Shown: one piece after another, positions 1-54,157 of the stretch
How the letters are laid out: the number at the start of each line of letters is the position of its first letter
Position numbering within the stretch: position 1 is the stretch's first letter
The notes under the pieces: model-generated
Seen by the model: only the letters and a program-made list of their open reading frames with translations
What the model was told of the DNA's origin: nothing
Databases searched by the model: none
Program-made: the position numbers and the translations under genes
Origin: Chloracidobacterium sp. CP2_5A
GTDB taxonomy: Bacteria > Acidobacteriota > Blastocatellia > Chloracidobacteriales > Chloracidobacteriaceae
DNA length: 54,157 nt
Assembly: GCA_002254845.1 (NCBI GenBank)
Contig: NKPT01000016.1
Location: 1-54,157 of the forward strand
Reading direction: 5' to 3'

Positions 1-6
1 CATTTA

Positions 7-48
7 CGCTTTATGCGCTTTATGCGCTTTATGCGCTTTATGCGCTTT
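7..48. repeat. 9-bp tandem repeat
   Basis: The 9-bp unit CGCTTTATG occurs four times head to tail at 7-42, followed by a partial copy to 48. Read on the minus strand it encodes a His-Lys-Ala run, but no gene could be supported there. A second short duplication (TATGGCACGCT repeated about 20 bp apart) lies at 111-145. The first 220 bases otherwise hold only the ribosome-binding site of the next gene. Confidence 0.8.
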
Positions 49-220
49 CGCCTGTTGAACGGTTGACGGACGAACGGCAATTGGCAAAGCTACCGCTGGC
101 GTCTGTTTGTTATGGCACGCTACCGTGGTTATGGCACGCTGCCGACCGGCGCGCCACTGGTTTCGCATCCCGAGTGACGGCTGGTTGCCGCCGTCGAGCC
201 GCAAGCTGTGGAGTGGGGCA

Positions 221-1453
221 ATGAATCTCTACGAATATGAAGGCAAGTCGCTTTTTAAGAAGTACGGCATCCGCGTGCCGGAAGGCATCTTTATCAACGC
301 TCCGCAAAACGCCGGCAACATCGAGGCCTTTGTTGAGGAAGTCGGCGAAGTCGCCGTCAAGGCGCAGGTGCTCTCCGGCAAGCGCGGCAAGGCTGGCGGC
401 GTTCGCTTCTGCAAAACCGCCGAAGGCACGGAGCTGGCCGTCGAGTTACTCTTGCATGCGACGATTCACGGCTCGGAGTCGGTCGGGGTGCTGGTCGAGC
501 AGCGCCTGGCGATTGTCGGGGAATACTACCTTTCGCTGACCTTTGACGGCTGGCACCGCGCGCCAGTGGCAATTTTGAGCCAGCAGGGCGGCATGGAAGT
601 CGAGGAGCTAACGCAGCGCCATCCTGAAAAAACTGTCATTCGCCCAATTGACTCAATCTTCGGGCTGCCGGAGTGGAAGGCGCGCGAAATCGCGGCGGAA
701 GCCGGTTTCCGCGAGGAGCGCATGCGTAAAATGGCGGACCTGATGGTGCGCGCCTACCGCTGCTTCCGTGAAAATGACATCCGGCTGCTTGAAATCAACC
801 CCGTCATCGAAACCCCCAAGGGTAACTTCTTCGCGGCGGATGCCGTGGTCATTCTCGATGACGACGCCATGACGCGCCATCGCGACTTCAACTATCCGCC
901 GCGCGGCGGGCTAGGGCGGCCGCTGACCGAGCGCGAGCTTCAGGCAAAGCTCATTGATCAAAACGACTACCGCGGCGTGGCCGGCAAATACATCGAGCTG
1001 GACGGCGACATCGCCATGATGAGCGCCGGCGGCGGCGGCTCGATTACGAACATGGACGCGCTCATCAGCTATGGCGGCCGCCCAGCCAACTACACTGAGT
1101 ACGGCGGCAACCCGCCGGCTGAAAAGGTGGAGAAACTGACGCGGGTCGTGCTGTCCAAGCCGGGACTGACCGCGTGCTGGCATGTCGGCGCCGTCGCCAA
1201 CAACACCCGCGTGGACATCACCATGGAAGGCTTTATCGCCGGACTGCGAGCGATTCGCCCGCCCTTCCCGATTGTCGTCCGGCGCGGCGGCCCCGCCTGG
1301 GAAGAAGCCCGCGCGGCGTTGGAGCGCGCGCGCGAGGAACTCCACTTGGATATGACGATTTTTGGACCCGAAATGCCCATGACCGAGAGCGCCAAAGTCG
1401 TCCTTCAGAAAAGCGAAGAGTACAAAAACAAGCTGCGCGGACTAAACTGCTAA
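221..1453 (+). CDS. Succinyl-CoA/citryl-CoA synthetase-type ligase, beta-like subunit (ATP-grasp)
   Basis: The 410-residue protein starts at ATG 221, seven bases after GGAG. Its N-terminus (NLYEYEGKSLFKKYGI) and the EINPV motif are the ATP-grasp half shared by succinyl-CoA synthetase beta (SucC) and ATP-citrate lyase. The C-terminal half differs from SucC. It carries AGGGGSITNMD, then GGxxxANYTEYGGNP, a VANNT segment, VVRRGGP and FGPEMPMT, which parallel the citrate-binding domain of ATP-citrate lyase and of citryl-CoA synthetase large subunits. SucC normally has a GGIVRCD-type loop there. The gene is 53 bases upstream of its alpha-like partner, so the two form a heterodimer operon. Most pipelines would call it sucC. 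The substrate (succinate, citrate or another acid) cannot be decided from sequence. Confidence 0.8.
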   Translation: MNLYEYEGKSLFKKYGIRVPEGIFINAPQNAGNIEAFVEEVGEVAVKAQVLSGKRGKAGGVRFCKTAEGTELAVELLLHATIHGSESVGVLVEQRLAIVGEYYLSLTFDGWHRAPVAILSQQGGMEVEELTQRHPEKTVIRPIDSIFGLPEWKAREIAAEAGFREERMRKMADLMVRAYRCFRENDIRLLEINPVIETPKGNFFAADAVVILDDDAMTRHRDFNYPPRGGLGRPLTERELQAKLIDQNDYRGVAGKYIELDGDIAMMSAGGGGSITNMDALISYGGRPANYTEYGGNPPAEKVEKLTRVVLSKPGLTACWHVGAVANNTRVDITMEGFIAGLRAIRPPFPIVVRRGGPAWEEARAALERAREELHLDMTIFGPEMPMTESAKVVLQKSEEYKNKLRGLNC

Positions 1454-1506
1454 CGGCTTCTGGCTGAGCTGCCGGCAAGTCAAGCATCCACGAGGGCGAG
1501 GCGCTT

Positions 1507-2421
1507 ATGGGGATTTTGGTTGACGAAAACACGCGGGTTGTCGTGCAGGGCATCACGGGCCGGGAAGGCTCGTTTGTCACCAAAGAAATGCTGCGCTACG
1601 GCACAAAGGTGCTGGCCGGCGTCACGCCGGGCAAAGGCGGCGAGGTCGTCCACGGCGTGCCGGTTTACGATACGCTAAAGCAAGCGCTGGCGGCCCATCC
1701 AACCATTAATGCGTCGCTGGTGTATGTCCCGCCGCTTTCCGCCAAGGACGCGGCTATCGAGGCCATCAGCAACGGGATTCGGCTGGTGAATATCATTACC
1801 GAGCGCGTTCCCATTCACGACACGTCCGACCTGTATTCTTATGCGGTCAGCAAGGGCGCGCGCGTCGTCGGCCCAACCTCGGTCGGCATTCTGACGCCGG
1901 GCAAGTGCAAGCTCGGCCCGATTGGCGGCACGAACCCGGATTTTCAGTTCAAGCCCGGGAGAATTGGAATTGTGAGCAAGTCCGGCTCCATGACGAGCGA
2001 AACGGCCTGGGTTCTGTGCCAGGCCGGGTTCGGCATCAGCACCGCGTTGAGCGTGGGCGGCGACGTGATTGCCTGCTCGACCTTTGCCGATTTACTGCCG
2101 CTTTTTGAGGCTGATCCGGATACGGACGCCGTCGTGATGTTTGGCGAGCCGGGCGGCGTTTATGAGGAGCAGGCGGCTAAGCTGGTCAAGGAAGGCGGCT
2201 TTACCAAGCCGCTCATCGCCTTCATCGCCGGAAAATTCGCCGACGCCATGCCGTCCGGCATTACCTTCGGGCATGCCGGGGCTATTATGGAGCGCGGCAT
2301 GGGCAGCCCGCTTCAGAAGGTTGAGGCGCTGCGGGCGGCCGGGGTGCGCGTGGCGGATGTCCACCACGAAATTACGACGCTGACGGCGGAGGCGCTGGCC
2401 CAGCGCGCCGCTGCGGTGTGA
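1507..2421 (+). CDS. Succinyl-CoA/citryl-CoA synthetase-type ligase, alpha-like subunit
   Basis: A 304-residue CoA-binding subunit that partners the preceding gene. The start motif TRVVVQGITGREGSF and the VTPGKGG segment are the CoA-binding Rossmann region. GHAGAI near residue 256 contains the histidine that is phosphorylated in this superfamily, and GEPGG corresponds to the GEIGG power-helix motif. Where SucD usually reads GPNCPG, this protein reads VGPTSVGILTPGKCKLG. That is closer to the GPATVGG...FKIG stretch of ATP-citrate lyase, in line with the citrate-type motifs of its partner. It acts in the cytoplasm, forming or consuming an acyl-CoA with ATP. I infer a TCA-cycle role, but the exact substrate is open. 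Confidence 0.8.
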   Translation: MGILVDENTRVVVQGITGREGSFVTKEMLRYGTKVLAGVTPGKGGEVVHGVPVYDTLKQALAAHPTINASLVYVPPLSAKDAAIEAISNGIRLVNIITERVPIHDTSDLYSYAVSKGARVVGPTSVGILTPGKCKLGPIGGTNPDFQFKPGRIGIVSKSGSMTSETAWVLCQAGFGISTALSVGGDVIACSTFADLLPLFEADPDTDAVVMFGEPGGVYEEQAAKLVKEGGFTKPLIAFIAGKFADAMPSGITFGHAGAIMERGMGSPLQKVEALRAAGVRVADVHHEITTLTAEALAQRAAAV

Positions 2422-2555
2422 CCCGCGAGACGCGCCAGCTGGCGGTTGACGAGGCGGTTGCCAGTAATGGAAACCGCGTGTTATACGTGCTTTTTCCCAC
2501 CAAGCCGCCGACTGGCGAACGCGGCTCGCCAATATGATGATTGGGAGGCTCTCCT

Positions 2556-3341
2556 GTGAAAATTGCCGTTTGCATCAAGGCCGTACCGGAAACTGACACG
2601 CGCATCAAGATTGCCGCTGACGGCCGCTCGATTGACCGGACGGATGTCAAATTCATTATCAGCCCCTATGATGAGTTTGCGCTTGAGGAAGCCGTTCGAC
2701 TCAAGGAAGCCAAAGGCGGACAAGTCATCGCCCTGTCGCTTGGCGGCGATGAAGTTCCAAACCTCCTGCGCGAGGCGCTCGCGCGCGGCGCGGACGAAGC
2801 GATACACATTACCGCCGCTGGCATTGCGACCGACGACCCGCTCTGCGTCGGCAAGACGCTGGCTGCCGCCCTCAAATCCCTGACGCCAGATATTGTTTTC
2901 TTCGGCAAGCACGGCGTCGGCGGCGACAACCAGCAAGTTCATGCAATTGTCGCCGAGAAGCTCGGCTGGCCACAGGTGACAGTGGTCACTAAGCTTGAAG
3001 TTGGCGACGGCCGGTTGCGCGCCGAACGCGAGATTGAAGGCGGCATTGAAGTGGTCGAAACCGGACTCCCCGTTGTGATTGGCGCGCAAAAAGGTCTCAA
3101 CGAGCCACGCTACCCGAAGCTGCAAAGCATTATGCAGGCGAAGAAAAAGCCGCTGGCGACGAAGAGCTTCGCCGACTTTGGGCTGACAGCCGCCGAAGTC
3201 GGGCCCGAAGGGGCCGGCCTGGCGGTGATGGCGCTGCGCCTGCCGCCGCCGCGTCAGGCGGGACGCAAGCTCGCCGGCGATCCAGGACAGCAAGCCGCCG
3301 AGTTATTGTCCGCGTTACAAAATGAAGTCAAAGTTCTCTAA
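2556..3341 (+). CDS. etfB: Electron transfer flavoprotein beta subunit
   Basis: A 261-residue protein. The GTG at 2556 is taken as start because a strong GGGAGG box ends seven bases before it and the family N-terminus (KIAVCIKAVPET) begins right after. ETF beta, with ETF alpha, forms a soluble FAD/AMP heterodimer that passes electrons from acyl-CoA dehydrogenases to the quinone pool through ETF:quinone oxidoreductase. Typical features are the P-D-T/R pattern near the start, ALEEAVRLKE, and the GADEAIHIT segment. It is followed 139 bases later by etfA. The 134 bases before it hold no gene. Confidence 0.93.
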   Translation: MKIAVCIKAVPETDTRIKIAADGRSIDRTDVKFIISPYDEFALEEAVRLKEAKGGQVIALSLGGDEVPNLLREALARGADEAIHITAAGIATDDPLCVGKTLAAALKSLTPDIVFFGKHGVGGDNQQVHAIVAEKLGWPQVTVVTKLEVGDGRLRAEREIEGGIEVVETGLPVVIGAQKGLNEPRYPKLQSIMQAKKKPLATKSFADFGLTAAEVGPEGAGLAVMALRLPPPRQAGRKLAGDPGQQAAELLSALQNEVKVL

Positions 3342-3480
3342 ATAGAAGCATCTTCCGGACCAGGCTCGCGCGCGTCGGGCGGCGACTCACTGCGGCGGAC
3401 GCCTGACGCGGCGCGCCCCCCCGGTCCAAACGGCTGCGCCTCCGGCGAGATGACTGGCTTATCGAGGAGATTTTTAGGTT

Positions 3481-4464
3481 ATGGCGAATGGAGTTCTGGT
3501 TTTTGCCGAGCAACGCGACGGCGCGTTCAAGAAAGCGACCTATGAGGTCCTGTCTGAAGGGTTTCGCTTGGCGGAAAAGCTTGGCCAGCCGCTGAGCGCC
3601 GTCATTATCGGCTCCGGCATCGGGCATTTGGCTGACGAGGCAGCGCATTATGGCGCGAGCGCGGTTTATGTCGCTGACGCAGCGCCGCTGGCTAAGTATT
3701 CAACCGATGGCTACGCCAAGACCCTAGCTGAAGCTATTCAAGCCGCGCAGCCAAGCGTCGTTCTGGCGTCGGCGACGGCGATGGGCAAGGACTTGGCGCC
3801 GCGCGTGGCGGCGCGACTGGAGATTGGGCTGGCTTCGGATGTGGTGGAAACCCATGTCGAGAGCGGCGCGCTGACCGTCGTTCGTCCGGTTTACGCCGGC
3901 AAGGCGTTTGCGACAGTCGCCTTCCGGCGGGCGCCGGCGTTTGCCACGCTCCGTCCCAACGTCTTTCCGGCCGCGGCGCCCGATACCGGACGAACGGCTG
4001 AAATCAAATCCATCGGCGCGCCCATCGTGGACGCCCTGCAAGCCAAGGTGACGGACATCCTGGCTGCCGCCAAAGGCAAGATCGAGCTGACTGAGGCGAG
4101 TATCATTGTCTCTGGCGGGCGCGGCATCAAGGGACCGGAGAACTATTACCTGATTCAGAATCTGGCGGACGCCCTGGGCGGCGCGGCTGGCGCTTCGCGC
4201 GCCGTGGTGGATGCCGGCTGGGTGGATCACTCGCATCAAGTCGGTCAAACCGGCAAAACCGTCAGCCCGACGCTCTACATCGCCTGCGGCATTTCCGGCG
4301 CGATTCAGCACCTTGCCGGCATGTCGTCATCCAAGTTTATTGTCGCCATCAATAAGGATCCGGAAGCGCCGATTTTCAAAATCGCCGACTACGGGATTGT
4401 TGGCGACCTGTTCGAGGTGGTTCCCAAGCTGACGGAGCAGGTCAGAGCTATGCGCCAAAACTAG
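3481..4464 (+). CDS. etfA: Electron transfer flavoprotein alpha subunit
   Basis: A 327-residue protein starting at ATG 3481, ten bases after GAGGAGA. The N-terminal half (about 1-190) is the Rossmann-like domain shared with EtfB. The C-terminal half (about 200-325) is the FAD-binding ETF_alpha domain, with SGGRGIKGPENY, the VGQTGKTVSPTLYIACGISGAIQH segment and AINKDPEAPIFKIADYGIVGD that wrap the flavin. It pairs with the upstream EtfB. The GC-rich 139-base spacer between the two genes shows no obvious terminator, so co-transcription is likely. Confidence 0.95.
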   Translation: MANGVLVFAEQRDGAFKKATYEVLSEGFRLAEKLGQPLSAVIIGSGIGHLADEAAHYGASAVYVADAAPLAKYSTDGYAKTLAEAIQAAQPSVVLASATAMGKDLAPRVAARLEIGLASDVVETHVESGALTVVRPVYAGKAFATVAFRRAPAFATLRPNVFPAAAPDTGRTAEIKSIGAPIVDALQAKVTDILAAAKGKIELTEASIIVSGGRGIKGPENYYLIQNLADALGGAAGASRAVVDAGWVDHSHQVGQTGKTVSPTLYIACGISGAIQHLAGMSSSKFIVAINKDPEAPIFKIADYGIVGDLFEVVPKLTEQVRAMRQN

Positions 4465-4504
4465 CCTCGACCGAGCGACCCCATCAACAAAAGGCGAGAA
4501 GGTC

Positions 4505-5443
4505 ATGATTTGCCCAAATTGCGGGGCGCAAAATCGCGACGACGCCAAGTTCTGCAAAGCCTGTGGCACGCCATTCAAGCCGCTCCCGCCTGGCTCCGGA
4601 GATAGCTTGGCGACGGTAGCCGGCCCAACTTCAACGGAGACGAAATCATCCATGGCGATCGGCCTTGAAGCGGTCTTTCTTTCCGGGCTACGCAAGGGGG
4701 AGCGCGTCGCCATCACGACGTTTCCGGCAACGATTGGACGCGACCCCAACAGCACGCTCCCCCTTGCCCTCCAGGACCAGCTCGCCTCGACGCGTCATGC
4801 GCAAATTGCGCGCGAGGGAAGCGACTACTTGCTCAGGGATGTTGGCAGTAGCAACGGCACCTATCACAATGGGCACCGCGTCACCGAGGTGCGCCTCAAG
4901 CACGAGGACATCATTGAGTTTGGCGTCGGCGGTCCAAAGATTCGCTTTGACTTCATTCGAGCGGAGGCTAAGCCGTCAGCCACGGCGGCAGGTCGCTTTG
5001 AGGACGCTACGCCGCCCCCGCCGCCCGCCCTGCTGCCAAAGCCGCTTGACGTGACGATCTCGCGAAAACCCGCGGCATCAAGCGATGTGGTCCCGCCGGC
5101 GGTTTCGCCGGACATTGAGACGGTCATAGGGAGCAGCGCGCCGGTTGCGTCGGCTGCGCCGCCGCCCCCGCTGCTTCCGCCGTTACCGCCCCTTCCGCCG
5201 CCGCCCGCGCCATTTGATCCAAGCACTGCCGTGCAGGAATCTTATGCGCCGCCGCCGGGCGGGATGCCGCCTGCGCCCTATGACGCCCCGGCGAGCGTAT
5301 CGCCATCTGTCATGCCATCCGCGCCGCCCGAAGCCGCCGGCAACAAGTCGAGACTGATCCTATTCATCGCGATTGGCGTCGTCGGCTTGCTGGTTTTGCT
5401 GTTCGTGGCCGCGGTCGCCGCATACCTCATCTTGCTGCGATGA
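4505..5443 (+). CDS. Zinc-ribbon and FHA-domain protein with C-terminal membrane anchor
   Basis: A 312-residue protein in four parts. Residues 1-22 are a zinc ribbon (C3, C6, C17, C20). Residues 55-150 are an FHA phosphothreonine-binding domain with the signature positions GRD 78-80, the S95-x-x-H98 pair and SSNGT 115-119. Residues 155-280 are a proline/alanine-rich linker. Residues 284-311 are one hydrophobic helix. FHA domains read out Ser/Thr kinase signalling, and a membrane Ser/Thr kinase with its own zinc ribbon is encoded at 45.6-48.5 kb. Any link between them is inference. Its stop overlaps the next start (ATGA at 5440-5443), so translation of the downstream glycosyltransferase is probably coupled to it. 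A GGCGAGAAGG stretch precedes the start. Confidence 0.88.
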   Translation: MICPNCGAQNRDDAKFCKACGTPFKPLPPGSGDSLATVAGPTSTETKSSMAIGLEAVFLSGLRKGERVAITTFPATIGRDPNSTLPLALQDQLASTRHAQIAREGSDYLLRDVGSSNGTYHNGHRVTEVRLKHEDIIEFGVGGPKIRFDFIRAEAKPSATAAGRFEDATPPPPPALLPKPLDVTISRKPAASSDVVPPAVSPDIETVIGSSAPVASAAPPPPLLPPLPPLPPPPAPFDPSTAVQESYAPPPGGMPPAPYDAPASVSPSVMPSAPPEAAGNKSRLILFIAIGVVGLLVLLFVAAVAAYLILLR

Positions 5444-6633
5444 AGGGACGAGCCATCCTCTGCTTCGGCGGAGAAGACTGGTGGTATCATCATCCCCACG
5501 CTAACAACCACTTGATGAAACGCTTTGCGAGCGACAACCAAGTGGTGTTCGTCAACTCGATTTCCATGGGGTTGCCGGGTCCGGGCAGCCCCGAATTCCT
5601 TACCAAAATCCGTCGCAAGCTACGGAGCTACGCCAAGTATCTTCGTCGGACGCCGGAAGGCATCTGGGTTGTCACGCCCATTCTGTCCCCGTTTTTCTCA
5701 AATCCCGTCTGGCGGCGCATCAACCGCTGGCTGCTGATCGGCCAACTGCGGCTGCTTCTGCGCCAGCTTCGCATTGAAAACCCCATCTTGTGGATCGCCA
5801 TTCCGACGGCGCGCGACATGGTGGGTCAGTTCAACGAATCTCTGGTTGCGTATCACGTTTCGGATAAATATGATGCCAACCCGGTGGATACGGGCGGCAA
5901 GGTCGCCTTCATTCGCCAGCTTCACGAAGAACTCATTACGGCCGCCGACCTTGTTTTCTACCACGGGCGTCAGCTCTTGGCTGACGCTGAGCGTGGACGC
6001 GAGAAGTCGGTCTTGCTCGAGCAAGCGGTTGATTTCGAGCATTTTGCAACGGCCCGGCAGGGCGTGTGGGCGTGTCCCCCTCCCCTCGCTCCCATCAAGC
6101 GCCGTGGAAAGCCAATTCTTGGCTTCTTCGGGGCGATTGAGCGATGGCAGATAGACCAATCGCTCATTGAGCATGTAAGCCTCCGCCGCCCGGATTGGCA
6201 GTTTGTTTTCATTGGAAACAAAACCGCGCCGCTCCAGGTTGAGGCATTACCCAATGTTCACTTCATTCCGGCGCAGCCCTACGCTGAGCTTCCAGCCTTT
6301 GCGGCGCAGTTTGATGTCTGCATCGTTCCCAAGGATGCAACCCATGACATTGTCAAATACACCAGCGCCACCAAAGTCAGGGAGTATTTAGCCACGGGCA
6401 AGCCAGTGGTTATCGTCCCCATTCCAGAGTTCGAGCCGATGGCGGATGTCGTCCGCATAGCGCGAACGCCGGATGATTTTATTCATCAGGTCGAGGCTTG
6501 CCTGACAACCGATACCGAGGCTGACGCCGATCGTCGCCAAATGGCCGTGCGCGACAAAACCTGGGATGCCCGCTTCAGCGAGGTGGCTGAGCTTCTTGAG
6601 CGTCAGCTCAGCGAGCGCAGCCGGACTGTTTGA
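5440..6633 (+). CDS. Glycosyltransferase, GT4/group 1 type
   Basis: A 397-residue cytoplasmic glycosyltransferase with a two-Rossmann GT-B layout. The N-terminal half opens with ILCFGGEDWWYHHPHANNHL, and the C-terminal half has GFFGAIERWQ, then the acceptor-domain pattern KYTSATKVREYLATGKPVV, typical of the nucleotide-sugar-binding region of this family. The family moves a sugar to a lipid or glycan acceptor, often for envelope polysaccharide. The sugar and acceptor are unknown. It overlaps the FHA gene by four bases. The next 279 bases (6634-6912) contain a small bulged hairpin near 6674-6697 (GCCTG-TCG-CAGGC) and the leader of the sigma-factor gene, and no ORF I can support. Confidence 0.82.
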   Translation: MKGRAILCFGGEDWWYHHPHANNHLMKRFASDNQVVFVNSISMGLPGPGSPEFLTKIRRKLRSYAKYLRRTPEGIWVVTPILSPFFSNPVWRRINRWLLIGQLRLLLRQLRIENPILWIAIPTARDMVGQFNESLVAYHVSDKYDANPVDTGGKVAFIRQLHEELITAADLVFYHGRQLLADAERGREKSVLLEQAVDFEHFATARQGVWACPPPLAPIKRRGKPILGFFGAIERWQIDQSLIEHVSLRRPDWQFVFIGNKTAPLQVEALPNVHFIPAQPYAELPAFAAQFDVCIVPKDATHDIVKYTSATKVREYLATGKPVVIVPIPEFEPMADVVRIARTPDDFIHQVEACLTTDTEADADRRQMAVRDKTWDARFSEVAELLERQLSERSRTV

Positions 6634-6912
6634 TCAGTCGCGCGCATACGGATAACGCGCGGCAAATCGGGTTTACGCCTGTCGCAGGCAAGCGTACGAT
6701 AACGCACATTGCGTTCCTCCATAAAAACCAGCTTTTCGTTGGCAGCGGGGTTGGGAAGCGCTCAGACCGATACATCCATCGTTAGCGAGATAAGCCACCA
6801 CATTCATCGGCAAGTCGCACTGCCTGGGTCAGTGTCCGAGTGGCGCGGCTAGCCACGAGTTCAGCTACGAGTCATCCTGTCTACGCGGCGTTTTTCTGGA
6901 GATTTGACATTG

Positions 6913-8439
6913 ATGAACCAAAATGCGATGCGCTACGAGATTGACCCAAGCGAGGAGGCGTTTTCTTCCGCAGAAGAGGAGCGCCCGACGGGCGAGACAA
7001 CCGATGACGATGCGAGCGATACCATTTCGGTTTACCTCAAATCGCTTTCTCACACGACGCTGCTGACCCGGCAAGAAGAAACGCTGGTCGCCCGCGAAAT
7101 GGAACGCTACGAGCGGCGCGCCACGCGCTTGTTGTCGCGGGCGCTCCCAGTCGCCGCTTACGTCGTTCAGCTTGCCCAAAGGTTACAGGCGGAGGGTCTT
7201 CGGCTGTCGGATTTGCTGGTTGCCTCGCGCGGCGAGGAGGAAGCCGAGGGAGAGCGCTGCGAAGCGCCGCTCAAGCCGGACATGGATGAGCGGCAAGAGC
7301 GCGCGCTCTGCGAGAAATTCGCGGCGATTGAGGCCGCGCATGCCGGCATTCGCGCCATGGCGGCCCAGCCGGGTTATAACCATGCCAGCCGCAACCTTGA
7401 GGTACGGCGACTGCGCGTCCAAATCGGGCGCATCCTCTACAAGCTGCCGTTCAACAAAACCATTCGGCGGCGGACTGAAATCGCCTGGGGCAACGTCGTG
7501 GATGACGCCCTAACGCTCAAGGCTGAACGGGCGCGACTTGAATATCGGCTTAAGGATAAGACGTTGGATTTGGCTACGACGCGGCTACTCAAGCGCCAGC
7601 TCAAGTCCGTCCGAGCGCGGATTCACGCGCTGGAATGCGATAGCGCGCTGCCGCTGGACGCCATCATCGCCAACTGGAAGCGTTTTGCCGAGACGAAACA
7701 ACAATTCGAGTCCTACAAGCTTCGCATGATCGAGTCCAACCTGAAGCTTGTCGTCTTTATCGGACGCGACTTCATGGGACGCGGGCTTGCGATGGAAGAC
7801 CTTATCCAGGAAGGCAACATTGGGCTGATCCGAGCGGTTGAGAAGTTTGACTGGCGGCGCGGCATCAAGTTCTCAACCTATGCCGTATGGTGGATTAAGC
7901 AATCCATTCAGCTCGCCATTGCCAATCAGTCCCGCACGATTCGCTTGCCGACATATATGGTGGACCGCGTCAATCGCGTCCGCCGCGTCCTGCGTCAGAT
8001 GACGACCAGCGGCGCGGAAGACCCTACCCCGGAAGAGATCGCTCCGCTGGTCGGGCTGAGTCCGGATGATGTGCGCCAAGTGCTCAGTGTCGTCGCCGAG
8101 CCGGTGTCGCTTGAAACGCCTACGGTCGACGACGACGGGGAGCATTCGCTGGGCGACTTGCTGCCCGACCACAACACTCACGATCCGCTGCGCGAGTCGA
8201 TGACCACTGAGATGGCGCAGAACCTGCGCGAAGCCCTGAGCCGACTTTCCAGCCGCGAGTCGGAAGTGCTCATGCTGCGGTTTGGTCTGATGCCGGACGG
8301 GCGCGAGTGGACGCTGGAGGAAATCGGCGCGCATTTCCAGTTGACCCGCGAGCGCATCCGCCAGATTGAAATGCGCGCGCTGGCGAAACTTAGCCACCCT
8401 AGCCGCAGCCGCAAGCTTCGGGACGCTCTGCGGTTCTGA
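6913..8439 (+). CDS. rpoD: RNA polymerase sigma-70 family factor, RpoD/SigA type
   Basis: A 508-residue primary-type sigma factor. ATG 6913 is preferred over nearby TTG codons because GGAG lies 11 bases upstream. There is no classical region 1.1: a short acidic N-terminus leads straight into region 1.2 (DTISVYLKSLSHTTLLTRQEE, about 35-55). A long charged insert corresponding to the non-conserved region follows. Region 2 is strongly conserved (LIQEGNIGLIRAVEKFDWRRG, FSTYAVWWIKQ, then the -10-recognising TIRLPTYMVDRVNRV). Region 4.2 ends in the -35-reading helix EIGAHFQLTRERIRQIE. It directs RNA polymerase to promoters. The non-conserved insert argues for a group 1 or group 2 factor. Another rpoD elsewhere cannot be excluded. 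Confidence 0.88.
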   Translation: MNQNAMRYEIDPSEEAFSSAEEERPTGETTDDDASDTISVYLKSLSHTTLLTRQEETLVAREMERYERRATRLLSRALPVAAYVVQLAQRLQAEGLRLSDLLVASRGEEEAEGERCEAPLKPDMDERQERALCEKFAAIEAAHAGIRAMAAQPGYNHASRNLEVRRLRVQIGRILYKLPFNKTIRRRTEIAWGNVVDDALTLKAERARLEYRLKDKTLDLATTRLLKRQLKSVRARIHALECDSALPLDAIIANWKRFAETKQQFESYKLRMIESNLKLVVFIGRDFMGRGLAMEDLIQEGNIGLIRAVEKFDWRRGIKFSTYAVWWIKQSIQLAIANQSRTIRLPTYMVDRVNRVRRVLRQMTTSGAEDPTPEEIAPLVGLSPDDVRQVLSVVAEPVSLETPTVDDDGEHSLGDLLPDHNTHDPLRESMTTEMAQNLREALSRLSSRESEVLMLRFGLMPDGREWTLEEIGAHFQLTRERIRQIEMRALAKLSHPSRSRKLRDALRF

Positions 8440-8450
8440 AAGGCCGCGCG

Positions 8451-8783
8451 ATGTTGACGCTTAACGACTATCAGCAAGCGGCCGGACGCACGGCCGCCTA
8501 CCCGAATCGCGGCAACAACCTTGTTTACCCGGTTTTGGGTCTCGCGAGCGAAGCCGGCGAGGTGGCCGGCAAACTCAAGAAAATCATCCGCGACGCCGAC
8601 GGAAAGCTCTCCAACGAGCAGCGGGAGCGACTACTCGCCGAGGTGGGCGATGTGTTGTGGTACGTTGCCGCCGTCTGCGCCGAGCTTGACGCTTCGCTCG
8701 AATCTGTCGCCCGCGCCAATCTGGAGAAGCTCGCCTCGCGCGCCGAGCGACAAGCCATTGGCGGCGACGGGGACGAGCGGTAA
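8451..8783 (+). CDS. MazG-like nucleoside triphosphate pyrophosphohydrolase
   Basis: A 110-residue all-alpha NTP pyrophosphohydrolase of the MazG/MazG-like superfamily. The metal-binding acidic pattern is visible as EAGEVAGKLKK (about 36-46) and EVGDVLWYVA (about 65-74). Such enzymes hydrolyse non-canonical or damaged (d)NTPs to the monophosphate and pyrophosphate. It starts 11 bases after the sigma-factor stop and is probably co-transcribed with it. The 172 bases up to the convergent glpK contain nothing I can name. Confidence 0.85.
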   Translation: MLTLNDYQQAAGRTAAYPNRGNNLVYPVLGLASEAGEVAGKLKKIIRDADGKLSNEQRERLLAEVGDVLWYVAAVCAELDASLESVARANLEKLASRAERQAIGGDGDER

Positions 8784-8955
8784 TCGCTTGAGGTCAGCCC
8801 CCGCCGGCGCGCGTCAGGCGCGTCCGAATGCCCTGACTCAGCGCGTAGCGCCACGAGAAATTGCGCCAAATTGCGCCAGAGGCTGACGCCGCTCGACCTT
8901 CGGCGATGTCTCCGTAAGCCAAGCGCCCATGCGGCGGCGACGGCGACTTCGCCGC

Positions 8956-10464
8956 TTAGGCGTTGCGCGCCCGCCGCACCGCCGCTTGCCAGGCGGCGTA
9001 ACCGACTTCCCGCGCCGGCGCATTCGGCGTCGGCTCAAACGCGCGATCCCGCCGCCAAACTTGGCCGACTTCCGGTAAATCGCGCCAAAAACCGACGCCC
9101 AGCCCGGCCAAATAGGCTGCTCCGGCCGCCGTCGTTTCCGTCACGGTCGGGCGAATGACCGGCACGCCCAGCGCGTCCGCCTGAAACTGCATCAGGAAGT
9201 CATTGGCCGCCGCGCCGCCGTCCACGCGCAACTCCGTCAACGCGAAGCCAGCTCCAAGCGACTGTCGGGCATCGGCCAGCATGGCCTCGACGACATCGCG
9301 CGTCTGGTAGGCAATCGCTTCAAGCGCGGCGCGGACAATATGCGCTCGCGTCGTTCCGCGCGTCAGCCCCGTGATGACGCCTCGCGCGTGAGGATCCCAG
9401 TAGGGAGCGCCAAGGCCGACAAAGGCCGGCACGAACATCACGCCGGCGGTGTCGTCCACTGAGCGGGCGACGGCCTCGGTTTCCGCCGCCCCGCCGATAA
9501 TCTGCAAGCCGTCGCGCAGCCACTGCACCGCCGCGCCCGCAATGAACACGCTCCCTTCCAGCGCGTATTCCGCCGGCGCGTCGCCCAGCCGCCAGGCGAC
9601 GGTTGACAATAGCGATTGCCGCGACGCGCAGGGCTTCGTTCCGGTATGCAGCAACAGAAAACAGCCTGTGCCGTAGGTGTTTTTCGCCATCCCAATCCGC
9701 GAACACATTTGCCCGAAGAGCGCCGCTTGCTGGTCGCCAGCAATGCCGGCAATTGGCAGCGCCGCGCCCAGCAACTCCGGGACGGTCTCGCCCGCCACGC
9801 CGCTTGACGGGACGACCCGCGGCAGCATCGCGGGCGGCACGGAAAATAGGGCGCAGAGGTCGGCGTCCCAATCGAGTTGATGGATGTTGAAGAGCATCGT
9901 CCGGGCGGCGTTGGTGACATCCGTCACATGCGCGCGCCCGCCTGTCAAATGCCAAATCAGCCACGTATCTACCGTGCCAAGCGCCAGGTCGCCGGCCTCA
10001 GCTCGCCGCCGCGCGTCAGGGATGCGCTCCAGCATCCACTCGATTTTGCTCGCTGAAAAATAGGCGTCCGCCACCAGTCCGGTTTTGGCTTGAATGACCT
10101 CAGCCGCCGGCGTCTGGCGCAGGGCGTCACAGCGGGCGGCCGTTCGCCGACACTGCCAGACGATCGCGTTGCCCAGCGGCTCGCCAGTTGAGCGATCCCA
10201 AATCAGCGCGGTCTCGCGCTGATTTGTCACGCCAACGGCCGCCACTTCCGCCGCGGTCGCCCCAGCTAAGCGGAGCGCCTCGCGCGCCGCGCCGAGCTGC
10301 GAGTTCCAGATGTCCTCCGGGCGGTGCTCGACCCAGCCGGGCTGCGGGAAAAGCTGTTCATACGAGCGCTGCGCCAGCGCCACGACCTGGCCGTCATGGT
10401 CAAACACAATGGCGCGCGAGCTGGTTGTCCCTTGATCAAGGGCTAGGATGTAACGGGCGGTCAT
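8956..10464 (-). CDS. glpK: Glycerol kinase
   Basis: A 502-residue FGGY-family kinase that phosphorylates glycerol to sn-glycerol 3-phosphate with ATP. The N-terminus [15 protein letters not shown] (residues 8-22) is the FGGY phosphate-binding signature, and [15 protein letters not shown] and [13 protein letters not shown] near the C-terminus are also glycerol-kinase specific. Its length matches the family (about 495-505). The ATG at 10464 is chosen because family members begin a few residues before [11 protein letters not shown] 10467 and TTG 10482 lie just upstream. No glpF or glpD is nearby, so the gene looks monocistronic, with a terminator of the preceding gene right upstream. Confidence 0.95.
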
Positions 10465-10480
10465 CACAAGGTCGCTTTCC

Positions 10481-10524
10481 AAAAAACCGCCTCCGGGCGT
10501 CCGCTATGAGACGGCCGGAGGCGG
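10481..10524 (-). terminator. Rho-independent terminator after the M48 peptidase gene
   Basis: Arms CCGCCTCCGG (10487-10496) and CCGGAGGCGG (10515-10524) pair over 10 bp. A further CGTC/GACG pairing lies inside, leaving an 8-base loop. Six A residues at 10481-10486 become a U-tract on the minus strand. It lies 28 bases after the M48 stop and just before glpK, so it separates the two transcripts. Confidence 0.85.
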
Positions 10525-10551
10525 CAGGCGCAATGTCGCTCGGAAAAGGCT

Positions 10552-11673
10552 TTAGCTAAGCGGCGGATCATCGTCGCTCGGCGGCGAATTCTCAGTTCGC
10601 CGCCGCAGCGTCGGGCGATTCGACGGCTCGGATTTCTGCGGACGGTCGCTTGGCGCGCCCATATCGTCATCGTCCGGCGGCGCATCCGGCTGCCGCCGCC
10701 GCAGCGTCGGACGGCTTGGGCCCTGATCGCCGCCGCCCGGCCCGATGCGCCGTCCGGTATCGGGGGCAATCGCGCCCAAGCGCGCTTTAACACGCGCGAA
10801 CTCTGACGAGCTAATCGTATATTCGTCCCGCTTCGGGAAAGCCGCCGTCAACTGGCGCATCTTGCTGGCGCGCTCTTCATTCGGCGGATGCGTCGAGAAC
10901 ACCGTCGGAATCTTTTGCTTCGGATCCTGCTGCGCTTTCAGCTTCTCGAAGAAGGCGATGAACTCATCCGGGTCATAGCCGCTCGCCCAGGCGTACTGCG
11001 CGCCCAGCAGGTCGGCTTCAAACTCGGCGTTGCGGCCAAACTTGAGAAAAGTCAGCGGCACGAGAATATTCGCCGCGTTGGCGACCAGGACGCCGGCCAC
11101 GCCGCCGACAAAAATCAGCGGAATCATCCCGAACTGCGCCAACTGCCCTTTCGATACCTGCTCGGTCGCATGCCGCGCCGCGACGTGCGCAATCTCATGC
11201 GCCATCACGCTTGCCACCTGCGCCTCGTTATCAGCCGCTAGTATTAAACCCTTGTTGACGTAAAAATAGCCGCCCGGCAACGCAAAGGCGTTGACCTCCG
11301 GCGAATCCACCACCTTGATGGTAAACGGCACTTTCGCGTCGGAATTCTGCGCGATGGTCTGGCCAATCCGGTTGATGTATTCCACCACCGCCGGGTCAGT
11401 CACAAACTTCAGTTGCCGGTCTAGCTCCGCCGCCAACTGGGCGCCAATCGCCATCTCCTTATCCTTAGAGTAAAAATTGATGCTGCCCTTGTTGATGTCG
11501 CGCTTGCCGATAAGCAAAGGGTTTTCCTTGTCCGAGAGCTTGCGCGTCACGGGCGAGCCAGCTCGCTTATCCTTGTCATCGGCCCGCGCGCTCAGCCAAG
11601 TCGCCGGACTGAGGATCAGCCCGATTGCCAACAGTCGGCTCAGATGCTGTCGAAGCGCTCGCGTCAGGAGCAT
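10552..11673 (-). CDS. Secreted M48-family zinc metallopeptidase with basic C-terminal repeats
   Basis: A 373-residue protein with an N-terminal signal segment (about 10-30, ending SARA), a linker and a peptidase M48 domain. The zinc motif is H159-E160-x-x-H163 (HEIAHVAARH), with a downstream FEADLLGAQYA segment supplying the third ligand. This layout resembles BepA/LoiP-type periplasmic proteases that maintain the outer membrane. A hydrophobic stretch (IPLIFVGGVAGVLVANAANILV) follows the zinc site. The last 60 residues are disordered, rich in D/P, and contain RPTLRRR twice. The start is supported by GGGAGG about ten bases upstream. The physiological substrate is unknown. Confidence 0.88.
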   Translation of the reverse strand: MLLTRALRQHLSRLLAIGLILSPATWLSARADDKDKRAGSPVTRKLSDKENPLLIGKRDINKGSINFYSKDKEMAIGAQLAAELDRQLKFVTDPAVVEYINRIGQTIAQNSDAKVPFTIKVVDSPEVNAFALPGGYFYVNKGLILAADNEAQVASVMAHEIAHVAARHATEQVSKGQLAQFGMIPLIFVGGVAGVLVANAANILVPLTFLKFGRNAEFEADLLGAQYAWASGYDPDEFIAFFEKLKAQQDPKQKIPTVFSTHPPNEERASKMRQLTAAFPKRDEYTISSSEFARVKARLGAIAPDTGRRIGPGGGDQGPSRPTLRRRQPDAPPDDDDMGAPSDRPQKSEPSNRPTLRRRTENSPPSDDDPPLS

Positions 11674-11825
11674 GAGTCAGAATCCTCCCGTGACGAAATT
11701 CAGTTTACGCGCTAGTGTACGCCTTATCCCGCGGCTCGTCTCGCCATCCCGACTGATCCGCCGCCGCCCGATGTGTCCGCCGCCGGCCTATGCTTGGAAC
11801 GCCTCAATTGTCAAAAGGTTTGAAA

Positions 11826-13790
11826 ATGTCATCCGCAAGTCGCCGGGCGACCGGAGCGGCCGTCTGGACCGGAATGTGGGGACTGCTGTCGCTCTGGCTA
11901 GCTTGCGGCTGGATGCCAACCCTCGCCGCTGATCAGGACGCCCCCTTATCTGACCGCCGCATACGTTACCAGATCGAGGCCGCGCTCGATACGGAGAAAA
12001 AAGAGGTGCGCGGCCGCGAGCGCCTGACGTGGCGCAATCCCGCGCCGCATCCTGTGTCAGACCTCCAGTTTCACCTCTACCTCAACGCCTTCCGCGATGA
12101 AAAAAGCTCGTTTCGGCGCGGTTCAGACGGCGGGCGACTGCGCGGCGAAGCCATGGACGCCGATGCGCCCGGCTGGATTGATCTGCTCAGCGTCCGCGCG
12201 GCCGACGGGACTGATCTCTTGCCCCTCGGCGAGTTCATTCATCCCGATGACGACAACGCCGACGACCGCACCGTATGGCGGGTCGTCCTGCCGCGCCCCG
12301 TGCCGGCCGGCAGCAGCCTTGAACTTGACATCGAATTTGTCGCCAAGCTTCCGCGCGTCTTTGCCCGAACGGGCTACTACGGCGACTTTTTTATGGTCGC
12401 GCAGTGGTTTCCCAAGCTAGGCGTTTATGAGCCGGCCGGCATGCGCCGCCGCGCCGAGTCGGGCTGGAACTGTCACCAATTTCACGCGACGACGGAGTTC
12501 TACGCCGATTTTGGCGAGTATGACGTGACGATCGACGTGCCAAGCCCTTTCAAGGTGGGCGCGACAGGCGTTGAGCGCGCGCGCCGCGACCTTGGCGGCG
12601 GACGGACGCAGTACCGCTTCACGCAAGCGGACGTGCATGATTTCGCCTGGACCTGCTCGCCGAATTTCCTGGTCGCGGAGGAGCGATTTGAAGCTGAAGG
12701 TCTCCCGCCGGTCAAGCTCATCCTGTTGCTTCAACCGGAGCACGCCGATCAGCGCGACCGGCATTTTCGGGCGGCGCGGGTGGCGCTCGAAGCTTATGGG
12801 CGGCAGATCGGCCCCTACCCTTATGAAACGCTGACCCTAGTGGATCCAGCCTATGGCGCAGGCGGCGCGGGCGGGATGGAATACCCAACGCTCATCACCG
12901 TCGGAACGCGCCCCCGCTCGCCCGACGATGAGCTGCTGGGACCGGAGGTCGTCCTCATCCACGAGTTTGGGCACCAGTATTGGTATGGACTGGTCGCCAG
13001 CAACGAGTTTGAGGAAGCTTGGCTTGACGAAGGCATTAACAGCTACTGCGAAGCCAACCTCATGGCGGCCAGCTACCCGGAGCAAAACGCCCTCTGGCTG
13101 CGCCTTGGCGGGCGACCGCTCTGGCGACTGCCGGTTCGCGCGCCTGACTGGTCATTTCAACGAGCGCAGTTGTTTGTCCTTGGCGCGCAGGCGATAACAA
13201 CTTTCCCCATCATCACGCCGGCCTGGAAGTTTCCCGATCCGGCGCTCTACGCCTTCAACGCCTACGCTCGTCCGGCGCTCACGCTCAAGATGCTCGAAGG
13301 CCAGGTCGGCGCGGAAACCATGCAGCGCATTCTAAAAACGTATTTCGAGCGGTGGCGCTTCAAGCATCCGACCTCGGACGATTTCTTCGATGTCGCCTCG
13401 GAAGTCGCGGGGGAGGATTTGACGTGGTTCTTCGACCAGTATTTTCGCGGGACGAAGATCCTCGATTACGCCGTGGCTTCGCTCGACGCCCGCGAAGCCG
13501 TCATCATCCGCAAGGGCGAAGCCGTCATGCCGCACGTCGTCGAGCTACGCTTCGCCGACGGCTCGACACGGCGCGAGCGGCGGGACGGACGGGACAAGGA
13601 ATACCGCCTGACGACCGATCAGGAGCTGGTCGCGGTCGTCGTTGATCCTGAAGACGCCTTGCGGCTGGACCTGAATCCGGCCAACAACAGCCGCGCCCGC
13701 CTGTCGGACGGACGCGCCAACGCAAGCCTTTTCGCCCGCGCCCTGATTCTGATGCAGTGGCTCCTGCATAGCGCGGTCAGCCTCGCCTGA
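11826..13790 (+). CDS. M1-family (gluzincin) aminopeptidase, secreted
   Basis: A 654-residue zinc aminopeptidase. ATG 11826 is preferred over ATG 11790 because AAAAGG sits seven bases upstream and a signal peptide (hydrophobic about 14-35, ending TLAA) begins cleanly. The substrate-binding GGMEYPT motif (equivalent to GAMEN) precedes the zinc site H379-E380-F-G-H383, and the third ligand is E402 in WLDEGINSY, exactly 18 residues after the second histidine. The family removes N-terminal amino acids from peptides. Export suggests a role in peptide scavenging in the periplasm. The gene is followed 14 bases later by hisB, an unrelated function. Confidence 0.9.
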   Translation: MSSASRRATGAAVWTGMWGLLSLWLACGWMPTLAADQDAPLSDRRIRYQIEAALDTEKKEVRGRERLTWRNPAPHPVSDLQFHLYLNAFRDEKSSFRRGSDGGRLRGEAMDADAPGWIDLLSVRAADGTDLLPLGEFIHPDDDNADDRTVWRVVLPRPVPAGSSLELDIEFVAKLPRVFARTGYYGDFFMVAQWFPKLGVYEPAGMRRRAESGWNCHQFHATTEFYADFGEYDVTIDVPSPFKVGATGVERARRDLGGGRTQYRFTQADVHDFAWTCSPNFLVAEERFEAEGLPPVKLILLLQPEHADQRDRHFRAARVALEAYGRQIGPYPYETLTLVDPAYGAGGAGGMEYPTLITVGTRPRSPDDELLGPEVVLIHEFGHQYWYGLVASNEFEEAWLDEGINSYCEANLMAASYPEQNALWLRLGGRPLWRLPVRAPDWSFQRAQLFVLGAQAITTFPIITPAWKFPDPALYAFNAYARPALTLKMLEGQVGAETMQRILKTYFERWRFKHPTSDDFFDVASEVAGEDLTWFFDQYFRGTKILDYAVASLDAREAVIIRKGEAVMPHVVELRFADGSTRRERRDGRDKEYRLTTDQELVAVVVDPEDALRLDLNPANNSRARLSDGRANASLFARALILMQWLLHSAVSLA

Positions 13791-13804
13791 AAGCTTCCGC
13801 CGCC

Positions 13805-14395
13805 ATGACGCACCGCACGGCTTCCCTCGCCCGCCGCACCAACGAAACCAATGTGGCGGTCACGCTTGACCTGGACGGGACGGGCATCGCCCGCGTCGCC
13901 ACCGGCATTGGCTTCTTCGACCACATGCTGGCGCAACTGGCCCGGCACAGCGACCTTGACCTCGACATTCGCTGCGACGGCGACCTTGACGTTGACGGCC
14001 ACCACACCGTCGAGGATGTCGGCATCACTCTGGGGCAAGCCCTCGCGCAGGCGCTTGGCGACAAGGCCGGCATCGCCCGCTTTGGTTACGCCTACGCGCC
14101 GATGGATGAAACGCTGGCGCGAGCGGTGGCGGATATTTCCGGCCGGCCCTACTTGGTTTATGAAGTCGCCAACCCGCGCGAGCGGATCGGGAGCTTCGCC
14201 GTTGAAATGGCTGAGCACTTCTGGCGCTCATTCGCCTTCAGCGCGGGTCTCACGCTCCACATTGCCGTGCTTTACGGACGCAATCAGCACCATATTCTGG
14301 AAGCGTCTTTCAAAGCGACGGCGCGCGCCCTAGGCGCGGCAACTCGCCGCATCGCCGGCCGCAGCGAAATCCCTTCGACAAAAGGCGTTTTGTAA
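13805..14395 (+). CDS. hisB: Imidazoleglycerol-phosphate dehydratase
   Basis: A 196-residue monofunctional HisB, the sixth step of histidine biosynthesis, converting imidazole glycerol phosphate to imidazole acetol phosphate. The Mn-binding histidine/glutamate clusters are visible: FFDHML, DGHHTVEDVGI, and HHILEASFKA. The conserved C-terminal STKGVL is present. Length matches the stand-alone enzyme, with no fused histidinol phosphatase. No other his gene is adjacent. The 175 bases to the convergent prenyltransferase gene contain only GC-rich inverted patches. Confidence 0.96.
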   Translation: MTHRTASLARRTNETNVAVTLDLDGTGIARVATGIGFFDHMLAQLARHSDLDLDIRCDGDLDVDGHHTVEDVGITLGQALAQALGDKAGIARFGYAYAPMDETLARAVADISGRPYLVYEVANPRERIGSFAVEMAEHFWRSFAFSAGLTLHIAVLYGRNQHHILEASFKATARALGAATRRIAGRSEIPSTKGVL

Positions 14396-14570
14396 ACCGG
14401 CGAAGAAAGGCCATCCGCGGCGCGGGCGCCGGGCCGATCGAAGCAAACAGCTTCCCCAACAAGGCGCGAGCGCCCTGGCCGGGTCAGCGCGGCGGTCATC
14501 CGCCATTTGGCTTGGCGGCGGCTGGCGCCATCGCCAAGCCAGGCGTCGCCGCATCGTCCCGGAAAGCTCG

Positions 14571-15443
14571 CTAACGACTCAAAAAGGCGGCGTCAATGCC
14601 CAGCGTGAGGAACAAAATGACGCTCACAAAGGCATTGGTCGTGAAAAAGGCCGCGTCGAGGCGCGAAAGATCCGTCGGACTCACCAGCCGGTGCTGATGC
14701 ATGAGCAAGGCGCCTGTGGCGGCGACGCCAACCAGCGCCAGCCAGCCAAGCCCGGTTACGGCGACGAGCGCGACGAGGCCGACAAACATGGCGGCATGAA
14801 GCCCGCGCGCCACCAGCATCGCCCGCGCGATGCCAAGTCGCTTAGGCAGGGAGTGGAGCTCCGGGTGCTTGCGGTCAAAGTCGTAATCCTGGCAGGCGTA
14901 GAGAATGTCAAAGCCGGCCGTCCACAGCAGCACGCACAACGCCAGCAACACCGCCACGCCGTCCAGCGCGCCGCGCACCGCCACCCAGGCCCCGGCCGGC
15001 GCCATCGCCAGACACCACCCTAGCGCCACGTGGGAGAGCGACGTGAATCGCTTGGCGTAGGAGTAGAGAAGAACGGAGGCAAGCGCAACGGGCGAAAGCC
15101 AGAGCGCCAACGGGTTGAGCATCGCCGCCGCCAGGAGCAGCAGCGCGGCGGCGACAATAGTGAAGCCAATAACAAAGCTCCGACTCACCAAGCCAGCCGG
15201 AAGGGCGCGCTGAGCCGTGCGCGGGTTGGCGGCGTCATACCGTTCATCCGCCAAGCGGTTGAACGCCATCGCGGCGCTGCGCGCGCCGACCATGGCAACC
15301 GTAATCCACAGCGCCTGCTCAAGTCGCGGCAGACCGCGCGCCGCCAGAAACGCCCCAAGGAAAGCGAACGGCAGCGCAAAGAGCGTATGCTCGATTTTGA
15401 TCATCTCGCAGGTCGTCTTAACGCTGCGCAGCACCGTGGACAT
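14571..15443 (-). CDS. UbiA-family prenyltransferase (4-hydroxybenzoate polyprenyltransferase-like)
   Basis: A 290-residue integral membrane protein with about eight or nine hydrophobic helices. ATG 15443 is preferred over ATG 15482 because GGAG lies nine bases upstream. The two Mg-binding aspartate motifs of the superfamily are present: NRLADERYD near residue 65 and [17 protein letters not shown] near residue 185. UbiA enzymes transfer a polyprenyl chain from its diphosphate to an aromatic acceptor. The sequence resembles the UbiA/MqnP branch used for quinone side-chain attachment, so a role in menaquinone or another quinone is likely. The acceptor cannot be told from sequence. Confidence 0.88.
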
Positions 15444-15608
15444 CGCGCTATACTCCGCTCGCCGCGCCGGGCGGCAGTTCATTCTTGGGAGGCGCGAACT
15501 TACTAATCCGGCGCTCGAAGCTTGGCAAGCGTTGCGACCGGAAACGACGCCGGGCGGATGCGGGTAGCGAAATTGCGCGCCCCAAATGCCCCAGCCGGCC
15601 GCGCGACT

Positions 15609-15950
15609 TCAGCGCTTCAAGACAATGCTGGCAATTTTGTTCGGATCGCCCTTGATGCCGGACTCCGGGATGATCCGGCCCTCAAAATCGCACTGGGGGT
15701 CAAGCCAGAGCTTGAGGTTGTGCCGCTGGGCAAACTGCCGAACATCGCCAATAGGCTCATAACGAGTGATGAAAAACTCGTCCGAGCTGGGCGGCGCGTA
15801 GCGCGCCAGAAACGACATGCCGGCTTCCTCGCGCTCAAAAACGGGAAGCGCATTGTCGAAAACGCGACGGATGTCAAGTTGCTGACCGGCGAGCGGGAGG
15901 ATGCGCCCATCCGCCGCGCGAACGCATAACACGTTGACTCTCTGCGTCAT
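15609..15950 (-). CDS. Small conserved-looking hypothetical protein
   Basis: A 113-residue protein I do not recognise. It has no signal peptide, membrane segment or cysteine cluster beyond two scattered cysteines. Composition is mixed alpha/beta, with a central SFLARYAPPSSDEFFITRYEPIGD stretch. ATG 15950 is preceded by AAGGACC at usable distance, and codon use resembles the neighbours, which supports it as a real gene. It sits between hemW and the prenyltransferase gene, all on the minus strand, and could share their transcript. Confidence 0.6.
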   Translation of the reverse strand: MTQRVNVLCVRAADGRILPLAGQQLDIRRVFDNALPVFEREEAGMSFLARYAPPSSDEFFITRYEPIGDVRQFAQRHNLKLWLDPQCDFEGRIIPESGIKGDPNKIASIVLKR

Positions 15951-16077
15951 AGCCAGGTCCTTCAGTGGAAAGGAGATGCAAGCGAGCGGGGACTGGCGAG
16001 GATGGAGCCGCCCGGCGGCAGGGCGCGACCGGCGTCGCGCGCCGGGGGTCGGCGCTACCCTGAATGTCGTTCATCCA

Positions 16078-17268
16078 TCAGTAAAACGCCACAAAAACTT
16101 CATTGGAAAGCAAGCGCCCGCGGACGGTGAGACGCAGCCGATCAGGCGCGATTTCGACCAGTCCGGCCGCCCGCAAGTCGCCCAGCGCCGGAGCGTAGTC
16201 GCTCAAGTCAATCCCATAGCGCGCTTGCAGCGCGGACGGCGACACGCCTTCAGCCAAGCGAAGCCCCAGCATAAGGGCCTCTTGCCATCGCTCGCGCGGC
16301 GAGCGCCGAGTCCGCTCCGCGATTGCCTGGCGGCGCTCGCCAATCCGCGCGAGGTAGTCTTCCAGTCGGTCGCTGTTCCAGTATCGCTCAACGCCGTCGT
16401 AGCCGTGCGCGCCGACGCCAAAGGCGGCGTAGGGCGCGTCCGTCCAGTATTTCAAATTATGCCGCGCTCGATAGCCAGGCCGAGCGAAGTTCGAGATTTC
16501 ATAGGCGTCAAAGCCGGCTCGCGCTGTCATTTCGAGCAATGTCAGATACATCTCGGCGGCCAGATCGTCATCGAGCGGCGGCAGCCGGGCCGCGGCAAGC
16601 TGCCGGGCGAGCGTCGTGTTTTCCTTGACTTCGAGCAGGTAAAGCGAGAGGTGCTCCGGCTCAAGGTCCAGCGCTTCCCGGAGGTTGGCGCGCCAAGCGG
16701 CCAGGGTCTGGCCAGGAAGCCCGGCGATCAGGTCGAGGCTGACGTTGTCAAAGCCGGCGCGCCGCGCGGCTCGAAACGCTTGCCTCGCTTCGCGCGCCCG
16801 GTGGTCGCGTCCGGTCAGCGCCAGGTCGTCATCCAAAAACGACTGGACGCCAAGACTAAGGCGCGTCACGCCAAGCGCCCGATAGGCCGCCAGACGGTCG
16901 GCTTGCGCGTCGCCGGGGTTGATTTCGAGCGTGATCTCCGTGTCGGGCGCAAAGTCAAAGACGGCGCGGCAAGCGGTGAGAAGGCGCTCCAACTGGCGCG
17001 GCGTCAGACGCGAGGGCGTGCCGCCGCCAAAATAAAGCGTGTCCGCTCGGCGGGCTGAAAAAGCGAGCGGCGCGGCGGCGCAAGCTTCGGGAAAATAGCG
17101 GAGTTCCGTTTCCAGCGCCGCGACATAGCGTTCGGCAAGGTCGGCGTCGTAGCTGCGCGTCACAAAGGCGCAGTACGCGCATTTGGCGACGCAGAACGGG
17201 AAATGGACGTATGCGCCGAGCGGCGCGGGCGTTTCAGGGCGCGCAGGCGAGAAAGGCGCGACAGTCAT
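16078..17268 (-). CDS. hemW: HemW-like radical SAM heme chaperone
   Basis: A 396-residue radical SAM protein. The [4Fe-4S] cluster cysteines C26, C30 and C33 form the CxxxCxxC motif (FPFCVAKCAYCAF). FGGGTPS, the LGVQSF segment and DLIAGLPGQT follow in the usual order. The C-terminal HemN_C-type domain carries RHNLKYWTDAPYAAFGVGAHG, the HNxxYW signature. HemW binds heme and delivers it to respiratory enzymes. It was long annotated as an oxygen-independent coproporphyrinogen oxidase, but lacks the extra N-terminal residues of true HemN. It is divergent from pyrE across about 130 bases. Confidence 0.92.
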   Translation of the reverse strand: MTVAPFSPARPETPAPLGAYVHFPFCVAKCAYCAFVTRSYDADLAERYVAALETELRYFPEACAAAPLAFSARRADTLYFGGGTPSRLTPRQLERLLTACRAVFDFAPDTEITLEINPGDAQADRLAAYRALGVTRLSLGVQSFLDDDLALTGRDHRAREARQAFRAARRAGFDNVSLDLIAGLPGQTLAAWRANLREALDLEPEHLSLYLLEVKENTTLARQLAAARLPPLDDDLAAEMYLTLLEMTARAGFDAYEISNFARPGYRARHNLKYWTDAPYAAFGVGAHGYDGVERYWNSDRLEDYLARIGERRQAIAERTRRSPRERWQEALMLGLRLAEGVSPSALQARYGIDLSDYAPALGDLRAAGLVEIAPDRLRLTVRGRLLSNEVFVAFY

Positions 17269-17399
17269 GGCGGACAGCAGTCATGGACAACGGGCGGGGC
17301 GAAACGGTACGGTTGACGCTGATTGTGAGCGTCTCCGATTGAGAAGGCAAAGGCTGCCGGCGCTCGCGGCGCGGTTGAAGCCGGCAGTTGCGAAGGCTT

Positions 17400-17987
17400 A
17401 TGGAAGCGTTTGATGCGCATCGCTTGTTGCGGGAGACGGGCGCCCTGTTGTCCGGTCATTTTTTGCTCAGTTCGGGTCTGCACAGCCCGCAGTATGTGCA
17501 GTGCGCGCGCTTGCTCCAGTTTCCGACGGTCGCCGAGCAAGTTGGCGCGGCGCTCGCGCAAGCCCTGCGTCGGATCGGCGCGGCGCCGGATGTCGTCGTC
17601 GCGCCGGCGATTGGCGGCATTTTGATTGGTCACGAAGTGGCGCGCGAGCTTGGGACGCGGTGCGTCTTCACGGAGCGCGAGCAGGGCGCGATGGCGCTGC
17701 GGCGCGGCTTCGCGCTGGCCGAAGGGGAAAGCGCTGTCGTCGTCGAGGATGTCGTCACCACCGGCGGCTCCACCCGCGAAACCCTAGCAGTCGTAGCCGA
17801 GTTCGGCGCGCGGGCGGCAGCCGTCGGAGCCATTCTTGATCGGAGCGGCGGGCAGGCTGATCTAGGCATTCCCTTCGCCGCGTTGATGGCGCTGACGATT
17901 CCGACTTATCATCCCAAGGATTGCCCGCTGTGTCGGGCCGGCGACCCTCTCGTCAAGCCTGGCAGTCGCGTCTTCAAATCAAAGTAA
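17400..17987 (+). CDS. pyrE: Orotate phosphoribosyltransferase
   Basis: A 195-residue type I phosphoribosyltransferase that makes orotidine 5'-phosphate from orotate and PRPP in pyrimidine synthesis. The PRPP-binding loop VVVEDVVTTGGST (about 115-127) and the front motif LLSSGLHSPQYVQCARLLQFP are diagnostic. ATG 17400 is chosen, with AAGG four bases upstream. A TTG at 17388 would add four residues. The C-terminus contains a CPLCRAGDP segment often seen in the longer PyrE branch. Confidence 0.94.
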   Translation: MEAFDAHRLLRETGALLSGHFLLSSGLHSPQYVQCARLLQFPTVAEQVGAALAQALRRIGAAPDVVVAPAIGGILIGHEVARELGTRCVFTEREQGAMALRRGFALAEGESAVVVEDVVTTGGSTRETLAVVAEFGARAAAVGAILDRSGGQADLGIPFAALMALTIPTYHPKDCPLCRAGDPLVKPGSRVFKSK

Positions 17988-18013
17988 CCCGCAGTCGTCA
18001 TTCCTAAGCCCCC

Positions 18014-19396
18014 ATGGAAGCCACGCTCCCAACGTCGTCGGAAAAGCGCCTGGCCCCGATGCCCAGGGGGCAGCACTGGCTCTTTGGAAGCTTCTTGCCA
18101 GTGCGCAACGACCTGCTGAACTTCTACACGCGCGCATTCCGGGAGATGGGCGACATCATCCGGTTTCGCGGCTTGCCGGGGCTCTACTGGCACCTGGTCC
18201 TGCATCCGTCGCACGTCGAGCACGTTTTGCTCCGCAATCAGCAAAACTACCGTAAGGGAAAGGTTTTCGACGGGCCGATCGGCCTCATCACGGGCAATGG
18301 CCTGCTGACCAGCGACGGCGACTTCTGGCGCCGTCAGCGCAAGCTGATGCAGCCGTCCTTTCACCGGCAGGCGCTGGCCGGCTTCGCCGCGACGATGACC
18401 GAGGAAACCGAGAAGCTTTTGCCGCGCTGGGATGCGCTTGCCGCGCAGGGGGCGCCGTTTGACATTGCACAGGACATGGCCGCGCTGACGCTGAGCATCG
18501 CGGGCCTGACGCTCTTTTCGACGCCAGTGGGCGAGGAAGCGGACGCTTTCGGGCGGAGCCTGAGGCTCGCGTTTGACTTTGTTGGCTTCAAAATGCGCCC
18601 GACGCTGCCGGTGCCGCTGTGGGTTCCGACGCCCGCCAACCTGCGCTTCAAGGCGGCGCGGCGGCGACTGGATGCCACTGTCTATCGCATCATCGAGACG
18701 CGGCGGAAGCAGTTGGCGCCACCGCCAGACTTGCTTTCGATGCTGATGGCGGCGCGCGACGAAGAAACCGGCGCCGGGATGAGCGACGAGCAGCTCCGCG
18801 ATGAAATCATCACGCTGCTCCTGGCTGGACACGAAACGACCGCTATCACGCTAACCTGGGCGGCGTACATCCTGACGCAGGAGCCGGCCGTCGCCGAGCG
18901 GCTCCACGACGAGGCTGCATCGGTTCTGCGCGGGGCGGCGCCGACGGCGGACGATCTGCGACGGATGCCCTACGCGCGAATGGTCATCGAGGAAACCATG
19001 CGACTGTATCCGCCGGCCTGGGGACTGCCGCGCGAGGCGATCAACGATGACGAAATCGGCGGCTATCATATTCCTGGGCGAACGCTGGTGGCGCTCAACC
19101 AGTTTCTGACACACCGTCACCCGGATTTTTGGGAAGACCCGGAACGCTTTGATCCAGAGCGATTTACCCCGGAACGCGCGGCGGCGCGCCCGATGTTCGC
19201 CTACTTTCCCTTTGGCGGCGGTCAGCGCGTGTGTATCGGCAGCCAGTTTGCCCTAATGGAAGCCGCGTTGGTGTTGGCCCGCCTGGCGCAGCGTTACCGG
19301 ATCCGACTCGCGCCGCAGCATCCCATCGAATTCGACACAATGTTCACGCTGCGCCCCAAGCATGGCGTGCAGGTTATTTTTGAGCGGCGGGCGTGA
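18014..19396 (+). CDS. Cytochrome P450
   Basis: A 460-residue soluble P450 without an N-terminal anchor. All hallmark motifs are present: I-helix AGHETT (oxygen activation), K-helix EETMRLYPP (ExxR), FDPERF, and the heme loop FPFGGGQRVCIG with the axial thiolate C407. The architecture resembles bacterial class I/CYP110-120-like enzymes that hydroxylate fatty acids, terpenoids or carotenoids. The substrate is unknown. No ferredoxin or reductase gene is adjacent. Its last 23 bases overlap the convergent SanA-like gene tail to tail. Confidence 0.93.
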   Translation: MEATLPTSSEKRLAPMPRGQHWLFGSFLPVRNDLLNFYTRAFREMGDIIRFRGLPGLYWHLVLHPSHVEHVLLRNQQNYRKGKVFDGPIGLITGNGLLTSDGDFWRRQRKLMQPSFHRQALAGFAATMTEETEKLLPRWDALAAQGAPFDIAQDMAALTLSIAGLTLFSTPVGEEADAFGRSLRLAFDFVGFKMRPTLPVPLWVPTPANLRFKAARRRLDATVYRIIETRRKQLAPPPDLLSMLMAARDEETGAGMSDEQLRDEIITLLLAGHETTAITLTWAAYILTQEPAVAERLHDEAASVLRGAAPTADDLRRMPYARMVIEETMRLYPPAWGLPREAINDDEIGGYHIPGRTLVALNQFLTHRHPDFWEDPERFDPERFTPERAAARPMFAYFPFGGGQRVCIGSQFALMEAALVLARLAQRYRIRLAPQHPIEFDTMFTLRPKHGVQVIFERRA

Positions 19397-20069
19397 TGGT
19401 CGTCGAATCGGAAGCGAGGGGCAAGGCAATCGGCGCGCCGCGAAAGCGCGGCTGCGTCCCCAATAGGTAAACATCCAGCACGGCTTTACAGCGCGCGCCG
19501 TATTCTCGCAGTCGCGTGCGCGCCGAGACGAGCCAGGGCAGGTCGGGCGCGCCATAAGCGACCGCCGCGATGCCGTATTGGTCGCAGAGAAACAGCGCCC
19601 GATAGACATGAAACTTGTCGGAAATGACGGTGAAGCGGGTTTGCCCAAAGATGTCTCTGGCGCGCACCACCGAATCGAGCGTTCGCCGCCCGGCATAGTC
19701 CGCTGTCATGGCCGCGTCTGGGACGCCGAGACTGCGCAGAGACTGGCGCATCTCGGTCGGCTCATCGTAAGCCAGGGTTTGGTTCGAGCCGCTGAGAATC
19801 AGGTGCTTGATTTTGCCGGCATGGTAGAGGTCGGCAGCCGCTTGCATGCGGTTTTGAAAGTAAGGATTGAGACCGCCAGTCGGAAGGCGCTTGGCTGTGC
19901 CCAGCACAAGGCCTACGGCATTCGCCGGGACGCTAGCGGGTTGACTGAAAACTCGCCCGCAAGTCGAAATCAAGACCCAAGCGTTGGCCAGCGCGACGAA
20001 CAGCGGGGGCAGCGTCGTCCCCAGCAGGATTAAGCGCTGCCACCAAGCCAAGCGGAGACTAAGCCGCAT
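19374..20069 (-). CDS. SanA/YdcF-like DUF218 envelope protein
   Basis: A 231-residue protein with one N-terminal membrane helix (about 12-35) and a DUF218 domain. Recognisable family pieces are AVGLVLGTAKRL, NPYFQNRMQAAADLYHAGK, LILSGSN, the SRE-type region EPTEMRQSLRSLGVP, and RFTVISDKFHVYRALFLC. SanA homologues affect envelope permeability and vancomycin sensitivity. The biochemical activity is not established. It is 23 bases downstream of the HTH-repeat gene and probably shares its transcript. The last 23 bases overlap the P450 gene on the other strand. Confidence 0.85.
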   Translation of the reverse strand: MRLSLRLAWWQRLILLGTTLPPLFVALANAWVLISTCGRVFSQPASVPANAVGLVLGTAKRLPTGGLNPYFQNRMQAAADLYHAGKIKHLILSGSNQTLAYDEPTEMRQSLRSLGVPDAAMTADYAGRRTLDSVVRARDIFGQTRFTVISDKFHVYRALFLCDQYGIAAVAYGAPDLPWLVSARTRLREYGARCKAVLDVYLLGTQPRFRGAPIALPLASDSTTITPAAQK

Positions 20070-20092
20070 GTCGCCAGCTTGCGCGCCGGGCC

Positions 20093-21127
20093 TTAGACAG
20101 CGACAAGGCTGCGCTCAAGGCACTGACGACGCAGCTCGACGCGGTAATCATAGAGCGCTTTGTGAACTTGCCGCGGCGTGACGCCGCCAACTTTTTCGGC
20201 AATCGTCGCGTGGAGCGCTCGCTCCGGCGGGGCCGCTTGGCTCAGGTAGTCCTTATATTCGGCAAGCGTCGCCTCCCGTTGCGCCGGCGTCATATCCGGC
20301 AGGTCGGGCGGAAACTTGCTGTTGTCATACAGCACGTCAATCCACCGCAGGACCTGGTAGGGCGTGACAAACCCCAGGTCCTGGGCAATGGCTTCCGGGA
20401 GTTCCTCATATGGCTCATCGCCCTCGACGAGATGCCGGTAAAACGCCTTTTCAACCAAAAAAAGCTGCTCGCGCGTTGGCTTAGGGGTTGGCGATTGAGC
20501 GTACTGCGCCTGCGCCCACTGTCGAATGACCAAAACGACGGAATCCAGGCTGACGCCAAGCTGCTGCGCGATAAAGCGCCGCCGCCCGCCTGGCGGGCGC
20601 TCGCCAGTCTCGATGAAGCGGCGGTACAGGGCGACGGCTTGTTCCCGCTGTTCGGGCGTTAGATCAATCGTGGCTATTTCTAGAGCCGCGCGCAGATCTT
20701 GAATCACTTCCGATACAAGGGCGCGACTGACCCAGAGCTGTTGGGAAATAGACGTGTGGATGCGCCGCAGATAGCGCTCGATTTGCTGGGCGTCGAGCGG
20801 GATGGCGCTGCCGGGCACGGTTCGGAGGCGCTGGAAGGCCGAAGCGATGCGCGCCCGCACCTCAGGGGTCAGCGTCCGGATCTGGGGCTGGCGTTGCCGA
20901 GAAACGCCTTTCTGACGCTTGCCGCCGGACAAGCCCGCGGCTGGGCGACCGCCCATGACAACCTTGGCGAGCTTGGGTCCGGGCGGAGGCGGCGCGGGCG
21001 CTCGCCCGGCTGGCTCCTGTCCGGCTCGCCGCGGCTGATGCTTGGCGCAAAATCGCGCCTTGCGGTCGATCGAAAAGAACGTCGTGCCACATTGGTCGCA
21101 GGAACGGCGAAACTTCATCCCTGTCAT
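20093..21127 (-). CDS. Zinc-finger-like protein with four helix-turn-helix-like repeats
   Basis: A 344-residue protein I cannot assign to a named family. Residues 10-30 hold a CxxC-13-CxxH zinc-binding pattern (C10, C13, C27, H30). Residues 31-85 are a basic, Pro/Gly/Arg-rich linker. The rest is four related helical units at about 87-145, 157-204, 218-267 and 280-329. Each begins T-P/R-E/A-Q/V, has an amphipathic helix, and ends in an IAxxLG-VTxxxV-like element (IAQQLGVSLDSVVLVI, IAQDLGFVTPYQVLRWI, IAEKVGGVTPRQVHKAL) that looks like a DNA-binding helix-turn-helix. I infer a nucleic-acid-binding, possibly array-type, regulator. GAGG nine bases upstream supports ATG 21127. It lies between nusB and the sanA-like gene. 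Confidence 0.7.
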   Translation of the reverse strand: MTGMKFRRSCDQCGTTFFSIDRKARFCAKHQPRRAGQEPAGRAPAPPPPGPKLAKVVMGGRPAAGLSGGKRQKGVSRQRQPQIRTLTPEVRARIASAFQRLRTVPGSAIPLDAQQIERYLRRIHTSISQQLWVSRALVSEVIQDLRAALEIATIDLTPEQREQAVALYRRFIETGERPPGGRRRFIAQQLGVSLDSVVLVIRQWAQAQYAQSPTPKPTREQLFLVEKAFYRHLVEGDEPYEELPEAIAQDLGFVTPYQVLRWIDVLYDNSKFPPDLPDMTPAQREATLAEYKDYLSQAAPPERALHATIAEKVGGVTPRQVHKALYDYRVELRRQCLERSLVAV

Positions 21128-21213
21128 AGTACGCGACCTCGCTTAGGCGCTCCTTGTGAGACGCGCGGAATCGAGAGAATCTTTAGAAAGGCTATGTCAC
21201 GCCGTAGCCGAAA

Positions 21214-21678
<465 letters not shown>

Positions 21679-21733
21679 AGCTTAGGGTGGCAATGAAGCG
21701 CTGGCGAGCCAATGCCAGGTTGGCTGAGGCAAG

Positions 21734-22252
21734 TTATTGGCGAGCCGCTTCGTGGCTGATATCTATCGCTCGGTTATCTATCGCTCGGTAGAGGTTGACC
21801 AGTTCGACGGCCGCCATGACGGCTTCCGCGCCTTTGTTGCCGGCCTTCATGCCGGCTCGGTCAATCGCTTGCTCGAGGCTGTCGGCCGTGATGACGCCAA
21901 AGGTTACAGGGATGCCGGTTTCGAGCGAAACGGCCGCGATGCCTTTCGTGACCTCGGCGGCAATGTAGTCAAAGTGCGGCGTCTCGCCGCGGACGAGCGC
22001 GCCAAGGCAGATGATGGCATCGCAGGTTCCGGTAAGCGCCAGCTTTTTGACGGTCAGCGGGATTTCAAACGAGCCTGGCACTCGCGCGATGACGCACTGC
22101 CTTGGCTGACCGCCAAGGCGCTCGAAGGCATCGAGCGCCCCCGCAAGCAGGCGATTCACCACAAAGTCGTTCCAGCGGCTAACCACGAAAGCCGCCCGCA
22201 GCCCATCGGCAATCAGTTTTCCGTGAATTTCACGCACTGCGTAAAGCGCCAC
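21734..22252 (-). CDS. ribH: 6,7-dimethyl-8-ribityllumazine synthase
   Basis: A 172-residue lumazine synthase, the penultimate enzyme of riboflavin synthesis, condensing the ribityl-aminouracil with dihydroxybutanone phosphate. Conserved pieces are [27 protein letters not shown], the [16 protein letters not shown] active-site region and [18 protein letters not shown], followed by NKGAEA. The start codon is GTG 22252. The C-terminus carries an in-frame 15-bp tandem duplication (21760-21789), giving [10 protein letters not shown]. It heads a likely ribH-nusB-HTH-repeat-sanA transcript. Confidence 0.94.
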
Positions 22253-22299
22253 GCCACCGGGAAGATTATCCGCCGCTCGCGTCAGCCAGTCGAGCCGCG

Positions 22300-22349
22300 C
22301 GCTGGCGAACAGCTCGCGAGCTGAACAGTTCGCGAGCTATTCGCCAGCG
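22300..22349. repeat. Long near-perfect inverted repeat between kdsA and ribH
   Basis: Arms of 23 bp (22301-22323 and 22326-22348) are separated by only two bases. They differ at two positions that could still pair as G-U in one strand, and one further C-G pair extends each arm. No U-tract follows on either strand, so it is not a classical Rho-independent terminator. It lies 48 bases upstream of the ribH start and 64 bases beyond the kdsA stop, so it could act as a kdsA processing or attenuation structure, or be a repeat element. Confidence 0.75.
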
Positions 22350-22412
22350 TCGTTTATCATGGCCCTCCGCCAGGCGCAACCATCGCGCTGCCGCCGGAAG
22401 CGTCAGGTCTCG

Positions 22413-23249
22413 TTAGGTCTCGGAAGCGGCGGACTCCGTTTGCCGGCGCGCCGCGTCAATGGCAAGCAGTTGCCGAAGCAAACTCGGTAGCCGGTCAAGC
22501 GGCAGGGCGTTAGGCCCGTCGCTCAGCGCGCGCGGCGGATCGTCATGAACTTCCATAAATAGCCCATCCACGCCGCAGGCGACGCCGGCGCGAGCCAGGG
22601 GCGGAATGAAAGCGGCGTCGCCGTCGGAAGACGCCCCGCGCCCGCCAGGACGCTGGAGGCTGTGCGTCACGTCAAACACGACCGGGCAGCCGAACTCGCG
22701 CAGGATGGGAAAGCTGCGCATGTCCACGACCAGATTGTTGTAGCCGAAGGACGCCCCCCTCTCTGTCAGCCAGATGTCCGCGGCGTTGGCCGCCCGAAGC
22801 TTCTCGACGACATGGCGCATGTCCCACGGAGCAAGAAACTGTCCTTTCTTGACGTTGACCGTTCGCCCGGTGGCTGCGGCTGCCAGGAGGAGGTCAGTCT
22901 GGCGGCACAGAAAGGCCGGAATCTGAAGCGCGTCAACCGCTTCGGCCGCCGGGGCGGCCTGGTTGGCTTCGTGAATGTCGGTCAGCACTGGCACGCCTTG
23001 CGTCTCTTTGACCCGTTGTAGAACCCGCAACCCTTCTTCCATGCCCGGCCCGCGGAAAGACGCCCGCGAGGTGCGGTTGGCTTTGTCATATGAAGCCTTG
23101 AAGATATATGGAATGCCGAGTCGCCGGGCGACGGCGGCAATAGCTTCGGCCATTCGCAGCGCATGCGCCTCGCTTTCGATGACACAGGGGCCGGCGATGA
23201 GAAAAAAGCTTCGCTGAAGCTGGTCGGGGGAGAAAAGCCCGGCGGCCAT
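22413..23249 (-). CDS. kdsA: 3-deoxy-8-phosphooctulonate synthase (KDO-8-P synthase)
   Basis: A 278-residue enzyme that condenses arabinose 5-phosphate with phosphoenolpyruvate to KDO 8-phosphate for lipopolysaccharide core synthesis. Conserved motifs are [69 protein letters not shown] and [10 protein letters not shown]. Cys22 in IAGPC occupies the position that marks the metal-dependent class (Asn in the metal-independent E. coli type). It starts four bases after the cysQ stop, so the two are co-transcribed. Confidence 0.96.
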
Positions 23250-23253
23250 GGCG

Positions 23254-24078
23254 TTACCTGCGCAGCGGAAACAAATCGCGGACCTGGCTCACGATGGCGG
23301 CATGTTGGACGCCGTTGCTGGCGACGAGTCCAGCTCGATGATGCAGGTCTGGCTGGCGATAGTCGAGCGCCTGTCCCTGAAAGTCGGTCAAGACCCCGCC
23401 AGCGGCCCGCAGAATGGCTTCCGGCCCGGCGGTATCCCACAGCTTGGAGCGCTCCGAGGCGCTGATGAAGAGATCGGCTTGCTGCTCGACCAAGAGCCCG
23501 ATTTTGAGACCTCCGCTACCGGAGACGATTTCTCTTTGGATGCCAAGCCGCTCGGCGGCGGCGGCAAGGTGATGGTTACGGCGCGACCGGCTGACGGCGA
23601 GCGTCATCGCCCGGATGTCGCTGATGGATGAAACCTGGAGCGGTCGGCAGTCGCCCGACTGCTCCAGCCAAGCGCCCTGCGGCGTGGCGCGCCACGTTTT
23701 CCCGGTCGTCGGCTGATGCACGACGCCGAGCGCCGGCCGTCCATTCAGGCACAGCCCGATCATGACGGAAAACTCGCCGTTGCCGGCTAAGAACTCCCTA
23801 GTCCCATCAATTGGGTCAACAAACCAGACGCGCGGCGCGACAGCCCGCCGCGTCGGCTCGTCGTCGTCCGCTTCCTCGGAGACAATCAGGTCATCGGGGA
23901 AGCGGCGACGCAGCTCGGCGATGAGGAAGGCGTTCACGGCGCGGTCGGTCTCCGTGACTGGCTCGCCGTCGGCCTTATGACTCGCGCGCAGTCCCCGCTC
24001 CAAATCGGAGAGAATGTGCTGCCCGGCTTCTCGGGCGAGCGCGCAGGCAAGGCGGAGTTCAGAGGCGAGAAAATCCAT
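23254..24078 (-). CDS. cysQ: 3'(2'),5'-bisphosphate nucleotidase / inositol monophosphatase family (CysQ-like)
   Basis: A 274-residue Mg-dependent phosphatase. The metal-binding motifs of the family are SEEAD (67-71), DPIDGT (88-93) and [12 protein letters not shown] near the C-terminus. [17 protein letters not shown] at 40-56 and [11 protein letters not shown] fit CysQ, which hydrolyses 3'-phosphoadenosine 5'-phosphate during sulfate assimilation and is often called adenosine-bisphosphate nucleotidase. An inositol-phosphatase-like role is the alternative. It is the first gene of a cysQ-kdsA pair. Its upstream region is shared with the divergent pilin gene. Confidence 0.9.
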
Positions 24079-24106
24079 AGACGGCCTGAGTCAAGTTAAA
24101 AGGGCA

Positions 24107-24190
24107 TGGCGGGCGACAAGTGACAGAATCCGCCGCGATTAATTGACATAAAATGTCACTCTTTTGACATAGCATGTTTGACATAGCATG
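24107..24190 (+). promoter_or_regulatory. Cluster of GACA/TGTC boxes, candidate PilR-type enhancer
   Basis: Six GACA/TGTC elements lie at 24115, 24122, 24145, 24154, 24166 and 24180. They include the palindrome TGACAT-AAA-ATGTCA (24144-24158) and a 14-bp unit TTTGACATAGCATG repeated twice at 24163-24190. Clusters of TGTC elements about 100 bp upstream of a sigma-54 promoter are the known arrangement for the pilin activator PilR. The rest of 24079-24435 (357 bases without a gene) holds the sigma-54 promoter and a long pilin leader. Binding is inference. Confidence 0.55.
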
Positions 24191-24290
24191 CGCCGCGACG
24201 TTTCGTCCATGACGCCAATGCGCAAGATCAGTATGTTGGCGGCGCGAGAAGCCGGCGGCAAGCGCGCTCGGCTGTCCCGCCCCCGATTTC

Positions 24291-24306
24291 TGGCACAAGA
24301 CTTGCT
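24291..24306 (+). promoter_or_regulatory. Sigma-54 (-24/-12) promoter of the pilin gene
   Basis: TGGCAC (24291-24296), five bases, then TTGCT (24302-24306) match the sigma-54 consensus TGGCAC-N5-TTGCW exactly. Transcription would begin about 24317, leaving a leader of roughly 120 bases before the pilin ATG at 24436. Pilin genes in many bacteria are transcribed by RpoN with the PilS/PilR pair. Confidence 0.85.
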
Positions 24307-24435
24307 CACCCTCTTATGGCAAAAGCGTGCGCATCAGCCTTCCCTGTGGCGCTGAGCCACGAAAGCTTGACGCCTTGCCGCGCAAGGCACTCACCTCGGC
24401 TACAACCTTTCTTCCACCAAGGAGACCTGCAGATT

Positions 24436-24933
24436 ATGAACATCAAAAAGCAAAAGGGCTTTTCGCTCATCGAGCTGCTCATCGTCGTCGCCATCATTGG
24501 CATCATCGCGGCGATCGCCGTTCCAAACCTTCTCGCCGCTCGCCGCAGCGCCAACGACGCTTCGGCTCAGCAGACGCTCCGCAATATCCACTCAGCTAAC
24601 GCGACCTACGAGTCAGGCATCGGTCGCGGCAACTTCGCCTCGCCACTTACCTTGTTGGGCGGCTCGGGAACGAACGAAGTCGGCATGTTGGATGAGACCG
24701 TAGTCAACGCGACTAATACGCCGAAGAGCGGCTTCTCGCTGCAGGGCTACAGCGCGACGCCGAAGTCCAGCACGTCGGCGGCGCTCTATTCAGTGCAGAA
24801 TGTGCCGTCGCAGTCAACCGGCATCTCGCGCACGGGCAACCGGTCGTTCTTCATCAACGAGACCGGCGTGATTCGCTCGTCGGACGCTTCAAACCAGGTG
24901 GCGAACTCGACCTCTTCGCCGATCGGCAACTAG
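24436..24933 (+). CDS. pilA: Type IV major-pilin-like protein (prepilin)
   Basis: A 165-residue type IVa prepilin. ATG 24436 is set by AAGGAG 11 bases upstream and by the short basic leader MNIKKQKG, cleaved by prepilin peptidase between G8 and F9. The mature N-terminus FSLIELLIVVAIIGIIAAIA has the invariant Glu5 (E13) and the hydrophobic helix that packs in the pilus core. The globular part (about 45-165) is Ser/Thr/Asn-rich, with no cysteine pair, unlike the disulfide-looped D-region of many pilins. A strong terminator follows, so it is monocistronic, which is typical for an abundantly expressed pilin. It could serve in motility, adhesion or as a pseudopilin. Confidence 0.9.
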   Translation: MNIKKQKGFSLIELLIVVAIIGIIAAIAVPNLLAARRSANDASAQQTLRNIHSANATYESGIGRGNFASPLTLLGGSGTNEVGMLDETVVNATNTPKSGFSLQGYSATPKSSTSAALYSVQNVPSQSTGISRTGNRSFFINETGVIRSSDASNQVANSTSSPIGN

Positions 24934-24953
24934 TTCCTTTCTGGCCTGGCGCG

Positions 24954-24987
24954 AATGGGGAGGCTGAATCAGCCTCCCCATTTTTCT
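24954..24987 (+). terminator. Rho-independent terminator after the pilin gene
   Basis: The 12-bp arms AATGGGGAGGCT (24954-24965) and AGCCTCCCCATT (24971-24982) pair perfectly around a five-base loop and run into TTTTTCTT. It also lies 35 bases before the end of the convergent glyA gene. Confidence 0.93.
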
Positions 24988-25021
24988 TTAGCCTAAAGCG
25001 CGGTCTTTAGGCGTTGTGTCC

Positions 25022-26272
25022 TTAGGCGTAAAGCGGGAAATCCTGGGTCATCTCCCGAACCTTGCGACGTATGAACTCCTGCCTGCCCGCGTTGTCAACA
25101 TCGGACAGGGCCTCGACAATGAGCTTCCCAACGTAGCGCAAGTCGTCTTCGCGCATGCCGCGCGTAGTGAGCGCCGGCGTCCCTAGGCGAATGCCGCTGC
25201 CAATCAGCGGCGGATTCGCGTCAAACGGGATTGTGTTTTTATTAACGGTGATGCCGGCGCGCTCTAGCGCCTGTTCCGCCGCCTTGCCGGTGATGCCTTT
25301 CGTGAATACATCCACGAGAATGAGGTGATTATCCGTCCCGCCGGTGACGAGACGGAAGCCGGCTTCGGATAGCGTCTCGCCCAGCGCGACGGCGTTTTTC
25401 CGCACTTGTCGCTGATACTCGATAAAGTTGGCGTCGAGCGCCTCCCGGAAGCAAACCGCTTTGGCCGCGATGATATGCATCAGCGGCCCGCCCTGGACGC
25501 CGGGGAACACAGCGCGATCAATAATCTTGGCGTCTTCAGCGCGACACATGACGAGACCGCCGCGGGGCCCGCGCAACGTCTTGTGCGTCGTCGTGGTCAC
25601 AAAGTCCACGCAGCCGATCGGTGACGGATGCTCGCCAGCCGCGACCAGCCCGGCAATGTGGGCGATGTCCGCTAGAACTCGCGCCCTGACCGAGCGACCA
25701 ATCTCGCCAATCCTTGCGAAATCAATCTGCCGCGGGTAGGCGCTCGCGCCGCAGATAATGAGCTTTGGGCGGTGCTTTTCGGCCAACTGGGCAAGCGCGT
25801 CGTAGTCAAGCCGCTCCGTTTCCCGGTCCACGCCGTAGGTGACGACATTAAAATACATCCCCGAAACGTTGAGCGGATGGCCGTGCGTGAGGTGTCCGCC
25901 ATGCGACAAATCCATGCCTAGAATCGTGTCGCCCGGCCTGAGAGTGGCGAGGAAAACCGCCAGGTTAGCTTGCGCGCCGGAGTGCGGCTGGACATTGACA
26001 TGCTCGGCGCCAAAGAGCCGCTTGGCTCGCTCGATCGCGAGGCGCTCGGCGACATCCACGAATTCGCAGCCGCCATAGTACCGCCGGCCCGGATACCCTT
26101 CGGCGTACTTATTGGTCATGACGGAGCCGGCGGCTTCCATCACGGCGCGGCTGGCGTAGTTTTCAGAAGCGATCATTTCAAGCCCATCCGACAACCGGCG
26201 CGTTTCATCGGTTATCGCCTGGGCGATCTCAGGGTCGGCTTCAAGCAGGGAGCGGTTCAGGGCAAGGGGCAT
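25022..26272 (-). CDS. glyA: Serine hydroxymethyltransferase
   Basis: A 416-residue PLP enzyme that interconverts serine and glycine while charging tetrahydrofolate with a one-carbon unit. Diagnostic segments are [41 protein letters not shown]-type residues ([18 protein letters not shown]), and the PLP-lysine motif [14 protein letters not shown]. Length is typical. It is 39 bases downstream of rpiB on the same strand, forming an rpiB-glyA operon seen in other bacteria. Confidence 0.97.
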
Positions 26273-26311
26273 GGCAAGTCTTTCAGCGAATAGAAACTTG
26301 AGGGGGGATGG

Positions 26312-26758
26312 TTACTTGGGCGCTTCAAGCGCCGCGATCTTTTCAATGCGTCGCGCATGGCGTCCCGCGGCGAAAGTCGTTGTCAGAAAAGTTTCAATCA
26401 TCGCAGGCAGGTCGGCTGGGCTGGCGTTGCGGACGCCCAGCGCCATCACATTGGCGTCGTTGTGCTCGCGGGCGAGCCGAGCCGTTTCGACATCGTGGAC
26501 GACGGCGGCGCGAATGCCAGGGATCTTATTCGCCGCGATGCCGATGCCAATGCCGGTTCCGCAAAAGAGAAGCCCGCAGTCCGCCCGGCGACTGACCACC
26601 GCTTCTCCGACCGCTTGGGCGTAGTCCGGATAATCCACGGATTCCGCGTCACTGTGGGTTCCGAAATCTTCGTAAGCGATGCCGAGCCGGCTCAACACTT
26701 CCTTGGCGGCTTCCTTGCCAGGAAAGCCAGCATGGTCACTGCCGAGGGCGACTTTCAT
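26312..26758 (-). CDS. rpiB: Ribose 5-phosphate isomerase B
   Basis: A 148-residue RpiB/LacA/LacB-family isomerase that interconverts ribose 5-phosphate and ribulose 5-phosphate. KVALGSDHAGF at the N-terminus and CGTGIGIGIAANKIPGIRAA (with the catalytic cysteine) are the family signatures, followed by HNDANVMALG. ATG 26758 is preferred, with AGGAG nine bases upstream. A TTG nine bases earlier is less likely. The gene is first in the rpiB-glyA pair and is divergent from the Schlafen-type gene across about 210 bases. Confidence 0.95.
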   Translation of the reverse strand: MKVALGSDHAGFPGKEAAKEVLSRLGIAYEDFGTHSDAESVDYPDYAQAVGEAVVSRRADCGLLFCGTGIGIGIAANKIPGIRAAVVHDVETARLAREHNDANVMALGVRNASPADLPAMIETFLTTTFAAGRHARRIEKIAALEAPK

Positions 26759-26967
26759 AAAAAACAACTCCTGTAGGTCAGGGCGCGAAGGCTTGGGACC
26801 AAATGTGTGTTAACGCGCGCTCGCGCAGTGTAGCACGCTTATTTTTTCGGCGGGAATCGTTTTACCTTACGCTTAGGCATGCCTTACTCTGTCACAGCCG
26901 TGAGGCGCGGAGGCGCGCACTCCCGTTGCCCTGGAAGCAAGCTCGCGTTTGCTGAGGGATGATTGCC

Positions 26968-28248
26968 ATGAGCCGCAAAAAAATTCGTCGGCGCGGATGG
27001 CCGCCAGAAACGGAGCGTTCGCTGCACGCCCATCTGACGATGCGCGATGAGGGGCGGACGCTCGACCGCCGCGAGGTGCTCGACTTGGTGCGTGGCGGGG
27101 AGGACAGCGAAGTTGAGTTCAAGGTGCGTTACAGCAACCCGGAACGGATTGCGGCCGAAATTCTCGCCCTAGCCAACAGCGGCGGCGGGGCAATTCTGTT
27201 TGGCGTCAGCGATACCTGCCGCATCGAGGGCCTGGATGACGCCGAGCGGGTTGAGGCTGAGCTGCGCGAGCTATGCGCCACGGCGATGTCGCCGCCGGTG
27301 CATCCCTACATCAACAAAGTCGCCTTCGACAGCGGCAAGCGCGTGCTTGTTCTTGAGGTGGACGACCGCCGCGCGCCTCATGCGGCGCGGGATGGCAAGT
27401 ACTACATCCGCATTGGCTCCACCAAGCGCGAAGCCGACAGTCAGGAAGTGGCGGAGCTGTTTCACCGCTACAACGCCGACCGCTATGAGCAGGTGCCGCT
27501 TCAGGACGTGTCTTTTGACGACATTGATGACGCCGGCGTGTGGAGCTACATCCGCGCTGTCGTGTCCGACGAGTCGCGCTTGCCAAAAGGCCTTCCGACA
27601 GCCATGGCGATGACCGACATGCGCCTCGCCGTCATGACGGCGGATGACTACGCCCCGACGGTTGCCGGGCTGGTGTTGTTTGGACAGAGTCGCGCGATGG
27701 AACAATCATTTCCGCGCAGCCAAGTGACGCTCACCCGATTCGCGGGGCAGGATGCCTCCGCTCCGGTGATTGAGCAGGCGACGTTCATCGGCAACCTGGC
27801 CAGCCTGTACTGGCGGATTGAAGGTTTTTTGACGCGCTATGCGGATTTGCAGGACGCGCCGCCGACGCGGCGCGAGCTGACGCAAGACCCCAATGCGCGC
27901 GCTTTTTATTCGCGGCCGGCCGTGATGGAAGCGGTGACGAACGCGCTGGCGCACCGCGATTACGGCGTCAGAAACGAGGGCGCGCGCGTCCGCCTCTATG
28001 ACCGCCGGCTTGAAATCATCAATCCGGCGGTGGGGAAGCGGATTTGGCGCAGCGCGATTGACTACGGCGTGAGTCATCCCAACAACCCGACCATCAAAAG
28101 CTTCTTGAAGAACCCGGCTTATGGCGTGACGACCTATGCCGGCGGCTTGCCGATGGCACGGCGCGAGACGCTGCGCTTTGCCCGCCGCGAGCCGAAGATA
28201 ACGGTCTTGCCCCATGAGTTTCGCATCGAGCTACCCGCGGCAAGCTAG
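26968..28248 (+). CDS. ATP-binding protein with Schlafen AlbA_2 domain
   Basis: A 426-residue protein. ATG 26968 has GAGGG nine bases upstream. The N-terminal third holds the AlbA_2/Schlafen-type domain: EDSEVEFKVRY near 45-55, ANSGGGAILFGVSD near 75-88, then YYIRIGSTKREA. A histidine-kinase-like ATP-binding segment follows (MEAVTNALAHRDYG, with an N-box-like N, then EIINPAVGKRIW, where DG-loop residues are degenerate). Such COG2865-type proteins are called putative transcriptional regulators or RecG-like helicases, but have no helicase motor. Function is unknown. Similar genes occur in defence or mobile contexts, though the neighbours here are housekeeping genes. Confidence 0.8.
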   Translation: MSRKKIRRRGWPPETERSLHAHLTMRDEGRTLDRREVLDLVRGGEDSEVEFKVRYSNPERIAAEILALANSGGGAILFGVSDTCRIEGLDDAERVEAELRELCATAMSPPVHPYINKVAFDSGKRVLVLEVDDRRAPHAARDGKYYIRIGSTKREADSQEVAELFHRYNADRYEQVPLQDVSFDDIDDAGVWSYIRAVVSDESRLPKGLPTAMAMTDMRLAVMTADDYAPTVAGLVLFGQSRAMEQSFPRSQVTLTRFAGQDASAPVIEQATFIGNLASLYWRIEGFLTRYADLQDAPPTRRELTQDPNARAFYSRPAVMEAVTNALAHRDYGVRNEGARVRLYDRRLEIINPAVGKRIWRSAIDYGVSHPNNPTIKSFLKNPAYGVTTYAGGLPMARRETLRFARREPKITVLPHEFRIELPAAS

Positions 28249-28284
28249 CGGGTTCTCATTGGCGCCGCCTGGACTGGAGTCGCT

Positions 28285-29532
28285 ATGCAGCTAAACGAAA
28301 AGCCGCTTTCCGTCGCTGACGCGCAAGCCGCTTCGCTGGAATGGATTGCGCCGGTCGGCGTCGAGCGGGTCTCGCTCCTTGAAGCGTCCGGCAGAATTTT
28401 GGCCGAGACCATAACCGCGCCCTGCGATTTGCCGGGATTTGACAACTCCGCCATGGATGGCTACGCGGTCAGGGCGGCGGATACCGCCGGCGCGAGCGAC
28501 GCCGAGCCGACTCGCTTGAGCGTCATCGAGCGGGTGACGGCGGGGGAAGCGCCGCGCAACGCCCTGTCTCCCGGCCAGGCGGCGCGGATTATGACCGGCG
28601 CCCCGCTCCCGGACGGCGCTTCCGCCGTTGTCATGCAGGAGCAAGCTCGCCGGGAGGGCGAGACGCTGATCTTGGCGCGTCCGGCGCGGGAGGGCGAGAA
28701 TATCCGCCGCCGAGGCGAGGATGTTCGAGCTGGCCAAGCCGTGATGGCGCCGGGCGAATGGTTGACCGCCGCCCACATTGGGGCGCTCGCCGCTTTTCAT
28801 CGCGCGTTCGTCGCTGCGCGTCGCCGGCCGGTCGTCGCCATTGTCGCCACCGGCGATGAACTCATCGAAGTTGATGAGCCGCCGTCGCCGGGCAAGGTCG
28901 TCAACAGCAACGCCTACGCGCTGGCGGCGCTCGTCCGCGAATCTGGCGCAGCGCCCCTTGCCTTGCCGCTCGTCCGCGATGACGAAGGGCAAATGGAAGC
29001 CGCTTTTGTCGAGGCGGCGCAGTCCGCCGATCTGATTGTGTCATCCGGCGGGGTCTCGGTCGGCGACCGCGATTTGGTCAAGCCAGTGTTGATGCGACTT
29101 GGCCTGGAAGCGCGCTTTTGGCGCGTCTGGATGAAGCCGGGCAAGCCGCTGCTGTTCGGTCGCCTGTTGGGGCGGCCCTGCTTTGGGCTGCCCGGCAATC
29201 CGGTGTCGAGCATGGTTTGCTTTTACCTGTTCGTTCGCCCGGCGCTCGGCAAGATGATGGGCTTGCCGGAAGCGCAGTGGCGGCTGCCGGAAGCGGAGGC
29301 GACGCTGACGCAGGATGTCAAGACGAAAGGCGACCGCCCGACCTATTTGCGCGCGCGGCTGAGCTACGCCGACGGCGACTGGCGGGCGGAGGTCCTGCCG
29401 GGGCAAGGCTCTGGCATGCTGACTTCAATGCTTGGGGCGAGCGGCTTAGTCTTTTTCCCGGAAGGCAAGTCCTTCGGCGTGGCGGGCGAGCGAGCGCCAG
29501 CGCTACGCCTAACCCCGCTAGGCGTTGTCTAA
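28285..29532 (+). CDS. moeA: Molybdopterin molybdotransferase MoeA
   Basis: A 415-residue enzyme that inserts molybdate into adenylated molybdopterin, the last common step of molybdenum cofactor synthesis. Recognisable motifs are PGFDNSAMDGYAV, ARIMTGAPLPDGA, the MoCF_biosynth domain with VAIVATGDEL and SSGGVSVGDRDLV, KPGKPLLFG, and GLPGNPVSSMV. The C-terminal beta-barrel domain (about 340-415) is complete. GGAG five bases upstream supports ATG 28285. No other mo genes are in the window. Confidence 0.96.
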   Translation: MQLNEKPLSVADAQAASLEWIAPVGVERVSLLEASGRILAETITAPCDLPGFDNSAMDGYAVRAADTAGASDAEPTRLSVIERVTAGEAPRNALSPGQAARIMTGAPLPDGASAVVMQEQARREGETLILARPAREGENIRRRGEDVRAGQAVMAPGEWLTAAHIGALAAFHRAFVAARRRPVVAIVATGDELIEVDEPPSPGKVVNSNAYALAALVRESGAAPLALPLVRDDEGQMEAAFVEAAQSADLIVSSGGVSVGDRDLVKPVLMRLGLEARFWRVWMKPGKPLLFGRLLGRPCFGLPGNPVSSMVCFYLFVRPALGKMMGLPEAQWRLPEAEATLTQDVKTKGDRPTYLRARLSYADGDWRAEVLPGQGSGMLTSMLGASGLVFFPEGKSFGVAGERAPALRLTPLGVV

Positions 29533-29649
29533 CACGGCGCAGCCAAGCGGCGCGGCGCCAAAAATCGCTTGCCGTCCGCCATAGCTCAAGGCAATCTTCG
29601 GGCACACCCGCGCGTGACGAACTTCGCCCGGCTTTGCTTGCGCTGTGAC

Positions 29650-31854
29650 GTGATATCGCTCACTCCTCGCCGCTTTGTGGCGGCGCTCGCTTACTTGATC
29701 GTCCTTGTCGGACTGAGCGCGGCGGCGTTTGGGCAAAACATTTCAACGACAAGGCGCCCCTCAGCGCGCATTGCGCGGGCCGAGGGGCCGATCACCGTGG
29801 ATGGCCGACTGGGCGAGCCGGCGTGGGAAAAGTCCGAGGTCATCGTCGATTTTCGCCAGCAGGAGCCATTTGAAGGCTCGTCGCCGACCGAGAAAACGGA
29901 GTGCCGGCTGCTGTATGACCGTTCCTACATTTACATCGGGATACGCTGCTTTGACAGCGAGCCGGATAAAATCAACGCCCGCGATCTGAACCGCGACTCC
30001 AGCTTTAGCAACGACGACAAGCTCGTGGTGTTGCTTGACACCTACCGGGACGGCCGCAACGCCTATCGCTTTTCCGTCAATCCGCTCGGCACGCAGTCCG
30101 ACGCGCTCATCACGGATGAGGGGCGGGATTTTAATCTGTCCTGGGATACGCAGTGGCTGTCGGGCGCGACGCGGGATGACGCAGGCTGGTCGGCGGAAAT
30201 CGCCATCCCGCTCGCGAGCCTGCGCTTTCGGAAAGGCGCGACCGCGTGGGGCTTCAACGTGTCGCGCATCATTCGCCGGAAAAACGAAATCCTCCTCTGG
30301 TCAAGTTGGCAACGCGCCTTTGGGCTGTTGCGCGTTTCGCAGGCCGGAGAGCTGACCGGCGTCGAGGAAATCAGCCGTTCGCGACTCTTCGAGATCAAGC
30401 CATACGTCACGGGGCGCGCGCGCCAAAACGTCCCGACGCCGCTTGGCAACCGCCTGGAAAGCGGCTTTTCCGGGGCCGCCGGCATTGAAGTCGCCCGCGT
30501 CGGCATCACGCCGTCGGTGACGGCGGAGTTCACAGTCAATCCTGACTTCGGACAGGCGGAGGTTGACCAGCAAGTCGTCAACCTGACGCGCTTCTCGGTC
30601 TTTTTTCCCGAACGGCGCGACTTTTTCCTTGAAAACGCCGGCATCTTTCTTTTCGGCCGGCCCGGCGTCAATCAGCTTTTCTTCACGCGCCGGATTGGGC
30701 TGACCGATGACGGCGCGCCGCTGCCAATTGATTTCGGGGCAAAAGTCACCGGGAAGGCCGGCCCCTGGAACATCGGCTTTTTGCATGCGGAGACGCGCCC
30801 GCTGCGCGATGCCGAGCGGCGGGAACGCCGCGTCCCGCGCGAGCGATTCACCGTGGCGCGGGTCAAGCGCGATATTGGGACGCGCTCCAATATCGGCGCC
30901 ATTGCGCTCAACCGGCAAGGCGGAGGGCGCCGGGCGTACAACCGAGGCGTCGGCCTCGACGCGCAAGTCAACTTCAATGACTACTGGACAGGCTACGCCT
31001 TCATCGCCAAGACGTTTTCGCCGGGGCTTGCTGGCGACTCGACAAGCTTTCGCGTCCAAAGCGGTTACGACACCAACCAGATGCGGCTGTTCGGGATTTA
31101 CGAGGAAATTGGGCGCGACTACAACCCGGAGCTGGGCTTCGCGCTGCGGCGCGATGTCCGGCAGTACTTCGGCGATGGCGCCTACAAGTGGCGACCGGCG
31201 GCGATTGCCAAGACCGTCCGCGAGATCCGCTTCGAGGGATTTGGCGAGTATTACCAGGATCGGGCCACCGGCGATTTACAGACCCGCACCTTTGCCACCG
31301 CCATCAGTGTGGATTTCGCTAACTCGGCCGGGCTGACGATTCGCCCGCTGCGCGCGGAGACGGATGTCTTGACGCAGCCGTTTCGGATTCGCCCGGGCAT
31401 CGCCATTCCGCCGGGGCGGTACGCGTTCCATCGCTCCGGCGCAAGCTTTACGACGAACCGTAGTCGCCAGCTTGTCTTTGACGCCAGCGGAAGCTGGGGC
31501 GGCTTCTACAGCGGGACGCGCCAGGAGGCCAGCGCCGGCTTTACGTGGCGACCGGACTCGCACCTGTCGCTGGAAGCGAGCCACAACTTCAACGCCATCC
31601 AGTTGCCGCAGGGCGATTTTTCAACCAACTTGCTCAACGGGCGCGTAACGTATAACCTTTCGCGAAGATGGCTCTCCACATGCCTGGTACAGATCAACTC
31701 GGCGGCTCGCCTGACGAGTATCAATGCGCGAGTCCGCTACATTTACCGTCCGAACTCGGACATTTTTTTTATCTACAACCAGACTACCGGCGTCGGCGTC
31801 GGGCGCCCGAATCGGCAGTTTCAGGTCAAAGTGACGTACGACTTCATCCGCTAA
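29650..31854 (+). CDS. DUF5916 outer-membrane protein with CBM9-like domain
   Basis: A 734-residue envelope protein. GTG 29650 is preferred because a clean signal peptide (ISLTPRRFVAALAYLIVLVG...AAFGQ) follows. GTG 29614 or TTG 29569 are possible but would put hydrophilic residues first. After the signal comes a carbohydrate-binding family 9-like domain (ITVDGRLGEPAWEKSEVI through the SWDTQWLSGA region, about 40-220). The DUF5916 body follows, with its motif FFPERRDFFLENAGIF. The C-terminal 400 residues alternate polar and aromatic residues, as in a beta barrel, ending VKVTYDFIR. The family is frequent in Acidobacteriota and Bacteroidota and its role is not established. Confidence 0.83.
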   Translation: MISLTPRRFVAALAYLIVLVGLSAAAFGQNISTTRRPSARIARAEGPITVDGRLGEPAWEKSEVIVDFRQQEPFEGSSPTEKTECRLLYDRSYIYIGIRCFDSEPDKINARDLNRDSSFSNDDKLVVLLDTYRDGRNAYRFSVNPLGTQSDALITDEGRDFNLSWDTQWLSGATRDDAGWSAEIAIPLASLRFRKGATAWGFNVSRIIRRKNEILLWSSWQRAFGLLRVSQAGELTGVEEISRSRLFEIKPYVTGRARQNVPTPLGNRLESGFSGAAGIEVARVGITPSVTAEFTVNPDFGQAEVDQQVVNLTRFSVFFPERRDFFLENAGIFLFGRPGVNQLFFTRRIGLTDDGAPLPIDFGAKVTGKAGPWNIGFLHAETRPLRDAERRERRVPRERFTVARVKRDIGTRSNIGAIALNRQGGGRRAYNRGVGLDAQVNFNDYWTGYAFIAKTFSPGLAGDSTSFRVQSGYDTNQMRLFGIYEEIGRDYNPELGFALRRDVRQYFGDGAYKWRPAAIAKTVREIRFEGFGEYYQDRATGDLQTRTFATAISVDFANSAGLTIRPLRAETDVLTQPFRIRPGIAIPPGRYAFHRSGASFTTNRSRQLVFDASGSWGGFYSGTRQEASAGFTWRPDSHLSLEASHNFNAIQLPQGDFSTNLLNGRVTYNLSRRWLSTCLVQINSAARLTSINARVRYIYRPNSDIFFIYNQTTGVGVGRPNRQFQVKVTYDFIR

Positions 31855-31936
31855 GCCCGCTTCTAGGCTCGCTTCGCCCGCCACGCGAAGCCGGCGCGCG
31901 ACCCAAGGCTCTATCCCTTCAGAGGAACCCCTAAGC

Positions 31937-32779
31937 ATGCAGCCTTTTCCACTTCCACCGCCCTACGCCCCGTCGGCTCCAGCCAAGAAATCAAGCAAAG
32001 CTTGGCTGTGGGCGCTTGGCGGCTGCGGCTGTCTGTCCATTTTGGCGATCGCCGTCATCGCGGTCGCGTTGCTGCTGTCGGCTAGCGGCGGCGGCATCCC
32101 CTCCGACAAGCAAGCGTACGTGGGCGACTGGAGCGGAGAGAATACGACGCTTTCCATTTCGCCCGACGGTCGGGTGACGTGGGAGGCGCGGCAAGGCAAT
32201 GCTCGCAATTCGGTCACGAATCTGCCGATCAAGCGTTTTATCGCGGATGACTTTGAGGTTGGCTTCCTGTTCCTTACGACGCGCTTCAAGGTGCAGCGCC
32301 CGCCGAAATTGGTCGCCGGGCGCTGGACGATGACCGTCGAAGGGCGGCAACTCAGCCGGAGCGGCGACGGACCGGCGGGCGGCTCAGATGACAACGGCGG
32401 CGCTCCCGGCGACGGCACGACAACGACCGGCAATCTGCGCGAAATCAAGATGGCCCGCCTCAGTTCCGACAACGACGACATGACCTTCACCACGTCGTTC
32501 AATCGCAGCGATACCAAAATCACCTGCGTGATTTACCCGCGCGAGCTTTCGGTCGGCGAGAACTATGAAACCCGGTGGTACGCCGAGCGCGTTCCCAAAC
32601 TGACGGCGAACAAGCTCATCGGCGAGGTGTCGTTTCCGACGATTACGCCTGAAACAAGCCGTCTGAGCGGCATTCGGCTGTCGCTGACCTCGGATGACGG
32701 CTTCCCGTCCGGGCTGTATCGCGTGGAAGTCTTGCAGGACGGACAGACAATCGGAACCGCCCGCTTTACCGTGAACTGA
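31937..32779 (+). CDS. Membrane-anchored hypothetical protein
   Basis: A 280-residue protein with a short Pro-rich cytoplasmic start, a glycine/cysteine-bearing membrane helix (about 23-48, GGCGCLSILAIAVIAVALLL) and a beta-rich exterior domain. Around residues 140-165 is a Gly/Asp/Thr-rich disordered linker. The last 100 residues look like an immunoglobulin-like or C2-like beta domain (GLYRVEVLQDGQTIGTARFTV). No family recognised. It lies between the DUF5916 gene and the S9 peptidase gene, with 27 bases to the latter, so an envelope operon is plausible. Confidence 0.7.
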   Translation: MQPFPLPPPYAPSAPAKKSSKAWLWALGGCGCLSILAIAVIAVALLLSASGGGIPSDKQAYVGDWSGENTTLSISPDGRVTWEARQGNARNSVTNLPIKRFIADDFEVGFLFLTTRFKVQRPPKLVAGRWTMTVEGRQLSRSGDGPAGGSDDNGGAPGDGTTTTGNLREIKMARLSSDNDDMTFTTSFNRSDTKITCVIYPRELSVGENYETRWYAERVPKLTANKLIGEVSFPTITPETSRLSGIRLSLTSDDGFPSGLYRVEVLQDGQTIGTARFTVN

Positions 32780-32806
32780 CGCCGCGACTCTGGCGCGGGA
32801 GGCGCT

Positions 32807-35518
32807 ATGGATGCGCGCTTATTCAGCTTGGCGGCGACGCGCTTGCTGCTGGGCGCATTGATTTGCTTGACCGGCGGCTTTGCGGCTTGGGCGCAATTGC
32901 CGCCGCTCATTGACCGACAGCTTATTTTCGGCAACCCCGAAATCGCCGGCGCGCAGTTGTCGCCGGACGGCAAGCTTGTCGCCTTTCTGAAGCCTTACAA
33001 GAAAACGCTCAACATCTGGGTCAAGCGCGCGGAAGAGCCGTTCGCCCGCGCCCGCCCGCTGACCGATTCGACCGCGCGCCCGCTGCGCGGCTTCTTCTGG
33101 ACGCGGGATGGGCGGTACATCCTTTACGCCCAGGATCAAGGCGGCGACGAGAATTTCAACCTTTACGCCGTGGACCCGACCGCCGCGCCGTCCGAGGGGC
33201 GCGACGTTCCGGCGTCGCGCGACCTGACCGGCGTCAAGGGCGCGCGCGTCCAGATTTACGCCGTGCCGAAGGACAGGCCGGAGATCGTCTGCATTGGCCT
33301 CAACGACCGCGATCCAGCTTGGCACGATGTTTACGAGCTTAACTTGGCGACTGGCGAGCGCGCGGTGATCCGGCAAAATAAGGAACAGATTTCGGGCTGG
33401 CTCTTTGATAGCGCCGGAACGTTGCGCCTCGCGCTGCGGATCGCGCCGAACGGCGACACCGAGGCGCTGCGCGCGGACGCCGACCGAATGGTAAAGGTTT
33501 ATTCGTGCAGCGTGTTTGAATCAGCGTCTCCCATTCGCATGCACCCCGACGGTCGGCGCGTTTATATGGTGACGAATCGCGGTCGGGATATTGACCTGGC
33601 GCGCTTGATTTTATTCGACCCGACCAACGGCGCGGAAGAGCTGGTCGAAAGCGATCCGCTGGCCCGAGCGGACTTCGGCAGCGCCTTGTTTTCGGATGTC
33701 AAAAACGACTTGATCGCCACGGTCTATGTGGACGAGCGGACGCGCGTCTACTGGCGCGACAAGGATTATGAGCGCGACCATCGGCTGCTCCAGAAGCGCC
33801 TGCCTGGAAAGGATATCGCCTTTGCCTCCGGGACGCGCGATGAGCGGCTGTGGCTGGTGACGGCGACGAGCGATACCGAGCCGGGCGAAACCTATCTGTT
33901 CGACCGCCGGACAAAGCGCCTGACATTTCAGTATCGGCTCCACGACAAGCTTGACCGGCGGCATCTTGCGCCAATGAAGGCGATTCGTTACCCGTCGTCG
34001 GACGGGCTGGAAATCCCGGCGTACCTGACGCTGCCCAAGGGCGCGCCGGCCAAGAGCCTGCCGCTCATGGTCGTGCCACATGGCGGCCCTTGGGCGCGGG
34101 ATGTCTGGGGCTACAACCGGGAGGCGCAGTTTTTAGCCAACCGAGGGTATGCCGTGCTCCAGCCCAATTTCCGTAGCTCGACCGGCTACGGGAAGAGATT
34201 TCTCAATGCCGGGAATGGCCAGTGGGGCGACCTCATGCAGGAGGATCTGACGTGGGGCGTCAAGCATCTCGTTGCCCAGGGAATCGCCGATCCGCGGCGT
34301 ATCGGCATCATGGGCAGCAGTTACGGCGGCTATGCGACGCTGGCCGGGGTGGCTTTCACGCCCAAGCTTTATGCAGCCGCGGTGGCCTTTGTCGCGCCGT
34401 CGAGCCTGATGACGCTGCTCGGCGCGATTCCGCCCTACTGGGAAGCCATGCGCCGGGTGTTTCATACGCGCATCGGCGATCCGAGCAAGCCGCAGGATCG
34501 CATCCGCCTGGAACGCCAGTCGCCCCTCAATGCCGCTGACCGCATTGAGACGCCGCTCCTCGTCGCGCAGGGCGCGAACGACCCGCGCGTGAAAAAATCC
34601 GAAGCCGACCAGATTGTGGCGGCGCTGCGCGACCGGGGCTTTCCAGTGGAGTATCTCTGCGCGCCGGACGAGGGGCACGGCTTTGCGCGCCCGGTCAACA
34701 GCATGGCGTTTTACGCGGCGACCGAGCGGTTCTTAGCGGCGCATCTCCGGGGGCGCTTCCAGCCTGATATGCCAGAGGATGTCGCGGCGCGGCTGAAGGA
34801 AATCACAGTGGATGTGAAGACGGTCGCGCCCCCGGAGCGCCCGCGTCCGGCGGCAGTCGGGCCTATCAAGCCAGAAAGCGACTTGCCGGCCGTTTGGCTC
34901 AAGTATCGCGGCGTGATTGACGTGCCGGGCCAAAATATTCCGGCGACGGTGGAAACCACGGTGACAGAAGCGAACGGGATGTGGGAGGCGCGCGAGGAAA
35001 CCATCCTGCCGATGGGCAAGGCGGTTGAAACCGCGAAGCTGGAAAAGGGCTCGCTGGTCGTTCGCTCGCGGCAGGTCGCGCAGGGACCGCTGACGGCGGA
35101 TGTCGCGTTTCGGGACGGCCGGGCCGATGGCTCGGTGACGCTCAATGGGGTGGCGCGCCCGCTGACCGCCGACTTGGGCGGGGAGCTGCTCGCTGACGGG
35201 GCGGGTCGCTACCTTGTCCTTGGGCGCTTCCCGCTGGCGGCTGGTTACACGGCGATCCTGCGCAACTTCAATGTCCAGAAAGGTCGCTCGTCGCTGGCGC
35301 AGCTCAAGGTCGCTGGCGAAGAAGAGGCGAGCGCGCCTTTTGGAACATTCGCTTGCTACCGGGTTGAGCTGACCGATGAGGATGGCGCGCAAACCACGGT
35401 TTGGATTGCCAAGGCAAGTCGCCTGCCGGTCAAGGTCGTCGTAAAGGCGACGAGTTTGGGCAGCGCGAAGATTCAGCTTGAGCTGGTTGAGATTGGCGCG
35501 CCGCCCACAAGGATGTAG
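32807..35518 (+). CDS. Secreted S9-family prolyl-oligopeptidase-like peptidase with extra C-terminal domain
   Basis: A 903-residue protein. Residues 1-30 are a signal peptide (LLLGALICLTGGFAAWAQ). About 31-400 form the beta-propeller gate. About 400-650 are the alpha/beta-hydrolase domain with the catalytic triad Ser505 (GSSYGG), Asp592 (GANDPRV) and His624 (EGHGF). S9 enzymes cleave peptides after proline or act as acyl-aminoacyl peptidases. From about residue 690 a further 210-residue beta-rich domain (GVIDVPGQNIPATVETTV ... VWIAKASRLPVKVVVKA) resembles DUF3108-type domains and is not part of normal S9 enzymes. GGGAGG lies close upstream of ATG 32807. Confidence 0.88.
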   Translation: MDARLFSLAATRLLLGALICLTGGFAAWAQLPPLIDRQLIFGNPEIAGAQLSPDGKLVAFLKPYKKTLNIWVKRAEEPFARARPLTDSTARPLRGFFWTRDGRYILYAQDQGGDENFNLYAVDPTAAPSEGRDVPASRDLTGVKGARVQIYAVPKDRPEIVCIGLNDRDPAWHDVYELNLATGERAVIRQNKEQISGWLFDSAGTLRLALRIAPNGDTEALRADADRMVKVYSCSVFESASPIRMHPDGRRVYMVTNRGRDIDLARLILFDPTNGAEELVESDPLARADFGSALFSDVKNDLIATVYVDERTRVYWRDKDYERDHRLLQKRLPGKDIAFASGTRDERLWLVTATSDTEPGETYLFDRRTKRLTFQYRLHDKLDRRHLAPMKAIRYPSSDGLEIPAYLTLPKGAPAKSLPLMVVPHGGPWARDVWGYNREAQFLANRGYAVLQPNFRSSTGYGKRFLNAGNGQWGDLMQEDLTWGVKHLVAQGIADPRRIGIMGSSYGGYATLAGVAFTPKLYAAAVAFVAPSSLMTLLGAIPPYWEAMRRVFHTRIGDPSKPQDRIRLERQSPLNAADRIETPLLVAQGANDPRVKKSEADQIVAALRDRGFPVEYLCAPDEGHGFARPVNSMAFYAATERFLAAHLRGRFQPDMPEDVAARLKEITVDVKTVAPPERPRPAAVGPIKPESDLPAVWLKYRGVIDVPGQNIPATVETTVTEANGMWEAREETILPMGKAVETAKLEKGSLVVRSRQVAQGPLTADVAFRDGRADGSVTLNGVARPLTADLGGELLADGAGRYLVLGRFPLAAGYTAILRNFNVQKGRSSLAQLKVAGEEEASAPFGTFACYRVELTDEDGAQTTVWIAKASRLPVKVVVKATSLGSAKIQLELVEIGAPPTRM

Positions 35519-36004
35519 CGATTTTGGGCAGCCACGGCGGCGACTTCTCTTCCCTGCCTTTATGGACGCTCAAATAGACCGACTTGGGCGGGCATGGGCG
35601 GGCGCCTTGGCGCGTGAAACCATCGCTTTTGGCCCGCTTGAAGCCGCTCGCGCTTGGTTGGCGACGCAAGCCGCCGTTTCCGAAGTCGCCCCGACGACGT
35701 CGGATCGCGGCGCGCCCCCCAATCCCGGCATGCCGGGAATGAAGCCATTGCAACCCATGACGAGCAAGACATTGACGGCGCCGAGCGCGTAGAAACCAAG
35801 CCGTCACAGCGCGCCCATAAGCTTGTCGCCTGCGACAAGGCCATTCGGGATGCCGCGAGCAACGGCATCCCTTTTTCTCTTCCGCCCCGGCTATGCCTTT
35901 TCAGCCGAAGCTTCGTTTTTGGGCAACGCCAGAGCTGTTACACTTCATCGGTCTCCATAGCTTCGCGACCGCCACGGCGCAATTGGGCGGAATCAATCAA
36001 GGAC
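35519..36004 (+). other. 486-base interval without a supported protein gene
   Basis: Between the S9 peptidase and the FGE-like gene I find no convincing CDS. A 76-codon ORF begins at ATG 35562 but has no ribosome-binding site and low-complexity content. The interval holds an 8-bp hairpin CTTGTCGC-CT-GCGACAAG (35822-35839) directly before a Rho-independent terminator. The terminator lies about 330 bases past the peptidase stop, so either the peptidase mRNA has a long 3' region or a separate small RNA is made here. Confidence 0.5.
35847..35879 (+). terminator. Rho-independent terminator
   Basis: Arms GGGATGCCG (35847-35855) and CGGCATCCC (35863-35871) form a perfect 9-bp stem with a 7-base loop and run into TTTTTCTCTT. 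A second small hairpin sits just upstream. It would end transcription from the peptidase gene or from a short RNA within 35519-35846. Confidence 0.88.
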
Positions 36005-37159
36005 ATGACTCCACACCGGACAGACCATCGCCTTTGGCGCGCGGGCTTGGCTCTGAGCGCGTTTCTGGTCATCGCCGCGCTAGACGCAGGCGCTAGCGCC
36101 GCCGCCCAGGAGCGCAGCACCAGCGTCGGCGGCAGGCCAGCCGGCGGCGATGAAGCAGGCAAGCCCGTCAGCGGCGGCAGAAAGCGCGGCGGCGGAAAAC
36201 CCGCCCGTCCAACTGGGCCGACGGAACCGCCGTGTCCGGCAAGTCCGCTCGCGCCGACGGTCAGTTTGCCGTCCGAACAGCTTTCCGCCTTTGCCTTTGA
36301 AACCCCGCGCCTGGACGCCCAGGGCAACATCGTCGAAACGCTCAAAAAAGAAACCGTCCGCTTTACGGAAATCTTGAGTGACGGAATTGCGCTGGAACTC
36401 GTCGCTGTGCCGGGCGAGTGTTTCACCATGGGAGCGTCCAAAGACAACGCCGGCGAAAACGAGGGCCCGCCCATCCGATCGCGGGTACTCGGCTTTTACA
36501 TGGGACGGACGGAAGTCACCCAGGCGCAGTGGCGCATCGTCGCCGGCTGGCCGAAAGTCGAGCGCGACCTGCCGCCGGAGCCGTCCAAGCACAAAGGCGA
36601 CAACCTTCCCGTGGACAGCGTTACCTGGGACGAAGCCGTGGAGTTCTGCCGCCGGCTAACGAAAAAAACTGGCCGCCCCTACCGCCTGCCAACGGAAGCT
36701 GAATGGGAATACGCCTGCCGGGCGGGCGCGACGGGCATGTTCTCGTACGGGCCGGTTCTGACCGCGCGGCTTGAAAACTACGATAGCTCGTTGCCCTACG
36801 GCGACGAGCCGGCCGCGCCGGCCCGCAAGCAGCCGACGCCGGTCGGGTCGCTAGCTGTCAACGCCTTTGGGCTGGCCGATATGCACGGCAACGTCCGCGA
36901 GTGGTGTCTGGATGACTATACGCCGCGCCTGACCAGCGCCCACGCGTACGGCCGCCCGGCGCGCAATCAGCGCGCGGGGGAGGAAGGCCAGTCCCGCGCC
37001 ATCCGCGGCGGCTCGTGGGCGGCGCTGCCCGACGGCTGCCGCTGCTCCATACGGGATAGCCTCCACCGCGAGGATTTCCTCACCATTCTGGGCTTTCGCG
37101 TTGTACTAAGCGACCACTACGGCGACGGTCAACCGACGGGCGACAATGACGAGGAATAA
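36005..37159 (+). CDS. Secreted formylglycine-generating-enzyme-like (SUMF1) protein
   Basis: A 384-residue protein with a signal peptide (about 10-35, ending ASAAAQ), a basic Gly/Pro linker, and an FGE-sulfatase domain at about 120-375. The domain is marked by VPGECFTMGAS, the MGRTEVTQAQW segment, RLPTEAEWEYACRAG, GLADMHGNVREWCLDDY, IRGGSWAALPDGCR and GFRVVL. True FGE oxidises a sulfatase cysteine and uses two cysteines just after GGS(Y/W). Here the first is replaced (GGSWAAL) and only CRC remains further on, so canonical copper-oxidase activity is doubtful. The in-frame ATG at 36005 is chosen for the signal peptide. Confidence 0.8.
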   Translation: MTPHRTDHRLWRAGLALSAFLVIAALDAGASAAAQERSTSVGGRPAGGDEAGKPVSGGRKRGGGKPARPTGPTEPPCPASPLAPTVSLPSEQLSAFAFETPRLDAQGNIVETLKKETVRFTEILSDGIALELVAVPGECFTMGASKDNAGENEGPPIRSRVLGFYMGRTEVTQAQWRIVAGWPKVERDLPPEPSKHKGDNLPVDSVTWDEAVEFCRRLTKKTGRPYRLPTEAEWEYACRAGATGMFSYGPVLTARLENYDSSLPYGDEPAAPARKQPTPVGSLAVNAFGLADMHGNVREWCLDDYTPRLTSAHAYGRPARNQRAGEEGQSRAIRGGSWAALPDGCRCSIRDSLHREDFLTILGFRVVLSDHYGDGQPTGDNDEE

Positions 37160-37185
37160 AAACCGCATCGCCCCGACGCTCGCCG

Positions 37186-38349
37186 TCAGATTGGCGCTAA
37201 TCTGAGAGCCTGCCCCTTCGCATAAACAAACGCATCCTCCAGCGTTGGAAACTCGGCGGCAAAGCTTTCGTGTAACCCCCGGGCGACTTGCTCGATCGTC
37301 CAACCGGCATCGAGCTTGGTTAACAAGAAGAGTTGCGCCTGCCCGTGGACGCCGAGTCCTGGCGCGGCGTCGGACGCCAGCGGGCGTAGGCGCTCCGGCG
37401 TGGCCAACCAGCCTTCAAAGTCGGAGTGCCGAAATGTTCGGGACGCCCCGCCGACGCCCCGCCAGGTCACTTCCCAGCGCAGCAAGCTGCCGCCGCCGAT
37501 GGCGGTCAGGCTGACTTCAACCTCGTCTCCGGCCGTCACCGGCAGCGGCTCGGCGATAGGCAAACACAAATGTCCCCAACTAGTCGGCTCGCCGCAGGGA
37601 TCATTGGTAACGCTGACGGCAGCGGTCAGCGCGGCTCTGAACCAGCCGCCGACGCCCTGCATGAGGCCGGACTGACTCGCGCGAAACGTCGCTTTTCCAG
37701 CAATCCTTGGCAGCGTCGCGCCGGACAGCGCTTCGCCGGTCAGACTCAGCCGCTCATAGCATTGCCCCTCTGCCAGGAGATGTTGGGGGCGCAGCCGCCG
37801 CGCGTACTGTTGGTTTACAGCGAACGCCAGCCCGGATGAGAAGTCGAAACCGCAAACCGGCCGCCGCCAGACCGACAACGCCGGCTCCTCTTCCTCTGGC
37901 CACGCGATGGGGGCACAGTATAGCTCCAGCGCCTGCGGAATGACGCTTCCGCCGGGCTTGAGCCAGCGCCGGCAAGCGTTGTGGAGCGTTGGCAAAATCC
38001 TCTCTTCCGGGCCGTAGTTACCAATCGTTTCGGATACAATGACATCCGCCAGCTCCGGCAGCTCAGCTTGCTGAGATGGGCAGTTGATGAATGTCACCCG
38101 GTCAGCGTAGCCGTTTTGATGCAGGATCAGCTTTGCCAGCTCGATGATTGGGCCATCGTCAATCGCATAGACGCGGCGCGCGCCGGCGCGACAGGCAAAA
38201 AGCGTGAGAATCCCCGTGCCGCACCCAATATCCGCGACGACATCGCCCGACCGCACAGCCGATGCAATGGCGGATTGAAAGGCGCCTACCCGGCGCTCAT
38301 CGGCAATCAGCGAGGCGTGATAGGTCAGGGCGACGTAATCGGCGTACAT
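37186..38349 (-). CDS. Protein-arginine-methyltransferase-like SAM methyltransferase with PqqD-like tail
   Basis: From ATG 38349 the protein has 387 residues. An upstream in-frame start at 38451 would add 34 residues of poor quality. Residues 1-30 (MYADYVALTYHASLIADERR) resemble the PRMT N-terminal helix pattern. Motif I is VVADIGCGTGIL (37-48), post-I is YAIDD (61-65), and SETIGNYGPEE (106-116) corresponds to the double-E loop that binds the arginine guanidinium. About 165-320 form the beta-barrel-like substrate domain. The last 55 residues (AQLFLLTKLDAGWTIEQVARGL ... EDAFVYAKGQALRL) resemble the winged-helix PqqD/RRE fold that binds RiPP leaders, which is inference. It lies 3.3 kb from the lasso genes on the opposite strand. 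The substrate is unknown. Confidence 0.72.
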   Translation of the reverse strand: MYADYVALTYHASLIADERRVGAFQSAIASAVRSGDVVADIGCGTGILTLFACRAGARRVYAIDDGPIIELAKLILHQNGYADRVTFINCPSQQAELPELADVIVSETIGNYGPEERILPTLHNACRRWLKPGGSVIPQALELYCAPIAWPEEEEPALSVWRRPVCGFDFSSGLAFAVNQQYARRLRPQHLLAEGQCYERLSLTGEALSGATLPRIAGKATFRASQSGLMQGVGGWFRAALTAAVSVTNDPCGEPTSWGHLCLPIAEPLPVTAGDEVEVSLTAIGGGSLLRWEVTWRGVGGASRTFRHSDFEGWLATPERLRPLASDAAPGLGVHGQAQLFLLTKLDAGWTIEQVARGLHESFAAEFPTLEDAFVYAKGQALRLAPI

Positions 38350-38449
38350 AACACAAGCGCAGGCATAAGTTATTGGCGCTGTCCCCCCGGAACATAACCG
38401 CCTCGCCCGCTGGTCCACAAGGCAGATGAAAGCCGGGCAAACGCGCAGC

Positions 38450-38484
38450 AAAAAGCCGCCAGGCGATGGAACAAACCTGGCGGC
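38450..38484 (-). terminator. Rho-independent terminator after the SBBP gene
   Basis: GCCGCCAGG (38455-38463) and CCTGGCGGC (38476-38484) form a perfect 9-bp stem with a 12-base loop. AAAAA at 38450-38454 is the U-tract on the minus strand. It lies about 20 bases beyond the SBBP stop and separates that gene from the methyltransferase gene. Confidence 0.92.
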
Positions 38485-38502
38485 CGGGGTAAACCAATGC
38501 CG

Positions 38503-41319
38503 CTACGGCGTCAGCCGCACCGAGCCGAGGAAAGCGTCCTTGCGGTCGCTCGCGTTATTGGCGCGCGCCGACTGGAAAACGTTGAAGGGGATGGACGTCG
38601 GCGACAAGCAGTTAATTGGGCCAATCGACAATGGCGGCGCGGACGGCAGAAGAGCGTCCGTGTTCGTCGTGCCGGTGAAGAAGAGCGTGCCTGAGTTGCC
38701 TGTGCCAGCGACGAGATAGGGAGCGATGCCAAGCACATACTGTATCGGCTGCGCGCCGGAAACAAAGGTTCGCCCGCCGACATTGACCAGCGTTTGCAAG
38801 GTGGCGGGTAGATTCGTCCCGTCCTCGTTCACCGGCGAAATGCGAGCGAGAAATCCGCGCTCCGCGGGCACCGTCGGCGGCGGAGGTCCGCCGAAGGGCG
38901 TTGGATAGAGCATGTCCGAAACCGATGTCGGGCAGCCGGCGCTTGTTCCGACCGGCGTAAGCAAGGTGGCGCCGGAGCTGAAGCCGCCGACATACACAAT
39001 CGAGTTGCCCGGCCCGGATTGTTGGCTCGTCGCCAGCGCGTAGGCGTCATCGTCGCTAGGCGTGCCAAGGTAGCCGAAGTATTGCACGACGCGCGTTGGG
39101 CTGCTAAGGCTGTCATCCCACCTGATCTGCGTGACAAACGCGTCGCGCCCGCCCTTGTTGGCCGTCGAGAAGCCCCCGGAGCTTGGAACGCCAAAGCCGG
39201 CCGTCTGGGAATCCGTCAACCCAGCGACGTGAACGACATACCGGCTGTCGCCGTCCACCGTTCGGCGGCGCGCGTAAATCCCAATCCCCCAATCGTCGCC
39301 GCCGCCGCCGAGGTAGGTTGAAAAAGTCCGCGTCGGGCCAGTATTGCCTGAGAATATCGCCACAAAGGCGTCCACGCTGCCGGCGCGCGTCGAGCCGCTC
39401 ACCGCGCTTGACACCGCGCCAGAAGAAGCGTCAATGAAGCTCGACTCCGGATTGGAGAGCGTCAGGCCGGTGACGCCAACCCGCGGGGAGCCGCTGTTGA
39501 AGTTGGACACGCCGGTAATAGCGTCGTAGTCGCTCCCGCCAAAGTAGGTGAGATACCGACGCTGCGCCGAACCGCTGTTTAGCGCTGGGTTGAAGCGCCC
39601 CACGAAGCCGTCGCCGCCCCCGCCATAGACGCCGTCAAATACCGGTCCTGAGGCGCTGCCTGTCGGCAATGAGCCGGTCGTCTCTCCGCCAAGGACGAAC
39701 TGTTGCCCGTTGGTACTTTGCTGGGCGACGCAGGCCCACGCGATGTCATCGCCGGAGCCGCCGATGTAGGTGCCGTAGGCAACAGGGTCGGTTGTGATGT
39801 TGTCGGCCGCCACGTCAAGACAAAACGGCAAAAGCAGGGCGAAAGCGTCCGTCGCGCCGCCGCCAAATGTTGATTGGAACGTCGTCGGCGAACTGTCTCC
39901 GAGCCCTAACCGGCCGCAGGGGAAATCAGCGCTGGTCGTGTAGCCGACTAACACCGGCCCAGTCGAGGGACGGAAATAGCTGGAAGGCGTGGTCACCTCT
40001 TCGACGTCATTCTGGCTGGCGTTGACGCTGACAGCGGTGCACACGTCATCCCCGCTGCCGCCATAAATGACGACCGCCGCCAGCCCGCGCTCCGCGCCGC
40101 GGTCATCGTAGGTGAAGTTTGCATACATGCCGTTCGCGAAGTCATTCCACGGCGCAAAGCGCGAGGTAGCCGAAATATCTGTCAGCGATGTCGGTGCCGT
40201 CCCATCGGCGCGAAACTCAAACCGGGCCACGAAAATATCTACATCCGAGCTGGCGAACGGGTTGTTGGCGTTTGGTCCGGTCCCAACCGGAACTGGCAGC
40301 GAGGGACTGAACGTCGTGCCGCCAATGAAGACCGGAATGGTGTCGGGGGATGAAAAGACCGCGTCGCTGGTCGTCGCGCTGCGATTGTAGATGCGCCCGA
40401 CGGCGACGCCTACAGCTTGATCGTCTTGGCTGCCGCCAAAGTAGCTCGAATAAAACGGCAGCGCCGGGTCAATGACCAGCGCCAGATTGCGGTCGTACGC
40501 GCCGACTTCAAAAGACACATCGTTGCCGCTCAGCGCAAACCGCCCCGGCACAAGGCGTCGCTCGCCGGCGATTTCCTGATACAGCGTCGGCCTTTGCATC
40601 ACAACCGTCTGGCCGGCGACGAAGCACTGCAAATTCCCTTCGCGGTCGAGCGCAAGCCGGTCGGCGCCGTCGAAATGCAGCTGAATAGCGCTCGGATCGG
40701 CGCCCGGCGCGACGCGAAAATCATAGGTCAGTCGCTCATCCTTGGGGTAGTAAACAAGGTCTATCCCGGCATAGACGTTGTGGTAGACGACCTGGCGGTA
40801 GAGCGGCACGTTGCTCCGCCAGCTCGCGCGGTCGCCCTTGCAGTAGGACAGCTTGATGGGGCTGCGGACAAGGCCCTCCGACGGCGCGGGCGGGACGGGA
40901 CGACCCGTTTCGCGCTCGACGGGCTGCATCCGTAGCGCCCGGTAGATCGGACGCGACGCCGGCGCTTTCCGCCACATGGGATTTTGCGCCGCCTTTCCCT
41001 TCGGACGCCACAGCGGCTCGCGGACAACTTCAACCAGCATACAGGCTTCGGCGCGGTCGGTGAGGAACGCTTCGCCGCCGAACAGTTTGTAGCGGACGGG
41101 CTTAGCATGCTGACCAAGGTTTTCTTCAAATAACAGACGCCCAGTCGCGTTGTCAGCGGACACGGGCGTTGACGTAAGCGCCAGGCTGGTCGCTTTTGGC
41201 GACGGCCTTGGGATATCGCGGTCGGCGTTGATGACCACCGGCACTGAGGCAAAGGCGAAGAGGGGCGCGGCGGCGGTCGCCAGCCATCGTCGGAACAGAT
41301 GCAGCACGCTGGATTTCAT
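38503..41319 (-). CDS. Large secreted SBBP beta-propeller repeat protein
   Basis: A 938-residue exported protein. After a signal peptide (about 12-32) comes the conserved N-terminal module FEENLGQ...VRYKLFGGEAFLTDR, then RVAPGADPSAIQLHFDGADRL, as in DUF7948/SBBP proteins. The rest is a beta-propeller of SBBP repeats, each with a (Y/F)xxYxGGxxxDxAxxV core. Six are clear, for example SSYFGGSQDDQAVGVAVG, GTYIGGSGDDIAWACVA, LTYFGGSDYDAITGV and STYLGGGGDDWGIGIYA. Such proteins are secreted or surface-associated with unproven roles. The C-terminal 60 residues lack a recognised sorting domain. GAGGTGATT lies 13 bases upstream of the ATG. It is divergent from the lasso operon. Confidence 0.85.
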   Translation of the reverse strand: MKSSVLHLFRRWLATAAAPLFAFASVPVVINADRDIPRPSPKATSLALTSTPVSADNATGRLLFEENLGQHAKPVRYKLFGGEAFLTDRAEACMLVEVVREPLWRPKGKAAQNPMWRKAPASRPIYRALRMQPVERETGRPVPPAPSEGLVRSPIKLSYCKGDRASWRSNVPLYRQVVYHNVYAGIDLVYYPKDERLTYDFRVAPGADPSAIQLHFDGADRLALDREGNLQCFVAGQTVVMQRPTLYQEIAGERRLVPGRFALSGNDVSFEVGAYDRNLALVIDPALPFYSSYFGGSQDDQAVGVAVGRIYNRSATTSDAVFSSPDTIPVFIGGTTFSPSLPVPVGTGPNANNPFASSDVDIFVARFEFRADGTAPTSLTDISATSRFAPWNDFANGMYANFTYDDRGAERGLAAVVIYGGSGDDVCTAVSVNASQNDVEEVTTPSSYFRPSTGPVLVGYTTSADFPCGRLGLGDSSPTTFQSTFGGGATDAFALLLPFCLDVAADNITTDPVAYGTYIGGSGDDIAWACVAQQSTNGQQFVLGGETTGSLPTGSASGPVFDGVYGGGGDGFVGRFNPALNSGSAQRRYLTYFGGSDYDAITGVSNFNSGSPRVGVTGLTLSNPESSFIDASSGAVSSAVSGSTRAGSVDAFVAIFSGNTGPTRTFSTYLGGGGDDWGIGIYARRRTVDGDSRYVVHVAGLTDSQTAGFGVPSSGGFSTANKGGRDAFVTQIRWDDSLSSPTRVVQYFGYLGTPSDDDAYALATSQQSGPGNSIVYVGGFSSGATLLTPVGTSAGCPTSVSDMLYPTPFGGPPPPTVPAERGFLARISPVNEDGTNLPATLQTLVNVGGRTFVSGAQPIQYVLGIAPYLVAGTGNSGTLFFTGTTNTDALLPSAPPLSIGPINCLSPTSIPFNVFQSARANNASDRKDAFLGSVRLTP

Positions 41320-41669
41320 AATAATGGAATCACCTCGTGAAACTCGCAGGGATGTGGGCGTGACGGCGGACTATGCTATGCTCGATGGACGAAACGAACG
41401 GAACGTCTCAAAAAACACAGGGCGCTTGCTTTGTTCAGGATAACTATGTCGGCAGAGCCATACCCACATCATACCCACATTAAGCGGAGCGGTTGCAAAA
41501 AAACACAGCGCGCCGCAGGTTGTCTCTCCGCGATCGCTTTCCGCCGTCCCAACGCGGAAAGCTTGTAAATAAAACAAGCGAACTTCCGTACGCATTCCGC
41601 AGGGGCATAATGGAACGCCGCGCTAACCTTCTCAACACCCCCGATAGAAACCCGGAGAAGCAAACAGTC
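41320..41669 (+). promoter_or_regulatory. Divergent intergenic region and leader of the lasso operon
   Basis: These 350 bases separate the SBBP gene from the first lasso gene and hold no gene. They contain an 11-bp tandem repeat CATACCCACAT twice (41459-41480), an A-rich motif CAAAAAACACAG near 41409 repeated near 41494, and two hairpins in a row. The hairpins are GCTTTCCGC/GCGGAAAGC at 41536-41562 (9-bp stem, 9-base loop) and GCTTGT/ACAAGC at 41561-41579. They share two bases and so could be mutually exclusive. GGAGAAG at 41654-41660 is the ribosome-binding site of B1. No confident -35/-10 pair was identified. Confidence 0.6.
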
Positions 41670-41963
41670 ATGGTTGACCTTCGCTGCTGCGCCACAATTC
41701 CAAGTCACCTGATTGTCCGTTATATCGCTGACGAAGCTGTTTTGCTCAACTTGCTCACGGAGCGTTATTATACGCTTGATAGCGTGTCCTGTAGCATGCT
41801 GCGACAATCCACGAGGTGCGCCTCCCTAGCGCAGGCTATCGAGGCGTTGCTGGATGAATATGAGGTGGAGCGCGAGCGGCTTGTGGAGGATTTCACGACG
41901 TTTATCAATCAACTCTGTGAAGCCGGACTCATCGAGATTGTACCGCCGCCTCCGCTTCAGTAG
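41670..41963 (+). CDS. Lasso peptide B1 protein (PqqD-like RiPP recognition element)
   Basis: From ATG 41670 (GGAGAAG upstream) the protein has 97 residues, the normal size. An upstream extension to TTG 41493 has no support. It is a stand-alone PqqD-fold protein. The N-terminal beta strands (HLIVRYIADEAVLLNLLTERYYTLD, about 13-37) form the groove that binds the leader of the precursor. A winged-helix part follows (ASLAQAIEALLDEYEVERERLVEDFTTFINQLCEAGLIEIV, about 51-91). In split lasso systems B1 holds the leader and presents it to the B2 protease and the C cyclase. B2 starts 13 bases downstream. Confidence 0.88.
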   Translation: MVDLRCCATIPSHLIVRYIADEAVLLNLLTERYYTLDSVSCSMLRQSTRCASLAQAIEALLDEYEVERERLVEDFTTFINQLCEAGLIEIVPPPPLQ

Positions 41964-41976
41964 CAGCGACTGACTT

Positions 41977-42432
41977 ATGAACCGTCGCTTCCGCCAACTC
42001 AGAGCCTTCTGGCAGCTTCCGCTGGGCGACCGCGCCGGCCTTTTAGCAGCTTGGGGGCTGCTGCTGAGCATTGACGCCCTGTGCTGGCTCATGGGCGCTC
42101 GGTGCTGCTTGCGTTGGCTGAGGCGGGCGGCAGGCTTCCAGAAAACAGCGCGGCCGCCGGATAGCTGGGTCATCTGTCAAGCCGAACTCGTCAGCCGCGC
42201 GGCGCGACACACCCCGCGTCCGACGACCTGTCTGATTCGGGCGATGGCGTTGTGGTTTTTGCTGACACGGCGTGGCGTCGCCTGCGACATCATCCTCGGC
42301 GTTCAAAAAAAAATGCGACATACGCTCGAAGCTCATGCCTGGGTTGAATGGAAGGGGCGGCCGTTGCTGGAAACCGCTGATGTACGGCAACGTTACGCCG
42401 CTTTTGAGCGTCCCTTGTCATCCTTGCTGTGA
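41977..42432 (+). CDS. Lasso peptide B2 leader protease (transglutaminase-like)
   Basis: A 151-residue cysteine protease of the Transglut_core3 family. The catalytic Cys85 sits in RPTTCLIRAMAL and the His120 in LEAHAWVEW. Asp135 after the GRPLLETAD segment is a candidate for the third member. The N-terminal 50 residues (LPLGDRAGLLAAWGLLLSIDALCWLMG) form the helical region that docks with B1. It cleaves the leader after the residue following the conserved Thr, freeing the Ala amino group that the cyclase uses. The stop at 42432 lies seven bases before the cyclase GTG, so the genes are translationally coupled. Confidence 0.9.
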   Translation: MNRRFRQLRAFWQLPLGDRAGLLAAWGLLLSIDALCWLMGARCCLRWLRRAAGFQKTARPPDSWVICQAELVSRAARHTPRPTTCLIRAMALWFLLTRRGVACDIILGVQKKMRHTLEAHAWVEWKGRPLLETADVRQRYAAFERPLSSLL

Positions 42433-42439
42433 GCGACAG

Positions 42440-44272
42440 GTGAGCAGCTTTTTCGTCCTCGTCCAACCTGGTCCCCCCGCCGAGCCAGCGTTGACGGAGC
42501 GGTTGCTTCAGTCCTTAGCTTGGCGCGGACCCGACGGGCAGGAGCGGTGGCAGGACGCGCAGGTGGCGATGGGCTACGCCCACCTCCACGCGGACGATCT
42601 GACGCGGACGCCGCCGCCGCTCACGTTTGACCATCAGGTGTGGCTAGCAGCCGACATTCGGCTGGACGAGCGAGATGAACTGTGCCGCGCCCTCCAAGCG
42701 GCCGGTTTCGATGCCTCGCCCGCCGACTGCGACGCTAAGCTGCTTTGGCGGGCGTACTGCGCGTGGGAAACGGATTGCCTGCGCCGTCTTCATGGCGACT
42801 TTGCCTTTGCGTTGTGGGACGCGCCGCGTCGGCGAATCTTCTGCGCGCGCGACCGCTTTGCCGTCAAGCCGCTGTACTACAGTCACCGGCCGCAACTGTT
42901 TTTGGCGGCGAGCGCGTTAGACACGATCTGCGCGCACCCGGAGACGCCGACCAGCATCCCCGACGACCTGGATGAATTCGCCGTCGCGGATTTTCTCATC
43001 CACGGTATGAAGATGGACGAAGACGGGACGTTTTTTCGCGCTGCCCGCCGGCTTCCGCGCGCGTATGCGTTGTGCTTGGAACGCGGGATGTTGCGGCAGT
43101 GGCGCTACTGGGACTGGCCGACTGATGGGCGCCTCCGGTATCGGCGCTTTCACGACTATGCGGAGCATTTTCAGGCGGCGCTGGGCGAAGCCGTGGCCGA
43201 CCGGCTGCGCGCGCCGCGAGCGGCGGTGTTTCTCAGCGGCGGTCTTGATTCCAACGTCGTGACAGCCGCCGCGCGACAGGCGTCGCCGACAACCGCGCTG
43301 CATGCCTTCACAAACGTCTTTGACTGGCTGATTCCCGATGATGAGCGACGTTTTGCGCAGATGGCGGCGCAGGCGCATGGCGTGCCAATAACCTTCATCG
43401 CCCATGACGATTGGCAGCCTTACGCGCCGCACCCGGAGGTGGCGCAACCGCCGCCAGAGCCAGTTCACGAGCCGTTTTGGAGCGGCATCATGGAAAGCTA
43501 CCGGCGAGCTGCCGCGTACGCCCGCGTGTTGTTGACGGGGCAGTGGGGCGACGAGGCGTTGGCGCAGGAAACCGCGCCGTACCTGCGCGAGCTGCTTGCG
43601 CAGCGTCGGATGGCGGCGCTTGGCAAAGCTCTTGCGGATTACTTCATCAGCGATGCGCGCAACGGCTTTTACGCGCTCCGCCGGCGGTTTAGCTGGGCGC
43701 GCCCGGCGGCCCCAAGCTCTGCGCTTCCCCAGTGGCTTGCGCCCGACTTTATCGAGCGATTGCGTCGCGCCGGCTACTTTGAACGTCAGGCGGACGAGCC
43801 GCCGATTCATCCTTGGCGCCGCTGCATGGTACAGGCGCTCAGTCGGGTTCACATGGCCAACGATCATGAGTACAGCGATCCGGCCTTTACCGGGGCGCTG
43901 GTCGAGATGCGCTATCCGTTGCTCGATCTGCGGGTCGTCGAGTTCCTCCTGGCAATCCCGACAGTTCCCGCTTGCTTAAACAAGCGGCTTTTTCGGGAAT
44001 TGCTCAAAAACCGTCTTCCGCGCGCCGTTGTCCAGCGGTCGAAAACCCCGCTGCGGCAGTTCCCCATCACCGGCTATATTCAACGACACGGCACAGACTG
44101 GGCGCGCCTGTCCGCTTCAGATCAAGCTCAACGCTGCCTAGCGCGCTTTGTAGCAAGCAACGCCTTGCGTCGAAAGCTTATTTGGAATCCACAACAAGAA
44201 GCACAATCTTTTGTTGACCTCAGCCCGCTAAGCTTATACAAGTGGATGCAATCAAAAGTTGCATCGACGTAA
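42440..44272 (+). CDS. Lasso peptide macrolactam cyclase C (asparagine-synthetase-like)
   Basis: GTG 42440, just after the B2 stop, gives 610 residues beginning SSFFVLVQPG. The ATG at 42272 would overlap B2 and add unrelated sequence. The N-terminal half (about 1-200) is a class II glutaminase-like domain (LAWRGPDGQ, GDFAFALWD, ARDRFAVKPLYY) without the Cys2 nucleophile, as expected for lasso cyclases, which do not use glutamine. The C-terminal half has the ATP-pyrophosphatase loop FLSGGLDSN (SGGLDS at 266-271). The enzyme adenylates the side-chain carboxylate of the ring Asp and joins it to the core N-terminus while the peptide is threaded. Length and position next to B1 and B2 rule out ordinary AsnB. 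Confidence 0.9.
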   Translation: MSSFFVLVQPGPPAEPALTERLLQSLAWRGPDGQERWQDAQVAMGYAHLHADDLTRTPPPLTFDHQVWLAADIRLDERDELCRALQAAGFDASPADCDAKLLWRAYCAWETDCLRRLHGDFAFALWDAPRRRIFCARDRFAVKPLYYSHRPQLFLAASALDTICAHPETPTSIPDDLDEFAVADFLIHGMKMDEDGTFFRAARRLPRAYALCLERGMLRQWRYWDWPTDGRLRYRRFHDYAEHFQAALGEAVADRLRAPRAAVFLSGGLDSNVVTAAARQASPTTALHAFTNVFDWLIPDDERRFAQMAAQAHGVPITFIAHDDWQPYAPHPEVAQPPPEPVHEPFWSGIMESYRRAAAYARVLLTGQWGDEALAQETAPYLRELLAQRRMAALGKALADYFISDARNGFYALRRRFSWARPAAPSSALPQWLAPDFIERLRRAGYFERQADEPPIHPWRRCMVQALSRVHMANDHEYSDPAFTGALVEMRYPLLDLRVVEFLLAIPTVPACLNKRLFRELLKNRLPRAVVQRSKTPLRQFPITGYIQRHGTDWARLSASDQAQRCLARFVASNALRRKLIWNPQQEAQSFVDLSPLSLYKWMQSKVAST

Positions 44273-44303
44273 GGCGTATCTTTTACTAACTTTGGAGCCC
44301 CGT

Positions 44304-44492
44304 ATGGCGTCAAGTCCACTAATGCAAGCTATGCCCTGCAAGTCGCTCACGAGCGAGAAGCTATTGCTCAAGAAGCCCTATCACCCGCCAAAGCTGACCG
44401 ATCATGGCACGTTGCTGGAGCTAACGCTAGCTAGTTTCGGTGACGGCAGAGTAGACCGCATCGGGCCTCGCCCAAACCGGGCTTCCCGCTAG
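44304..44492 (+). CDS. Lasso peptide precursor A
   Basis: A 62-residue precursor with GGAG six bases before ATG 44304. The leader contains Y26, P29, L31, G35 and T41, which fit the lasso leader signature YxxPxLxxxGxxxxxT exactly. Thr41 is the conserved penultimate leader residue, so cleavage after Leu42 leaves a core of residues 43-62: ASFGDGRVDRIGPRPNRASR. Ala1 and Asp9 of the core (A43, D51) give a nine-residue macrolactam ring. Arginines fall at core positions 7, 10, 14, 17 and 20, and Arg14 or Arg17 are possible steric plugs. It lies between the cyclase (31 bases) and the kinase (8 bases). Confidence 0.87.
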   Translation: MASSPLMQAMPCKSLTSEKLLLKKPYHPPKLTDHGTLLELTLASFGDGRVDRIGPRPNRASR

Positions 44493-44500
44493 CAATCCGG

Positions 44501-45454
44501 ATGGACCTCTATTATGGGGTGTACGGGTTGCGGCTGGCAGCAACGGTCAGGATTCCCTTCTTGCGAGAGCTGCCGGACACCCTTGGCTTGCCGGACATCG
44601 CGGTTTCTTTTGAGGAAGGAAAGCCGCTGGCAACTGTTCAAGAAGACAAGCCCTGGTACCAAGCCCCTTCCGCGCCGGGAGAGGGGCCGGAGCTGGTCGC
44701 TTACCGCGAGCCGGAAACGCGCCGGGTGCGTTTTCGCTACGCCGGCGGGACAGTCTTTGACTACGATCTGGGCAACGGGCGGCTAACTGCTTGCTGGCTC
44801 TTACCTCAGACGTTTGAAGACGCCTGCACCTACTTGGTGGGCCCCATCCTTGGCTTCGCCCTGCAAATGCGTCACCGCGCCTGCCTGCACGCTAGCGTGG
44901 CGGCGATTGGCGACTCGGCCGTGGCGTTTGTCGGTCCGAACGGGTCCGGCAAATCCACGCTGGCCGCTGCGCTTTTGAGACGGGGCGCGCGGATTGTCAC
45001 GGAAGACGTCGCAGCGATTGAACGGCGGGCTGGTGGCATTTGCGCTCACTATGGCCCGCGCGCGATCCGCCTGTGGTCGCCCTCCGTAACGGCGCTTTAC
45101 GGTTACCCTAACGCCTTGCCACAGATTTCCAAGCACTGGGGAAAGCAGTACCTGACGCTCGATGAGCGGGACAACGAGTGGGAACAAGGGGCTTCGCTGA
45201 GGGCAATCTACCTGCTTGAAGTCAGCGGCTCTAACGCGCCGGTCGCCTGCGAGCCGCTCGCGCCGGCAGCGGCGGTCGGCAAGCTGATGGCGAATATTTA
45301 TCCAGGTTGGCTGCCGATCCCGGAAGCGCGGGTCGCCATACTAGACACGCTGATTGATTTGGTCGCCGCGCTGCCGGTGGCTCGCCTCTCTCTGCCCAGC
45401 AGATTCGCCCGATTAAACGATGTCTGCGACTACTTGCTGGCGCGTCATGCCTAG
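44501..45454 (+). CDS. HPr-kinase-like protein of the lasso cluster
   Basis: A 317-residue protein with one P-loop domain. Walker A is G145-PNGSGKST-T153, preceded by the LHASVAAIGDSAVAFVG strand, and followed by the ARIVTEDVAAIE segment typical of HprK-type kinases. The first 120 residues are a separate beta-rich domain. Relatives in Firmicutes and Proteobacteria lasso clusters (the paeninodin-type kinase) phosphorylate the precursor's terminal serine. Here the core has Ser19 next to last and Ser2. Whether the Mg-binding residues are complete cannot be judged without alignment. It is the last gene of the cluster and ends inside the left arm of an inverted repeat. Confidence 0.83.
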   Translation: MDLYYGVYGLRLAATVRIPFLRELPDTLGLPDIAVSFEEGKPLATVQEDKPWYQAPSAPGEGPELVAYREPETRRVRFRYAGGTVFDYDLGNGRLTACWLLPQTFEDACTYLVGPILGFALQMRHRACLHASVAAIGDSAVAFVGPNGSGKSTLAAALLRRGARIVTEDVAAIERRAGGICAHYGPRAIRLWSPSVTALYGYPNALPQISKHWGKQYLTLDERDNEWEQGASLRAIYLLEVSGSNAPVACEPLAPAAAVGKLMANIYPGWLPIPEARVAILDTLIDLVAALPVARLSLPSRFARLNDVCDYLLARHA

Positions 45455-45584
45455 CCGGCTTTCCAAGCCAGCGGGGCGATAGCGCGAAGCCCGCTCTCGG
45501 CCCTGGCGCGCTTTGGGAGGGACAGCTTCGCGGCGGTCCCCCAGTCGCCGCATCTTCTTAGAAGGCGCTTGGAAAGCGCGCTAG
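45451..45584. repeat. 134-bp interval bounded by 18-bp inverted repeats
   Basis: The arms CTAGCCGGCTTTCCAAGC (45451-45468) and GCTTGGAAAGCGCGCTAG (45567-45584) are complementary at 16 of 18 positions. The CTAG ends supply the stop codon of the lasso kinase gene (45452-45454) and of the convergent protein kinase gene (45581-45583). Between them lie smaller GC-rich hairpins. This may be a bidirectional terminator-like structure or a small inserted repeat (MITE-like). No transposase or clear target duplication is seen. Confidence 0.65.
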
Positions 45585-48547
45585 GGATCGGCGTCCAGCG
45601 CGGCAGGCGTGGCGGGCGTCGCCGCCCGGGTGGGCGCGTCGAGCGCCTCAGTCAACGCCATCGTCGGCGCGTCATCCGGCGACGGCGGCGCGGAAGACGC
45701 GCCGCCGATGGCGCCGGTGGCCGCGGCGTAGGCTCGCAAGGCGGGAATTACGGCTCCTTGAAACTCGCCAACCGTCGCGTATCGCCGTTCCGGCGCGCTC
45801 GCCAGCGCGCGCTTCAAAATCCGCTCCAGCGCCTTGGCTTCGGGCGCCGCCCCCAACGGCAGGCGCGGTTCTTGCCCTCTGGTCGCAATAACGTACTCGC
45901 TGAAGCTTCGGCGCGGAAATGGCGTATCGCCCGTTAGGCATTCGGCCAGCATGGCGGCGAGCGAGAATAAATCGCTGCGGGCGTCGGTTTCGTAGCCAAG
46001 CGATTGCTCAGGAGCCATGTAACCGACCGTGCCCATCACCATGCCGGGTCGCGTAATGCTGTACCCGTCATCCGCGTTCGATTTGGCGAGACCAAAGTCG
46101 AGGACCTTGACAAGGGTTAGCCGCTCGTCGGCGCGGCACACGACGATATTTTCCGGCTTCAAGTCGCGGTGGACGATCCCGGCCGCATGCGCGGACTTGA
46201 TTCCCTCAAAGACCTGATCAAACCAGGCGGCAGCCGTCAAGCCGTCCAAGACGCCCAGCCGGCGCAGCTCGGCGCGTAGCGAGCGCCCATTGACGACCTC
46301 CATCACCAGATAAGCGCCGTCGGCCCCAGTGCGTCCGAAATCATAAATGGCGACAAGGTTGGGATGGCGCAGCGCGGCGGCGACCCGCGCCTCGCGCTCA
46401 AAGCGGCGCAGCGCCGCCGGGTCGCCGAACAGATGCGCCAGGATCACCTTGACGGCGACCGGACGATTAAGCCGCAGGTCATGAGCCAGGTACACCGCGC
46501 CCATGCCGCCTTTGCCGAGCAGCTTGTCAAGCCGATACTTGCCTTCGATGACGCGCTCGACGGGAAGCGCGAGCGTGAGTTCCGCGCGGTCGTCGGCGCA
46601 GAGGTTCGCGTTGGCGTCATAGCAGCGGCCGCAGGCGGGACATTCCTTGACCAGGTTGATGGACTGCTCATCCAAGCGCGCCAGCACCTCGCGCCGCATC
46701 CGCTCCACCCGGTCAACCCGCGCCTTGAGCAGCGCATTGTCGTGGATAATCCCGACTTGCTTGGCCATAGCCTGCAAGATCTGGCGGTCACGCGCGGAGT
46801 AGGGCTCCTCAGACTGCTTTTCGCCCAGCAACATCAACCCAACGAGCCGTCCATCGGCGTCTTTCATCGGTACAATCAATACCGCCTGCGCTTGCTCCAG
46901 AATGGCCACTTCCGCAGCGCTCAATTGAGCCTCCGGTGGCAAGGGCGCTTCCTGCGGACCGGTGGACAGTTGCATGTATTTGGCCAGGGGGGAGCGCTCC
47001 GGCAAGTCCAAGTAACGGCTCGGCTGCGAGTTTTCAATTAGCGTCACTTGACCGACGGAGGAGGAAAGAAAGCTCAGGCGAAAGGTTTTCGGGCGCAGCG
47101 CCGCCGACACTTCCCGCTTCACCAGCTCCGTTAGCTCGTCCAGCGAGATTTGCTGCTGGAGTTGCTCCATGAGGCCGACGAGCAGCCGCTCGCGGTCATA
47201 TTGGTCGCGGAAAAATCGCCGGTCTATCCATTGCTGAAGCGACGCGCGAAAGCGCAAGCCGAGCGCTCCGGCAATCCCCAGCGCAATCGAAAGCGGGTTT
47301 TCCAGAAAGAGCTCCCGAATGGTGAGCTCGGTGTTGAGCAGCGCCCTGAGCGCCAGCCAGGCTAGCGGCGCGGCCACCAGGATGGTCAGCGCCCGCTGGG
47401 CCAGCGCGTACTGCACCCCGCGCCGAATAATCACCCGCGCGTCAAAGAGGCGATGCCGGATGATGGCGTAGCCCAGCGTGACCGGCATGGCGACCGGGGC
47501 GATTTCCGAGGCGAACGTCAGCCCCCGGTAAGCCGCGCTCGTCGCCAGCGCGCTCCGGTAAGCGTCAAAGACAATCTCGACCCCTACCAGCGACGCAAAC
47601 GGAATAACCCCCGCCAGCGCGCCATAGACAGCCCACGCCACCCGGCGACGCTTCCCAGGCTCGGTCAGGCGGCGGTAGTTGCGCGTGAGGACGACAACAA
47701 TGCCGACAAAGCCCGCCAGCATGTAGATCAGCGTCGCAGAGTCAAGCGCGTGAAACGCCCAGTTCGCTCGCGCGAAGCGCTTGATGGCGAGTTCCTTGCC
47801 TTGCAGCGTCGCCCAGTCGAGCCAGCGATAGCCAAGAGCGAGCGCCGCGCCTGCCACGTAAAGGGCCAGCGTTACGCCGCGCCACAATGGCGACAGCGGC
47901 GCGCCGCTCGGAAAGCGGGCGTAAAAATGAAAGCCTATCGCCAGAAAGATTGGGTAGGAGGAGGCAACGCTGTAAAAAGCCGCCAGCCCATGAGGTGAAA
48001 AATAGACCGCTGCCGGTTCCAGCATCCGAAAGTACGGGATGGCGGCAGTCGCCAATGCCGCCAGCGCGCCCAATCGCGCCAGCGTGTCTTCCGGGCGCAA
48101 AAAGGCTAGAAAAAGCGCCAGCCCGGCAAACGAGAGACTCACCAAGCCATAGGAAAGCGACTGCCATAGCTTGTCCCACGTCCAGCGGCGCGCCGCCGTC
48201 AGCGCGACTTCCTCGATCGCGCCGTTTCGGGCGAGGCGCAGCGTGTAGGGCTGTTCCGTTGGGACGTCGCGCAGATGCAGCCACATCACGCGCCCGCGCG
48301 CGCCGTCGTCCAGTCGGTCATCGCCGTTGATCGCTAAGATAAGACTTCCGTCCAGCGGACGAAGCGCCTCCCGCTCAGCCACCAGAACATACCCTTTCGC
48401 GCCAACCTTAGGCCGCCATCCGAAGTCTTTTTCAAAGCCGCCGTAGCGCGCCAGCATCGCCGCCCCGAACGCAAGGTAAAACGCCGCCACGATTGCCATG
48501 GCGGTCGCAACCAGCAGAAATGGATGGCGGCTCTTCGGCGGCGTCAC
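45581..48547 (-). CDS. Multidomain membrane Ser/Thr protein kinase
   Basis: A 988-residue sensor kinase starting at GTG 48547. Order: an N-terminal helix (about 10-35), a PDZ-like exterior segment (about 45-115), seven or eight membrane helices (about 125-430), a GAF-like sensor domain (about 455-605), a four-cysteine zinc ribbon (CPACGRCYDANANLC, about 632-648), then a Hanks-type kinase (about 670-930) with GKGGMGAVYLA, HRDLKPENIV near 790, DFGLAKSN near 817 and MAPEQ. The catalytic and metal residues are intact, so it should be active. The last 50 residues are disordered. The membrane part resembles that of bacterial 7TM histidine kinases. The cobQ stop is 18 bases upstream. Confidence 0.88.
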   Translation of the reverse strand: MTPPKSRHPFLLVATAMAIVAAFYLAFGAAMLARYGGFEKDFGWRPKVGAKGYVLVAEREALRPLDGSLILAINGDDRLDDGARGRVMWLHLRDVPTEQPYTLRLARNGAIEEVALTAARRWTWDKLWQSLSYGLVSLSFAGLALFLAFLRPEDTLARLGALAALATAAIPYFRMLEPAAVYFSPHGLAAFYSVASSYPIFLAIGFHFYARFPSGAPLSPLWRGVTLALYVAGAALALGYRWLDWATLQGKELAIKRFARANWAFHALDSATLIYMLAGFVGIVVVLTRNYRRLTEPGKRRRVAWAVYGALAGVIPFASLVGVEIVFDAYRSALATSAAYRGLTFASEIAPVAMPVTLGYAIIRHRLFDARVIIRRGVQYALAQRALTILVAAPLAWLALRALLNTELTIRELFLENPLSIALGIAGALGLRFRASLQQWIDRRFFRDQYDRERLLVGLMEQLQQQISLDELTELVKREVSAALRPKTFRLSFLSSSVGQVTLIENSQPSRYLDLPERSPLAKYMQLSTGPQEAPLPPEAQLSAAEVAILEQAQAVLIVPMKDADGRLVGLMLLGEKQSEEPYSARDRQILQAMAKQVGIIHDNALLKARVDRVERMRREVLARLDEQSINLVKECPACGRCYDANANLCADDRAELTLALPVERVIEGKYRLDKLLGKGGMGAVYLAHDLRLNRPVAVKVILAHLFGDPAALRRFEREARVAAALRHPNLVAIYDFGRTGADGAYLVMEVVNGRSLRAELRRLGVLDGLTAAAWFDQVFEGIKSAHAAGIVHRDLKPENIVVCRADERLTLVKVLDFGLAKSNADDGYSITRPGMVMGTVGYMAPEQSLGYETDARSDLFSLAAMLAECLTGDTPFPRRSFSEYVIATRGQEPRLPLGAAPEAKALERILKRALASAPERRYATVGEFQGAVIPALRAYAAATGAIGGASSAPPSPDDAPTMALTEALDAPTRAATPATPAALDADP

Positions 48548-48565
48548 GACCCGTTAGAACTCCCT

Positions 48566-50104
48566 TTAGAACCCCATCCAGCGTTGGATGGCAGCGATAT
48601 CGAGCGCTTGCCGGCAGGCGTCCGCCAGGCGGTCAAGGCGACGGCGGCGCTCCGCTCGGTAGGGCTGAACGCTGGTCACCGGAGACAAATTACGCGCCGC
48701 GCGGGCCGCCGCGATGAATGCGCCGCGAAAATCGTCGTCGTCAAACAAGCCGTGCAAGTAGGTTCCAATCGTCAGTCCATCCGCCGACGCCGCGCCGTCA
48801 AGCAGCGTCTCGCCGGACGCCCGCTCAAGACTGAAGAGGGCCGCCGCGCCAGGCGCGTAAGCCGTTTCGCCCAAGTGAATTTCGTAGCCTTCGACCCGCG
48901 CGCCCGAGACCGGAACGCCGAAAAGGGTTGGACATCGCAGCCATCCGACTGCCGGCGTCGTGGTTTTCTCGCGCTGCAGCGTCGTGACGATGGGCAAAAA
49001 GCCAAGACCATCCGCCGCGCCGTCGCCTTCCGCGTCGCAGGGGTCCTCTATCCGCCGCCCAAGCATCTGCATTCCGCCGCAGACGCCAACCAGCGGCTTG
49101 CGCCGCGCATGCGCCCGCAGCGCCTCGACAAAGCCCCGCTCGCGCAAAAAGCGCAGGTCGCGAACTGTCTGCTTTGTGCCCGGCAGGATGACCACGTCGG
49201 CGGCGGCGATGTCTTCCGGACGATCGAGAAAAGCCAAGGCAACCGACGGCTCGGCGGAAAGCGCGTCAAAATCGGTGAAATTCGACATAAACGGCAACGC
49301 CACAACCCCGATGCGCAGCGGGCGGTCGCGTCCATCGCCAAGCTCGCGCCAGAGGCGGGCCGCGCTTCGCCGGTCTTCGAGCGCCACGCTGTCTTCTTCA
49401 TCAAGGCCGAGATTTGGCAGATAGGGCACAATGCCAATGCACGGCCGCCCAGTATGCGCTTCCAGCAGGGACAGGCCCGGATCGAGCAAGGCGCGGTCGC
49501 CGCGAAATTTGTTAATGACTGTGCCGCGAATGCGCGCCCGGTCCGCTTCGTCCAGCAGAGCGAGCGTGCCGACCAGCGCGGCGAAAACGCCCCCTCGGTC
49601 AATGTCGCCAATGAGCAGACAAGCGGCGTCGGACGCATGCGCCATGCGCATATTCACGATGTCGCGGTCGCGCAGGTTGATTTCAGCCGGCGAGCCAGCC
49701 CCTTCCAGCACCACGACATCATACTGCGCGGCTAGGCGCTGGTAGCTCTCCAACGCGCGAGGGAATAGCTCCCGCGTCCGAAAGTCAAAGTAATCGCGCG
49801 CCGTCAGGTTGCGCCAGACCTTGCCTTGCACGACGTACTGCGCCGCTTGGTCGGACGACGGCTTGATGAGAATCGGGTTCATGTCGGTTGTCGGCGCAAG
49901 GCCACAGGCTTCGGCTTGCAGCGCCTGGGCGCGTCCAATTTCGCCGCCGTCAGGCGTCGCTGCCGAGTTAAGCGCCATGTTTTGCGCCTTGAAAGGGGCG
50001 ACGCGATAGCCGTCTTGCCTGAAAATCCGGCACAATGCGGCCGTTAGCAGCGATTTTCCGACGTGGGACGCCGTGCCGAGCGCCATCAACGCGCGAGCCG
50101 ACAT
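48566..50104 (-). CDS. cobQ: Cobyric acid synthase
   Basis: A 512-residue glutamine amidotransferase that amidates adenosylcobyrinate a,c-diamide at four positions in cobalamin synthesis or salvage. The N-terminal dethiobiotin-synthetase-like ATPase has GTASHVGKSLLTAALCR and PFKAQNMALNSAATPDGGEIGRAQALQAEA. The C-terminal amidotransferase domain has the nucleophile in GVCGGMQMLG and the histidine in GTYLHGLFDD. ATG 50104 has GAGG nine bases upstream. ATG 50119 is an alternative. It precedes the kinase gene by 18 bases and is divergent from ftsH. No other cob gene is present. Confidence 0.95.
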   Translation of the reverse strand: MSARALMALGTASHVGKSLLTAALCRIFRQDGYRVAPFKAQNMALNSAATPDGGEIGRAQALQAEACGLAPTTDMNPILIKPSSDQAAQYVVQGKVWRNLTARDYFDFRTRELFPRALESYQRLAAQYDVVVLEGAGSPAEINLRDRDIVNMRMAHASDAACLLIGDIDRGGVFAALVGTLALLDEADRARIRGTVINKFRGDRALLDPGLSLLEAHTGRPCIGIVPYLPNLGLDEEDSVALEDRRSAARLWRELGDGRDRPLRIGVVALPFMSNFTDFDALSAEPSVALAFLDRPEDIAAADVVILPGTKQTVRDLRFLRERGFVEALRAHARRKPLVGVCGGMQMLGRRIEDPCDAEGDGAADGLGFLPIVTTLQREKTTTPAVGWLRCPTLFGVPVSGARVEGYEIHLGETAYAPGAAALFSLERASGETLLDGAASADGLTIGTYLHGLFDDDDFRGAFIAAARAARNLSPVTSVQPYRAERRRRLDRLADACRQALDIAAIQRWMGF

Positions 50105-50153
50105 GCCTCGCAACCTCATTTCAGCCCAGATTAAGCCTTTAGAGAGTAAGCCT

Positions 50154-51998
50154 ATGAAGAAACAAGCCCGCTGGAACTTATCCTACTGGATGCTCGCCAT
50201 TGCGCTGTTCTTGCTCATACAAGTCTGGTGGCAGACGCGCAGCGTCGAGTCCGTTCCTTACAGCGAATTCGAGCAGGCCCTCAGGGACGGGCGCATCGCC
50301 GAAGTCTTCATTGGCGATAAGACCATCACCGGGCGGCTCAAGCAACCCGACGGCGTCAAGCGGTCCTTGGTAGCGACGAGGGTTGAGCCGGACTTGGCGC
50401 AACGCTTGTCAGAGTTCGACGTGCCTTACAGCCGGGTGATTGAAAACACGTTCCTCACCGACGCGCTCTCGTGGATCATCCCGCCGCTTGTGTTCTTCGG
50501 GATTTGGTTCTTTCTGTTCCGGCGCTTTGCCGAGCGACAGGGGATGGGCGGGTTTATGACGGTCGGCAAGAGCCGGGCTAAAGTTTATGTCGAGCGCAAC
50601 ACGGGCGTGACGCTTGAGGACGTCGCCGGGGTGGACGAAGCCAAGGAGGAGCTCCGCGAGGTCGTGGATTTTCTCAAGAACCCAAGGGAATACGGCCGAC
50701 TCGGCGCCCGCATTCCAAAGGGGGTTTTGCTGGTTGGGCCGCCTGGCACAGGCAAGACCCTGCTGGCCAAGGCGGTCGCCGGCGAGGCGGGCTCGCCGTT
50801 TTTCTCGATTTCCGGCTCGGACTTCATAGAGATGTTTGTCGGCGTTGGCGCAGCCCGGGTGCGCGATCTCTTTGAGCAAGCCCGCGAGCGCGCCCCGGCA
50901 ATTATTTTCATTGACGAGCTGGATGCGCTCGGCCGCGCGCGCGGCGCCTTGGGGTCGATTGGCGGTCACGACGAGCGCGAGCAGACGCTCAATCAGCTCC
51001 TCGTGGAAATGGACGGATTCGACAGCTCAGCCGGGATCATCATTCTCGCGGCCACCAACCGACCCGAAATTCTCGACCCGGCGCTTTTGCGCGCCGGGCG
51101 GTTTGATCGCCAAGTGCTGGTCGATCGCCCGGACAAGGCGGGCCGCGTCGCCATCCTGCGCGTGCATGCCAAGAAAATCAGGCTCGACCCTGAAGTCGAT
51201 CTAGAGAAGATCGCGGGCCTGACGACCGGCTTTTCCGGAGCTGACCTAGCCAACCTCGTCAACGAAGCGGCGCTTTCCGCGACGCGCCGCAAGGGCGAAA
51301 CCGTGACCTCGAGCGACTTTACGGCCGCTATCGAGCGCATTATCGCCGGTCTGGAAAAGCGAAACCGCGTTTTGAACGAGCGCGAGCGCGAGACGGTCGC
51401 CTACCACGAAATGGGGCATGCGCTGGTAGCGCTGGCGCTTCCGGGAATGGATCCGGTTCACAAGGTTTCCATCATCCCGCGCGGTATTGGCGCGCTGGGC
51501 TACACCATTCAGCGTCCGACCGAGGACCGCTACTTGATGACACGCGCCGAGCTTGAAAGCAAAATCTGCGTTTTGCTTGGCGGTCGCGCGGCGGAAAAGC
51601 TCGCCTTCGGCGAACTCTCGACGGGCGCAGCCGATGACTTGGCCAAGGCGACCGACATTGCGCGCGACATGGTCACGCGCTTCGGCATGGATGAAGAGCT
51701 GGGCTTCATTGCCTATGAGCCCCAGCGCCCGCGCTTTCTTGACGCGGCGCTGCCGGCTTCCGGAGGCTGCCAGATGAGCGAGTTCACCCAGCGCCGCATT
51801 GACGAGTCCATTCGCGCTATCGTGATGACTTGCTTCGAGCGGGCGATGACGATTCTCGAAGCCAACCGCCCTATTTTAGAGGCTGCAACCCGCGAGCTTC
51901 TTCTCAAGGAAACCCTGGATGAGACGGCAATTGTCGCGTTGACGCGCCAATTGACGCGCTATCGCGACCTAAGCCCATCGCTCATTCAAAAAGCCTAG
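50154..51998 (+). CDS. ftsH: ATP-dependent zinc metalloprotease FtsH
   Basis: A 614-residue membrane AAA+ protease. Two membrane helices (about 8-27 and 105-125) flank a periplasmic domain ([11 protein letters not shown]...). The AAA+ module has Walker A GPPGTGKT (195-202), Walker [13 protein letters not shown] and the second region of homology [20 protein letters not shown]. The peptidase has the zinc motif H418-E419-M-G-H422, slightly unusual because Ala is common at the third position. It degrades misfolded membrane proteins and short-lived regulators. ATG 50154 fits the family start. The 128 bases after it contain a CGCGGC-GAA-GCCGCG hairpin near 52045. Confidence 0.95.
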
Positions 51999-52126
51999 GC
52001 TACCAGCTTGCCAGCTATGTCGCCTTACCCCCCCTTTCGGCCTCGCGGCGAAGCCGCGGAAAAAGCGTCAAGGGGGCGAGCTTCGACGCGGCGCGGCAGG
52101 AAGCCCCGCCGACAAGGAAGGGGCCT

Positions 52127-52933
52127 CTAGCCTTGGCAGCGGGCTGCCCTCGACCCGCTGCGGTGGAAGACAAAGGCCATCCACCCGGCGCGCGAACGGA
52201 ATGCCTCCGCCTCAACGCCAAACACATCGCCCAACAGGCGCTCGCTCAACGCTTCGGACGGGCTGCCCTGCGCCACGCATTGCCCCGACTGCATCACCGC
52301 GACTTGGTCGGCGTAGCGAGCGGCCGCGTTCAGGTCATGCAATGCCATGACGATGGTCTTGCCCTCATTCGCCAGCGCTCGGCATAGCTCGTAGGCTTCA
52401 AGCGCATGCGCGACATCAAGGCTTGCCGTCGGCTCGTCCAGCACAATTGCCAGCGCCTCGGTCGCCAGGCTCCGCGCAATCAGAACGCGCTGCCGCTCGC
52501 CGCCCGAAAGCTCCGTAACAAGCCGTCTCTGCAGATGAAAAACATCAGCGCGCGCCATTGCCTGCTCAATCACGGCGCGGTCATGAGCGCCCTCCGGCTG
52601 GAAGCGGCCCAGATGCGCATGCCGCCCCATCGCCACGATTTCGCGGACGGTAAAGGCAAAGTCCAGATGCGTATCCTGCGGCACGACCGCGACGCGACGC
52701 GCCACCTCGCGGCGGGACCAGCGCCGCAAGTCGCGTCCTTCCAGCCGCGCCGCGCCGCGCGTGGGCGCCAGCAAACCCGCCAGCAACCGCAGAACGGTCG
52801 TCTTGCCGGAGCCGTTCGGACCAACCAGCGCGAGAAAGCGCCCCGGCGCGGGCGACAGCGAAACATCCCGCGCAATGGCCTTGCCGCCAATCTCAAGCCA
52901 CGCCTTGTCAAGCTCCAAAAGAGCCATACGCAT
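52127..52933 (-). CDS. ABC importer ATPase, BtuD/FecE type
   Basis: A 268-residue nucleotide-binding protein of a metal-chelate importer. Walker A GPNGSGKTT (about 38-46), Q-loop VVPQDTH, signature LSGGERQRVLIARSLA, Walker B AIVLDEPTASLD and the H-loop histidine in MALHDLNAA are all present. It starts 12 bases after the permease gene. The nearby cobQ makes cobalamin a plausible cargo, but heme or iron-siderophore complexes are equally possible for this family. Confidence 0.9.
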   Translation of the reverse strand: MRMALLELDKAWLEIGGKAIARDVSLSPAPGRFLALVGPNGSGKTTVLRLLAGLLAPTRGAARLEGRDLRRWSRREVARRVAVVPQDTHLDFAFTVREIVAMGRHAHLGRFQPEGAHDRAVIEQAMARADVFHLQRRLVTELSGGERQRVLIARSLATEALAIVLDEPTASLDVAHALEAYELCRALANEGKTIVMALHDLNAAARYADQVAVMQSGQCVAQGSPSEALSERLLGDVFGVEAEAFRSRAGWMAFVFHRSGSRAARCQG

Positions 52934-52945
52934 TTGTCGCCTAGC

Positions 52946-53965
52946 CTAGGCGCGCCTTGATCCCATCAGCAAGTAAAGGAAAAACGGCCCGCCGACCAGC
53001 GATGTCACCACGCCGGGGCGCAGCTCTGTCAAGGACGCCACGCGGCACAGCATATCCGCCGCGACTAAAAACGTCGCCCCGCCTAGAAAAGCTGCCGGCA
53101 ACAGCCGCCGATTGTCTGGACCCAACAACAGCCGGAGCAGGTGCGGCACGATCAAGCCGACAAATCCAATGGCGCCAACTACCGCGACGGTTGCGGCCGT
53201 GACCAGCGATGTCCAGACAATCAAATCCCGCCGCAGTTCCGCCACGTTAACGCCCAACGCCAGCGCCGACGCCTCGCCGGTCAGCAACACATTCAGCTCT
53301 CGCCCCCGGAGCATCAGCCAGACGCAGCCAATGAGCGTGAGCGGAAACGCCAGGGCCACATGGACCCATGAGCGACCTTCAAAGTCGCCCATCAGCCACG
53401 ACAGGCTTTGCCGCCCGATCTCCCATTCGCGCAGCGACAGCGCCAGTACAAACGATGTCAGCGCCGACACAATGCTTCCCACAGCGACGCCCGCCAGCAG
53501 GAGCGTCGTCGTCGCCACTTGTCCGCGCCCGCCTGACGCCAGAGCGTAGACCAAAAGCGCGCAGCCCAGCGCGCCAATAAAAGCCCCAGCCGGACCCAGC
53601 AGCATGGAAAAGGTCGTCCCGCCCAGGTAAAGCGCCGTCACCGCCCCGAACGCCGCGCCGGCTGAAATGCCGAGAACGCCCGGCTCCGCCATCGGATTGC
53701 GAAACATCGCCTGCATGACTGCGCCCGTAAGCGCTAGCCCCCCGCCAACGAGCGCCGCGACCAAGACGCGCGGGAGCCGCCCCCAGACAAGCGTTGTCCG
53801 CTGCCACGCCGGATAGTCTCCATTCGCCCCGATGAGCGTGTCCCAAAAAATGCGCAATGCTCGCAAAGGGGAAATGCTCCCCGTCCCGAATGCCGTCGCT
53901 ACGACCATCGCGACGACCAACAACGCGATAAGGCCTATGAACGTCAGCGCGTCACGGCGCGTCAT
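52946..53965 (-). CDS. ABC importer permease, BtuC/FecCD type
   Basis: A 339-residue permease with about ten hydrophobic helices. ATG 53965 (MTRRDALTFIGLIALL) overlaps the stop of the upstream binding-protein gene as ATGA and fits the family length. The FecCD motifs are LPRVLVAALVGGGLALTGAVMQAMFRNPMAEPGVLGISAGAA and GFVGLIVPHLLRLLLGPDNRRLLPAAFLGGA. It forms a homodimeric channel with the downstream ATPase. Confidence 0.92.
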   Translation of the reverse strand: MTRRDALTFIGLIALLVVAMVVATAFGTGSISPLRALRIFWDTLIGANGDYPAWQRTTLVWGRLPRVLVAALVGGGLALTGAVMQAMFRNPMAEPGVLGISAGAAFGAVTALYLGGTTFSMLLGPAGAFIGALGCALLVYALASGGRGQVATTTLLLAGVAVGSIVSALTSFVLALSLREWEIGRQSLSWLMGDFEGRSWVHVALAFPLTLIGCVWLMLRGRELNVLLTGEASALALGVNVAELRRDLIVWTSLVTAATVAVVGAIGFVGLIVPHLLRLLLGPDNRRLLPAAFLGGATFLVAADMLCRVASLTELRPGVVTSLVGGPFFLYLLMGSRRA

Positions 53966-54157
53966 GGGGCTTGATTCTTGAAGCGGTCGGGATGCAGCGC
54001 CCGCGCCATGGCCCAAGCCGCCTGTACGTTGTAGTGCGAGCTGCACATCAGCAGGCGCGGCGGGAGCGTGACGACCCGCCCGGCCCTGACGGCCCGCGCG
54101 TCTTGCCATAAAGGATCCTTTTCGAGAGGCTTCGGCGGCGCGACGTACCGCATGCCA
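53962..54157 (-). CDS. Periplasmic substrate-binding protein of the importer, partial (C-terminal end)
   Basis: Only the last 64 or so residues are in the window. The gene runs off the right edge. The segment KDPLWQDARAVRAGRVVTLPP, followed by AAWAMARALHPDRF, is the typical end of BtuF/FhuD-type cluster A-III binding proteins. Its stop overlaps the permease start by four bases (ATGA), showing a btuF-C-D-like operon. Confidence 0.8.
   Translation of the reverse strand, partial: GMRYVAPPKPLEKDPLWQDARAVRAGRVVTLPPRLLMCSSHYNVQAAWAMARALHPDRFKNQAP

Follow-up and report, generated by a model that had tools for sequence, protein, structure and literature searches.

A lasso peptide gene cluster of Chloracidobacterium with an HPrK-like kinase and a likely sixth gene for a PRMT-like methyltransferase

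Results

The window, that is, the whole stretch of 54,157 nucleotides of Chloracidobacterium DNA analyzed here, contains five genes on the plus strand between positions 41670 and 45454, in the order B1-B2-C-A-K and separated by 13, 7, 31 and 8 bases; the open frames lie where an earlier note, made from the DNA letters alone, had placed them, on one strand with gaps of 7 to 31 bases. B1 (41670..41963) codes for a PqqD-like leader-binding protein (RRE) of 97 amino acids that matched PqqD (PF05402) with 48.6 bits (cut-off 23.4) and stayed below the cut-off of the lasso-specific PqqD models (lasso_PqqD_Bac, 41.3; cut-off 80). B2 (41977..42432), a transglutaminase-like leader peptidase of 151 amino acids, matched lasso_biosyn_B2 (NF033537) with 65.9 bits (cut-off 33). 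The inspection of its catalytic residues that the note had called for gave a divided answer. Cys and His are invariant in all 11 aligned sequences. The third catalytic acid is presumably an Asp 12 residues after the His, a position that we take from McjB; there, Glu was found in all six sequences of the genus, and Asp (three), Asn (one) or Gly (one) in the five sequences from outside it.

C (42440..44272), which starts with GTG, codes for an Asn-synthetase-like macrolactam cyclase of 610 amino acids. It matched Asn_synthase (PF00733) with 116.5 bits (cut-off 21); its best NCBIfam match was still the lasso cyclase model NF033535 (274.7, under the cut-off of 525), and asparagine synthase (TIGR01536) scored 187.6 (cut-off 267.1). 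In an alignment of 10 sequences, the protein begins with Met-Ser-Ser, and thus is without the Cys2 nucleophile, as had been claimed, and has the ATP site SGGLDS. By model score and by the absence of Cys2, the proposed comparison with true AsnB came out on the side of the lasso cyclase. A stop flagged inside C in genomes G001 and G004 proved to be the terminal stop of the gene, and the idea that C is broken there was dropped.

A (44304..44492) codes for a precursor of 62 amino acids; precursors were also found in four other genomes of the genus. The leader carries the motif YxxPxLxxxG (YHPPKLTDHGTLLELT) and Thr at position -2, and A barely passed lasso_leader_L3 (NF033521; 19.1, cut-off 19). 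Thr at -2 is an established rule for the boundary between leader and core in lasso peptides. Together with the conservation in the genus it predicts the core ASFGDGRVDRIGPRPNRASR (44430..44489), with a ring from Ala1 to Asp9 (within core positions 7 to 9), a tail of residues 10 to 20 and Ser19 as the phosphorylation site. Ala1, Asp9 and a C-terminal Ser-Arg are present in 7/7 precursors of the genus (five genomes, with a second precursor in G001 and in G004), whose cores are 18 to 20 residues long, contain two to five arginines and all end in Arg. The ring has no conserved hydroxyl residue, and in genome G006 of the genus Ser19 is the sole hydroxyl residue of the core. The product is predicted to have a ring closed between Ala1 and Asp9 and a phosphate on the penultimate Ser. 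The calculated mass of the core is 2183.14 Da when linear and 2165.13 Da when dehydrated, and the latter value had been given correctly in the note. In five orthologues (10 pairs), pN and pS were 0.119 and 0.692 in the tail, 0.397 and 0.734 in the ring, and 0.226 and 0.831 in the leader; constraint is strongest in the tail, which is under purifying selection. A search of the PDB with the precursor gave no match. A literature search combining lasso peptides and Chloracidobacterium found no paper, in line with the suggestion that the peptide is likely undescribed.

K (44501..45454) codes for a peptide kinase of 317 amino acids that had been described as HPr-kinase-like. By sequence this likeness was weak (Hpr_kinase_C 23.7, below the cut-off of 33.3); a profile of nine K proteins compared with the PDB found HPrK first (1jb1, E = 8.7e-8). 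The structure model (pLDDT 90.4) has a PEPCK-type kinase fold (PEPCK 2pxz, Z 17.3, rmsd 4.1 over 267), and with Foldseek and VIA PEPCK was found in all 50 matches listed, with no HPrK among the matches listed. His130, Lys151/Ser152 of the P-loop and Asp169 are kept in 9/9 aligned sequences; residues 168 and 169 are Glu-Asp in the five sequences of the genus and Asp-Asp in the four others. Both Asp are reported to matter in BsfK (PMC10368454).

The family scores of B2, A, B1 and C and a gene set beyond chance make it near certain that 41670-45454 encodes lasso peptide machinery, as the note had proposed, and its assignment of the host to the acidobacteria was supported as well. Chloracidobacterium is a photosynthetic acidobacterial genus known from hot springs, and the FMO antenna protein was found in 7/7 of its genomes; an isolate exists for C. 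thermophilum (PMC4644332). C was found in six of these seven genomes and K in all seven, in two as fragments at contig ends; as read from these genomes, the lasso cluster is kept across Chloracidobacterium. In the seven further genomes from its family and order, C had remote matches only (best E = 1.6e-36), and plasmid relatives of C (300 records) were all below 60% identity. Having A between C and K, which the note had counted among the signs of an undescribed peptide, is the usual arrangement and not an unusual one, since the order is C-A-K or C-A-A-K in nine relatives from the class in which C, A and K were read. The cluster had also been called complete but exporter-less. It does appear exporter-less, as inspection by eye of the long open frames that flank it in the genus loci showed no ABC exporter. 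Its completeness was not supported, since next to it lies a PRMT-like gene whose subfamily is linked to lasso loci. One locus of the genus (L033) has a permease-like frame that is apparently part of an importer.

The adjoining gene, M (37186..38349, minus strand), codes for a PRMT-like methyltransferase of 387 amino acids with a C-terminal extension (approximately residues 315 to 387). M matched PRMT6 (E = 3.9e-32, 28% identity), and in the best of five models residues 1 to 313 have the fold of 4c04 (Z 31.6, rmsd 2.2, 283 aligned); the mean pLDDT was 72.8 for this model and 49 to 60 for the other four. What we take to be the double-glutamate loop of PRMTs reads SETIGNYG[PA]EE in 6/6 M proteins of the genus, with both Glu aligned with those of PRMT6, and Tyr/Tyr/His of the N-terminal PRMT helix are kept. 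What we take to be the THW loop reads Thr-Ser-Trp, not Thr-His-Trp, in 6/6, and M is therefore called PRMT-like and not PRMT. Among 23 lasso-linked M proteins, only the six from Chloracidobacterium have both arginine-binding glutamates of PRMTs; the first is Asp in 16 of the 17 others.

This Asp and the Thr-Ser-Trp of the genus would fit an M that belongs to the lasso system and has a target other than arginine, be it Lys, a carboxylate group, the leader or one of the machinery proteins. The Asp-type M proteins of relatives with Arg-free cores presumably have such a target. The cores point the same way, since 10 of the 11 in the class that lie beside K and M (counting that of G144, whose M sits on another contig end) are free of Arg and have Lys-Thr near the end. 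In the genus itself, however, M retains both loop glutamates and Tyr/Tyr/His, and Arg terminates every core, so we consider a target other than arginine somewhat unlikely. Methylation of the peptide on arginine by M is our working hypothesis from these motifs. A clean co-variation of core Arg with the PRMT glutamates was rejected, because four of eight candidate cores in other classes carry Arg and all eight lie beside Asp-type M. Places of K in the class were surveyed with the K alignment, and a pattern search found no precursors at most of the weaker ones. In G141, two candidate precursors that end in Ser and contain Arg lie beside a K-like gene, with no match to M.

The C-terminal extension is common to lasso-linked M proteins. 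A profile built with 11 of the 23 found 11 of the other 12 at E <1e-5 and the shortened sequence of G488 at 0.013; the search found no extension in L101 (G129) and L103 (G105), which are omitted from the M alignments. The extension was in none of the 11 PRMT-like proteins that have no B1, B2 or C at a distance of up to 1.5 kb. For three of these 11 a K-like gene is close by: in G062 and G130 it shares the contig and lies no more than about 2.3 kb away, and in G053 the match is very weak (E = 2.5e-4). Four of 13 extension members matched PqqD (best E = 0.0029), which is only a hint of a PqqD/RRE-like part. A proven PqqD/RRE domain was rejected, the profile comparison with B1 giving a probability of 0.5%.

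Wherever both were found in a genome of the genus (6/6), M lies beside the cluster, with one other gene in between in two cases. In the window and in G006, a gene for a DUF7948 protein (38503..41319, minus strand, 938 amino acids; PF25778) lies between M and B1; it is absent from the four other loci of the genus that were read and is not thought to be part of the lasso system. Since M is divergent in the genus and, in the window, lies 3.3 kb from the cluster, and since the FGE-like gene on its other side is equally syntenic across the genus loci, adjacency of M alone is weak evidence. Strand, intervening gene and FGE-like gene would also be expected if B1-B2-C-A-K was an ordinary phospho-lasso cluster and M an unrelated syntenic neighbour acting on other proteins or RNA. 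The tree link of genus M to other lasso-linked M proteins, too, is weak: without four long rows the two were not firmly joined (78/68; AU p 0.12), and a first test, run minus three extension-bearing rows, had rejected their grouping (p 2.7e-5). Against an unrelated neighbour speaks that, across the phylum, homologues of M are located next to K or C genes of lasso loci. The class search for M listed about 56 places, of which 30 loci were fetched, and each of the 15 best places belonged to a lasso locus, six being from genomes that were not in the query alignment; of nine newly fetched loci from the phylum, eight had K, C or B genes no more than 1.5 kb away. In G367, where the locus lies at the start of a contig, K was the only such gene seen next to M. 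Moreover, the extension goes with lasso-linked M proteins, and M is the sole match at 1e-10 in the host genome; the seven further genomes from the family and order had none at this threshold. An unrelated M is thus unlikely, and M is likely the sixth gene of the lasso cluster, missed by the earlier note.

Discussion

Our main reading, to which we assign a probability of roughly 0.7, is that Chloracidobacterium has a functional class II-like lasso cluster for a phosphorylated, probably methylated peptide. From the observed genes, families, folds, conservation, tail selection and association of M-type genes with lasso loci we infer the following catalytic steps, threading and modification sites. 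B1 would bind the leader at YxxPxLxxxG, and K would phosphorylate the penultimate Ser (Ser19) with the leader still attached. M would probably methylate the same precursor, in Chloracidobacterium most likely on arginine. B2 would then cleave after Leu(-1), the residue that follows Thr(-2), and C would activate Asp9 with ATP and join it to the amino group of Ala1, a ring closure that would trap the basic tail of 11 residues. A decaying or silent cluster, in which B2 and K would be inactive for want of a catalytic Asp, could account for the Glu of B2 and the Glu-Asp of K in all genus sequences aligned, but is very improbable, as this Glu is conserved and not random, the genes are open in two-contig genomes and the tail is under purifying selection.

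The functional cluster favoured here resembles those of paeninodin, ThcoK and SyanK, which also combine B1, B2, C and A with a tailoring kinase and have a hydroxyl residue toward the C-terminus of the core; in these, the kinase is reported to tailor the linear precursor on the C-terminal Ser (PMC9266682). In Chloracidobacterium, in contrast, the Ser is penultimate and followed by Arg in 7/7 precursors, K has Glu-Asp for Asp-Asp, and a PRMT-like gene is nearby. With BsfA/BsfK of Bradymonas sediminis it has in common a distant kinase of the HPrK type, separate B1 and B2 proteins and a gram-negative host. BsfK is reported to act on core Ser3, related precursors are reported in Acidobacteriaceae, and the precursor has Ile(-2) and is accompanied by genes for an ABC transporter and a nucleotidyltransferase (PMC10368454), whereas Chloracidobacterium has Thr(-2) and a ring without a conserved hydroxyl. 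Acidobacterial lasso clusters from soil metagenomes share phylum and machinery, one with the order B1-B2-C-A; in two tables of that paper no gene is named methyltransferase, some genes being given only as hypothetical, and one cluster has a named kinase, which belongs to a different type (PMC9064862). In open-access papers, we found no pairing of a lasso peptide with a PRMT-like methyltransferase. M itself is like eukaryotic PRMT6 and its relatives in fold and double-glutamate loop and differs from PRMT6 in its 28% identity, its Thr-Ser-Trp loop, its additional C-terminal part and its RiPP setting.

More tentatively, and at somewhat less than even odds, the product may be a doubly decorated lasso peptide, with a phosphate on the penultimate Ser from K and N-methylated tail arginine(s) from M. 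M would then stand for a phylum-wide PRMT-fold subfamily of RiPP tailoring enzymes with its own, possibly leader-binding C-terminal part, in which the glutamates were lost in most other Acidobacteriota, where the target would be another one, perhaps Lys in the terminal Lys-Thr of the peptide.

As scaffolds, the knotted lasso peptides are very stable and evolvable; few decorations are known, and their roles in the organisms that make them are mostly unknown. Here, a lasso peptide is kept across a genus of chlorophototrophs, and the concentration of selection on the tail points to a specific partner for that part. The PRMT family is best known from eukaryotes. If the role proposed for the PRMT-like gene is true, it would bring this family into RiPP biosynthesis and add a new type of methylation for lasso peptides, and decorated lasso peptides of an acidobacterial class could be searched for through a PRMT fold with the extension, encoded next to an HPrK-like kinase.

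A lasso peptide gene cluster kept across Chloracidobacterium

The genes B1, B2, C, A and K lie in this order on the plus strand at 41670-45454, separated by gaps of 13, 7, 31 and 8 bases. Library matches gave B1 as PqqD-like, B2 as a lasso peptidase, C as an Asn-synthetase-like protein, which lacks Cys2, and K as a remote relative of HPr kinase (HPrK); the precursor A matched as a lasso leader peptide with a score barely at the cut-off. HPrK was the first PDB match of a profile of nine K proteins (E 8.7e-8), and the K model (pLDDT 90.4) has a kinase fold of the PEPCK type (Z 17.3 against 2pxz), the superfamily that includes HPrK. The cluster, proposed as lasso peptide machinery in the earlier note, is indeed just that with a probability of about 0.95. 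A search of the open-access literature found nothing on a lasso peptide of Chloracidobacterium, and an earlier mention elsewhere is possible.

An acidobacterium with the FMO antenna protein is Chloracidobacterium, and the FMO family PF02327 was above the cut-off in 7/7 genomes of the genus and 0/14 control genomes. In this sample of seven genomes, three of them two-contig assemblies, C is present in six (the copy of G003 is interrupted by a contig end), the sole genome without a C match, G002, being 85% complete; K is present in all seven, as contig-end fragments in G002 and G003. The draft contigs G002:C70 and G003:C44/C59 end inside the cluster, close to the precursor or kinase, and repeated precursors are perhaps the cause of these breaks. 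Further weak K-like proteins were seen at G000:C27:132699-132962, G002:C24:7847-8530 and G003:C44:32418-32729. Downstream of the cluster, the window has a large Ser/Thr protein kinase gene (45581-48547), unlike G006 and G005, where the neighbor is, by eye, a histidine-biosynthesis-like gene; thus, synteny ends immediately after K.

The Cys and His of B2 are invariant in 11 aligned sequences. At His+12, where McjB has Asp, the six genus sequences all carry Glu, and the relatives have Asp (three), Asn (one) or Gly (one). All nine aligned K sequences share His130, the P-loop and Asp169; residue 168 is Glu in the five from the genus and Asp in the four others. Both Asp residues are described as important in BsfK (PMC10368454). 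Judged from the alignments, the residue changes in B2 and K, fixed across the genus, do not look like decay.

The precursor and its conserved Ser-Arg end

Seven precursors were found in five genus genomes, two apiece in G001 and G004. Ala1, Asp9 and a terminal Ser-Arg are kept in all seven, with cores of 20 residues in five and of 19 and 18 in the others. Since the Ser-Arg end is kept despite the varying core length, the position of the Ser is set by the C-terminal end and not by the ring. This penultimate Ser is the sole Ser/Thr of the G006 core, and core positions 2 and 3 carry no conserved hydroxyl in the genus, in contrast to BsfA with its Ser3. In five orthologous precursors, pN and pS were 0.119 and 0.692 for the tail (residues 10 to 20), 0.397 and 0.734 for the ring and 0.226 and 0.831 for the leader. 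Ser19 is probably phosphorylated. The genus peptides contain two to five arginines each, and the last residue is Arg in 7/7.

The second precursor of G001 and G004 is diverged and lies between C and the main precursor (L034 9872 and L035 10102, on the reverse complement of each fetched locus); the cores are ASGNGGTPDSILMRNASR and ASGTGFRVDRALRTSRASR.

A PRMT-like methyltransferase linked to lasso loci

M, a protein of 387 residues encoded on the minus strand at 37186-38349, has PRMT6 chains as its best PDB relatives (E 3.9e-32). The best of five models of M (mean pLDDT 72.8; the other four, 49 to 60) aligned over residues 1 to 313 with mouse PRMT6 (4c04; Z 31.6, rmsd 2.2, 283 residues, 28% identity), and about 75 more residues follow the aligned part. 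M adjoins B1 divergently in G001, G004 and G005 and likewise lies beside B1 in G003; a DUF7948 gene separates the two in the window and G006. In G037, G022 and G050, beyond the genus, an M homologue lies 3' of K on the same strand with a 13-base overlap. An FGE-sulfatase-like protein (35654-37159) adjoins M in the window and is present in 5/5 other genus loci read; since this neighbor is equally kept, adjacency is a weaker argument for M.

When M was searched for in 162 genomes of the class, the best 15 places (at least 369 bits) were all in lasso loci, nine of them being rows of the query alignment and six (G003, G016, G058, G034, G145 and G132) lying outside it. K, C or B genes are at most 1.5 kb away in 12; the window and G006 are linked across the DUF7948 gene, and the G034 M is 1.7 kb from K. 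The G016 M is on a contig that continues the G016 lasso locus (K end 97.8% identical). Among nine loci newly fetched after a search of 396 genomes of the phylum, eight have K, C or B within 1.5 kb of M and one, in G389, has none of these within that distance. Longer stretches at seven of the eight revealed C in six; that of G367, at a contig start, contained K and M only. We consider it quite likely that M is part of the lasso system. In the open-access literature, nothing was found pairing a lasso peptide with a PRMT, lasso peptides with arginine methyltransferase or methylarginine led to one unrelated preprint, and protein arginine methyltransferase with RiPP gave a fungal match only; earlier mention elsewhere is possible. 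In the paper on BsfA and BsfK (PMC10368454), the one methyltransferase found stands in the title of a cited work.

The order C-A(-A)-K was found in nine class genomes (G016, G022, G037, G050, G058, G081, G132, G144 and G034) with 11 candidate precursors. Eight of the nine have a linked M; in the exception, G144, two separate contigs end in K and in a fragment of M, respectively. Ten of the 11 candidates have Lys-Thr at or near the end (NKT, NKTD, NKTS, PKTG, etc.) and no Arg; the G034 candidate contains Arg but not Lys-Thr. In other classes, eight candidates in seven genomes (two in G491) include three with Lys-Thr and four with Arg. A paeninodin-like layout was seen in G141 of the same class (L071), in which two candidate precursors, both ending in Ser, flank a K-like gene and M has no match. 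The gene after M in G034 (L109, 1591-3447, minus strand) resembles by eye an ABC exporter, and thus an exporter may be part of the cluster in some relatives.

Origin and possible target of M

A profile covering the C-terminal 98 residues of M, to which 11 of the 23 lasso-linked M contributed, found this extension in 22 of the 23 at E < 1e-5, among them 6/6 genus proteins, with 0.013 for the remaining one, which is cut short; it was found in 0/11 PRMT-like proteins that have no B1, B2 or C closer than 1.5 kb. The extension may itself be a leader-binding domain. Three extension-bearing M (L111, L112 and L113, of G059, G064 and G060) have no lasso genes in the 12 to 14 kb read and possibly belong to another RiPP system using M. 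By eye, a candidate lone PqqD-like protein lies beside M in two of these genomes. In the M tree, grouping the genus proteins with the other lasso-linked M was rejected if these three were left out (P = 2.7e-5) and not rejected if they were included (P = 0.12); after removal of four long rows, the two sets fell together on the same side of a weakly supported branch (78/68). Because the extension is common to both, a single origin of genus and other lasso-linked M is favored.

Of the PRMT motifs, the M proteins of the genus retain both loop glutamates and the N-terminal Tyr/Tyr/His; Thr-Ser-Trp replaces Thr-His-Trp. In the 17 lasso-linked M from outside the genus, the first glutamate is Asp in 16, the second is lost in 15 and both are kept in none; the 11 PRMT-like proteins that are not lasso linked keep the first in 11/11 and the second in 10/11. 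Arg-bearing cores are found beside Asp-type M in four cases in other classes and in G034, which argues against a simple rule pairing Arg with glutamate. Arginine is a tentative target of M, at slightly less than even odds. From the pattern of loop glutamates in the sequences, the Chloracidobacterium enzyme looks like the only arginine methyltransferase among the lasso-linked M examined.
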